Below are positions 1 to 64,000 of a stretch of DNA of 64,000 nt, in pieces. Made by a program: the position numbers and the translations under genes. The DNA comes from Tomocerus qinae (taxonomy: Eukaryota > Arthropoda > Collembola > Entomobryomorpha > Tomoceridae). The notes below the pieces were generated by a model. That model was not told the DNA's origin. It was given only the letters and a program-made list of their open reading frames with translations, and searched no databases. The stretch is from NCBI GenBank assembly GCA_020055645.1, contig CM034548.1, forward strand, positions 19,840,001-19,904,000. Direction: 5' to 3'. The first letter of the stretch is position 1. Every line of letters starts with the position of its first letter.

Positions 1-16
1 ATTTTCTGAAAACTAG

Positions 17-3000
17 CTCAACGAATGAGAGAAGTTGACAGTGTCCGCAAAGAGCACCCAAACAAAGTACCAGTCATCATTGAAAGGTTTGGCCACGAAA
101 ATCAGCTTCCTCCTTTGGACAGAAGCAAATTTTTGATACCGGAGCATGTTTCTGTTGGAGAACTTATTAAAATTTTGAGGTAAAACAAAACTAACTTTAA
201 ACATTCCATGCATATAGATTTTTTTACAGAAGCTAAACAATATTATCGTAATAGTTAAGCTTATCGTAAGATTAGTTATCTCAGCCCAAATAGAAAAGTA
301 GTGTTCTAATATTATACTCTAGGAAATGTGAAGTGACATAATGGTATCTAAACTCACTCTAGTCATGTTCAATGAAATTGAAATTGTTGATATCATTTAG
401 CAGTTTTAAAATTGGAAAAATACTTTTATCTTAGATAGATTTGTAAAAGAACTACATGTGGTACATTCGAAAACACAATTAAAGTGCTGTTAAAGCCAAC
501 AATAAAATTTTACTACGAGAATATACATAAATATTTCCTAAATCCTTTAAAAAATTATTCTTAAGGCTGTGTTGTTAGGCGAAGGATGAAGAGGATTATT
601 CTAAAAATAGTCGAGACCGACTGATTGCAGGTGTTCGAATTTTGGCTTTGTAACTCGACCGTTGCACAGGACTGGGAGTTTGAAAACTTACTTGCCTTGT
701 ACCTATTGTATGCTTGCCTGGTACTGCACATTGCATTGGATTACGCATTTAGGCCAATAATTTAGTAATCTTTACCGTTTGATATTGTAAGTAAACACAA
801 TATAAAAGTTAGAGGTACATGGTAATTGATACAAAAATTTGTGTAAATTTCACTCGCCCTGTGCAACGCGAGTAGAAAAATTATTATGTCGTTACTTGCT
901 GTCGGTCATTTCGACCCTTAAGTAGTTCTTGGAAAAAGGATTTAGGCGCAGATTAGCCCAACACCTATTAAAATAATTTTTCTGGTAAACTGGAGTATTT
1001 TTGGCTGGACTAGTTATTGAAAGTAGAGTAGGTAAAGTACATAGTCCACTCAAAAGCAGAATTGCTGTACTAGCTGAGTTAAAACATCTTATCTGGCGTT
1101 CATGTAAACAATTGCGTAGTTGTGATTCTCACCACTCACTCACATCTAAAGTTTGTGCCCATTATTTATTTAATAATGTTGTAGTTGGGTTGAGATCCAA
1201 ACTTCAAGATCCCAGTGTAATTCACTTATTTATATACTAGTGAACCCAGCTAAGGGGCAAATCTAGTACTCAAGAGAAATTCAGAAGGCCACCCTTCACA
1301 GTAATAAAAACAATTTCGAAAACATCCCAATAGGTTATTATGTTACCTTTGTAAATTTAAATATTTAAACACTTAAATATTTAAATTAATATACTTTTAT
1401 TATCTTGTGTTTGTTGAAATTAGCTGCAGCCCCAACTTCCTGATAAACAGGAATTTCCTGCACCAAAATAATAATTGTAGATCGTAGCATCAAATTCAGG
1501 GAACAATTTCAGACTCCATTTTTGAAAAAAATCCCACAAAGTCACCAAACAGAAACAGCCCCCTTTTTAAATCAAAAAATAAGATTCTCCCTGGGATTTT
1601 GGAAATACGTACAAATTCAAAGAGTACAACTTACGAATAAATATTTTTAAAGAATAAATAGTTAGTTACCCAGTACTGTTATTTAACTCTATAAAAAGGT
1701 GTGCCAACTGCCAAACGAATCAATATAGAGTAGTAAAAAAGTAAACCCAGTTCTGAAAGTTTGTCGATATAACAGCACCAATTTGGATTAGAAATTTTGA
1801 AATGCTATTTAATAAGTCACGTTACGATCATTACGAAATGTCCCCTTTCGCCAATCATTTCCATTCAATCACGAATCACCACCATTCAACCTTCTTGTGT
1901 AAATTTCTATTGTTTTGATGTTACAACGTTACAATAATATGAAACGACTCTTTTCAGTTGTTTAAAGGAATTAATGTTTTCAATAATGTACCCCAACGCA
2001 TACCTCCATGTACTAAATTTAGCACATGAAGGTATGCGTTGGGGTACATTATTAAAAACATTAGTTGGGCTTGCGCATTTTGCGTTTAAGGAACATGCAT
2101 ATATTACGTGTGCAGTTGATGGGAGGAGGATGTACTCAAAAGTGCTGCAGCCAGCACTGGCGTTACACATGGGGGAGAGGGTTTTGCATTACATAATATA
2201 TGTAGATTTCCTAAGTTCTCCTACCAAGACAACCATACATTGGTAATTTTTTTCAAGTCTAGGATTATATTATAGATTTTACAAAACCAAATTTATTATG
2301 AAAAACATTGCAATATAGTATGATACCTACTTATCTGTATACATAGGTAGGTATATAGTTATGCAGCTTTGAGTTTGTGCAATTTTTGGTATATTATTCT
2401 ATAGTGTCATAGAATTAATTATTTACATACAGAGTAAACTTATGATCCCCAAATATAGGAACAAACATGATAATTACAAGAGAAATAAATGGCAACAACT
2501 GTTGTGCTTATTTGTTTTCAGCGTAACAAACTTTGTATTTTGTAGCAACATGAATCCTTACAACTCTATCTGTGACCATTTGTGTTAGTAGTAAATATTT
2601 TATGTATGTACATAAATTATTTACACTATTGGCGAAATGCAGTGAATGGGTTGTTCTGCACTTGGTTGCAATTGCAAGAACATTAATTCATGACATTCTG
2701 TTTGGTGCAATAATTCTAATCAGATTACAAATAGTCTGTTGCTTCATTGCCAATATATATCAGTAATACAAAAAGACTAGTATTGGCTTAGTGTACAACT
2801 TCTTGAAATAGCACAAACTATTTATAAGTCGTTCAATGCATTGTTTCAATTAAATCAAGACGCAATTTGTTAGTTACCTATTCATGATTGATATTAAAAG
2901 CTGCCTTACAAAAGTGAAATGACGTTCTTTTATTGTAGAAATATTATAGTATTTAACATATATTTAGTATAGTTTGAATAGAAAAATATCTGCGAACATA

Positions 3001-3326
3001 ATTTCACAAAAATGCTGTTTGAATTAGGTTTAATTGATTTAGATGTTCATAAGAATTGAAGATATTCTAATAGTTCATAGGGAAAGTCATCGTATTAGAA
3101 CGACAAATCTATGAATATTAGTATATTTATGTATTGTGTTTATTACAGACGCCGCTTGCAGTTGAATTCTTCACAATCGATATTCTTAATCGTCAACGGA
3201 CGAAACCTCCCAGCAACTGCCGCAACTTTCGGAGAAATCTACCGCAACGAAGCGGATCCAGATGGATTCCTTTATATAGTGTATGCATCTCACGAAACAT
3301 TCGGTTATGGGATGAACGATTCTTAA
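17..3326 (+). CDS. MAP1LC3: LC3-type Atg8 ubiquitin-like autophagy protein, 5' partial (last two coding exons)
   Basis: Coding exons are 17-179 and 3149-3326, joined by an intron at 180-3148 (acceptor tattacag, donor gtaaaa). The join restores an Arg codon inside the conserved RRRLQL segment. The first exon reads QRMREVDSVRKEHPNKVPVI and continues with a KFLIPEHV stretch; the second carries NGRNLP, DGFLYIVYAS and HETFG. These are the LC3 landmarks and differ from GABARAP-type Atg8. In this family the protein is cleaved by Atg4 after the conserved Gly and joined to phosphatidylethanolamine on autophagosome membranes. Here six residues (YGMNDS) follow that Gly, so a pro-form is predicted. The exon at 17 starts with two bases of a split codon after an AG at 15-16, so the N-terminal helices lie upstream of the window. 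The gene converges with Hr78. Confidence 0.93.
180..3148 (+). other. LC3 intron (about 3.0 kb)
   Basis: AT-rich intron between the two LC3 exons. Reading frames of 60-90 codons inside it have no family signature and no splice context. The only distinct structure seen is the long palindrome at 1973-2062, which also explains the paired overlapping frames on both strands there. Confidence 0.85.
1973..2062. repeat. 90-bp near-perfect palindrome inside LC3 intron
   Basis: The arms 1973-2011 and 2024-2062 are inverted copies over 39 bases with two differences. The 12 bases between them contain the palindrome ctaaatttag, so the symmetry runs almost through the centre. Both arm differences would be G-U pairs in a minus-strand transcript but A-C mismatches in the plus-strand transcript. 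It could be a miniature inverted-repeat element or an extruding cruciform. No target duplication was recognised. Confidence 0.85.
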
Positions 3327-3774
3327 CGTAATAAAAGTTAAGGCAGCATGTTTTTGTTCTACTCTTTCGATTAGAATTACCATAAGCATTTTAGATTTAT
3401 GGACGCTTTCAATTACTTTATGTGAAGGAACTATTTGAAGCGACGTTTTGTTAACCGTAAAAGTTTTCAATTACGGAAGCTTTGTATATGTAAGTAAAGA
3501 ATAATGTTTTAATGTGGAGTTTCATTAACCGGAAGCGTTTTGAGTGGAGAAAGCTTTGTACACACAGTAGGTAAAGAAAAATAATGTTTTGATGTAATGT
3601 TTCATTAACCATAAGTGTTTTTGATTATGGTGGCTTTTGAATACTGTAAAAGTAAAGATTTTTGATGTTTTTTTTTTGAATCAACTTCCAGTGTAAGAAA
3701 TGAACACATTGAGTTAGATCACGGGCTTTTACGTTAAATTGCCTATTTGCACTCGTGCACATCCTACATCTGTA

Positions 3775-3780
3775 AATAAA
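3775..3780 (+). promoter_or_regulatory. Candidate poly(A) signal for LC3
   Basis: AATAAA about 450 bases after the LC3 stop codon. Another AATAAA lies at 4265-4270, so the site actually used is uncertain in this AT-rich sequence. Confidence 0.35.
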
Positions 3781-4866
3781 AATTAGGTATTGATTACTAT
3801 GGTTAAGTATGTAGCTAGTTTATGAAATATGCGCATAAGTACTGTACTGTATGTAAATATTCAATGTTATCGTTTTTTAATGTTTTAATTGCGTGTTCTT
3901 GACAGTAGTTTATTTTCTGTCAGTAATCATATCAGCAAAAATGAAACAAAGATTGACGTTAAATATTAGTCTTTAATCGGAGTTGTTTGTATATCTTACG
4001 ACTATAATATAGTTACTAAATGTATTAGCAAATTGAAATTGTAAATATAAGAATTGATAATCACTTTGACATTTTGTCGATATTAAGGGTTTTAAGTAAA
4101 TTGTCATTGTTGTATTGATCATTTTAGTCATATATTTGTCAGGAACGTTATATGAGTTATTTAAGGTAGCAGTAATTTTGTTTATTGTTTATATAAACGC
4201 GTAGATGTAAGACGTTAATAACAGAATGTAATACAAATATTTCGTGTATATTATAATTCGATAAAATAAAAGTGCTAAACCGTTCAGCAAAAGTAATTGG
4301 CATGACAAAATGTAATTAATTTTCTGTACACAGACCACTCATTTTGAAATTAGTTTATTGTATTCGTAAAATTATTTTATTCCAACCTTTTACATCATAA
4401 TAATGCTAGAATATGCTAAAGTTATTTACTCAAATGTATTTTTAATCTTTGTTGCATCGTCACTTAAGGTAGGTATATACATTTTAAGAACATAATAAAA
4501 TGGAATAGTAAGAGTAGGTTTGTGTCGTTGGCTCGACACTAATAAATAAGTAACAATAATATTTATTCCGTAACGGAATATTGAATTTGGTTAACCCCTC
4601 AAAAAATTCGGTATTACGTCAGGTCTAGTAAATCAGAGTCCATTTTCAAAATATAAGGTATAACTGTATCTATTTGAGTGCTACCCAAAAGGTTCGTAAA
4701 AAATAATTCTTCCATTGCCGCAGAATTTAAACCCCTGAAATTTAAATAAATCATTAGTTTTCAAAAAGTAGAAAATAGAAAGGAGTGTCGAGTATTTAGT
4801 TATGACCATGAGTGATTTCCTAAGAAAATTATGTCACAAATAAAGTAAAAATTCTATATTGAATGT

Positions 4867-4872
4867 TTTATT
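4867..4872 (-). promoter_or_regulatory. Candidate poly(A) signal for Hr78
   Basis: The minus strand reads AATAAA about 125 bases downstream of the proposed Hr78 stop codon at 4998-5000. This is a normal spacing for a short 3' UTR, but the motif is common by chance here. Confidence 0.4.
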
Positions 4873-4997
4873 GCTAAAAATCGTGGAAGACTTCCTTATA
4901 TACATATACAAAGTATGCAAACATGCCCCATGATAGGGCTTAAAAGTGATATTAAGAATGTAGGTAGGAGTCGATGAGGTTTTAAAGGTAGAGAGAG

Positions 4998-7570
4998 TTA
5001 GAACACTTTAAGTAAAACATTCAGGAGTATTTTAAGAATTAAGACAGTTGAAAAAGTACTTAGTTCTCTGTGTATCAGTAAATGTATAATAAATTTCACA
5101 TGATTTTTAGCACGACTTAGTTTAATCTGCGACATTTTGCAATTAAATACATTTTTACCTTTATCACCTATTGGTCTGAAATAAATACCCGACATCTTAT
5201 TGGGCTATTAATGTCAACGTACTACACCAAATTATACATTTACGTTAACGTTATCTGGCCTACTTTTTTCGTCAACAGACTAATCCTCGGGGATTACTGT
5301 CTGTTAGAGGGATTTGGTACTGATTGTCGACTGACGAAAAAAGTGATTTTTATATTATTAAATAGAAGGTAAAGAAGAAATACAAAATGAACTAACCTTA
5401 ATTGAGGTAACAGTAAGATCATATTATTTACTCGTGATTCGCTATTTTCTTCAACATCATTAGTTCCTGACGAATCGACATGGCTTTGTAATTGTCTCAC
5501 TATTAGTGATTGAAGTTCATTTATTGCGTTACTAACGGAAGGACCGTAATGAGAAAATCGATCTATATTTTAAAAGTGAACATAAATAATGTAGTTAGTC
5601 GACCAACACAATAATAAAACAACAGTATGTATTACTTATTGTCTCTAGTAAAATGTTTGTAGGAATGTCCATTGTAAATGAAAAAGGCATTTTCGACAAT
5701 GCCCTCAAAGTAGGTTGTAATACGTATCTAGTTTCTAGTTTTGGGTTAAAATCAAAGAAAATATTGATCACAACTAAAGTTAGTGGCTGGGCATTGTGGA
5801 CAAACATTTTTGAACATATCGATTAGCTATTTACCTACTAATTTCTTCCGATCAATGTATCGTGTACTTATAAATAGCTAATATAGAGATAAATACAGGG
5901 AGCATAGCATACCTGGACTAAAAATAGCTAAGGCTTTAATAGCAGCGAATTCATAGTCATCCATGCTCAGACTTTGGGCACATTTAATAAAGACTCGAAG
6001 CTTGGAGACATGTTCCGCAATACTGGTTAGACGTGTAGAGGTACAGTTCGACTGTAAATGAATGAGCAATGCACTCATCACGTTTGCAAGAGAAAGAACA
6101 TTTTGACATTGAACTAATCCTAGGGCGAATAGTTCACTCCAAATGGATTTAGCTAGAGGAACTTGCATTTCGGAACTAAACGAATAACAAAAATACATCA
6201 GATATAGTTATTAATTATAGATAAAGAATCCCTAATCAGTGGATTCATTTCATGAAGGTATAAAAATGGTTCCCTACCTTAGAGCTTGGAAGGCTGGTAA
6301 TGAGCGTGTCCAGTGCATTGACAGGAAAAGAAGACGAGACGCCGTTTCACACACATACTGGACGTTAACTAAACCATCGTGGGGTAAAGGACCTGGCGTC
6401 ACCAATGTAAACTGCATGCACTCTTCAGGAATTAGATTTTCTTTGTCAACATTTCCAAAAAGATCCGGATTACCCCCATCATCATTTTTCTAGATTAAAT
6501 ATCAAAATTTCATCCATAAATATTGAAATTCGTTTGATAAATCCAGCCATAAGTTGGGAACATACATCGTGAATGACACCGGAAATAGCTTCTATTGCTT
6601 TTGATATCATAGTTCTTTCCGCAGAATCACTTTCTCCGGCGCTTTCTGATCCATCGTCATCCATATCTGAAAAATGAGAGTGTTTTAAAGATTCATAAAA
6701 TGAAATAATGCAAATAAGTCCAAAAGGATTTTGAACAACAGATCTAAAAGACAAGATTTTTAGAATTCCTTGCTACAAGGTCGTATCGTAGATTTTACAA
6801 GTAACAGGATTCAGCCAATTGTTTAATAATATATCAGTTTTTAGTTTTATGTCCATTATTAAGACAAAGCATTTAGGATGCATTTATTCATTTCATGTAA
6901 AATCCAACAGAAACCATCCATACAATTCATACAAGTGAAATAGAGGTCTTACCTTGAAAACTGTTGTTATCATACACAACATATCCTTGTCTGTTGAAGA
7001 CACTGGAAACATCAAGACTATTAAAGGCAGACAATGGAGAAACAGAACCAATAGCACTTTCCGAATTTTCTTTTTTTACCGGGTAAGACAGTGGTTTTCG
7101 TTCATGCTGAACTGCTGCACAAAAACAGATAGTCACATTCTCACAAACAAAGAAGCCGCATCCTTTTCAGTCAGGACATTAAAACTACTGAAGATAAAGT
7201 TACTCACAGTCAGAGCGCATTCCCATTTGTAGGCACTTCTGTAAACGACAATATTGACAGCGGTTGCGGTGATGCTTTGTTACCTCACAATTTTTGTTAC
7301 CCCGACAGGAATAACCCAGTTGTTTTCGAATAGAGCGTTTAAAAAATCCTTTACAGCCCTCACAGCTAATAGCGCCATAATGACGACCTAATTAAAGCCA
7401 ATTAATTATAAATTGACACAAAAATTACAGTAAAACGTAAAAAGTAAAAAAAATCAGTAATTACCCGACGCCCTATCGCCACATACGACACAAGCGTCGA
7501 CAGTTATAGACAGAGGGGACCTCGTTTTGTCAAAATCCAGTAAACTAGATAAACCAGCTTTACTGTCCAT
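4998..7570 (-). CDS. Hr78: HR78-type (NR2C/NR2D) orphan nuclear receptor
   Basis: Coding exons in transcript order are 7570-7465, 7387-7208, 7114-6953, 6666-6566, 6489-6278, 6175-5913, 5562-5397 and 5067-4998. The phases agree throughout and give 419 aa. The two zinc fingers span about residues 27-92: [10 protein letters not shown], the P-box CEGCKG at 44-49, FFKRSIRK and CQYCRLQKC, followed by SVQHERKP as in insect Hr78. A Ser/Asp-rich hinge follows. The ligand-binding domain shows [37 protein letters not shown] and ILLLPQLR. This family binds direct-repeat DNA elements in the nucleus. The last exon is the weakest part: an acceptor at 5175 would be equally in frame and add 36 residues, and neither version shows a clear AF-2 helix. 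Coding might also begin in an upstream exon, because the frame before the chosen ATG is open back to an AG acceptor. Confidence 0.9.
6490..6565 (-). other. 76-bp intron in the Hr78 ligand-binding domain
   Basis: The minus strand reads GATGTATGT at the donor and ends in tttaatctag. Reading through gives a stop (TGA) just after the acceptor, whereas splicing restores the frame into the LBD segment that contains [13 protein letters not shown] continuous reading frame therefore covers this intron misleadingly. Confidence 0.8.
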
Positions 7571-10500
7571 TTTGTTAGGTACAACGTTAAAGTCTTGCTG
7601 ACAAAAACTAAATTGAAAAAAATAAAAATGATTTATATTACCAGTTTCCTAAATTAAAGTCCTGTAGAATAAATCAAATTAAAGAGCTCAAGAAATCTTT
7701 CTCTGTGTATCAGAGCATAGAAAGGAAAGCACATCATGAAGAAATGCTTTTACTTAACTATTGGTATAAACAAATGCTTTCTCTTGCTAAGTCCATTTGT
7801 TATTATTACAGTTAAATCAAATATTAGTCCAAGGTATTAAAGTAAATAATTGATAAACCCCCATAAATACTTACGTTTAATTATATTATTGCATAACAAA
7901 TGTGATGAAAGGCGGACATTTAGCGGATGGATGAGTCGGAGAGGTTAATCCGAATAATCCAATGTCCGGGAATGAGAACAAAGAAACACAATTTTAACCA
8001 GGACACAGGTCAAGGTGTACTTTGTAGCAATATCAACCATACTGACTTTAGGTGGCACAAAATGGCTCCTACAAGACTGTTGTACTGTACCACCGAAGGT
8101 CACACTCCAGTCACAAAAAATGCGTATACTTGTGTCTTCTGTGATATCTCGTTTTTCTGTATAAGAACCACAACGAGTGGAGTCAAGTCAGTCAGAGGTG
8201 GTTAGAGTTAGCACAACAGGGACATAGTCTGTGCACACTACAACACACCGCCACGACACGCAGGCCAAGTTAAAAGGTAGTTCATTTAACGAATAAGGTG
8301 GCTATGGATGGATTGGCTACGTGAATTCCCTGTGCAAGGCTACATACAGAAATGAAGATGAAAACGACGCTTGGCTTTCGAGAGCGAGGTGCATAGTTCG
8401 TAGTTCGTAGAGTTCGTACAGGGAGCGGAGGACCTCCCACGATGCCCAAATTATCTAAAATTCCGCCTGTAAATATATATCAAAATCTCTACCTTCTCCC
8501 TATCCATTTAACACCTCTAATTATTGCTTTGTTTATTTTTGTGCAAAAACCCATGTGTGTCAACAATTATGTACTTTCCGTGTCTGGCACTTTTGTTGTA
8601 CTTGTTTGTGTATATAAAACTTTTTTAAGGGAAACTAGCCACTACTACAAGGATGAAAACGATCGATACGCCGGTAAATCCCACTTAGCTGGCACTATCA
8701 CACTTTAGATACACACACAATGAATGGCAACATATTACTTATAATTGTTTTCGGAAAAAGGCACGAATTTCGGTGAAAAGGCCCCACTTTTCAATTTAGT
8801 GTCCGTGGGAAAGCAATGGAGATATGGGCTAGGCAAAGGATAAACGACAAATAATATGATCATTAAAGCTCGAATGCATGTTTATGCGACGAGTCTCTTT
8901 TAGGTGAGAGTGTAGAGGTTATGCATATGGCATGAAAGAGGGTTATGACCGAACTCCGCTACGTCACCGGCAAACTCCTCCTTTGTTCAATGCTCGCTCA
9001 CCAACATTGGGTCGGGGCTTAAAATGTGGGGTCAAATCCTCTCGATGCTATGGTCATCACATATATTCAGCATCATTTTCTCTCTCTTTACGTCGCGGTT
9101 TCATAACCTACCAGGGACTACCTACCTAAACCCACTACTTGCTATACAATGCTACTGCTAAGCTTCTACAACAACCACTACTACTTGCAAACTGCAGTGA
9201 GAAAATGAGAACACTCACTCAATATTTGAGACTGCCTCCCTGGATATAATATGAAATGATACTGCAACTACTGAGACCGAACTAGCAAAAGTGGCAACCT
9301 CCTAAACCGTGAGTATAAGTCGCTGACGCATTATACAGGAGGAACGTTTTCTATTTTAAGTTGACATTTAAAATACTGACTCCACTACCATGTCAATCTA
9401 TAGGTCGGGAAAATTCATCCTAATTTCACTAAACTACGTCTCATATTTACCAAATTATGAAATGTCATCCCATTTTATATTCTAATTTCTGTGCATTTTC
9501 TAAACTTGGCATTTTGCCTCATAAAATATTTGGCATTTGTCCACTGTGCAAAATTTAGTAGCCCAAAAAATCCTTTTTGTAGTAAAAAGGACATTTTTAT
9601 TCACAAAATCTAAAGTTATACAACAATTAGATTTTTTACCTTATCAAAAACCCTGGAATATAGGCTTAAATCAGATACAATAGATTTTAATAATATTTTT
9701 ACTAACTTTAAATAATGCAATGTACAACCCTCTATATTTGGAATAGTGCAAATTTTTCTTTAAAATTCATTTTCTATGCTAAAATATGTTAGTTTGAAGG
9801 ATTGGAATAGTATTCGCAGACGCGTCTTGTATTCGTGGATTTTGAGTGTCAATAGGATAGGAATAGAATAGTGTGAAAGAGAATGGCGAAGTGTCATGCA
9901 TTATGTAAAGTACGATACTATTCTTGTGTGCCTATAGCCAAGCAGCCCGCACCGGTATGTACTAAATATAATAATACTCTTGCCGTATTTCTTATATTAT
10001 TAGCTCAGGGAAGAACCTTAATCGCAATTTTAGAAAATTTCCTTCATTCTTTCTACATTTATGAAAACTTTTTGGATCAAATTAAAACGGTGAAAGACTG
10101 CAGCGCTGGAGACCTCCATTGTGCGATTTTTTGCGTAATCAACTCGCCCCACTCTACAAACCTAACCTAATTTATCATACTCTATAACCTAAACTTAGGA
10201 TGGGGCTTTCTTGCCAGCCTATAAGTCCTAACGCCTAACTCAATAACATCCTTTATTTCAAAAATATGGCTAAAATTTCATAATTTTTTTGTCAAATATA
10301 TTTGGTAAAACTGGATAGAAGAAATTTGTGTATGAAATAAAGCCTTACACGATTTACACAGTGTACATGCTTAATCCCCAACCTACCAGTCGTTACAGGT
10401 ATTAGGAATCCGGAAGCTATTTGAGGCCAGGGAGATAATATAGAAAATATGGCATTATAGATACAAGATGCAAACCTAACATTTGGTAGGTACATACCAA

Positions 10501-12489
10501 ATAAATCTCTAAGACCGTGACGTAGGGTTTAATACGGCAACATGGCAATGGAGTGCTGAAACTCATCAGATAATGAGGAACACAAGGCTGGCATGCAAAT
10601 GAAACACTTATAACTTTAATGATATTTTCTAATGAATTATAATGGCAATGACTCCAATCAAATTTAAATAGTTAGAAAATAAAACATTGCTACGTAGTAA
10701 TTTAACATAGATTAGATAATTAGATAGAAATAAAGGTATTGGAGTTGAAATTCATACCTGAAGAAAATGATACAACGGAGCAAAATATGATGACACTCAA
10801 TGAATCTATACGGAATAAAGTTCATTTGTGTTGCACAAGAAACATAATATGTAGTAAATACTTTTCTGAAGTCAACATAGGAATCGGTAAAAGTTTTATT
10901 GAAATTTAGTAAATGAATTGGTTACGCCTGTTTCTAGATAGATAACAATGGCTCATAAGTCTAATTTAGGTTCATCACCCTCATTATTATTATTATGAAT
11001 GCAATTATCTACACTTCTTGATGTATGGTATATTATGACATAGCTACTTTATGACTACTTTTAATGTGTCGTCAGTATGAAAACGTGGAAATGCTATATA
11101 GTGCACAATTGAACATAGTTCATGGATTTCATAGTATCTCATTCTAATATTCTTTTTGTACTATTGTTCCCCTTTTATTTAATTACACCTTATACCTTTC
11201 AGGTACATAATAGAAGGTCTTTCATGATAATTTAATTTAATTCATGTTCCTGATATCTTAAATCTTATACGGTATTGCAATTAAATTCATATGATGTAAA
11301 TTATAAGTATAAATGTTTTATCCAAACATAAAGTCTAAGCAATCTTGTAAATTGATTTTCTCGGATTATGGGGAGAGAAAAACACACATTTACTGACTTT
11401 AGGGGTCTCAGGATCCAATAAAAATATTTTTTCTGAAAATGCTAAAAAAAATTGCGCTGCCGGCAGTTTCATATACTATTTCCTTACATTAGACAATTTT
11501 CACTCATATAGACTGACTGTTAGACAAAAACGTCTAACTTACGCAACTACTGAAAAAACATTTCGCGATCAGTGAAAATGAGAATCATGGCTTCGTTGAT
11601 TTTATTATTGCTTCTATTTTTCAGAGACCTCATAATATTTCTAATACACAGATTAAGTAATTATAATATTGCGTACCTTAAATCATAACATTCATAATAA
11701 CATTGTATAGATACAAAAATATAAAATGGGAGAAGTTGTGTGTGACTAAAGGGAGCGGTATAAATAATTAATAGCTTAGAAAGAGTTCTTCAATTTGTAA
11801 AAAACTAAACCTTGTTACACAGTCATTCCGTCTTAAAGTTTCTATTTGTAACTATATGAAACTTATTAGTCTGTATGGTCTGTATCTCTATGTCTATGGT
11901 ACAAGCATTTGGCAATTTCCATCGTTTTCATGGAAACCAAATTTATTCACATTATGCATAATGCATATCCACTACTTACACAACCCAAAATACCAGATTT
12001 AAATTACATCTTCGTTTTGCTGAAACAGCATCTTTTTTATCAGTACAATTTTTGGTCTTTTGGCTTGGCTGAAATTGTCATTTTCAACATGTGCATACGA
12101 CAGAAGAAAACATTCGTCACATCACCACGACCACATCACAAATTAGGTTCATGCAAATAAATTTGAGATAGTATGCTTGCGATGTGATGAGAAAGTCTGC
12201 AGTCTCGTCACTCACAGCGTCTCAATTTACGGTTTGAAAAGTTACTTCAATATTCTACAAAAAACAGTCTGCTTTCACTTCGTGTATAAGGTTGGCATAT
12301 TAGTAGAGATTTTTATTAACCAAACAAAATGGAGAAGCCAAGTTAAGTAGGGTCAACCGAGATCTACAAACGGCGAATGCTAGATAGTTAGCTGACCGCT
12401 GAATGTTAGTATTCCACTTACTACATTGTCGAATTCGATCGGTGCTACATAGCCGCATACCTACTTTATATGGTATTGTTAGTACTAAG
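7571..12489. other. Intergenic, upstream of Hr78
   Basis: No protein family was recognised on either strand. The first bases contain AG acceptors in front of the Hr78 ATG (for example tttttgtcag), so one or more Hr78 5' UTR exons and its promoter probably lie here. The stretch around 8200-9150 is less AT-rich than its surroundings, but its open frames lack recognisable motifs. Confidence 0.5.
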
Positions 12490-12628
12490 GAAGGGTCCTC
12501 TAAGATGTTGTAGGGAGGTTCCTCTAACACGGAGGGTAATCTAATGCATTATAGGGAGGGTCCTTTAATGTGTTCTAGGGAGGGTCCTCTAAGGTGTTGT
12601 AGAGAGGGTCCTCTCCTCTAACGTGTTA
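12490..12628. repeat. Short minisatellite, about 24-bp unit
   Basis: Roughly six imperfect units built on GGAGGGTCCTCTAAGGTGTT. The clearest consecutive units start near 12554, 12578 and 12602. Copies vary by substitutions and small indels. Confidence 0.75.
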
Positions 12629-14000
12629 GTATATGGTATCTCTATATTATAACCACCATTTAGATAGAGCAATAAATTTACTTACCTATGTATGGATCCA
12701 TTTTTTCCGTCAGACTAACATCTTTTTGGAACGCTATTTTTGGTCCTCCCCCGCCCACTGATGAGGATGAGATGCATTGCAATCATATGTCGTATTTTCA
12801 AGGCGGGGGATCATAATATATTTATTGTAATAGTAAAATTCAGTAACAGTATTGAAGGCCTAACAGTATGAGAGCCATAACACATAAATTCACACAAAGT
12901 AATAATACTATTTTAATCCGTTTTTTTTAAAACGTTTGACTTTGAAAAAATGCTGCGCCTGTCTGTGCCCAGACAGAATGTCTGTCCTTTCTTTCTGGGC
13001 TCGCCCCTATATAGAAGTACGGGTGTTAGGCAACTGCTTATTTTGCCTACAATGGCGAATATATATGACGGATATATGATAATATGATATATGACGGAAT
13101 AGTTCATAAGTCAGAAGACTTGTTTGTGATTTTACCGACTTTTTTCTACAAAATAATATGGGGTACAATTTGAATGAAATACAATTATTTAAATGATGAG
13201 GTATATAATATGTAGATGCATGATAATTGGAAAATGACCCATTTTCTGTTTTCTTAAGCAATAAGCTATGTTTAGTTCTTGCTGGGTGAAGAGAAGACAC
13301 GGTAAAGACTGATTCTATGTATTTTGAGTTGGTTTAAATTAGTCTACATGGTCATAGCCTGTTGACTTATTTATCGTCAAAGAAATTGTGAAGGCTATCA
13401 TTAATCAGCAGGATGTCGTTAGTTTGTGGCATTGACATAGACTACATACAGAGAGTAGGAAACACTGCCCAATACTCATTTAAGTCAAGGTACTAAGTAA
13501 ACGATGTGCAAAATCATTGTATGAGTAATTTTCTGCCCACCGATGATGATGGACTGATAAAAAGCATTGCTATTGACTGCTGACACAGGACAAGGATAAA
13601 TACAGGTCTTGCGAGTTGCTAGCTGTAAACATACAAGGAATCAACTTGTTACATAAGTGGTGGGAAAATTGAAGTTAATCAGCCGCTTTGTGTTCATTTG
13701 ACTTTTGCTCAGATTACTCTTCCTCCTCCTAGAGAAAACTAGGAGGATAAAAATGTAGAGTAGTTTGATTTTCTTACCGTGTCAACATTTCAAAACAAAT
13801 TTTAGGATTTTGATTGACGGAGATGTGAAAAATTACAAAGGGGCTGATAACGACTGAAAAACAGGTTGGCATTGCAGACTGCTGAAATTAGAGCACTATT
13901 CTTTAATTCAACCAAGGATGTACACATGTGTAGACAATAAAAAACCTCTGATCTGCTAGAGGAGCTATTATTATTACCTACACCCTAGTTTTTTTAAATC
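12629..14000. other. Intergenic, with small inverted repeats
   Basis: No gene was recognised. Contains short inverted repeats: a 9-bp pair at 12747-12755 and 12802-12810, a CTGTCTG/CAGACAG hairpin near 12958-12975, and a 9-bp hairpin at 13724-13747 with a 6-base loop. The block around 12919-12960 resembles the start of the fold-back repeat at 14001. Confidence 0.5.
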
Positions 14001-14076
14001 TGGACGAAAAAAAATGCTGCGCCTCAGGCTCCATGTTAAGTAGGCCAAAATGAGGCGCAGCATTTTTTTTCGTCCA
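14001..14076. repeat. Fold-back repeat with perfect 26-bp arms
   Basis: Arms 14001-14026 and 14051-14076 are exact inverted copies separated by 24 bases. Each arm contains TGCTGCGCCTCA next to an A8 (or T8) run. The motif AAAATGCTGCGCCT also occurs at about 12947-12960, in a similar T-rich context, which points to a dispersed repeat family. Confidence 0.85.
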
Positions 14077-14456
14077 ATTGTTATATACCCGCTCAATATC
14101 TATCTTGCAGAGTCCAAGTCCGAGCGTGGATGATTTAACTTACATTATCCACTGTTTTCTTCTAGAGATTGCTGATTGTGCATCGCTGGGCATTGGAAGG
14201 AGGAAATTGAATCTCAGTGTACATGATTTGTCAGCTGTCTTCGTCCTAGAATAACCTTATTCTCCTCGCAAATTCATTTTCGTGTTACGCTCTTCATTTA
14301 CTATCTCACTTCGGCTTCCTTAGATGTTAGATAATTAGAGGTAAGGCAAATATAATAATGAAAATTTGAATTTCAAACGTCATGTGTAATTCAGAAAATA
14401 ATAAACATCTTTGAGTGCAAATATTACTTGCATTCAAAACATCCCTATTTTTGGAG

Positions 14457-14486
14457 TTGTGTGATAGATTCTAATCTATCACACAA
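14457..14486. repeat. 30-bp palindrome
   Basis: Arms 14457-14470 (TTGTGTGATAGATT) and 14473-14486 are perfect inverted copies with a 2-base spacer. A weaker inverted repeat lies just upstream at about 14410-14440. Confidence 0.8.
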
Positions 14487-15137
14487 CGGTATACTATAAG
14501 GTAATACTAACAAAGGGTTAACATCAGTTTCTATTTGTCATTTGTGTACTTCGCCAGTTTAGGTCTCACTTTAAAAGCTTTAAGAAATGGTTGAAAACTA
14601 AATAAAGCCTAAGCCAGTATTTGACATTGACTAGTCATTGCTTGAGATGACAAAATTTCGCCATTGAAATTGAACTGAACAATGGTTGCATATCTGATTA
14701 ACTGTTGAATAGTTTCAAATAATGAAAAAAATCCAACAGGTATTTCATTTGATGTCTTAGTCGTTGGTGTCGGTTCATTTTATTGGCAGTACGTTGGATA
14801 ATCACTTATCCTTTTCATTGTTGACAGTGCAATACTCCAATAATCAATTATAATTCCCAAAACTGTCAAAATCCCATTATGAAAATCAGTCATAATCGAG
14901 ATGCATATTCTGCACTCGGTATATTTAGCATTGAGCTTCGCAGCGGGATGGGCCAACATCCTGCATCTCGATTTTGCCTGGTCAAAATAGTCTGCCATCA
15001 AGGTTTGGCTGAATTTCAAAATGATCAGACATCAACATTTGGTTTAATTTTGAAATACGCTAATGTTAACCCTTAGGTTATTTAATTGTTTTATGTAAAA
15101 TGAATTACATACACGCTTGAGAATTTCAACAAAAAGC

Positions 15138-15839
15138 TGTAAGGTTAGGCTGACCATAATTTGACGAAGGGAAAACGGGACACCATACAGTATTGTATTT
15201 AGGAGTCGATTTTGACGGGGGTAATGCCATTTAACCATTTATTTTAGGAATATTTTCCCGAAGCGCGTTAATTTTAAAATACTTTTGCCCAATATTTTAA
15301 AAAATGGCATTTAATCGCGCGAAGCGCGATAATTTTAAGCTTTTTTTGCCCTAAAATAACCATAAAAGACAATTATAATCACGCGAAGCGCGTTAATTTT
15401 AACCTCTTATTGCTGAAAATAGACAGAAAATCTTATAATCGCGCAAAGCTGGTTAATTTTAAGTTTTGTTTGCAAAAAATGGTCTACAATTTCCTTATAA
15501 TAGTACGATGAGCGTTTATTTTCCTTAAAACGGCTTAAAGTTTCCAAACAATTGTGCGAACCATGAAAATGTTAGATCCTTTTGTTGAAAAACAGCCAAT
15601 ATATATTGTAGATTGCCATTAAGTTTTACCATTAATCGCGCGAAGCGCGAAAAATTTTGTTATTTTCAGTCAAAATTTTCCTTTTTCGTTCGTAGTAGTC
15701 ATTAAATTAGATATTACTCAATTTTTCTAAAAAACGGGACGCGTTTCTGAAAACGGGACACTTTCGGGACGCCGGGACAGGTCACCAAAAACGGGACGAT
15801 CCCGTTAAAAACGGGACGGATGGTCAGCCTATGTAAGGT
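15138..15839. mobile_element. Non-autonomous hAT-like element with 8-bp target duplication
   Basis: The body is 15146-15831 (686 bp). It starts with TAGGCTGACCAT and ends with the exact inverted copy. It is flanked on both sides by TGTAAGGT (15138-15145 and 15832-15839), an 8-bp duplication as hAT transposases make. No transposase frame is present. Near the right end CGGGAC occurs repeatedly, and one copy lies near the left end. The interior holds copies of a GCGCGAAGCGCG hairpin motif, listed separately. Confidence 0.85.
15257..15650. repeat. Reiterated GC-rich hairpin motif inside the hAT-like element
   Basis: The motif TCGCGCGAAGCGCGA folds into a 6-bp stem with a GAA loop. Full or near-full copies lie at 15257-15267, 15315-15329, 15380-15392 and 15636-15650, and a decayed copy lies at about 15438-15452. 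The first four sit about 60-65 bp apart and share a following TTAATTTTAA stretch, so they form a tandem array in otherwise AT-rich DNA. Confidence 0.8.
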
Positions 15840-16624
15840 CCATGTCCATACATAGAGATATAATATTTGCATATATACATGTGACATAGTTACAATCAGC
15901 TTTATTTATTGTGATGATGAGTCAAAAATGCCGATTTAAAGTTAGGTATGCAATTAAAAGATTTTGTCATTATTTTTTTGACATACCTAGACCCTAGACC
16001 CAAACATGAGCCCTATGCAGTTCCTCCTCTTAAATTCAAAAATACAGATAGTCAGACATCAGATGGTATACTACTCCTGAATTTTTTGTTTGTCATAGTG
16101 CACCTCCTCGTTAACTTCTATTTAAAATCCTGTGTATTTATTATATATATATATTTTTTTAAATGTATGATAAACCCTGAAGCTTGAAAATTTTAACCCC
16201 TGTACCTAAATACGGATACCATCAGTTGAAAACGAAGGAATGAGTAGCGCAGTATATAGTTATTCTACGGACCAATACGTTTCCTATTTCATTACTCTGC
16301 CTGCGCAGCAGCATAGTGCATACTCATCTGTTTAATCTCTGTGGGGCATCGAAGCTCCAACCTACAATTTTGAAGAAGAGATACAAAGTAGATCTGTTTT
16401 ATGTGTGAGCCCGTAAAAGTAATTAGGTAGGTAACTACAATTCATTCCTTTAATCGGTGACCTCTTGATAGCAACAACAGGAAAGGCCCCAAAAAACGGA
16501 AGCGTAAATGGTTTTACCAATAAACGAAGGAATTTTTGTCAGTAGTTCTAGTTACTGTTGTGACACGTATATAAAATAGTGATAAACAGTAATAAAAGCG
16601 TAAACATTGACTTATTTTTTTCAG
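15840..16624 (+). promoter_or_regulatory. Upstream region of ABCC5, probable promoter and 5' UTR intron
   Basis: No coding exon was recognised. The ABCC5 start codon lies 26 bases after a good acceptor (tttttttcag, ending at 16624), so at least one non-coding 5' exon is expected upstream, probably in this stretch. No specific promoter element is firm. Confidence 0.35.
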
Positions 16625-16649
16625 ATTGCAAGGATTTATATGATCACAA

Positions 16650-19600
16650 ATGGATCATAAGTGGCTCTCCAGTGGGTCAATAAGCTTAGAAAGCTGCCCT
16701 ACTGGTGAACGGAATAGCACCATGGCTAATTCCAACGACAGAACGTCCGATGTCCAGTATGAAACTTTATCAAATTTTAAAATAGTAGTTTTATAAACTT
16801 TGTTAATTGAATGTTAATGTCAATTACTTATGTATTATTTCTATTTTGTATTTAGAACGGATAAGTCCAACCCTGATGAGGCCCCTAAAAGAAAGAAGTA
16901 TTCTAAGGCAGCCAAAACTCTTTTGCCATATCGGAGCACCAAGTAAGAGTGATAATAATGCAGACACAATGACACAATGTACGCATAAATGTTAAATGAC
17001 ATTTAATATTTATTTTATTGACTTTATAGAGCTACAGCAAATAAAATGCCCAGTAGCGAGGCTGGTTTATTTTCATATCTTACAATATCTTGGCTGACTG
17101 TACTAATGTGGAAAGCTTTTCGACAAGGACTAACCAAAGATGATTTGTGGGAATTGGATGTAGGTTACTTTATCTTTTAAAACAGATTCAAAAAGTTATA
17201 CTTTTACATTTTAGTAATGCTGTTGTATTTCAGGATATTGACAAAGCCGAAACAAATGCTAAAAGACTGAATCGATTATGGCAAATAGAAAAACAAAAAA
17301 ATGGAGTAAATGCGTCTTTCTCCCGGTGTGTTTGGCAATTTGGAAAAACAAGATTTTATCTGTGTATTTTCCTGATGATATTCACAGTATGCTTCCAATT
17401 CTTGGGCCCGGTAAAGTTTTTATTTGTCTAAATTAAAATCGTGATTATTTAAGACAACTGTGAATTAATTCCATTGTCAAACTTTAGGCTTGGATATTGA
17501 AATCCATATTATCGTTTGTTGAAGACCCAACCCTCCCCTTGGAATCTGGACTTGTATTAGCTGTACTTGCATTTGCGGCCCAGTTAATTCGCAATTTGTC
17601 CTTTAGTGGAATGTGGTTGATTGGTATTCACACAGGTAGGATCATATATTTTTAAAAAAAGTTTTATACTCAGTTTTAATCGAATTTTTATATTTGTTTC
17701 TACTGCATTATTATCATTACTAGGGATGCGTTTACAAGGAGCGATGCAGTATATGACTTACGAAAAGCTATTAAAACTTAGAAGTGGTGGTGGAAATATT
17801 CTCAGCCAGGCAGTTACCTTTTGTACCAACGACCAAGAAAGAATATTTGAATGTGTTGCCGGTGGAGTTCTAGTAGTGGGTATGCACTGTAGTTTTAAAT
17901 CGTTAATTTAATCTGGAAAGAATTTTAGTAAACAATAATTTAATTCATTGTTATAAATACAATTGAAGCTGCTCCTTCGATGTTTATCATGAGCGTTGCC
18001 TATACTGTAACAGTGATTGGTCCTTGGGCTCTTATTGGAAATTTGGTTATATTTCTCTTCTATCCACTTATGGTAAAAAACAATGTTTTTGTTCATGTTC
18101 TGTTTCAGAGTGTTATTTATCCATTACATAATACTTACGCTGCTAATTTTTGTAGGGTGGCGTAGCTGCAAGTATTGCTATAACTCGAAGGAAAACAGTT
18201 CCTTTAACCAACAAAAGAGTTACTCTTATGACTGAAATATTGAATTCTATTAAATTGATTAAAATGTACGGCTGGGAAAATAACTTTACAGAGAACATTA
18301 AAGGTGAGTGAAAATTGTATGATAAAATATTATTTGACTGCGACATTTTACCTCAATCATTATTAAAATTGGTGTATGTAGATTGTAGAGCCAAGGAAGA
18401 AAGTAATTTACGACTCGCCGCATTTCTGCAATCTTTAACTGCTACTTTGACTCCGATGATAAACACTATTGCAGCTGTCTCCACCTTCATCGGATATAGG
18501 TATAAAATAGAACAACATAACATTTTAATTTCTGATAATATTTTAAATAAAATTGTATATTGAATGAAATAGTGCCAGTGGAAATAATCTCACCGCCACC
18601 GAAGTTTTCACAATATTTTCTGTATTTGCGACAATGCAATTTACTGTAGGGACGCTACCATTTGCTCTACGTTCTATTGCAGAGGCATCTGTTTGCTTCA
18701 GAAATTTTAAGGTTAGTTACGAATATAAGTTACTGTAAGTGTAACTATTTCTAAGTGGTTAAAGTTTTAAACTGTTTTTTATGCCATTCCTTACACTCGG
18801 AAATTTGTTGTTTAGACCTATTTAGAACTTCCTGAATATCAAGTTAGCACCAACGATCCTATAGAATGTGACCATGATTCGGTTATTGTCATCAGAAATG
18901 CATCATTTGCATGGGAAGATGCGACAGCAGAAAACAAAAATGGAGAAAAGGTCACAGGTCGTGGTAGGAAAAGAAAAGGTAAAGGAAAGACGGACAAAGA
19001 AAAGGAACCAGAGGAAGAAAAGTTAACCGAAGATGTTAAGGAAATTCCAAACTGTCTCAAAAATATAAATATAGACATCAAACGAGGAAAACTAGTAGGA
19101 ATAAGTGGCAGAGTCGGAAGTGGCAAGAGTTCCCTTTTGTCAGCTCTTCTAGGCGATGTAAGTAAATTAATGAAATCACTCAAGGATTTATGTGGGTACA
19201 TTTATTGGGATTGTAATTTCTCGTCTGCATTACCGTAAAAATGTTTCGTTTGTGATGTTGCTATAGATGGTGAAAACTAATGGCTCTGTGCTTATTCGTG
19301 GTTCAATTGCTTATGTTTCCCAACAAGCTTGGATCTATTCTGGGACATTTCAGGAAAATATCCTTTTCGGTTTACCTTTAAACCAGGAAAAGTGCGTAGA
19401 TAAGACAATTTACTGACTATTATGTCTCTGTCATTCTATTTAAAAGGATGAATTTGCTCTAGGTATGAAAAAGTTCTCGAAATATGCTGTCTAAAAGAAG
19501 ATTTGGAAGAATTGGAAGATGGAGATCAGACGTTATTAGGAGATAAGGGAACTAATATAAGGTATAATAATATAGCAGCTTTACTTATAATAACAAGTGT

Positions 19601-22600
19601 AAGATAAAGTGTTAAGTTCAATCTGTAATTAATTTTACAACGACGTGATGAATATCTTTATTTCTCTCACTGGAAAGTGGCGGTCAAAAGCAACGCTTAA
19701 ATCTGGCTCGTTCAATTTACGCGGACAAGTCGATATACCTCTTAGATGATCCTCTTTCAGCTGTTGACCCAACTGTTGGAGATTCTATCTTCATCAAATG
19801 TATAAAGAAACATCTCAGTGATAAGACAGTGTTAATAGCAACTCATGACATTTCGGTGAGTAATAGAATACAACATAATTTTATAAAATGATGTAATAGT
19901 AATTCTAGGAAGTGTTTGATAAAGTAAATACCTGTAACTGGACCATAATATAATAACTAAATAAGTATATAGCATAAGATATAAGCTTAATTGTCAATGA
20001 TTTTGATTCTCGTATTTTAAAGTATTTAAAACGTTGCAACGAGACCATAAAATTGCAAGATGGAAAGGTTTCAATGATAGCTGCTCCTACTGAAAAAATG
20101 TTCACTCCATTGGAAGACAGAACATCCACAATATTTGGGACCGATGATGAAAATTTTCACTGTGAAGACATAATGGAAGTGAAACACATTGAAAAGCCAT
20201 ACTTAGAGATTGGGGATCGTAACATCAAGACTTCTCAAGTAGCTTGTAAATTGGAAGATCAGAAATTTTCTATTTTAAAGGAAATGATTTTAAAAGACGA
20301 TCAGATTGCTTACTCCAAAACGGGCTGTCAGCTCCTATCTGCCTATATGAAAGCTTGCGGAGGGTTTTTGTATTCATCAGGTGTTTTCATGTTTCTGTTA
20401 TTCTTTGGAGTGGCTCGTCTGGCATCTTCTGTATGGCTGCAAATTTGGCTGGACGCTGGAGATGGACAATACGTAAGTATAAATGCGAAAATATTTATCC
20501 GTTGCTGAATCATCAAAAAATAATTGGTTTTACTTTGTGTTTAGGAAAAACGGCTGGAAAATGCAACACTAAATAATGAGACTTATACCAAAGATGAATT
20601 AAAAGGTTATGTCAACGATAATCCCAGCATTGGATTTTATCAAGGTGTCCTTGTATCAACTATATTCGTGACACTGGTGGTCGGATTATTGAAGGGTTAT
20701 TTGACATCCAGTTATGTGTTAAGAGGAGCCACAAATCTTCATGCTGGGATGTTTAGCAGTGTCATATCTAGTCCAATGTCTTTCTTTGAAACTACCCCGG
20801 TTGGTCGCATATTGAGTCGTTTTTCAAAGGATATGGATGAATGTGGGTGAAGTTCAGTTGATATTGTTAAGTATATTAATGGACTAGTATTGCAAAATTG
20901 ATGTTAAATATTCATTTCAATTATCTTCTTCTAGTGGACGCTCGTCTTCCATTCTTTATCGAGTTCGTTGGACAAGCCATTCTCTTTATAACGCTGTCAC
21001 TATCAATTATATGCGTTATATACCCATTTATGACTGCTCCTATGCTACTGATCCTCGGTATATATTTTAATTATTGCATATGTTGAAGACTCATGTGTAC
21101 AGGGCGTTTGTAATTTTTTAAATTTATTTTAGGGGCAATGATATTCTTGGATGTTTGGCTAAACGTCGGCGTTCGGGAAACGAAGAAGTTAGAGATAATG
21201 CTAAAAAGTCCAGTTGTTCATCATATCCAATCGTCTAATGGAGGCCTATCTATTATCCGCACTTTCAATCGGCAAGCCATATTTGAAAGAAGGTAATATT
21301 TGAAACTGATTATTATTATTATTCAGTTAAATCAAAAATCAATATTCATTTAATAATTAAAACATGTTGACATATTCAGATTCTGTGAGCATCTGAATAA
21401 GCATTTGTCTGCAGAGTGCGTATTCAGAATTGCTAACCGTTGGTTTACTATAAGAATGGATGCTGTGGGATTATTTACTATTTTCGCTACCATCCTCACA
21501 TCAGTTTTCTCACGAGGATCTGTTTCAGCAGCATCAATTGGATTAGCTCTATCCACTGTTTATATGGTAATTTCGTAAAACTACCAACACCTACCGTAAC
21601 ATCGTATTTCTCAATTGTAATTACTTTTTACAGGTCTGTACGTTTGTACCTTTCATAATGAGAATGAAATCAGAACTACAGGCTCGATTTTCCTCTGTAG
21701 AACGTGTACTTGATTATGCTGAGGTAAAAAGTAACACTGTACTTGCCTTTACATAATTGTCTTCATGGTATTTTCTAACAAATTTATTCAAAATTAGAAT
21801 TTGGGTTCCGAAAACTATGTGAAGGAAATCATTCCATTGCCATTGGACTGGCCATCCACAGGAGCAATAGAGTTTGAATCTGTGAACATGAGATATCGTA
21901 ACAATCTCCCATTGGTCCTCAAAGACATGTCATTAAATATTGCTGGTGGAGAGAAAATTGGGATTGTTGGCAGAACTGGAGCTGGTATGAAATAAATTAC
22001 ACATTACAAAATTTCGATTGGTAAATTTATATAGACGGCAAATCTCATTGTGGTTTCTGTAGGAAAATCATCTATTTTCACTGCTCTATTTCGTCTTTGT
22101 GAGATATGCCAAGGATGTATCAAAATTGATGGAATTGATATCTCAGCTTTGCCTCTTAAGAAACTAAGAACAGAACTGGCTGTGATACCCCAAGATCCAG
22201 TTTTGTTCACTGGAACTGTCCGGTACTTTTGACTTTTAATAGTATATTTAAAGGTGTATTATAGCTACTTTATGTCATGTTTTTCATTGAACATCAAAAA
22301 ATGTTTTTGTGCCTAAGATACAATTTGGACCCATTTAACAAGCATGAAGATGCAGACTTGTGGATTGCTCTTGAAAAGTCTTACATGAAAGATAGAGTAT
22401 GTAATTTTTATATAATTTATGATGAATAACTTTACAAACCTAAACTATCTGTACTTGTGATTTCATTTAGCTTCGAAAAAAAGAAAGCACCCTTGATACG
22501 ATGATCCAGGAAGATGGATCTAACTTTTCAGTTGGCGAGAAGCAGCTGATTTGTCTTGCCCGAACATTACTCCAAAAAAATAAGGTATTTTTTTCTAAGC

Positions 22601-22987
22601 CTAAGCGTTTTCGGTAAATTACTTAAAATATATTTGAAAAATCATAGATATTACTAATGGACGAAGCTACGTCCGCAGTGGATACTGAAACTGAGAGATT
22701 AATACAGGAAGTGATTAAAGAAGAGTTTAAGGATTGCACCGTGATAACCATTGCACATCGTTGCGCCTCTGTGGATTACTATGATCGCATAGTATTTTTG
22801 GATAAAGGATCGGTATGTTTTTCCATCATTTGGTACTTTGGTAGTACATCGTATATTATATAATGTGTGGCTATTCTACTTTGAATTTTCTTCTTAAAAA
22901 TTTTAGGTTCTTGAGTTTGATTCCGTGTCAAATTTACTACAAAACGAAAATTCTCATTACCGTCAATTAATGGCTACGCACACGTAA
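16650..22987 (+). CDS. ABCC5: ABC subfamily C exporter, MRP5-like, complete
   Basis: Exon ends: 16650-16756, 16856-16942, 17030-17159, 17234-17410, 17488-17635, 17724-17879, 17969-18072, 18156-18303, 18382-18499, 18573-18711, 18816-19157, 19267-19391, 19463-19561, 19678-19855, 20023-20472, 20545-20842, 20935-21057, 21133-21292, 21380-21566, 21634-21723, 21798-21984, 22063-22222, 22318-22396, 22471-22584, 22648-22812, 22907-22987. They give 1383 aa with no stops. NBD1 has Walker [10 protein letters not shown] (536-544), signature SGGQKQR (627-633) and Walker B ending DDPLSAVD, with Asp in place of the catalytic Glu as usual in ABCC. NBD2 has GRTGAGKSS, VGEKQL, catalytic Glu in LLMDEATS and TIAHR. 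A short N terminus without TMD0, the [12 protein letters not shown] entry and a Lys-rich insert before NBD1 fit ABCC5. Family members export organic anions, cyclic nucleotides or heme; the substrate here is unknown. Confidence 0.93.
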
Positions 22988-25900
22988 GTAATGAAAATGG
23001 CCTTGAATTTAAGTAACTTAACTTACAGTGAGATAATATTTTTCATTGTTGTGTCAATTTATAATCAAAAAAATCTGAGTTAGGAGACGTTTAAAAACTT
23101 AAAAATCACATTCTCCGTCCAAAAAGTAAAACTTATCTATTAAGTTGTCAAATCCCGTAAGTACATTGTAGTGTAGGCTTACAACCAAATTGCTTATTAA
23201 TCTTTGTGTATTAAATTAAAACAATATATTCTGTACTTTGTAACATACATAGAAGTGTGATCAGCAGCAGCTTACTAAAATGTAAAATGTAAATCCAAAG
23301 TTTAACTTGTAATTCAACGTGAGTGTAATGTTTCTAAAATTGTTATAATTCTTACAATGTAATGTGATGTATTAAAATAGGTACGAAAAAAGATTTGTAC
23401 TTCTTGCCTCAGGCTCATGTTTAATATTTACCTAGTGAATTACTGTGTGCCGGTGTTATTGTTTGTTATGTATGTTATTAGAAGTAACTAGTCTAATCAG
23501 TAACAATTCTAGTTGATGATGCAGTTGAGTGGACCATGTTTTCAAGTAGAAGCCTTTTTTGCACGGTCTGCATGTACATTTTCAAGGCACTTAGGTTACC
23601 ATTTAGTTACTGATAGTTATATAAATCAATGCTTTTGTAAAAAATCTAGACTGACGATATTGCAGCCGTCATATTATACTAGCTTAATTTGTAAATCTGT
23701 TGTACAGCAATCTACAAAAATGAATCGAGATTCTCCCTATTGTGAGTACAATTTTAAATATTCTGTTCCTCTCAACTTTGCAAATAGAATCTCTAACGAA
23801 TCTGCTAATTGCAATTAGTAAGTATATTATGATATTCTACATGTTTCGTTAATATTATAATCTCAGTATTTTTTAGCATATTAAACTTAATTATAATATG
23901 TAAATTAAGCACATTCCTGTAATACTTGGCAAAGCTAGTGTTCATCCCACTCCGTCAAATTATTTAGCGTACACGTTTTATTAAAAACTTCAAAGGAGTA
24001 GTGGAGGATAAAAATATTATTTGAAACTTTGAGGAGGAAATGATGATCTTAATAATTTCAAATATTTAAATGGCTTGGCTCGTCATGGTATTCCATATTA
24101 TGCTATGAATGTATAAGTTAGTTTAGATTATTTAGTTGTCGTTAAAATATTGATTAATAAACTGATGTTACCTAATGTTTATCTGGAGACAAACTTATAA
24201 TCGCCTGTCATTTCATTTTTGTCTTTGGCTGTATGAAACTTTCGAGACTAGACAGTAACAAAGCATCTTTCAATACTGACAATAGCATATAATCAATGGG
24301 AGACTATACATAAAAGTAAAGTTACTTCAAAAGTTTTTCATTCATACTAGGATACCTATTACCCAAACCTGAACAAAACTTATATTATTCCTTTGTCTGA
24401 ATAGCGCAACGCTGCTTTTATTAGAATTAAAAAATATGAAAATGAGCTTATATGGATATAGTAATATTTACTTGGCAAAAAATAAGGCGCTTGGAAGTAG
24501 TTTTTGAGACAGAAAAATCATTAAGAAATTACAAACTTGTAAAACTGTGCGAATCAAGCTTCTAAATAGTAGTAAGTATTAGTAAGTAGAGTATTAGCAA
24601 AGAAACTTGCACTACAACAAAGGTTTTTCGCGAAAAACTATTATCAATCCAGTTCAAAGTTCCAAAGTAGTTTTATACTATGCAATCGCCTGTTGGAGTG
24701 TAGCGGAGAAAGTAGTTGGACTCAGCATAGTTGCATAGAAAATTCAGATTTCCGATGAATTAGTAAAGTAGCAGCTCCATTTATTTTTCAGCCGTAAGTC
24801 AAAACAGAGGTAGATGTAAACATTTCATTACAAGAATACCTGCCGTAAATAAATAATTTGACCAAATGACACCTTTACTTGCCATTTTAACAATTTCGAC
24901 ATTTGAATACTTTTTGGCATGTTTTGATACTAAAATCTCAAATATCTGTAAACTGAAGTTCGGGCTAAATTAAACTGTAAGGTTCATAGTGGAAAATACC
25001 CATAAATTATGTTTTTAGCGTCGCAAAACAGTTTCAAAGAAAATTGTTTAGAAATGAATGATGTGCCATCAATAATATCGTTTTACTCTAGGTATTTGGT
25101 TAGGATAGGTGGAGGTTAGGTGAAGGAAGCCAACAAACTTTCAGGTAGCGATTTGTGCCTGTCTTCGCTCCACGATCGATATTCGTACCAACCAACCTTA
25201 CAAACTAAAGTCTTGGTATAATCCAGGGATGAGTTTTTTATATTTTGCGTGTCTTGATGGATGAAATGAAAAACATGTTTATGCCATCATCTTGATTACA
25301 GATAGGAAATAGGAAGAACAAGTGGCAACTCATATCTCCTGTCATGAACAAGTCGGAATAGGAAGTCGACAAAGGCCATTTACAGTTACATTGTGTAATT
25401 ACTTTTTTACCATTTACAAATGCCTACTGCAATTTATGTACCTAGTTTATTATGTTACCATTTTTTCTGTATGCCTACTTAGTAATATATTTTACTTAAG
25501 CCCAAATTATTTTACACTATTCCTGTATAGTCTCCGTTAATGGGGACCTAAGTGCATGACAGTTTCCTTCTTATCTGTATATATATCATCCACTTGTAAT
25601 TTTTATACTCTTGGCTTTTTTTTGCAATGTATATGTATATGCAATATATTCAATATATATGCAATTTATATGCTCTTATACATTTCATATTACATAAAAC
25701 AAGGAAGTCTAACATGAATATATTAGCTGATTTCGAAACTAAATAAATGCTGATGGGCTGAAATCTTTTGAAATTTAGCAATAGTTCTAGTAGGCTAATA
25801 AACAACTAAATTGGTAATTTGAAAGCGTCTTTCTTAAAACTGTCTTATGAAAGCCTGTTTTCTATTTTATAAAAATGTTTTTCCTGGATGCCGATCTTAC

Positions 25901-26647
25901 CTTTCAAAGTTGAGTCACATAGTGCTGTGAGCCTAGTAGCTAATAAATCCGTATTGCTACATGATAACCGTCTACGTTAGAATTAATTTATAATTGGTTA
26001 ACCAGATTATGTAGGAGCTAGCAGCTAAAAGCTGTAACGCGTGTGATTACATTATTGGTAATAACGTAAAATTTAGCATCCTGTCATTCAACTTGACCTT
26101 TTATCTGTCTCTAGGAATGAATTCTTCCTTAATTGCTTTACTTTCATGAGTAGATAGCACAGAAATGGGCTCGTGGCTCATGAATGTCATGAAATCCATA
26201 ATGACAGTCATTGGATAACACGGAAGAAGTGACAGATTTAATAATTTACTGATTCTCTCTTTCTGTAGTCATTTGCAGTTACGCTTTTATATAATTTTCC
26301 CTTTATTCCCTTTATTAAGCATATAGTATGTAAGTGTACAGAACATCTGCCTAACTCATTCCATAGGAATTAATGACTGAGTTTGCTATTTTTCGAGGGT
26401 CGTCATTATTATGCCCTAAACACTCTAGAATTTCAGATGAGTTTTGTCTAAGAATCGATACGCTTTTAGTGTATCCAGATGTCAGAGCCTAAAAATCCGT
26501 AGTGATATAGATCGGAGAGGAAATCATAGACAGTGCTTGTATTCATAGACTGCATAATAAATCTAATAATTATTCCTCGCCATCCTCGCAGCAGCAGGTC
26601 TCAAGTCTCAAATGGTGCTGTGAGAATTTGCTGTGCTTTAACTTACG
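22988..26647. other. Intergenic between ABCC5 and the unidentified minus-strand gene
   Basis: AT-rich sequence downstream of two convergent genes. It should hold the ABCC5 3' UTR; the frame at 23513-23818 lies in this zone and has no recognisable motif. An AATAAA at 24156-24161 is one possible end signal. No further exon was identified. Confidence 0.5.
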
Positions 26648-29600
26648 TCAATCGGCTTTGTGCACCGCTTTGTGTTTATTTAATGCTCTAAGGTCAACAG
26701 AAGTCATTTTATGATCAATAATAATTTATTAAACACTCTATTGGTAGCTCCTGCTTGTAAAGCAGAGATGCGGATACCCATGTAAGATTTACCATATCTG
26801 TAAGTCAAAACCTACTGATATTTTCCAAAACTACTACTACAGTTTTAAATGATAAAATTATGTTTTTTTAAAATTTAGCCAATTTTCAGTGCTTTGAATG
26901 CCTAATAGAGACTTGGCTGGGTATTGCCAGTGATGGCTCATATTATACTAGATGCTAGGACATAGACTCGCGTTCACGCCATGAGTCGAGGTTGATTAAT
27001 AATGCCTATAAGTGCCCACATCGTGGAAAACTACAAGGCTCGCCAACTATGGCTCGTTAGTATCTTTAAATAGTATAATGAAAAGTAATTTTCCCTTTAC
27101 TTTTGGAATTACATGGTATAGAAACTAAATGGAGGGCATAAACGTAAGAATATTTCCAATTTATGGAATGTTTGATGTCTATTAATTGTGTACCCATCCA
27201 TGTATTTGTCATTTCGAGATATTTAATATTAAAGTGTTGCCATTGGTGCCAATTGGTCCGTTTGCAGATATTATGACGCAAGTAGGCAAAAACAAAGAGT
27301 TCCATAATTGAGCCCAAGTACTGATTGCATGTAATACCTTGTAATCTGTAGTTGTAAGGCTGTAACCGAAGTACAATACTACTAACTACCTAATGGGTAC
27401 AATAGGACTCACGCTTACATTTTGGTATCGTGTTAAGTGGTAGCTTAAAATGAATTTGGACATAAATCAGCAAATCAACGAAGCCCATCCAGGAAGTTCG
27501 TATGAACCTACATTCTCAACTAACCTAATATGAAATTGGAACTTGGAACAGCAAGGTACAAGATAGCAAGGGGAAAGTAAACGTTTTGTTAGCCAGAGAT
27601 ACAACAGTCCATCTAAAAGGTTGAAAATTCAACCCGATTAGCCTTTTGCTACATATGTCCTACACCTATACTCTTCCACTGTAGTATAATGGTTCGATTA
27701 GGTTGGGTTTTTATGAGAATTTTTTACTTTGTCTTAAAACAGATTTTATTCACCTAGCCACACTGCACTTACTTAAATGAAATTTTGTAGGAAGACACCA
27801 ATGACTGGATGAAGTGAATCGGGATTTCCAATGGGAAATGGACTTTATTGTCAATTCCTAAGATCTAAAGGAGTAAAGAGCCGCGACAGTGTAGTTGGCC
27901 AAATTAACATTTATCTAGCCATCAACACTTGGAAGTATTAGCTACCAAGGTACCAACTTTAGTAATCTATTACTATCGCGGAGGCATGTACTAATTTGAA
28001 ATTCTTGATTTATTAAACCAGTGTACCACCACATGAATAGACTACCAAGCACTGTAAATTATTAGATAGAGTTCACTTATATTATTTGGAATCACTGCAG
28101 GTAGTAGTAGTTTCTTCTAATTTGTTTGCATATCGGGGCATCAATTTGCCCCAACGTCCCAGTAAATCAATATTTTTTAATTAAATTTGAAGTTATGACT
28201 TCTTGAGTTATTATTGATGATCATACGAAATGCTAATAAATGGTTTAGCATTAATCAGCATAAAATATAGAGATTGACTTAATTTTTCAACTCAACATTA
28301 GAATCCGTTTTGCATGCCGAAGTAGCATGCACAGTCTAGGAATATAGATGATTTGGAAGATAGCACGTTGCATCAATCGGCATAATATTTCTCATTTCCC
28401 CAACTCTATACTACATACTACTCAAGAAACTGCTGTGAAAGTTGATACAACTCTTTTATGCAGAATTATCTCATAATGCCTTCCTCTTTCAATTTTATCA
28501 AGATGTAGAGTGTAGTGCAGGGAATGTGAAAAATAAAGCAAGGACAGCAAGTCCTACTATCTGATGACACAGGTAAGCATTAGCATTTATATTGCATGAA
28601 AAATAGCAACCTCAGAGAAAACATGAGTAATAAAACGTGATATTCAAATGTTTGACCTCAACAAAATTCATATTTAATAATGTGATTTGGCATACATTAT
28701 ACCTAAATGTTAATAACATTTTTCTGTTATAGAGTATGTAGGTCGGTATTACAGACAACGTCTATAGGGTTTGAAAAAGGAGAACAAAGTGATTTGACAC
28801 CTACTAGAAACTAAGGATTTCAATACGTCAATAAATGATCATTTTAAAACGTTTACCTTTGTACAGGAAAATAAATTACTTAACTTATGAATAAGAAATG
28901 TTTAATTCTCTAATATTCTAACATACAATATTTATGTTGTTTCAAGTTGGACTATTCTGGCTGAGCACACACGGGCAGTCCAAGAATACTAGGGATCGAT
29001 TTCCAAATTCATTTACTACTTTCTGTGCAATTGATATGAGTTATGAGCTTAACAGATATCGAAGACATAAAGGAATCTGAAAAATATTAATTTCAAACAA
29101 ACATAAACTTTAAACGCTTGAAATTTTCAAATGGGGGCTACTCCGGACTATGGATGCCAAATTTTTAAAGTTTCTCATGTAAACTATAATCATAATGTTT
29201 GTGTGTTCTCAGTCCGGAATGTCCAATTTGCATGTCCAACACGTACTCGTACAGGTATGTAATATTAAGGTAATTTAGTTTACAAGTATTTTAATATTTT
29301 ATTAAGCAAGCCACGAATTCTATCGAATTTAGACTACTCATATTATCTGTATATTATAAGCCCGGCTCAATTTGATTTAAAACACTAACTGAAATTGCGG
29401 TTTATTAGTGGTGAAAGTTTTACTTAGAGTTAGAAAAATGGTAGACGATAAAACAATACAGTATTATTGGTACCTAATTAATATTTAATGACTCGGGTAC
29501 TTAACATGAAAGAAGTGAATTAATTAAACAAACTGTATAAAATAACTTGTCCCACGGAGTACAAGTCTACATACCTAGCACATTTTAAGGTGAACTCCAC

Positions 29601-32600
29601 ATTTCATAGAGCCACCGCCTTTTTTTCCATTTCAGCTAATTGAACGCTATTGACAAAAAAGGGATTTATGTACAACTTACTATAACCTAAATACTTAACT
29701 GTAGTTTCAATTTATCCCATCCACTAAAGGTTTTGCAGTGTATGTTGTATTTTCCAATTGACGAGAACGTAAATGGGGAGAAGAGGCCAGGCCAGACAGA
29801 CGAGGTCATAATATCATCAAAGAGAAATGCAGGGAATAAAGGTGTGTACCTTGAACCTACTATTGGTATGTGTAGACTGGAACAACAATTCCGCAGCTAC
29901 TTCTCCCGATGAATCCTATGAGTCTTCTTTGACAGCTGTGAGAGATTTACTGGAGTTCTTCCTTGGCCGTCCATTCTTGAGCAGCCGGGGTTGAGCCGTC
30001 AGTTGCCGTGAAGGAGATGAGTCTGGGTGGAGGTGTCAACGAACTCCGACGTCCTCCTCGCGAGTTGCTTGGCGTGTTCGCCTGCCTCGAATCCACGATC
30101 GCCCCGTTCTGGCCATTCACTTGCGAATCCACATCCGGACATCTGCTCAGCCGGATCGCTGGAAAAGACTCTTCCCCACTGGGAATCACCGTCTCCTCCT
30201 CGCCCTCCACACTCCCGCCAACTCCACCGTCGAAACCAGAGTCTGCAAGACGGGACTGCTGTCTGTCCCGCCGTTTGTTACGCTCTTTCAGAACCGAAGG
30301 AGGCGGACTTCCTATCAGGCGGGGTGAAGTGGACAGTGAAGAACGAACGTCAACCATCGCACCGGGAGTTAAAAGACTATTATCCGTCCTCTCCTGCAAT
30401 CAATCCAACCACTACGAATTAAATTCTACTGCATACATCACAATCGACTTACATTCAATTTAGAGAACCCGAATTAAATTCTACTGCATACATCACAATC
30501 GACTTACATTCAATTTAGAGAACCCGAATTAAATCCTACTTCATCTTTGAGTGCTCTTCCTAAAACATTCATTGTACTCTAACAGCTAAAAATGGTAACA
30601 TGAATAAAAGAAAATTCCGAGGTGTATCTGTATATAGAAATAGCAAATCACGCCAGATTGATATAGTCAAAGTTGCTATGTTATTTAAATTTAACTATAG
30701 GCGTTACATGATGTTCCAACGCCTTTCGGGCTAAATCTTTTTAATCGTATCTGAAATCGAGACGAATCAAAAGATTGAAAATATGGAAATCCGATGATTA
30801 CCATCATTTCGTGAGTGCAAATTTCATTAGCTGTAAAACCCTGGAAATTGTAACACGCAATTACGTCAATTCCAGAAAATATTTGATTTTGGCCTGCAAG
30901 CTCTCTCAGGGGAATTAATTATTCTCATTCCTAGTGTAAAATCGTTCACGTTCCAAATAGAATTAAGTCATCCGTTAATGTAATAAATTAAGATTTCACT
31001 CAGTTTACTAATGTTTGCAAGTAATTGAATGAGCCAATTACTTCAACTAAGAGAAATACATAGGAATATTGCCTTCATACGGTTATAACATTGAAATACT
31101 AATGAATTGAAGCCTTCACATTCTCAAACCCATTTAAGGCTACCTTGATTGGTACATTTGGAGGAAATTAGATAGAAGTCTCGAAGAAATGGCTGGTGAA
31201 TGACAATTTAAAGTCTGGATATGTATGATGATGGACTAAGTATATTTTATGTGCACGTAGCTAAGCGCGTGTAGACTTTTGAAATAAGTTTCAAAGAGAG
31301 ATATTACATTAACAAGACTTTATGCGGGTCTTTGTGGCTTTTTTGCTATCTAAATTTAAAACAAGTTTGTCCACGCGTCGTGTAAATCCCATGATTAATA
31401 CTTTTAACCACCAAGGTTTATTTTGCAAAGTTAAGTTCAATAAACGTTAAAACAAAAATCAAAGTAGGAATACCAAATAAAATTTCTTGAAACACGGCTA
31501 CAACCTGTGAGAAGTGCATTCTAACATCAGAGAGGTAGCCTTAAGCGTACCTAGGATTAAAATTGAGTCAGCTTAGGCCATACTAAACGAAGGAGAATTT
31601 TAGTAAATCCAAATGTCTTAACGTCATAAAGACTTGAATTGGCATTTCTCTTATCCATACGAGTCTAAAAATAGTCAATTTGAATTCGTTGGTAAAAAGT
31701 TGGCTCGTTCTGACACTAGAAAAAAGGGAATTAGGTAACTTGGGAATTATTAGAGATGAGCCCGTGCTGAATTTTCTACTTCGGTGCCTCGATATTAATT
31801 AACATCGTTTGCAACTCAGAACATAAAGCAGTTATAAACTCTCGGATGTTTGGCAATTCCCTAAAGTTATTGGACATTCTCATGATGTCCTCAGGGTGCA
31901 TAATGTGAGAGATTTGTAAATGCTTAAAGTGCATGCAAAACTGTTTACCTACCTACTAGGGCTATAAGCAATAAAGTAGCGTTATTTTATAGCAAGGGGC
32001 TGGCAATGTAACAATATAATGCTTTCCTTATGTGATAAAAGTATTAATTGCTAATTCTCATTTCTCATTTGCAATTGAAAGTGTAAAATGCCTTTGGAGA
32101 ATAACTACCTAGATGTATATGTACATGGGATTCTCCATTGAAATCTATTTTTCAGTTATAATGGAAAGTCTAAACCTGCAAGACTATTTTTAGACCCATT
32201 CAGTCGAGTCGATTTCTTTTGCTACTTTAAAATTCTCCCTAATAGCGTAATTGCGGTCGTAAGAAATAGAATGGAAGTTGTAGTACAATACTGACTCATG
32301 AAATATTAACAACGGTGTCAGTCCTTGTGTGCTATCTAACAAGTAAGTTGGCTTTCTGCGTCTCAAACATGTTTGTTCTACTATTTTTTTTGGGTTTTGG
32401 CAGCCACATATAGGCCACTAATTGACATCGGTTTAACACCGGTAGAGAACTAAGTCTTTTTTATAAGCACCGAACTATGTATGTTAAGGTGACTGGTACA
32501 ACTACTATTATTACCAAACTTTTGATGCACAATATTTACATAATATTGTACTTTAATATAATACATGCCAAATACTAAATACATTCTATTTATTACATAC

Positions 32601-34095
32601 ATATTGTAGTACATTTTAACGAGCAGACTTGGAAAAAGTATTATTATATAGCAGACTGTCTGTCTACTTTCTAAGATCTACTATGCATAAAATATTATGT
32701 AGATTGATACAAAAGGTACAAACTAACCTTACATAATTCTTACTCAGTACTCCCAATCACATTATTTATTCAAAACCTTAGAAGACGTACAATATGATAC
32801 AATGCCCATGAAATACACAAAAAATTATAGTTGCGAATATTTACATTTCAAATGTTTCGTTTGATAAAAAGAATTTAATTGAATTACACATTAGGGCAAT
32901 TCAAGCGAATTTAAAAAAATGGTTGAAAAAATTGAACTTTTAAGGTTTGTATTCTATGCATAGCTGAATTCTGTTGACAAAAATTTTACATGGAATTTTA
33001 CAAGTACATGGATGCGAATAATGCAAAAGAGGATATGATTCAAGTTATCATGATGTTAATAGAATTTATGCAAATGTTTTGGTTGTGCATGATATGTGGG
33101 TGGTTCGAGTCGTAAGAGTGGATTGCAAATGCTTTTAGTAAATCCTTCCCTATCTATCTGTGCGTGAAGGTAGTTATTATGTGAATTAATGATATACTTA
33201 ACTGGACTATTGGTATGGAGATGTATAGATGGAATAGAGAATGCTTACCTTAGGTATCAAAATAGGGGAACTTCTTGTGATATCCAGATTCAAATCCTGG
33301 ACTTGATTATCAGGCGGTTGTACGGTTTGAGTTTCGACTGGCGAAGAATTGAAATTAGGCCTCTGAGGTTCAACAGAAGAACTTTTCTGACGAAGGAGTC
33401 TACTGAAACCTGGAGAAAAGAAGAAAAAACGCTGTACTTTGTGGGAGAGAGAGGGAAGGAGAGAAATCAGAGCTTTCTCCGGAGACAGGCACGTTGACAC
33501 TAGTGCGGCTTCGTTGAGACGTCAGTCAATTTGCTTAGCTACTGCTCTAAACAGTGAGGGGCTAGAAGAGAGTCAAGTGCACACGCTTAACTACTGCTAT
33601 GCATAGGAGGATAAGGAGGCAGGCAGGCTCGGTTGTTTGGGTGAGGAGCCAAGGCAGAGTCAGCCACACGGGAAATGAATGGAAAAGCAATGGGATTCTG
33701 TATTTCTAGTGTCCGACGGATCCTTTCGTGCATTCGGGCAATTCAATTCATATTCACAGATATCGATTGTGCGCTTTGTAATTATGAAGAATAGAAAAAG
33801 TGGGCATGCAGAAGTGGCCAGAGTCACCAATCCATCCAACTTCATTTGGTCAACTCTGTCACCATCCACACACAGGCACAGCCATACCTCCATCATACCC
33901 AAACTCAAGTACCACAGTCTAATATATTCCCATGGCCTCGGCTCATTATTATGTCTCTATACTATTACGTATTTCTCCCATTTCCCACGGCATATACACT
34001 AACACCTATACTCATAATAATCAACCCATCGCTCCATTACCTCACCAATCACTGAGTTACTTACAGCAACGCGTGCATAGAACAAACAAACGCAT
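26648..34095 (-). CDS. Unidentified protein with Cys-rich N terminus and Ser/Pro-rich body
   Basis: Proposed exons in transcript order are 34095-34065, 33409-33249, 30393-29951 and, doubtfully, 26687-26648. All phases fit, giving 224 aa. The two middle exons are the best supported: each has a good acceptor (cttcttttctccag; gattgattgcag) and a donor (GTAAGC; GTAAAT), and the larger is clearly GC-richer than its surroundings. The N terminus MRLFVLCTRCCFSRLLRQK has three close Cys followed by basic residues, which would suit palmitoylation and membrane attachment (inference). The body is low complexity, with SPRLIGSPPPS, KERNKRRDRQQSR, DSGFDGG and an acidic EGEEE stretch, so it is probably disordered. 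No known domain was recognised. It converges with ABCC5 and lies downstream of SerT on the same strand. Upstream exons may be missing. Confidence 0.5.
26688..29950 (-). other. Probable intron of the unidentified gene (3.3 kb)
   Basis: AT-rich DNA after the donor at 29950. If the small terminal exon at 26648-26687 is wrong, the true 3' exon could be anywhere in this stretch or beyond. No other coding exon was recognised. Confidence 0.4.
29951..30393 (-). CDS. Large internal exon of the unidentified gene
   Basis: This 443-base exon is the strongest single coding signal between ABCC5 and SerT. It is open in full in phase 0, GC-rich, and bounded by acceptor tgattgcag and donor GTAAAT. It encodes a Ser/Thr/Pro/Arg-rich segment ending TAKEEL plus a split codon. 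Overlapping plus-strand frames of 131-151 codons over the same bases have no matching splice context and are taken as shadows. Confidence 0.6.
30416..30535. repeat. Exact 55-bp tandem duplication next to a splice acceptor
   Basis: Units 30416-30470 and 30471-30525 are identical, followed by a partial third start. On the minus strand the array ends about 22 bases before the acceptor of the 29951-30393 exon, so it covers the likely branch-point zone and repeats a TGTATGCAG that could act as a decoy acceptor. Confidence 0.9.
30536..33248 (-). other. Probable intron of the unidentified gene
   Basis: AT-rich sequence between the two best-supported exons of this gene. No exon or distinct repeat was recognised within it. 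Confidence 0.45.
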
Positions 34096-37000
34096 AACAT
34101 CCGTGTTTGCACTGTACAGATACTTATTTATACCTAATTAGTACAGATTATGACATCCTACCAAAACTTACATAATATCTCAAGACTGTCTATTGTTTAA
34201 CCATTGAGAAGGACAGCTACCTAATTAATCCGATTACTTTCAGTAGCATTATGATATTATTTTCTATCAAAACAGTAGAAGATATATTTAATGAATTCAA
34301 TGCAGTTCAACTTTTAATAATAGCTCTTTAACCATTGTTTACTTAATATTGTCTAACTCTTTCTAATTTTCTGAACAGTTGTAAAGCTACGATGTTACTT
34401 CTCACCATTACATGGCATGCATTTTAAATTTATGATATGTAGGCAAGTACTTCTTGTGTAGTCTTAGATTGACAACAGAGACAGAGACTAATAATATGTA
34501 ATTACGTACTCCTTATAATAATTACGCTCTAAATAAATATACAATGTTATTATATGTCTAAGAAGTGAGATAATCGCAACATCCTTAAAATACGTGCTAG
34601 TGAAAACGCCTCTTTTGTTAGGAGAATGAGAAGCTTTGGGTATGTAACTTACTGCAGCAGGAGTCCTTTGCCAAAAGTTTGGTTATGTTGAAGGTAAGCA
34701 AGTAGTGAGTCAAAAGCGTTTGCTGGCTTCGTTATGTCTAACTTATAAATAAGCATTATCTGACAACCGTCATTCCAATCCAATCCAATAAACTAAATTC
34801 CATTACACATACAATGCAATAATATTATGTTCGTATCCTTACTTCAGAGTGGCTGCAACATTAATTCGCTTAGTCAGGCTAGGTAAGTATGTAGAGGAAG
34901 GTAAGGTAACAAAGAGAACATGCAGTTATAAGCCAAGTAATATGCATAGGTAGCTCAGATATAAGTATATAGATAAAACGTGAGTTTAACTGCTTGTTCA
35001 TACAATAAGTAATAGCAGAGAATAACTAATGTACATGGACCTACTTATAGACGCAATAATAAAATACCTCTAAAATGCTGCCATGTGTTCAGGTAACTTC
35101 CTATTCGATCCTTAATATCCCTGCTTTCTATTGTGCTCATGCAATCAAACTTGTTAGTTTAGCGAACACAGCTTTAGCTCCTGTATAAAAGTACCACATA
35201 TCCCTGCATGGCAATATAAATGAATTAACTGAGCGCTCAAAAGTGCATAATATCCTTCTAGCATTATTTTTTAGCAAACAGAAGCTTAAATTGCACACTT
35301 CCTAGCACACCTTAAGATTGGTATATAACATAATTTATTCTTTAGGGAAAAGAAGGGATAATCACAACTACTTTAAAGCTAATGAAGATTTTGGGCGTTT
35401 TGGCAGTTACGCTTTTTTATTTGAGAGTTAATTTTTTTAGTAGGATTGTAAGAAAATATTTTTTGAAACTGGAAAAGAGGCGACAAATAACAATGAATCT
35501 CATCCGTTAAAATCCCAGATCGGAGTGTGCACTAGCGCCACTGTGTCGCTATTTAGCGAATGGAAAATATACATTTGGCTGAGTACCTATATAGACAGTT
35601 TTCTCTGGTTTGAGTGATATTGTATATAACTGCAATAATATCTGATAGCTAGGCTAGAGTCAAGTACCTACCTTCTACCTATTGGTTTTTTTATTGATTT
35701 TCACATTTTCTTCGATCATTTCCCTGACTCACATAATAGGAGCAACTTTTAAAGCTTAAAAGCTGGAAATAGAAATAATGCTTGCTTTGTTTGCATTACA
35801 CTGCACTATATTTGCTTTTGTCACTCTGCTCTATCTCCTGTGCCTATCTGTTATTTTGTACATAGTGACATCAAAGACGTTAACTATGGAAGACAAAAAA
35901 GCATTTGTGAACTGGTTTAATTTATATTTGCACAAGGGCAAGGCAGACTGCACACATAAATAAATATATAGTGACTGGTATACTCCCTTATTTGAACATT
36001 AACCCAATTGTCTCAATTTAAATGCAATTGTACAACTTAATGACTGTTTATTTAGCTATAGAGTCTTATCAGACACTCAATAGCCGTATTTCTAGGCAGT
36101 AGACAATTGCAATTCACATTGTTACAGTGGATTTAACATTAGTGTGCTCTATCATGATTTAGCAATCCCTAAAATTCCATTACTAATGGGACCTTATCTA
36201 CCTAGTCGATTACCATTAGTGTCTGCTTCCCGACTTTTCTCTGAGTGTAAGCTCTCTCTATCGACTAATTTACTACGCCCATTTGAATAAGATTACCCTC
36301 AATATGCACAAATTGCTTTTTGCTAAAATACAGTCTTTCCGATTTCTCCAATTTCTCTCACATATCCTATACTGAGCTAAATTATTTCTGTTCTCGACAT
36401 TTTCTATATACTATTACCTGTCCTTTTTCGAACATACATATTCCACTCTTCTAAGTACATTCCATTATTGTGTAGATAAATACTTACACCATGAAAACAC
36501 AAATATAGATCTACATTTGGAATGTGTATGAATTTTAGTCAAAAATACTGATGGTTCTGGAAATGTCTCAACTTAATTAAATAAGTCTCTATGCGCTGCA
36601 TGACAATAAATTCATGATAAACTGGGTTAATAGATTATGGGTCAATACGTACATGATACCAAATATTTAAAATATAACATAGTGCAAATATGGAAACTAA
36701 AAGTAAACCTCAAGAAGCTTTTTTGATTGTAAATCTAAATCTGAAAGTCTTGGTGGGCTAGAAAAATTTATATTGCAAAAGTGTGACTGCTTGAGAGTTG
36801 GCCTTCATAAGCCAGAACATTACATTTAGTCACCATGCAAATCTTATGGGAAGTCATAACATACTAAAATACCAACAAGATACAGATAGCTAAACATTTA
36901 TTCATTGAGTAGGTTGATTCTCAAGGACAAACTATACAATTCACGTCCACAGCAGACTTTATCTCAGTTATAAATAAATGCTATTAATTGCGTTTGAATG

Positions 37001-40000
37001 GAATAAAGCTGTCTATGAAACACTTCTCTCATTTGGTTTGCTTTTGTGCACCGTTCCATCACTAATGCATTGCCTTGCTACTTAACTACCTGTGTGGAGT
37101 TGAGTCGAAAGACATTAGGTAAAAATGAAATTTGATATTAGAATTTACAATAGAATTCACTTACATGAACAAGACGATGACTGTGACATTCGATAAATTG
37201 AGAAATATGCTTCTAAGTTGAACTGCAGATGAAAGTCATAGTCAAGGGTGTAGATTTGATTTAGGCTTCCAGTAAGATTGATCTCAGCGGATTTGACTCT
37301 AGGTTTGCAAAGTAATAATTCTTGAGGTCTCAGATGCCTACTTTGTTACTGGAGAGACTGAAGTGATTACGTGATTTATAGAAACACTGTTGTGACACGA
37401 GAACAAATTCAACTATTTGTAGAGCTAACATATTCTCAGTTTTGATGGTGATAGGGAGAGTAACCAATTTGTTATGCAAACGTAATGTAATAACAAATCA
37501 AATGCAATGCAACACATTATGCACAATTAGCTCAGGTACTGCAGTGCATTGCTATCTGTAAATTGGCTACATTGATGCATGTTGCTCCCTTTTATTTATT
37601 ATCTGTTAGCTACCTAGTTTAAAAAACAGAGTAGTAGTAGTAGATACATATTATGTCCCCAGCTCGGCTGCTCTCGTTTCTCAGATCCAAAATAAGTCGT
37701 TGAGATGATCCGTCCTCTATTCTGGAGACTGGTATTTCCATTGGTACACTTGTAATATATTGTCAGAGTTGCACTAGGTTCGGTTTTCGTTATGAAATCT
37801 GTTTATGAGTATTTATACTCTATGGATGCCAAAAAGACGACTCACCACATTCACATCATGCACTACTGGCAGTAATTATATCGTTATGAGACACAACTCT
37901 GAAATACATGGACCTCTTGTACAATTGCTCATCCTAACACACAGATTGCTACATTTTGTTAGTGTACAGTCGTTGTTTACAATTGGTAACGCTTATTTAT
38001 GGATAACAAATATTTTATTCACAAAGTTCGCACGCGTGTAGGTTGCTCTGTATAGTACAGGCAATATCTTTAAAAATAAAATGTTGACAGACACTTTTAA
38101 ACTCTAGTACAAAAGCTGTCTGTATTTATTACAAGAGCTTATAAGCATCTGTAAAAATTTGCATTTGAAAAGCGGCCAATGTCTATTTATTTTCGGATGT
38201 TTGGAATATATCTGTCCTGCGTGTGTATGTTTGGAAGATTAGTACTTGCAAAAAGTTCAATTCCCGTATCTCTGCAGGGTTACTATACTTGTTCCTCTAT
38301 TGAGGTTTATAACTTCTATCAATTCTATCATGTAACTTTTAATTGCTTGCACCTCCCTCAGTGACACAACCACTAAACTTGAAATTTCCTGTAAACGCTT
38401 GATAATTTATACTAATTGTATCCCCAGACCTTGGTCGATGCTACAGTGTTAGAGCAATTTTAATGCAAACTGAACAAAACTTTTAAACCGCTTCTCCATG
38501 TTCCATTCTGTCGTTTCAATGTTTTTGACAAGGCAAACATTAACAGCGTTTGCATAGCAAACTATTGCGTGGTGTATGTAATTGTGTACGAAAAAACTGT
38601 AATGCCTGCAGAGAACAGGAGAAAATTCTCCTTTAGAAATAGAACTACTTCATTGAATGAAATACAATAGAAATTGCTTTTCACTTCGTGCTAATGCAAT
38701 ACATGGAACTGTTATCCATGTAGTGGTATGTATATAAAATATGTAATGTAAATTGTAACTGATGAGTAGCTCTGTGCTTCTCGATTGGGCTATGGCTGAT
38801 TTGTGTCCAGTTCTGCTTTTCCTTCTGTTATGTCCCATTACAAAGTTAGTAAATCCTAATAATAGCCCATAATATAATCATATAGACCTGGCAGTAATTC
38901 ACTCACTCTGCCTTAGATATCCAAACAGTTCAGCCGAACGACATTTCATAAACTATTAAAGCCAACTCGTCGATATGACATACCAAATCAATCGCTGTCT
39001 TTTCCTGATGTTTTTATTTCACTAGTTTGATCAAAGTTGCAACTCATTGCAACAGTACAATACAACAACAATTATTTTGCTCTGTACAAAGAAGCCACTT
39101 TTTGTTAACAATATTTTAATTTATTCTATAATAAATGGGTAGTGGAGTAACAGTTTTTAAATTAAAGTTACATTAATTATCTTTCGTATATTGTACACAA
39201 CAGCAATAATTATTATTATTCAAGTAGATACCCAAAGCAATTCTACTTTTGTCTAATATGCATAATATTACAGAAAACTCATATTTCAAGAGAGGTATTC
39301 AGTAACTTTAATTATATTAGCATACTTAAAGCATATAATTAATTTGCAATCTATTGGCAAAATTTCCCATTTTACATTCACCAATTTAAAGCCCATGGAG
39401 CATAATTTCTAGAAACATTCATGCATCCAATGCATTGGAAGTCTTATACTAATGGCTATTAATAATGACTGAACGCTACAGTTTTGGTTAACGCAGAAAC
39501 TTAGTGACAAATCGATATTATAGGCAAACATTGAGCCAACAGAGAAACTTACATCAGCAGAAATCGAGTGCCAATCATTCTCAGTATTCCCAAATGCCCA
39601 CTATTGGTTTGACATTCACCACTCGTTATTCTCCACGCACAAAAGACCTCACAAGACAAGTCTACTATGTACTATTTGTCTGCATTAGTACTCGTTGGTA
39701 TTACAAAACAATAATAATAATGGTACTCCAGTTACCAAATTTATATACTATTAAAACCCATTTTAACAGACGTCAGGAATGTCAAATTTTACATTACAAT
39801 TAAATTTACTCCAAAATTGCCTGTACACAAATAAAAATTCTAAAAATATACAGTTGCCGAATGAGCTTAAAATTTTACAAACAAAACTTTACTATTTACC
39901 TTTCTGACTAATATTTACATACACAGCTTATGTCAGTAAAGGATTTTTAGTAAAGAATTTCAGGTATTACGGCACATTAAAATATACCAATTTGCAAGAA

Positions 40001-42400
40001 AGTTTTTGCAGCTTATTGGCAAACAATCATCATAACTGCTGAAATCTTCAAATATTATTTGCCAGTGTCATCGAACACGTAGAACAGTTTTGTACACGGA
40101 TGTAACGAGTGCATACACCAAGTGCATAACTGGACCAAAACAGTAAATTGATACTTTTACAATAGGATTCTGTATTCTATTCCAAACACCTTAGCTTCAA
40201 TACCTTCAAAATCTTGAAATGCAGCATTAATCATATTATAATCTCTGGTAGGAAGTCCACACTGTAATTTTGTTAGAGGAGTCTATATTGCAATACGTTA
40301 TTATATATTCCCAACATGACCTTTTAGATAAGATTAAAAATGATTAGGTTTTCCATTTACATGATTTGGCTTTTAAAAGAAACTGTAAGACCAACAAGTG
40401 GAAGAAGAAATAGAACATTAAAATAGATTTTCTCACTAATAATTATCAACAGTAAGTTACGGGACGACGGACTCAATTTTAATTATTTGAACATATACTA
40501 CTCACTCTAGATGGATTTTGAATTCATTTCAAATGACAATAAACATGCTATGAAATCAGAATTACAATTAGATAGTTTTCTGATTTCAAGTTATAACTAA
40601 TAGAAATAATTAACACTGTAACATAGTACTATGGAAATTGCACTGCTAAGTTTAATTCAGTATGGGAATTAATTCTAAGTTTATTAAAAGCAACCATCAT
40701 TAGCAATTTAAGCATTATATCATTATAATTACAGTTAGTAGTGTAGGCATTGACTACCTTTGCAACAAATCTCTGCACTTGTACTGCAAAATAGACCTTT
40801 TGATTGCATGCTCATTATAGTTTGAATGGTTTACATGGTGGTGACGGAATTTAAATATTATATATTATATTATCTGTGCACATTAATCACTGAGATGTCG
40901 GTATGGCCTGAGATTACGAAAAGATTAATTGCATTACCTCTGACAGAGTCGAGCCGTTCTAGTGCATTGTGCATTTGAAATGTATGCTAATGGCATTAAA
41001 TTTGCACTTTGCACGTAGCTTTCACAATGCATGCAAAGAATAATGTTCCTTATTGTTTTATTAGGAGTTTTCAAGGGCACGCTATAAACAATTACCTAGT
41101 AGAATAACAGCACATGTAGAGAGAGAGAGAGCTACTCGGGACTTTTGCCTTGCCACACTCTTCATAAATATTAAGAGTTTTGCTGTGACACAGAATAAAT
41201 TGAGTGGAAGTAGCTATAGATCCATTGATTACAGCACAAGAAGGTATTATTTATGCCACAGAATACGCCTATTTCTTGTTAAATATATATTTAATAGTAG
41301 TACATACTACCTACAGCCTAGTTCTTACGTTATGTTAACTTCTTTTATTATTTGTCTTAAGACATTTTTGCCGCAACTTTTCTTTTCATGTAGCGGCAGC
41401 AATTTCATTATCAAAAGCATGAATTTGTAATACCTCATAGTATTTAAGTATTAACCTAATGAACTACATCAGACTAATTAAATCGATAAAATCGTAACAT
41501 TTTACTTAATATTGGCTGGTGGTCAATACTCGTTTTAATTTTCACCTTTAGTTACCCATAATGCAACGAGTGTAAAAAGAGTGTCAAAGAACCTTTAGAA
41601 ATCTATCCGTGTTCTCTGACATTGTATATACTTTATTATATTTTTATATTTTTTAGGAAAACAATTTCTTACCTAATTTTTTCTATGTCCTCATTAGTTG
41701 CTTACAATATTCGCAACGACAATATTTTATCATACTTAGCTATACTAATTGATTAGATTAAAGAGTACACCTAATACATATTTGACATCTACAATCTCCA
41801 CAATCATTTGGAATTTGAATGCTTTTAATTACATGCTTGACATTAAGTTTTATTATATCATAAGAAAATTTCTAATCGGCAACTATCTTAGTACATAAGC
41901 ATATTTTTTCTTAAATTCTATCTTAAATATTTTTGTAGTAATTTATAGATTTCCCAATAAAGCTGGTCACAATGAAATGGCTACTATGTATTCTTGCACT
42001 TTTCACTGTGGAAAGAATTGTCAGCAATTGACTATTTAGATTCACTAAGGAAACTTCATCTTATTCAATAATCTCCTTTCACCTGGCCACAACCTTTTGA
42101 AACGTTTTGTCCGAGTCACAAACTTTATTGGAAGGTCATTAAACATAAATTTAAAAAGTAAATATTTTCCTAAAAATGTCCAATGATATTTTTCTGATAG
42201 AAAAGGTACGCAAAAGTAACATGAAGTTTAGGCAAAAATGAAAAGAAACAGATTAATTTATGACCCCTCAATAGTCAGTGCAGTTTCTTTTATATACCAA
42301 TCTGCCATTTTAATTTCAAAATGAAAAAGTACACCAAGACCCAATGTTCTCCTAATCAATGCATTGATCTGTAAAATTTAGCTATGGCATTTCAAAATTA
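34096..42400. other. Gene-poor AT-rich region
   Basis: Only short frames without family motifs occur here. Upstream exons or the promoter of the unidentified minus-strand gene may lie in the first part. The frame at 35778-35963 (+) begins with a hydrophobic stretch but has no supporting context. No TE ends were recognised. Confidence 0.5.
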
Positions 42401-42439
42401 GTACATCAAATATTATTATTGTATCAAAACAATCCAAAA

Positions 42440-45290
42440 TAAGTCAAAACTTTTTCGCCAATTTTTAAATGCTCGTCAGTACAAATTATTCCATTTTCAA
42501 CATTTTTCAAACACTTTAGCCAAAAACTTCAGAAGTGCTACAATCAATTTACAAAAGCTTTTCTACAATTTGTTTACACCTTAAAAGATGAATACCTTAA
42601 AGATTTTTTCGAAATTTCCACAAACCACAATCTCAATTCTTTCTTAACAAACCTACCTTTTAAATGATTTTCAAAATGAATTGAACTTCAATTGGAATAA
42701 TATTAATAATGTTAAATATAATATTGTATCAATTATTTTCAAATATTTTATCCACTTGATAATTTTCATATGTTAGCTTCCCACATCGCTAAGGTTTACA
42801 AATATGATTTAAATTTATTCTCAAGTTTTCAAATACTTCCTTTAATTTTCAATTATTTTATAAATTATTTCTGTAAGCTTCAAATCTTTCTTATACATTT
42901 TTCAAAATTCAATTGTTTTCATCAACTTTTTCCGATATTAAATTTTTTTCATTATACTTTCTCGGAGATTCAAATTTTTTCCATATAATTTTCGAATTTT
43001 TATCTCATTATAAATGATTTCAAATGTATTCCAAATTATTAAGACATTTGGTAAATTTCCAAATACTTTTTCCAATTTCCAAATACTAGTCACATGCTTT
43101 CACAAATTTCCAAAAACTTTTGAAATATTTATTCAAATCCTTTCGAAACACTTTTCCAAATACTTTTTCCAAATAACTTTTTAAATACTTAGTGCCAAAT
43201 ACCTATTTACATATCAACACATTTTCTCCAATATCTAAATACTTTTTTCAAATACTTTCCAAATACTTTCTGAATACTTTTCAAAATAATTTTCCCATAT
43301 ACAGTCCAAATACTTTTTCCAAACAGATTCCCAATACTTTCCAAATACTTTCTGAATACTTTTCTAAATACTTCCTAAATACTTTCCAAATACTTTTCAC
43401 ATATACAGTCGAAATACTTTTTCCAAATACTTTCTGAATACTTTTCAAAATACTTTTCCCAAATACAGTCCAAATAATTTTTCCAAATACAGTCCAAATA
43501 CTTTTTCCAAATACAGTCCAAATACTTTTTCAAACAGATTCCAAATACTTGTCAAATACTTTCTAAATACTTTCCAAATACTTTCAAAATACTTTCCAAA
43601 TACTTTCTAAATACTTATCAAATACTTCCTAAATACTTTCCAAATACTTTTCCCATATACAGTCAAAATACTTTTTCCAAATAAATTCCAAATACTTCCC
43701 AAATAATTTTTCCGAATACTTTCCAAATACCTTTTAGAAATACTTACCAAAAACTTTTTTGAAATACTTCCCAAATACTTTTTCCAAACAGATTCCAAAT
43801 ACTTTCCAAATACTTTTCCCAAATACAGTCCAAATACTTTTCCCAAAAACAGTCCAAATACTTTTCCCAAATATAGTCCCAATACTTTTTCCAAATACTT
43901 TCTAAATACTTTTTCCAATCAGATACCAAATACTTTCTAAATACTTTCTAAATACTTTCCAAATACTTTCTAAATACTTTCCAAATACTTTTTCCAAATA
44001 CTTTCCAAATACTTTTTCCAAATACTTTCCAAATACTTTTTCCAAATACTTTCCAAATACTTTTTCCAAATACTTTCCAAATACTTTTTCCAAATACTTT
44101 CCAAATACTTTTTCCAAATACTTTCCAAATACTTCCCAAATACTTTCCAAATACTTTTTCCTAATACTTTCCAAATACTGTCCAAATACTTTCTAAATAC
44201 CTTCCAAATACTTTCCAAATACTGTCCAAATACTATCCAAATACTTTCCAAATACTGTCCAAATACTTTCCAAATACTTTCCACATTCCACATACTGTCC
44301 AAATACTATCCAAATACTTTCCAAATACTGTCCAAATACTTTCCAAATACTTTCCACATACTTTTCAAATACTGTCCACATACTTTTCAAATACTGTCCA
44401 AATACTATCCAAATACTTTCCAAATACTGTCCAAATACTTTTCCTAAATACTTTCAAAAACTTTTTCCGAAGTTTTCCAAACACTTTCCGAATACTTTCT
44501 TAATACATTTTCCGAATACTTTCTAAATACATTTTCCAAATACTTTCCAAATACCTTTTCCAAACACTTTCTAAATATATTTTCCAAACATTTTCTAAAT
44601 ATATTTTCCAAACACTTTCCAAATACTTTCTAAATAGATTTACCAATCACTTTCCAAATACTTTCTAAATACATTTTCCAAACACTTTCCAAATACATTT
44701 TCCAAAGGCTTGCCAAATACATTTTCCAAAGACAATTCAAATACATTTTCCAAAGACAATTCAAATACATTTTCCAAAGACAATTCAAATACATTTTCCA
44801 AAGACAATTCAAATACATTTACCAAAAACTTTCGAAATATATTTTCCGAATACTTTCCAAATATGTTTTCCAAATACTTTCCAAATACTTTCCAAATACT
44901 TTTTTCAAATACTTTCCAAATACTTTTTCCAAATACTTTCTAAATACTTTCCAAATACTTTCTAAATACTTTTTACCCATATTTTCCAAATACTTTTTCC
45001 AAATACTTTCATAATACTTTCATAATACTTTTTCCTAATACTTTCATAATACTTTCCGAACACTTTTTCTTAATGCTTTCCCAATATTTTTTCCAGATTT
45101 TTTTTAAAGGCTTTCCAGATACTTTTAAAATTGTACCTTTTCAAATGCTTTCCAAATGTTTTCGCCAATTTTTAATAATATCAAATACGTTCACAAATTT
45201 TGTAAATTCTTTTCCTAATATTTTCAAACTCTTTTTCCAACTTCTAATAGCTTTTCAGTTAGTTTATTCAATTTCAAAAAAACATGCAGA
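42440..45290. repeat. Minisatellite of 11- and 13-bp units, core about 43190-45070
   Basis: The base unit is CCAAATACTTT (11 bp), with a 13-bp variant that has two extra T. From about 43970 to 44125 they alternate as a 24-bp composite repeated six times. From about 44170 to 44440 pure 11-bp units carry TTT, TGT or TAT endings in a recurring order, giving a longer period of about 75 bp. Units become degenerate towards both edges, as expected for expansion by unequal exchange. The + strand has almost no G. Minus-strand frames of 60-110 codons (KVFGKYLE repeats) follow from the 24-bp and 33-bp periods. Confidence 0.93.
44720..44821. repeat. Four exact 24-bp repeats nested in the minisatellite
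   Basis: Units begin at equivalent positions 44731, 44755, 44779 and 44803 with GACAATTCAAATACATTTTC, and are identical over the full 24 bp. The sequence differs from the neighbouring composite by the GACAATT segment, so this is a separate recent amplification. Confidence 0.9.
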
Positions 45291-48200
45291 TCCTTAATCC
45301 AAATTATTCCAAATTTTAAATAGTTACGGGATTAGTAATTTGAACTATGTGATTCATCAGTAGGTTTTTTTAAGTATAGTTATAATCAAGCCTATAAAGA
45401 ATTATATAACCAGTATATTCGGGCTAAAACTTTCAACTCTTCTCAAGAAGCATTTGTCAATTTTTTATTCATTGTGGTGTGTTTCAAATCGTAATAGCGT
45501 GGAATATTAAAAGAATAACGAAATACAGATGGAGAAATTATAATTGCAAGGAGGCTAACATGTAGCCTTGTGGCCTTAGAAAATATTAATTTATTGTTGC
45601 TATGTTCAATTTATGTTGCACGTGAGTTTATGTGCACATTTAATTTATATTCCAATTTTAATAAAACTATCAAATGTAGATTTAGTTCCCCTAGGGAAGC
45701 TAAAATGTGACAATAGCAAATTTAGCAATTTTTCTGACATCGTTTTGTAAATAAAATCTTGATCTCACTAGATTGGAAAATTTAAATTTAGTAAAAACTT
45801 GGACATTGAATGCCCCTATTGTGTTACTCCATCGGCAACTACACCTTAACGTACCACAATTAGGCTTTATTTGTTGTCATAATAAAATATTTATTAAGTT
45901 CCTAAACAAAAATTAACTGAAAAAAATATAATCAAAACTACTACATCAAATCGTACGTAATTCTCAAACTAATTGTACTGCGCATACCGCTGACTGCTGC
46001 GATTTGCTAACCAATTGTTTGAGAACAATGAGACTGTTTGATTGAACACTGTGATGTGTTTTTTCTATAATATTAATGTCGGGGGAAATCGTACAATTGC
46101 CTAACTTTTTGAGGGGTCGAGAAAACATTATTTCCCAATGAATATTGAATAGACATTGAAACTTTAATTCTACCTAAACAAATTCTTCAACTTCTGCCGC
46201 TTCTGAAAACGTCAAATTGGAATCCTGTCATTTCTACAACGTAGAGAATGCTCCCTTATGAAACACAGTCCCACGGAACATTGACAAATGTGGGTCAATT
46301 CTGTAGCTATGAAGGATTTCAACATCAAATTTAATAATCTGTATTTAGGTAGCGTCTTCTATTACTAGTTTGGATACTTATTTACTACACTCTATTATGC
46401 ATTCCATTGCACAGGATTCTATTCTGGAGCTTAATTTGACTACAATTAAATGTCATTAGTTTATTGATCGATTGCTTACTAATTGTATTGGCAACTTTTA
46501 ATAATAATCCTTTATGGATATCCTTATCACAAGCAAAGCGGTCTACTATGCAAAGCGATACCCTGAATGTATCCACGCCTACGACTTGCCGAATCACCCC
46601 TATAGGGCAAAACAGCTTTCGGTTGGCCTGACCTAATCTAAGTACCTAATTGTAACTTCCACTAAATATTGAGTAATATTTCTCAGCTATTTACTACCTC
46701 GCTCAATTTCAAGCTTCTCTGCACAAAAACGAAATGACAGTGTTTGTGATCTATTTACTACCTCCATTCATTTAATAAAATGATATAGCTAATCAACCTT
46801 TATGAAAGATTTTACAACTATTTACTAGAATATTTGCTTTTTGTTATCTATAACAAATGACTTAGTCTATTCTTTTCACTTCTGCATGCCAAATACCATT
46901 CCTTATACAGTACTAGTTCCTCCAACTATTTTTATCACTAAAATGCATTTTTGAGACTCATTTGGCTGCATTAAATGAATCTCAAAATTGCTATTTCCAC
47001 AAAGTAGGAACTTCATTCTCTGACCAGTGCTTCTTATTTTTCCATGTTGAAAACATGCTTCACAACGTTACATACGTTTCTCATTCCATTTAGCTACTTT
47101 TAATACTATTTTTCATTTAATAGGTCTTGTGATACTATTTTTTAGGTATTTGTCGCCGCAGCAAGTCACAAACGTATTACGTTGTGCAGAAAATGTTGCG
47201 TTTTTACAGCTTTTTTCTATGTTTCTACTTTTAATATTTGCATATAGCATAGCTTTTTGTTTTCTATTTGATTCTATAATTAACTGGCTATTTACAACTT
47301 ATGTACACACATTTACATCATAACAAAGTACGCCATGTCTTGACTTACGTACTACATATTCAGTAATAATTGCAGTAATTTTGTGTTATTTACATTATAC
47401 ATACAACGATGCATATTTTTGTAAGTCGATAGCTTAAGAGTCAAGTGTAGGGACCCTACGACTACAAACTATTTGGTTCCTGATAACCGCTCTTTGTCGC
47501 CTGATGGCTTTGTGCATTTTAATATTATTTAATTTTCCATTGATTACATTATTAATTTTAGCACTAGTAAGTAGTATTACCTAGCCAATTACTCCATGTA
47601 TATTGAATATATCATACATTTTCTACATTTTATGCCTACTATTTATAAGTACGAGTGGGAGGAATCTGTTTAATCAACAGTTTATATATTTACCATATCT
47701 ACTATTTGATTGGCTTTGTTTGCATTAGGTATCGTCTGATTACATTCTTTAATTAGTTCACGAATAGGTATAGTGTAATAATACAAACATTAATACTGTA
47801 CATACTCATCCTCAAGAATAGTGAATCACTTAATATGCAGTGAACCTTCACCGCAAGGCTTCCATTTTCCGAATACCAATATTTGCCACAAAAAGCATAC
47901 GTTGACAAAATCCAGAGAGTTTCCTCTCCATAAACACATTCATGAACGTATTTGTTAAGTTTCTGTCAGTTTTTGGGCATGGATCATTCCCAAAAAAGTA
48001 AAACGTTGACTGGTACAATTTTCATAGCTAGAATTGCTGTTTGTGTTTTGTGTCCTGTACACAGCGGCCTTTTACAACATACAGAATACTTTCCAAAGCA
48101 TTCCACATTACAGAAAAGGAGTCAAATTATCTCCAGAAACATCATGGAGAAACTGGAATTCTAAATATAGCCATTTGTAAAAATATGGACTGAAGAAATG

Positions 48201-48444
48201 AAAAAGAATTGTCGAGTATTATAGTGAGACCTTAGACGAGCCACTCATCATGTAGATTAACATTTGACGTCAACTGGATCTCTTCGATGTTTTTGTCACG
48301 AATATAATGACACTGTTGATGAAATAATGGATTTCCTCGAGAGTCAGCAGTAATGTTGACCTTGATTTGTCCAGGCGCTTCTAATGTTTCAAGAAAAGGG
48401 GAGCTAGTTGTAGATGATCTTGAATTCGCAGTAATTGGATACAG
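45291..48444. other. Region downstream of SerT
   Basis: It should contain the SerT 3' UTR on the minus strand. A plus-strand frame at 47952-48164 encodes 70 aa with an internal hydrophobic segment but has no recognised relatives or splice context. Nothing else was recognised. Confidence 0.45.
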
Positions 48445-51400
48445 TCAAACTGTTGTACCGTAATTAGTCGATGGGGTGTACACCTTCATGTCGGCAGGAT
48501 CGATCGGTTTTGTCATTTTCTTTAGACGCTGTTAAACAGAAATTACATAAACCGTTAGATCATTCCAGTTGTTACAATTAGAGAGAACCTTTATTTCTTC
48601 ATTAGCTCTCCATGCTCAAATGATAACAATTAACTAAAACGGTTCAACCAATTAAAAATTTTTTCAAGGAATGATAGCTAAGATTAAGAAGAATAAGATT
48701 TGAGTAACCTCTCGACAGGAGGATTGGCGCGGGCGTTTGAACCAGGCACATCTGGGTTTTTACCGTGTCCGTCGATTGAAGAAAATGCCTGGAAATTCCT
48801 ATTTTTAGGATTTTCCAGGCATTTTCAAAAGTGTAAAACTGTAAGGCTGTACCTCAGGTAAGTGGTCCAACTTGTGGTTTTACTTTATCGTATTTAATTT
48901 ACCATTAATTGTGCAGTGAAGAAAACAAAATTTTTCGTTTTATTAGGTTCATGGTCATTGCTGGGAACTTCGGCACTGCGCCATCTCGGGGGCACTCAGA
49001 GTAATGTGCTACTTGTTGACAGTGACCACAAGATGTCGCAGGGCCGCCTTTCTGGAATGAAACATAACCAACATTTTTCTCAAGTTGTTCATGTATCAAC
49101 ATCATGAACTCGAGACTGTGTTGTGTGTGTGATGTTGGGCATGAGACGATGATGCATTGCGCCACTGCACTCTGCCCATAATTCATACACCCAACCTCAT
49201 GCACGGTAAAAATTTTATTCGTTTTTAATTGATGCGGGTGGATTTTAATGGGGGTGTCGGGTGGTGCTGCTCGGGATTGTGGGCGTGGTCATGCGGGGGG
49301 GACTGCCGCGGATTGGGGAGTCTGTACCGGGGGTCTCACATTGGCTCTTTCCCCGGGGTGCCTTACCATACCGCCGTGTATAGCCGCCGCCTGGCCTCTC
49401 TCTTGGTTTCGGGTGGGGCTATTTGATGGCTCCTATTGAAATCCTAGGACACATGTCAACCGTGTCCAGGAATCAGTACTCAGAAATGAGGACTGCATGA
49501 AAGAGATGGGGAGCTGCAGAGCCAACCTGTCTCAACGTACTCCATTTACGTGCGTAAGTGGGGATCATATTTTATGAGTAACCACTTCCCAAAGCAGCAG
49601 GTATACTGCCGACGTGGCAGCAAGAACTGCCAGAACCGGAGAATAGGGGGCTAAAAGGAACCCTAGAATCCCAATCCCCCTGGACCGCAAGATGAGGTAG
49701 GTGGGGCGGGGTGCCCAATTTCGTTCTTTTCTTATTTTATTTTGTGGTGGCAGGTGCTGCTGCTAAAACGCCATATCTAAGCACTGGTATGGTGTGGCAG
49801 AGCCTGCCGGGAATCAAAGTTGTCGCCAGGGGAGTTGGCAATAGGCCCGTACAGGCGGCCTGCGCCCTTGTCGTCAGTTCTACTCAATAGGCTGATGACA
49901 ACCCCTTATAATACATACATACATACATACAACCTCTCGACAGGAGCCAGGGGTAATGAAGAATAAGTATATCATGTAGGCAGGGATGCAAATAAGTGAA
50001 GAACTGGTTAGAAGCCAGCCTACTGCAATCGACCACCCCGGGTACACATAACTCTCTGTCTTTAAATCTTCGTAGGCATACAGGGACGCGAGGAAGATTA
50101 CCTAAGGATTAAAAACGGGCAATTATAAGCCGCAATCCAGTAAATTAACTATTCACTTCTTTATATAACCTACAAGAATAAAAATAGGGCTTATAAAATT
50201 CCAACAGGTTCTCCAGAACAGATTCGGTTTTTTGCCAATCATTTTCTCGACGTCGCAGGAAAATCGGGTAACTCCATAAATCCAGCAGACTGCTGCAGCC
50301 TCAACGAAAACGACGAAGAGAATAGATATTCCAGGTCCATAGATGGTGAGTAAATTAACTAGATAAGCTCCACCCTAAGAAAAATCCATTCTTAATTAAT
50401 TTATGACCAAGTTTGCCAAAGTTATCTTTGTAAATAAAATAGGAATGCCTACCTAGATAAGAAATAGTAGGATGAGAATTGAAACGTTAAATAGGAAATG
50501 TGTCTTACTTGAGTACATGTAGGCAGCGTGCATAGGAACACAAAGAGAATAAGCAGAGCAACAAAAACCTCCCGGTTTCTACCCAAAGTAATTGGATACT
50601 CATCACAGAGAGCAGTGATAATTGCTTCAAGCCCTCCAAAAGTGCTGTCCAAACCCAATGTAATTAGCATCAAGAAGAAAATGATGGACCAAAAGTTGGA
50701 TCCCGGCATCGTCGCAATTGCTTCTGGGTACACAACAAACACCAACCCAGGCCCTGCAATTTACCAGGCACAAGAAACATGAAACAATTGTAGTCCACTT
50801 GATCTTATTTCTCTCTGTCTGCAGTCTGTCTCCACCACTCCCACTTCACTAGGTGCATGTAAACCATAAGTAATAATATTCTGCTTCCCAATGCTATTTA
50901 AATATTTAACTGCTTTAACTTCACTGTACTTTATTCATATGCTAATTTCTTTGAATCATTTGTCATTCCATTAAATTCCGCAGAATATCATTCTTTGACA
51001 TCCATTGTATTTTCCACTAACTCAGGTAAACATTATAATTTAACTAGGTATACGTTTAAATTAACTACAGGTATGTATTTTATTTACCAATAAATATTTG
51101 TGATTCTCTCAGGTGCATCTACTTCCCAGATAGATAACCTACTTAACTTGTTCATTCTGAAACTTTAGCTTAACTTACCCTCCAATCCAAGTTCGTTTAT
51201 TTTTTTCTTTTGCACCTTGGCCATATAACCAAGACAAGAGAATATAACGAAACCTGCCAGAAAGCTTGTCAGACAATTAATTGTACTGGTGATGATTGCA
51301 TCTCTGTAAAATGAGAAAAGTATAACGTCATTTAGAAGGAAATACTTTTCTATACACTGCAATACTATTTTCAATATTACTTTCAATTTATTCAGTTGAT

Positions 51401-54400
51401 TTATATACCTGTAGCAGTTGTTGTGAAATTTATTGTAGCTTGAGAGAGCCAACAAAGTTCCAAATCCTGGTCCCAATGAAAAAAATATTTGAGTTGCGGC
51501 ATCAATCCAAACCTATTTAAAGACATTTTTTGGCCACATATTTAATAATATAAATTTTAAGAAGCAGCGCATATAAATTAGTTTAAATAATATTGGCATT
51601 GCTTTGGACTTTCTCCACTTTCTCTTTTATAATGATTACCCTAAGGTTTTGCAGTTTTCCCCATTCTGGGGTAAGGTAGTATCTAATTCCATCGGAAGCC
51701 CCATCCAGAGTTACTCCATGACAAAGAAGGATGAATAGGACAACATAAGGTGCCAACGCGGTGACCCAAACAGCCTGAAATCCCAAAAGATAAAAATGTC
51801 ATCTAGAATCAGGAGCATTAAAGATACAAAAACAGAAAGCAAACTATAAACCTTATGAATAAAGTTTAATGTGCATAAACTGTGGTTTTGTTCTAGTCTC
51901 GTTCTTAATGTTTCCACGCTGAAGTGCTTTGAAGTGTATTATTAGCTATGTGTATAAATACACATGAGGTGTCAAGAGATGGATTGGAATAGACAAACAT
52001 TGATAAGTTCCTATCATCTGCATAGTCGGAATGTAGGGAAAGAAGAGTCATGGAGGAAATAAATAATTCATGGAGCTAGAGAATTTCCAGGAAGACGGAG
52101 TACGACAGATTTAGGTAAAATAAGGTGGAGTGAGTAAAAGTGGAGCTAAGTAAAATATCGAGGAGTGAAGTGCGTTGGTTTGGTAGGTTAGCTCACCTCT
52201 CTATTCCATCGCACAAGATTCTGCAGACTTGGCTACAGCCTGACTCACTACGATTCTCCAGCAGATCACTGAGGTGGGCTCCCTGCGAGAGTTCAGCTCA
52301 GAATCAGTTTTTGAGACTTGTTCTTAGTGCCCCAAGTAGTATAAGGGGAGCACTAGGATGATTGCAGAAAGTACTAAATATATGGAGTACACCTGTAGTA
52401 GTAGTGAGTAGGCATTTAGTGTAAAGATAAGGCGTGGCGAAAAGGGAAGCCAATTGAAGGGAAGTCAAGTCAACAGGTTTTTCTCTCTTTTATATATTGG
52501 TGCATAGAAAGTTAAGGGGAAGGAAATTGCTTTGAATTTTAAATAAGTCTCAAATGCTCTCGGTAACAAATGGAGCAGTGGGAATGGCTTTTTGGATAGA
52601 TGGTCCATCCAACTCATTCCTCTGTTCAATATCCGCAAAAAGGTTCTCCAGTCTATTTGTAATGCTAAAATCTCTCATATTCTACAGCAAACCACTCCAC
52701 GCTCTTTTTTCTATTACTATTGTAGACTTACTTACCTACATAGTAGAGGAATACATTTCCTATTGTATTTTTATATGCTAGTCTCGCCATTGTTTTCATT
52801 TCAAGTTCGACTAAATGTCTATTATATTAAAAGCCATATCAGTAGTACTTAGACATGTATGTAACATATTTTCTAGTGTGTGACATTGTATGTATATTTA
52901 TATCAGTAGTGCGGAAACAATTGGACATCGACACGTAAAAGTTCTAGTACGTGTACTATTATAATGTAGGTATGTGTAGACACAAGGACGAGGAATTTAT
53001 GTGCTTTCAACTCCCCTATCACATCAATACTTGTAACTATGCAGGAGCAATGTAATACAATAACTGAACGTGATCGTAAATACATAGTAAAATAGGAGAG
53101 AGAGCAGAGGATCTTCAATAATACAATACATCATTGTGCTTTCTCCTCCTGGCTTGGCTGACCACACTTACACACTACATACATTACTTTCACACAAGTC
53201 GAACAGATAGCAGGCGGCGGCTGCCACCTTCCAACATTTACCCGACCGAATCAAATCAATTTATACTACAATACAAATACAACCGACTAAAACTATGTAT
53301 CTGTAAGTGCACTGCTCTTTCCCATTTATTGAGAAACAACTACACTATCTCCTTCTATTTCAACTCTTATGCATACCATATGTCTATACAATATTCTTCC
53401 CTATATCCAACTTTCAAACGACTTTCTCCACTGGCCTCACATCGTAAAACGCGCATCAAACACTTTACTATTCCCATCTAATGATCACTGATTTTTTTCT
53501 ATTTAGACTAAGCATTTTATCCTCAAGTGAAACAAAACCACGGAGAAGAGTAACTAGTGTGTGTGAGTTACAAGTATTAGAAAGCAAACCAGGATTCTAA
53601 CGGAAGCTAAAATCCAGAAACTATTATTCTATCTGTATTTCTCCTGTACACAAGAGAATGAATAATTGAAACCTTACATATGCTTAATACTCTTGGATAC
53701 TGTGAAAAAATGAAGTTTATTTAAACGTCTATTGCATAAAATGAACGAGATGAATACAAAGCTACTAGATGAAAAGGAGAAAGCTTTCAATTCATTACTA
53801 TCGTTAATGCCCTTAGAAGTTTACCAAACGAACATTATCCAAATTGCTCCTTTTTACCAATTATCTACTAATCCAATCATAATTAAAAACTTCAGTGTCT
53901 AGTAATATCAGAAATTTCTTTCTACCAATTACAATGCACTTTCACTTACACATAATTTACGATCGTTAGATTAGATACCAAAGTAGACACGTGAAATAAA
54001 CAAAATGCACACGTACTATATTACCAGACGAAACGAAGTATGTAGGTCAGAGAATCAGAATCAAAATTCAATGCTAGCAAATATTTCGCCTATATTTCCT
54101 CATAACAGCTTAAATATTTTACAATGGGTTATAAAGTGCATACTATACCTATATGTACCACAAAACTGTCATACTAAGTAAACACGTCATTTATTTATTA
54201 GACACTGTTTTTATTATTTAAGCGTTCATCAATTTCGAGTATCATGTAGTAGTTCAGTTATATAGATTCACGTTTCATTGCTCCACTTTAGTATTGAAAT
54301 ATTTAGTCTAGGATCAATTATATGAAATAATTCTTTAGCTTGTTTATAATGTCTGCTACTTATTTTAAGAAAATTCTCTAAATGTTAGAATGTTACCGAA

Positions 54401-57400
54401 ATGTCTTCTTTGCTTACCTTGCCAGAACTACGTACTCCTTTCCACAAAGAGAAGTAGACAAGAATGAAAACGGAGAAAACGCAGAGGACCAAAGGCCATC
54501 TCATCTCCCCCATGTGGTCCATACTAGCCAAGTGAGATTCGAGAACTTTTCTCCTAATAGGTAGAAATTAAAGAAAGAAGGCCCATCAACTGCAGTCATA
54601 AGTATTTTAGATACCACATTGTGTTGAATTAAATACAGAAATGCCCGTTACACAATAATCCGCGGATTTTAACATTGATTTGACAGGTAAGAGATCTCAT
54701 TACGTGAGCTACTGCATGTGGTAATAGATATATATGTTACATGTACCTATAGCATTGAAACCAACAAAATAGTAGGTACACAATTGTTAATTTTATATTG
54801 TGCATAGCAGAAAGGTGTTCCACATCTTTTACTCTGAACCGTTAATAGAATGAAGACTACAAGATGGATGGAGGAACTAACTCTTTGAAGATACTTTTCA
54901 AAAGAAAATAGACAAGTTGTGTCTGTCAGTGTCATAGACAGATCAAGATCAACGACAGCTATTATTTACACCTTGGTTAGCTTTAGATTACTTACTCGTA
55001 ATACTCTTTCGCTGGACTTGTCGTGTTAGTCATGTTGACATATAGCAGCACATCTTTCACCTCCACGCATTCCTCCGTATTCCAAGGATTACTACAAGTT
55101 GTCCATGGAAGTTGTTCCTGGAATGACTCCACAAAGTAGTAAACTGCCCATCCGATTATTGTGTTGTAATGCATCCCGACATATAGATCTATTATGCAAA
55201 TTGCATAACCCACTCCTGAAATTTCCATACCAAACAACTGCAAGTTAATTAATGTCATTTCAAATTAACAGAATCATAATTAAACAATCACCTAACAAAA
55301 CCTGCTCTTTCAATCATTTTCATTAGTGCACGCTTTACCAATACGTACTTATGTCACAAAATATATTACACTTTAAAACATAAAATCTCAATCAGTGCTA
55401 CCCGAAGTATATAGTATAATAAGCTTGACTTCGCCTGAAGAAGAAGCGTAGGAGTTCTAACTAGTCGCCATAATTTACATCCCTACAACTTGGATTGGAT
55501 CGCTAATGCTAACTCTAACACCTTCTATGTCGCATTCAAGAAGAGGCCTTGAGTGAAGCTTTCGAGGCCATACATGAAGCCTTAAGTTTTAAATATCTGA
55601 ATCCTGTCAAACAGACATAGAGGCAGTGAAATAACAAATACCAATTCAATAAAATAGCTTGTAAATTGACAAGTGTTTAGCTTAGCATCGGGGACATTAA
55701 TTTTTTCCTGAAATATTCTAGAAATGTATAGCTTGAAATTTAGTAAATTTGGATTCATATAATAAGTACCATTTTGATAGATATTCCTGACATTTTTTGT
55801 ATCAGCTTACTACTTATTTATCTTTGTAAATGGAAACTGCGGGTTGGTAGGTAGATGTAAACGCAATGATAATCCAATTGGGTAAAATTAGCAGACTAAC
55901 AGCATGTCATTATCTGTTAATTCTCCTAATCGAGTAGCTTAATAACATAATAAATATCACAAACGCTCCATTTTCGAATGTCCAAGCATTTCCTAATTGA
56001 CAAAAAGATGACAATGATATTAATTCAGAATGATCAATCAAATTTGAAATACATGCATGTATATCGTTGTCGGTAATACAATGTATGTGAAGTGAATCTG
56101 GTAATATTTTAATGAACATCATGATAGACGTTTTCAGAATTGTCTACATAATATCTAGGTCATTTTCTGTTGCCAAAAGGAAGCAGGATAGTAATTACCA
56201 ATTCACATAATTGGTGAGAGATATATGCTTGGTATAAACTTTCCATTTTTCTTCAGTATAAAGTTTCATTGGATTCATGAAACACTGGATTTATCCGATT
56301 TCGGGGTTTCTGTAATAAGTAGAATAGTAATGTTTGTAAAATGCCGATATCAATGGTCAAGATTTGTTAGTCTAAACGCTTCAGTTTGCGGAACTTTGTT
56401 TACAGTCTAATAGGTTAGAGAGAATATATGGAGATACTTGTAATGCAAGTTAATGCAATGCAAACAAACACTATAATATCATCATGTAGAGGGCAAGATG
56501 GTAAGTAGAGTATGAAAGACAGTTCGGGAGGATTACTTACGCTAAGGATTCTGCTTTCCTTCAACTCATAACCAACTTACTGTCAGTCAAAAATATTCCG
56601 ACTTGCACCATTTGTTGTTACATGTAAAAGAGGCATGGTCATGGAGAGAGTTTCTGTAATGTTAAACATATCTACATCTTTAATAAAGATGCGTGTAAGA
56701 TGTACGTCTAAAAATAAGTTGGAATGCAGTAGCAAATTATAATGATACTAGGTATAGTAAAATATTGAAAGAATCTCATCGCACTATGCCCTCCCCCTCG
56801 ACTTTCTAAGAAAGCACTTGTTTAGACCGAATTGGACTGCATTTGACCAAATTGGATCGAATTTGACTGAATTGGACCGAATAGGACCAAATTTGTTTAT
56901 GATGCCTGTAATGTTATTGAATTTCAAATGGCTTAGCAATTATCATTTTTGGTTTAATTTTTAAAGATGCTAATGGAATATACTTAAATTAAGAATTGTC
57001 TAACTCATCATTATTTTAATATGCTGTAATTTCGTATTACGTACACCTTTAAGAAATTTTGACTCCTATACTGCATTATAATAAACTTTTATTTTGTTAA
57101 CTAAATCTTACTTTGTTGATTTTTCTTTAAACAATCAATTTTCTTGGTTTAGAACAGTGGTTTATCTTTCCTTAGGGCAACGAACTGGGTTTTATTTCAA
57201 AATTGAAATGTGTGCATGAAGATATGATAATGATAAATAGAAAGTAGTTACTAATGTAAATTGATATTAAGTGGTTTGGTAGAGTTTAACGGTGTGTTTC
57301 GAATTGAATTAGTGACAATTACGCCATGATTATTGACAAAGAGCAGCTCAGCTAACCGAAAAGAATAATTTCCAGCGATTCTGCACATTCTGTGGGAGTG

Positions 57401-60400
57401 GAGGTAGTACTTATATTTACCTATAGTATGTGTCTGTTTTCCAGTGAGAGAAACCAGAACGCATTTTCCGAAAAGCTGACAGGGAATTTTCTGGTAAATG
57501 TAGGGGAAACCTAATATCTGTAATAATTTACATTTATTCTTGAGTATTTATTAGCTATAACTGCAAGAAACCATTTAGACGTATTTACTCATTATTATAC
57601 TCCACTACCAAAAAGTAAATGAACCTTTCATACATAATTGCCTAAGAACTGACAGATAAAGATATACTTTGTGATATCTAAAATCTGGTGTACATCCAAA
57701 ATCCAAACTCCCGTTATGCTAAGGAGTACAGGTCTTCATTCTTAGGGGCATTGAGATATTTTGGCCTATTTTGATAAAAATTGTACTAAATTCTGTAAAT
57801 TCTCAGTAAAATGTAAACATTATTATGAATTTACAACAGGTCAACAATTTTCAACAAAATTAGGAGATAAAATGGTGAATTAAATAGGTAAATAGGATTT
57901 ACTTGGTGGATACTTTGATAGTAGATGAGTTGACACGACTGAATTATATTGATAACTTATTACAGCTAATAGTGCTACAAAGATGCTTTGATGTTGGTCT
58001 AATGCTGAAATGTGTAGTGTGTGTATAGGATTCGTGATTGGGTCGGATGAATCCCAGACAACTTTACGATCTGATTGTGATGTGAGGAGATCGTTTGGTT
58101 TGGTTGAGGAAGTTCCATTCCAGCCAAGTTGACAGCACAATACAGACTCATTACAACGTAACTAGTTAAGTAAGCTCTACTAAACTAAATCAACATAGCC
58201 GTCCGTATTCCTCTTTCCTATCTGATTCTCTTACAAACTAAAGATGGTTTAACTGAGTGAAAAGTGTGTATTTAGGCACCTGACTGACTAAGACGGATCA
58301 TCTCTGTTGCATCTTTCTATCTGGATGAGACTTCATCATTTCACCAACACGCATCACTCAATCAGAATCAACACTGAGCATGGTTGCTCTTAATGCAAAC
58401 AGACCCACTTGTTTTATTTCGTTTCAACTTATATTCAATTGATTCAGGTTGATTTACATTCCGCGACTTCAAAACTACCGTCAAATCCTTCTAGGAGAAT
58501 TTTTCATACAAGAGTTAACTAGTTTATACTTTTCATTAGTTAAAAATAGTATGTTAGTAGTTCCTAGGTACACTAAAGCCAATTGTGCTAAATTGATGTA
58601 AATTGATGTAAATAGACTAAAAATATGTAATATTCTTTAGGTTACAGCGCAAATTTGCCATACTGTTGCTCGAATAATAAAGTGATCCGGAGAATTCATC
58701 AAAAACGTTTTCGTAAGATTACAAAGCCATAAACTACAAAGATGAATCAAAAATATTATTACTGAAATGATTTAACTCTGCATGATGCGTCCAAATTGCA
58801 GTCATGGTCGAATAGGCTATCACTGTTGAGCAAAGACACTAGAATTCCAGTTTTTGTCTCAATAAGAAATGGTTAATGCATGATTTAGATGCGGAGTAGA
58901 TATTTGCTTTGGGTTACGGATTTTAAAAAGGATTAAAGTGCCTTCTTAAGCATAAAATGCGGAAATGGATCCCGGCGTGTGAGTATAATAACTTCCTTAA
59001 AATTTGCGTTTTTAATCTGCTTTAGTGAACCATATCGACGAAGTTTTGTCACCGTAAAAGGGACTAGTAGTGGAAATCTTAGAGAGTCACTCTTTAGAAG
59101 AATTACTATTCCTATTGATAGTGTGATCTCACTTGTAACAAATATTTAATAGCCACATGGGCACCAAATAGGTTATAAGTCTGAATCTATGCTCAGGTAT
59201 AGGACCTTAGTTTTCTCAAGCCAAATCATCATCTTCCGTACTAAATATGTTTAAATTTTCAGGTGATGCTAAAATAAATTAAAGGTGCTTCCGTTTTAAG
59301 AATATCTTTTAGAGAAGCAGACGCCGTAGGACCCTAAGCTCCCTACGATCCCTACTTTCTCAAACAAACACGCTTAATAGATACAGTATAAGGTTATAGT
59401 GAGTTATTGTATTAAATATAGCTTTCTTCATTCCTTCTACATCACGCAAGATTAAGTGAGGCCGACTCCTAATATAATATTTTCACTATAAAGTTATTAC
59501 ATTATGGTATATCAATTTATTTACGCAGGTAGATACATATCATAGTTAGGTAGATACGCAATGGTTTTAAGGTTCAGTGAACTGTTTTTGTATAAAATAA
59601 TATGTGAAATAGGGAACTCAGATTCAAGTCCAGACCTATTTTATGCAACTTTAGTGACATTATAAATGTCTACTCTCTACCATACAATTCCCGAAAACTA
59701 GAGGTCGAACCGTCTCGTTTCAAGATTTGACGTTTCTGTTCCTAAATCGAGAAACTTTACTTTGTTTCATAATGAAAGAAAAAGGGAGAAAACGTGTGAA
59801 AATAATACCACAGATTTTCCAAAATCAAAAAATATTTTTAAAAAAAATGTCATGAATAAGAACTGAATTTTTAGTCGAAAAAAGACTTGAATATGGAGAA
59901 GTGTTCCTTAGATTGTATATTTGGCAATATTTAGCTTTTGTAAACGTTTTGGGGGTTTTTATGGGGTAAAATAGTTTTTTGAGTATTTCGATCGTATCGT
60001 TTTGAGTGTTTTTGAGTATATCCAGTCTGGGCAATGTAATTGAGTGAAATGAAATCTAAAAAATGTAATTTTGAATTGATTGCGGATGCTTCTTGGAAAT
60101 ATATCGAAAATAGCAATTACTACCAAAATAGGTACATGTTGTTCATCAAATAGTGGGGTTTAGGAAATAGAAGGATTTTGTTTGCAGAAACGAATTTTTG
60201 ATTTGGAAGGAAACGGTCGGAGCTTTAGTGGAAAGGAGTAATAATAAGTAGAAGGGAGAAAGTAAGAAGTTGTACTAAGTAGTGGTAGTAGTGGAGATAA
60301 TATAAAAAGAAAGTCGTGTTGAATTTCTGGTGATAGCTGCTAGGTAAAATACACAGAAGATGATGGGAGAAAGGTAGAAAAGTGGGGGATAGATAGAGAA

Positions 60401-63400
60401 GAGTGGATCACCAAGTTCAAATCTCAATCTTTTACGCTTGATGTAGTAAGTTGTGCCTGAAGTTAAAGAGGGAAAGGAGAAGGGAGAAAAGAGTGGAGTT
60501 GAGAGTTTTAGTTTTAGTTGCTTTGCTGGACTTTGGACTTGTGGAGTGAAAGTCAGTGAGCCAATAGATCTCGGCAAATCATTTATCCACAGGGTGAGGT
60601 GTAAAATGAATCTTAGTAATTGGATGTCTGCAAGTCCCTGGGTAGTCGTTTAGACAAGGAAGAATCGTGCCATTTAGCACTTTTCCATCGTTGTTATCTC
60701 TTGACATTATTTTTCAAGTGGTAATAACCTTAGTTTGATGCCACAGAGTCACTTGCCATTTCCCATTCCTTTCTATTCCACTCGAATCCAATCACACTGT
60801 CTCATGGAATCATCCTGTCCTCCTTCTCCTTCACAAATGCTACTGCTACTCGCATAATGGCCAAACCAAATCAACAATTCTTGTAAACCTCGCACTATAT
60901 ACTACTAATCTGTATAATATACAACAAAAGGTATCAATCAACCCAACAGTTTATTTATATCACGGACATAGGTGCTTTTTAATCCTTATCCTACTATCTA
61001 TCTACTCCTATATTATTTACTAAGTACCTGACAACACATGTGTGCCACGTCGCATTACCTCCACCCTTCCAATAACCTACCCACTATACTCAAGACCTCC
61101 AATTCTAGTACAATGTCCGAATTCTCCAATAATTGCCACACCACTCTTCTTTCCTCAGACCCCATTTCTGGTCGGACATTCATCAATTACATTTTATATA
61201 CCATATTACTTTAATTCTTCAATAGTGACTTTATTATCTCTACAAAAACAGTCTAGACTCTAATGTTACTGTCCCTGCGTCAAACAAGTGCGACGCAAAA
61301 ATGAACAAAATAAAACTGATTTTTCCAACATGCTTTCTCCAACTTACCTTTCACTGCAGGACAAATATGTTTCCAGATAGAAATACATCCGCTTCGGTAG
61401 TACTGCCCCAAAGCTAACTCCATGTAAAACAGTGGCAGTCCACCGAATATTAGCATCACACAGTATGGGATCAAAAACGCACCTGTTGAACAAAAACAAC
61501 TTTTACTTCTTTTCCTTACCTCAATTTATTTGTTTCTATACAAACAAATATTCCTTTCTATAGCACAATAATGTAGCTTTCAACTTTACAGTTTTACAGC
61601 CGGATTTTTTAAATCGCACCAATAATTCTTCTTGTGTCTCATTTCATTTATACATGTCAGATCCTATTTTACTAACTTCATGCTTATCATGCGATCATTT
61701 ACTATGTAAAAAGTGTCCTGGTTTATGAAAACTCGATTCTTTAAACATTTAGAAGGCATAAAATATATCTAGTAGTAAATTCAAATGATATTATTTGTAT
61801 TTGCAATGGATGCTCCGACTAAGGATGGAAAATTATTGCTCCCTTTGAAAATTGTATATTAATTCACTTGAGCAAAACTCATTTCAGGCTATTTAAACCA
61901 GTCTATATACCGAAGTAGCAATTTCAAAGAATTGTTATAAATAATTTATATCTATACTAAATTGCACAAGAGTCTGGCGAAGGCTCCAATTACGCAAAGA
62001 TATCCAATAGACTCAATAGAATGTATTTCTATTTCTGACTTTGCAGCTTTGTATTACAATTGCAATTTCACATGTTTGTCCCAGGCATCAAGTTTTGACC
62101 AAAATAACTTTCATGCCCTAAAGCTCATAATTTTGCAGAAGAGTCAGCTCAAACAAAGATCATTTCATCCATTTTCACATACAAAATTTAATACAATGGA
62201 AACACCAAATTTCATGTAGGGTTTCGCATGCTCCCAATTACATATTACATACATACAGCTTTCAATAAATTATGAATACTAATTTTATGAATTGTAAACT
62301 ACAAGTGTAAACTGAAACTGCAATTTCACGATAACAAGTTGTTGACTGCTAATTAATTTCACATCTACTTAGTATCAAGCCCTACTTAGTGTCAAAGCTT
62401 TCCATTCCTCAATAACTGAAATTATAGACCATTCAAATTGAAATCAACGACGACACCGAGAAGTAGGATGTGTGAAGGTAGAAGACTTAGTAGGACCATA
62501 GTGTGAAAGCAAAGCGCTATTTCTCCTAATGCATTGATGAAATGGTAACATTTCTATGTTATGGAATGGCATGACAATATTACAATTTGTTCATAAAGTA
62601 AAACGGAGAATGTAGAATCTATTGTTAGGATATTCTGTTTCCTTGATTCATTGGCCTGATTTATTTTTTCATGGAATAGAAAGCTACAGAGGCTGTGATT
62701 GGCTACGCTGCACATGAATAAGCAAACTAACTTTGTGATAACTAACTTTGTATTCTCTAAACATGGGAACGACATTTGAGTTCATTTCTAAAAGAATTTA
62801 TGTTATTGCTTCCTCCGAATTGGAAAACCTTTTCGCTTTATCCTTCAAAGTACACATATCAAAGCATTGTCTAATAAATACTGTAGGAAAATATTTATGG
62901 TAGATAAACAGGAAAGGAAATTCAGAGATCTCACAATTCCATCAATAATTCTTCTGTGACTTGTAAAATGTATCCATGCAGATTTCAAAACCAATTATAG
63001 GTACTTCAGGAATGAAAATGCAGATTCAAACCATCTCTACTTTAGTATTTGTTAAAATGAAATTATTGGGAAATAAAATTTGTAAAAATTGAAGCGTGTA
63101 AGTTATTGTGGGATAATATTATAGAATTATGTAGTAGTCTATGCAGAATTGTAAGGCGATTCCTAAAGTGGCAAAATAAATCTGAACTAATGATGATGTT
63201 ATAGGGATAGGCATAAAAGAAAGGTATAATTGAGTGAAAAAGCTGACCTCCGCCGTTTTGGTAGCAGATGTAGGGGAATCTCCAGACGTTTCCGAGATCG
63301 ACAGCAAAGCCGATGACGGCGAGAAGAAACTCGATTTTCTTGTCCCATGTTTCTCGTCCGTCTGCGGTGAGAGTTATTGTCAAAGCAGCAGTGTTGCTTT

Positions 63401-63521
63401 TGGTAGGTTCGAGTGCTAGATTATTGTCTGACTTTGTAAGCCTTCGTGAGACATTGTTACCGTCCTGGGCAACAATGCTCTCGGCACTGCTCCCATCACT
63501 TGTCCCCGTCGAGTTGGGCAT
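48445..63521 (-). CDS. SerT: Na+/Cl- dependent serotonin transporter (SLC6 family), complete
   Basis: Exons in transcript order: 63521-63248, 61482-61348, 55215-54996, 54553-54418, 51774-51640, 51512-51409, 51303-51179, 50753-50509, 50374-50174, 50101-49934, 48528-48445. Phases agree and give 608 aa with 12 predicted membrane segments. TM1 reads [20 protein letters not shown]; Asp75 is the amine-binding aspartate of monoamine transporters. Other landmarks are [30 protein letters not shown] with N-glycosylation sites in the TM3-TM4 loop, [30 protein letters not shown], and [16 protein letters not shown]. These match SERT better than dopamine or GABA carriers. Family members take serotonin back into cells at the plasma membrane. 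The ATG chosen is the first in frame after a stop; an upstream coding exon joined at the AG before GAGAGG is possible. The protein ends TTV, a class I PDZ-type tail. A retroelement-like insertion abuts the last donor. Confidence 0.94.
48529..49933 (-). other. Last SerT intron, enlarged by an insertion
   Basis: The acceptor is tgtttaacag before CGT CTA. Removing the insertion and one copy of its target duplication leaves about 180 bases, similar to the other introns in the 3' half of SerT. Donors at 49933 (GTTGTA) and at 49930 (GTATGT) are both in frame; the second would add one Val. Confidence 0.7.
48706..49946 (+). mobile_element. Non-LTR retroelement-like insertion with 16-bp target duplication
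   Basis: Identical copies of AACCTCTCGACAGGAG flank the insert at 48706-48721 and 49931-49946. The 1209-bp insert (48722-49930) is clearly GC-richer than the host intron in its second half and ends on the + strand with a short ATAC microsatellite, as 3' ends of many LINE and SINE elements do. No reverse transcriptase was recognised, so it is either a 5'-truncated LINE or a non-coding element. It lies antisense to SerT. Its left part carries a 21-bp hairpin at 48781-48826. Confidence 0.8.
48781..48826. repeat. 21-bp stem hairpin within the insertion
   Basis: Arms 48781-48801 and 48806-48826 are inverted copies with one mismatch and a 4-base loop. They contain GAAAATGCCTGGAAA and its complement. 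Confidence 0.85.
51775..54417 (-). other. SerT intron (2.6 kb) with a possible LINE remnant
   Basis: AT-rich intron between the TM4 and TM5 exons. The segment 52140-52370 is listed separately as a possible retroelement fossil. No other exon was recognised. Confidence 0.7.
52140..52370 (+). mobile_element. Possible decayed LINE fragment
   Basis: The plus frame encodes [11 protein letters not shown], then WLQP and RSLRW at spacings like those of the C-terminal tail of many LINE polymerase proteins (RWFGH.. followed by W.P and GRPR.RW). The similarity is short and degenerate, so it may be chance. Confidence 0.3.
55216..61347 (-). other. Large SerT intron (6.1 kb)
   Basis: Separates the TM2 and TM3 exons. 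AT-rich, with the 10-bp periodic repeat at 56826-56895. The purine-rich stretch 60230-60500 has open frames on both strands but no splice context. Confidence 0.7.
56826..56895. repeat. 10-bp tandem repeat, seven units
   Basis: Successive decamers follow the pattern ACCGAATTGG with substitutions but no length change over 70 bases, so every unit keeps the same helical face. Confidence 0.85.
61483..63247 (-). other. First SerT coding intron (1.8 kb)
   Basis: Splits the GGG motif after TM1 (donor GTCAGC, acceptor tgttcaacag). Nothing else was recognised in it. Confidence 0.75.
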
Positions 63522-64000
63522 GCTAGCCTGAATCCTCTCCTGTGCCACACAATATTATCATTTCTTCCCGATATGTTTAGCTGGAAAAGAGAACAATGTT
63601 CATGCAGGAGCTAACCCCGTTTGACTCTGAATACGAAGCCTAGTATTCAAAACAAAACGGAAATAAGGAAAACATTGCTCGCAAACTGAAAACTAAAAGT
63701 GTACTGAACCGTCTGAGAAGTCGCACAAATGCAAATGCCGAGGAAAAGTGTTGATGGGAAAAGTTTAAAGACAAGAAACAGATAATTCAAAAACACATAG
63801 TACAACTGGGAATGCTTATAATTATTAAGTTGCCTATTTAATAACTATATACTATTGGTATTTGTGTAGCAAGTATTTATGTAGTAGCACAAATATATAT
63901 ATGGCAAAAGAACAGCGACGATGAATTGACGAGTGAACTATTATTTAGCATGTGGTCTGGTCTGTGCTTAATGATAAATATTTTGAGTATACTCAGGGCT
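63522..64000 (-). promoter_or_regulatory. SerT 5' UTR or upstream sequence
   Basis: Directly upstream of the SerT ATG. In-frame stops occur near 63555. Two AG acceptors (tctcttttccag near 63580 and tgtgtggcacag near 63535) suggest the transcript continues in a 5' exon, probably beyond the window. Confidence 0.35.

Follow-up and report, generated by a model that had tools for sequence, protein, structure and literature searches.

The SerT-like gene

In the 64,000-nucleotide stretch of Tomocerus qinae DNA analysed here (the window), 11 coding exons on the minus strand, from 63521 to 48445, were joined in frame and encode a conceptual protein of 608 amino acids, with the first ATG as its probable start. 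The best PDB matches of this protein were serotonin transporter entries (705.7 bits, the top-scoring one being probably human SERT), followed by the best matches to a dopamine transporter (664.1 bits) and a noradrenaline transporter (653.8 bits). Because the whole protein scores serotonin transporters above dopamine and noradrenaline transporters, its identity as SerT, a full-length SLC6 protein nearer to SERT than to DAT or NET, holds on sequence comparison, as the preliminary description of this locus had proposed, although exon 8 alone (84 amino acids) matches dopamine transporters better (105.5 versus 86.7 bits) and counts against it. No relatives were found in a collection of viral contigs, and the collection of genome contigs (bacteria and archaea) returned one Clostridium locus at 31% identity, which was left out of the analysis. 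At the other end of the gene, the donor of the first coding exon, at 63248, appears to read GAG/GTCAGC (the slash marks the cut), deviating from the GTRAGT consensus.

Coding exon 10 (49934-50101), which carries TM12, ends in TPGSCRE in phase 0, and its donor is GAG/GTT with 49934 as the final exon base. Exon 11 (48445-48528) begins with RLKK at 48528 and encodes the cytoplasmic tail and the stop. The last intron between them, at present 1,405 nt long, contains at its 3' end a complete ancestral intron of 180 nt (48529-48708, minus strand), running from GTTACT at 48708 to TTTAACAG at 48529.

Three further features were observed elsewhere in the window, and a fourth lies about 3 kb downstream of the SerT stop: a large degenerate satellite of about 2 kb (43018-45240) with units of about 11 and 24 bp and the consensus TTTCCAAATAC. 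The others are an open frame on the plus strand with a partial ABC transporter domain (18816-19235; Pfam ABC_tran, E 2.9e-7), a tandem repeat of about 60 bp that contains CGCGAAGCGCG motifs (15259-15480, with a further short match at 15632-15650), and a 98-bp inverted self-match of 92% (1969-2066) that forms a long hairpin and is possibly a small inverted-repeat element.

A target-site duplication across the last exon-intron boundary

The sequence AACCTCTCGACAGGAG is present twice, at 48706-48721 and 49931-49946, with 16 of 16 bases identical, and the bases just outside each end of the repeat differ. The exon-side copy (49931-49946) takes in the end of the TM12 exon (its final 13 coding bases) and the adjoining GTT. 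The intron-side copy (48706-48721) reads CTCCTGTCGAGAG/GTT on the SerT strand, followed by ACT, and probably represents the ancestral last donor, GAG/GTTACT, still intact. Both the duplication over the last exon-intron boundary and the copied 5' splice site were thus found as first described, with GAG/GTT on the exon side and an intact GAG/GTTACT on the intron side. The true length of the duplication is 15 or 16 bp, because the first A of the right copy may be part of the neighbouring ATAC tail, in which TRF counts 5.2 units, to 49931.

Direct repeats of exact 16-mers, spaced 100-3,000 bp apart, fell into five groups in the window, the SerT repeat included, in a count that omits pairs with the first copy in the 43,000-45,300 satellite; about 0.2 such pairs are expected from base composition alone, and the probability of the SerT 16-mer at its given place is 5e-11. 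The repeat pair adjoins the only array of three or more ATAC units in the window, and the G+C content steps at the repeat from 34.5% across 4 kb of flank to 48.8% inside the insert. A chance repeat was rejected as unlikely, since the identity of the copies, the rarity of the 16-mer and the adjoining ATAC array argue otherwise. A random insertion would straddle one of the gene's ten donors with a chance of about 1%, and such an event is improbable for a single insertion, not for a genome full of them.

The identity of the copies had been taken to suggest a recent event, and it does point, weakly, in that direction; 0 differences in 16 positions nevertheless permits a divergence of about 17% (95% bound), or about 8% once the 20 clean bases of the tail are added to the 16 repeat sites, and one of the copies has 13 of its 16 bases in coding sequence, which weakens identity as evidence of age.

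Structure and probable class of the inserted element

Between the two copies lies an element of 1,209 bp (48722-49930, plus strand), inserted in the opposite orientation to SerT. Near its 5' end, a 21-bp inverted repeat, near-perfect and closed by a 4-nt loop (48781-48826), forms a strong hairpin; the 129 nt from 48722 to 48850 fold at -51.7 kcal/mol (z -6.62), with none of 200 shuffles as stable, and the hairpin might be a small element nested in the insert or give rise to a hairpin RNA. At the other end, a 34-nt terminal stem-loop (49868-49901, plus strand; -15.2 kcal/mol, z -3.63, a stability reached by none of 200 shuffles) lies 9 bases ahead of the tail repeats and is retained when the surrounding 151 nt are folded, for which the overall fold has a z of -1.36 (13 of 200 shuffles as stable). 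The tail is (ATAC)5 (49911-49930, plus strand; TRF), the sole array of its kind in the window, and it faces the SerT exon, where it reads (GTAT)5 on the SerT strand.

Target-primed insertion of a retroposon produces a target-site duplication of roughly 7-20 bp. The insert combines such a duplication, identical in 16 of 16 bases, with a simple-repeat tail and no terminal inverted repeats (none of the seven inverted repeats of at least 12 bases in the element links both ends), and its 3' stem-loop precedes short tail repeats, as in stringent-type LINEs and their partner SINEs. These features fit a non-LTR retroposon of the stringent type in reverse orientation. Because a stem-loop followed by short repeat units occurs in stringent-type LINEs, the insert is probably the 3' part of such an element, either a 5'-truncated LINE or a SINE-like partner.

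No reverse transcriptase or endonuclease frame was found in the insert, as all 18 open frames of at least 38 amino acids were without a Pfam match at the cut-off; the only Pfam row among them, DUF2247 (E 0.12), fell below the cut-off and looks like chance, and a 127-amino-acid minus-strand frame was also searched separately. A coding remnant was rejected on this result. ARAGORN detected no tRNA genes within the window, and an Rfam search of 48400-50200 with E up to 10 listed 17 rows, all of them under the gathering score and 13 on the 48781-48826 hairpin; a SINE with a tRNA or 5S head was rejected on these grounds. The missing reverse transcriptase or endonuclease and pol III head make a LINE or SINE identity less likely and leave the mechanism unaffected, since a 5'-truncated LINE lacks both. 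A DNA transposon or an Introner was rejected as well, given that no inverted repeat of at least 12 bases joins the ends and that the duplication of 15-16 bp and the repeat tail are contrary to it.

No second copy of the element was found in the window, where self-comparison yielded four matches, all short and weak (E 0.06 to 0.8). Exact patterns gave 0 matches in the viral contigs and genome contigs collections, and blastn gave no match in plasmids and phages; these collections cover bacteria, archaea and viruses, so absence from them says little for an animal element.

Candidate donors at the enlarged intron

On the SerT strand, the sequence after the exon-side GAG is GTTGTATGTATGTATGTATGTATTATAAGG, in which the tail provides four GTATGT hexamers, at 49930 (+3), 49926 (+7), 49922 (+11) and 49918 (+15). 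We scored the candidate donors with two matrices, both crude: a local one from the nine other donors of the SerT gene and a generic one from general donor frequencies. The unshifted donor, GAG/GTTGTA, which gives the normal protein, scored 0.40 (local) and -0.20 (generic), and the +3 donor, GTT/GTATGT, which adds one Val in frame, scored 3.80 and 3.52. The +7, +11 and +15 donors all read TAT/GTATGT (3.20 and 4.96); the first two shift the frame, one of them ending in CREVVCIV, and +15 stays in frame and adds VVCMY. The +19 donor, TAT/GTATTA, also a frameshift, scored -1.89 and -0.13. Use of the intron-side copy, GAG/GTTACT (3.01 and 3.56), would retain 1,225 nt with the insert and reach a stop after 17 codons. 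The nine other SerT donors ranged from 1.44 to 10.93 locally (leave-one-out) and from 4.58 to 12.57 generically, and the +3 site scored under seven of the nine locally and under all nine generically. All of the exon-side and intron-side candidates are weak, and the ancestral donor is likewise weak.

The preliminary description had proposed that the element supplies a consensus-like donor three bases downstream and that the choice between old and new donor keeps the frame and differs by one Val. The ATAC tail does supply GTATGT at +3, but at four sites, not one; the intron side is consensus-like, but the exon-side GTT pulls +3 under most of the gene's own donors; and the one-Val difference applies to the unshifted and +3 sites, whereas +7 and +11 lead out of frame and +15 adds five residues. 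A choice between two donors is also incomplete, since the complete 180-nt ancestral intron makes retention of the insert a real rival.

Predicted pairing with U1 ranked the sites differently in its two treatments. In a fixed register, the energies were -2.6 kcal/mol for the unshifted site, -3.5 for +3, -2.0 for +7, +11 and +15, and -0.6 for the intron-side copy, with -3.1 to -10.6 kcal/mol for the nine other SerT donors. When pairing was free (bulges allowed), the unshifted site came first among the seven candidates, at -6.8 kcal/mol, because AGGU and the GUAU of the tail pair together; +3, +7, +11 and +15 each reached -3.5, the intron-side copy -4.2, and the nine other SerT donors -4.5 to -10.6 kcal/mol. 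Between the unshifted and the +3 site, the matrices favour +3, and free U1 pairing favours the unshifted one. In both U1 treatments, the tail is predicted to improve the exon-side donor over the ancestral one.

A donor with T before the cut appears to have a precedent within the gene. Exon 9 ends in CTT/GTAGGT (free U1 energy -5.1 kcal/mol), and a cut at TAG/GTTATA, four bases further along (-4.0 kcal/mol), would put the next exon out of frame; because the frame must continue, CTT/GTAGGT is probably the exon 9 donor, and SerT would already use T before the cut together with a good intron side. At the end of exon 10, GTTGTA, from 49933 down to 49928, forms a GTNGTN motif, and the ancestral GTTACT does not.

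Masking of the donors by local structure was rejected: on the SerT strand, 49895-50000 folds in an ordinary way (z -0.84), and 44 of 200 shuffled sequences were just as stable. Exonisation of the insert as a cassette through the copied donor was also rejected: with the unshifted or the +3 donor, all ten candidate acceptors led to a stop within the insert and hence to truncation, under an acceptor filter that would miss four of SerT's own ten acceptors.

A proposed mechanism and its alternatives

We propose a nick in the SerT coding strand three bases inside the intron, at GAGAGGTT^ACTC (the caret marks the nick); the nicked end, GAGAGGTT, would have primed reverse transcription of the tail in the known geometry, and cleavage of the second strand would have produced the duplication. 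The insertion would have turned the weak GAG/GTTACT into GAG/GTTGTATGTATGT, a GTNGTN tandem donor. The exon-side donor cluster would be used, the insert would be removed within the 1.4-kb intron, and SerT would be functional, with +3 as the major site, giving an extra Val (CRE-V-RLKK), a substantial unshifted share and minor use of +7, +11 and +15.

That a target-primed insertion of the stringent type made a GTNGTN tandem donor with +3 as its major site is the reading to which we tentatively lean, at somewhat less than even confidence. We lean to +3 because exon 9 appears to use T at -1 with a good intron side, and because the downstream donor dominates in confirmed human GTNGTN donors. Against it, +7, +11 and +15 score comparably (two of them breaking the frame), and the intact intron-side donor has a similar score. 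Because free U1 pairing prefers the unshifted site, the chances of +3 are lowered and those of the unshifted site raised.

The insertion may instead have strengthened the old unshifted site, through pairing of the tail's GUAU. Use of the unshifted GAG/GTTGTA would make the insertion neutral, the protein being unchanged and the intron merely lengthened from 180 to 1,405 nt, and we consider this outcome possible but rather unlikely. AG/GT is preserved at the cut, the ancestral donor already scored weakly on the matrices, and the bulged U1 pairing of AGGU and GUAU (against -4.2 kcal/mol for the ancestral donor) falls inside the range of the other SerT donors; however, the matrix scores are low, because positions +4 to +6 now deviate from the matrices, and the fixed-register energy remains at -2.6 kcal/mol.

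Short insect introns are commonly recognised across the intron. If that holds here, the short ancestral intron, which is complete and has 13 bases of exonic context copied beside it, would be spliced from the intron-side copy with a donor score akin to that of +3; the mRNA would keep the insert, and SerT would be truncated by the early stop, without the Arg-Leu motif and the tail. Three AATAAA hexamers on the SerT strand of the insert (49741, 49219 and 48944) could in addition end transcripts early. This would be a loss-of-function or hypomorphic allele, for which the sequenced animal was perhaps heterozygous. We regard it as unlikely: it demands a 1.39-kb exon and that six GT sites within the first 20 bases be bypassed, the U1 energy of the intron-side copy is -0.6 kcal/mol in fixed register and -4.2 when pairing is free, and truncation of the tail is likely to carry a cost.

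That +7 and +11 take a large share, replacing the cytoplasmic tail, seems quite improbable. TAT precedes the cut at three of the four GTATGT sites, with the scores given above, their free U1 energy equals that of +3, and frameshift products of a last junction mostly escape nonsense-mediated decay; on the other hand, selection should oppose such products, and the fixed-register energy is poorer than that of +3, a figure that varies with the counting of outer pairs. Finally, the case for no insertion at all, with a chance repeat or a chimeric assembly join in its place, draws on the locus being covered by a single contig and on the four further exact 16-mer repeat groups in the window, but it is very improbable, as the repeat, the tail, the stem-loop and the G+C step all meet at the same two ends and the remainder of the SerT gene model is complete.

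Possible consequences for the transporter

The alignment with SERT is ungapped at the exon 10/11 junction (CRE/RLKK), and the junction directly precedes an Arg-Leu that aligns with Arg607-Ile608 of human SERT. According to two studies (PMC4505579, PMC4200255), these human residues lie within an RI/RL motif proposed to bind SEC24, the Arg-Ile motif is needed for folding, and the hydrophobic face of the helix Thr603-Thr613 is required for folding. An extra Val would be expected to shift all later residues by one on that helix. Small changes are not always harmful, because human SERT tolerates alanine at 604, 608 and 612 (same sources). The results for human SERT may not carry over to the SerT-like protein here.

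In a more speculative extension, which we think doubtful, the (GTAT)n tail would be a length-variable ladder of 5' splice sites, slippage in which tunes the proportions of normal, Val, VVCMY and frameshifted SerT tails, and hence folding and ER export; the insertion would have rescued itself, since the U1 pairing of its tail, either in register at +3 or bulged at the old site, surpasses that of the former weak donor.

The locus offers a natural test of how the spliceosome chooses among duplicated donors, an intact short intron being set against tail-borne sites, and it does so in a behaviourally important gene, directly before Arg-Leu. From the sequence, more than one version of the SerT tail may be produced. 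Should RNA reveal splicing at the donors in the element's tail, this would be a retroposon repairing the splice site that it broke, and possibly a step towards sliding of an intron boundary.

Comparison with known systems

We found no earlier report of an insertion at a SerT donor in the open-licence literature, among the matches listed. The nearest known case is the canine merle SINE in PMEL (PMC7349775). There, as here, a reversed retroposon sits at an exon-intron boundary, the target duplication (15 bp at the original splice site) resembles the 15-16 bp found here, and the reversed tail carries a splicing signal; in merle, the length of this tail as a microsatellite decides which site is used. 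The merle insertion affects the acceptor of intron 10, whereas the donor of the last intron is affected here, and its poly(A) tail is read as a polypyrimidine tract, whereas the (ATAC)n tail supplies donors directly. By analogy, the same geometry would act here on a donor, with a tail itself composed of donors; the splicing effect is reported for merle and predicted here.

The choice at GTTGTA corresponds to the GYNGYN tandem donors (Hiller 2006, PMC1779574), which are also reported in fruit fly and in which the choice of a GTNGTN site adds one codon; here, the motif apparently arose through an insertion and is extended into a ladder with four-base steps. In that study, the downstream donor of human confirmed GTNGTN donors averages about tenfold more ESTs, and the site with the lower U1 energy is the major site in 88% of confirmed cases, which by our free-pairing figure would point to the unshifted site. 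Of 81 confirmed GTNGTN donors, 8 carry T at one or both of the N positions. Most GTNGTN donors show a single site in use, and there is evidence that both sites are used in 2% of those in human and 0.8-1.5% in five other animals including fruit fly (same source).

Introners (PMC9860276) likewise obtain splice sites from the duplicated target, and one family adds four residues. They create new introns, whereas the insert here has lengthened an intron that was already present and copied its donor, and their duplications of 3-9 bp differ from the longer one here, where the ends of the insert also lack a joining inverted repeat of at least 12 bases. The stringent-type LINEs UnaL2 and ZfL2 (PMC4176376) have a 3' stem-loop followed by short repeat units, like the insert, and the stem-loop is needed for retrotransposition; such LINEs share their 3' tail with partner SINEs. 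They differ from the insert in that no reverse transcriptase or endonuclease frame was recognised in the latter, whose loop and family matched no known element. In Drosophila, introns are reported to slide by multiples of three, with GYRGYR among the signs, in a study that found no intron gain derived from transposable elements (PMC2891723).
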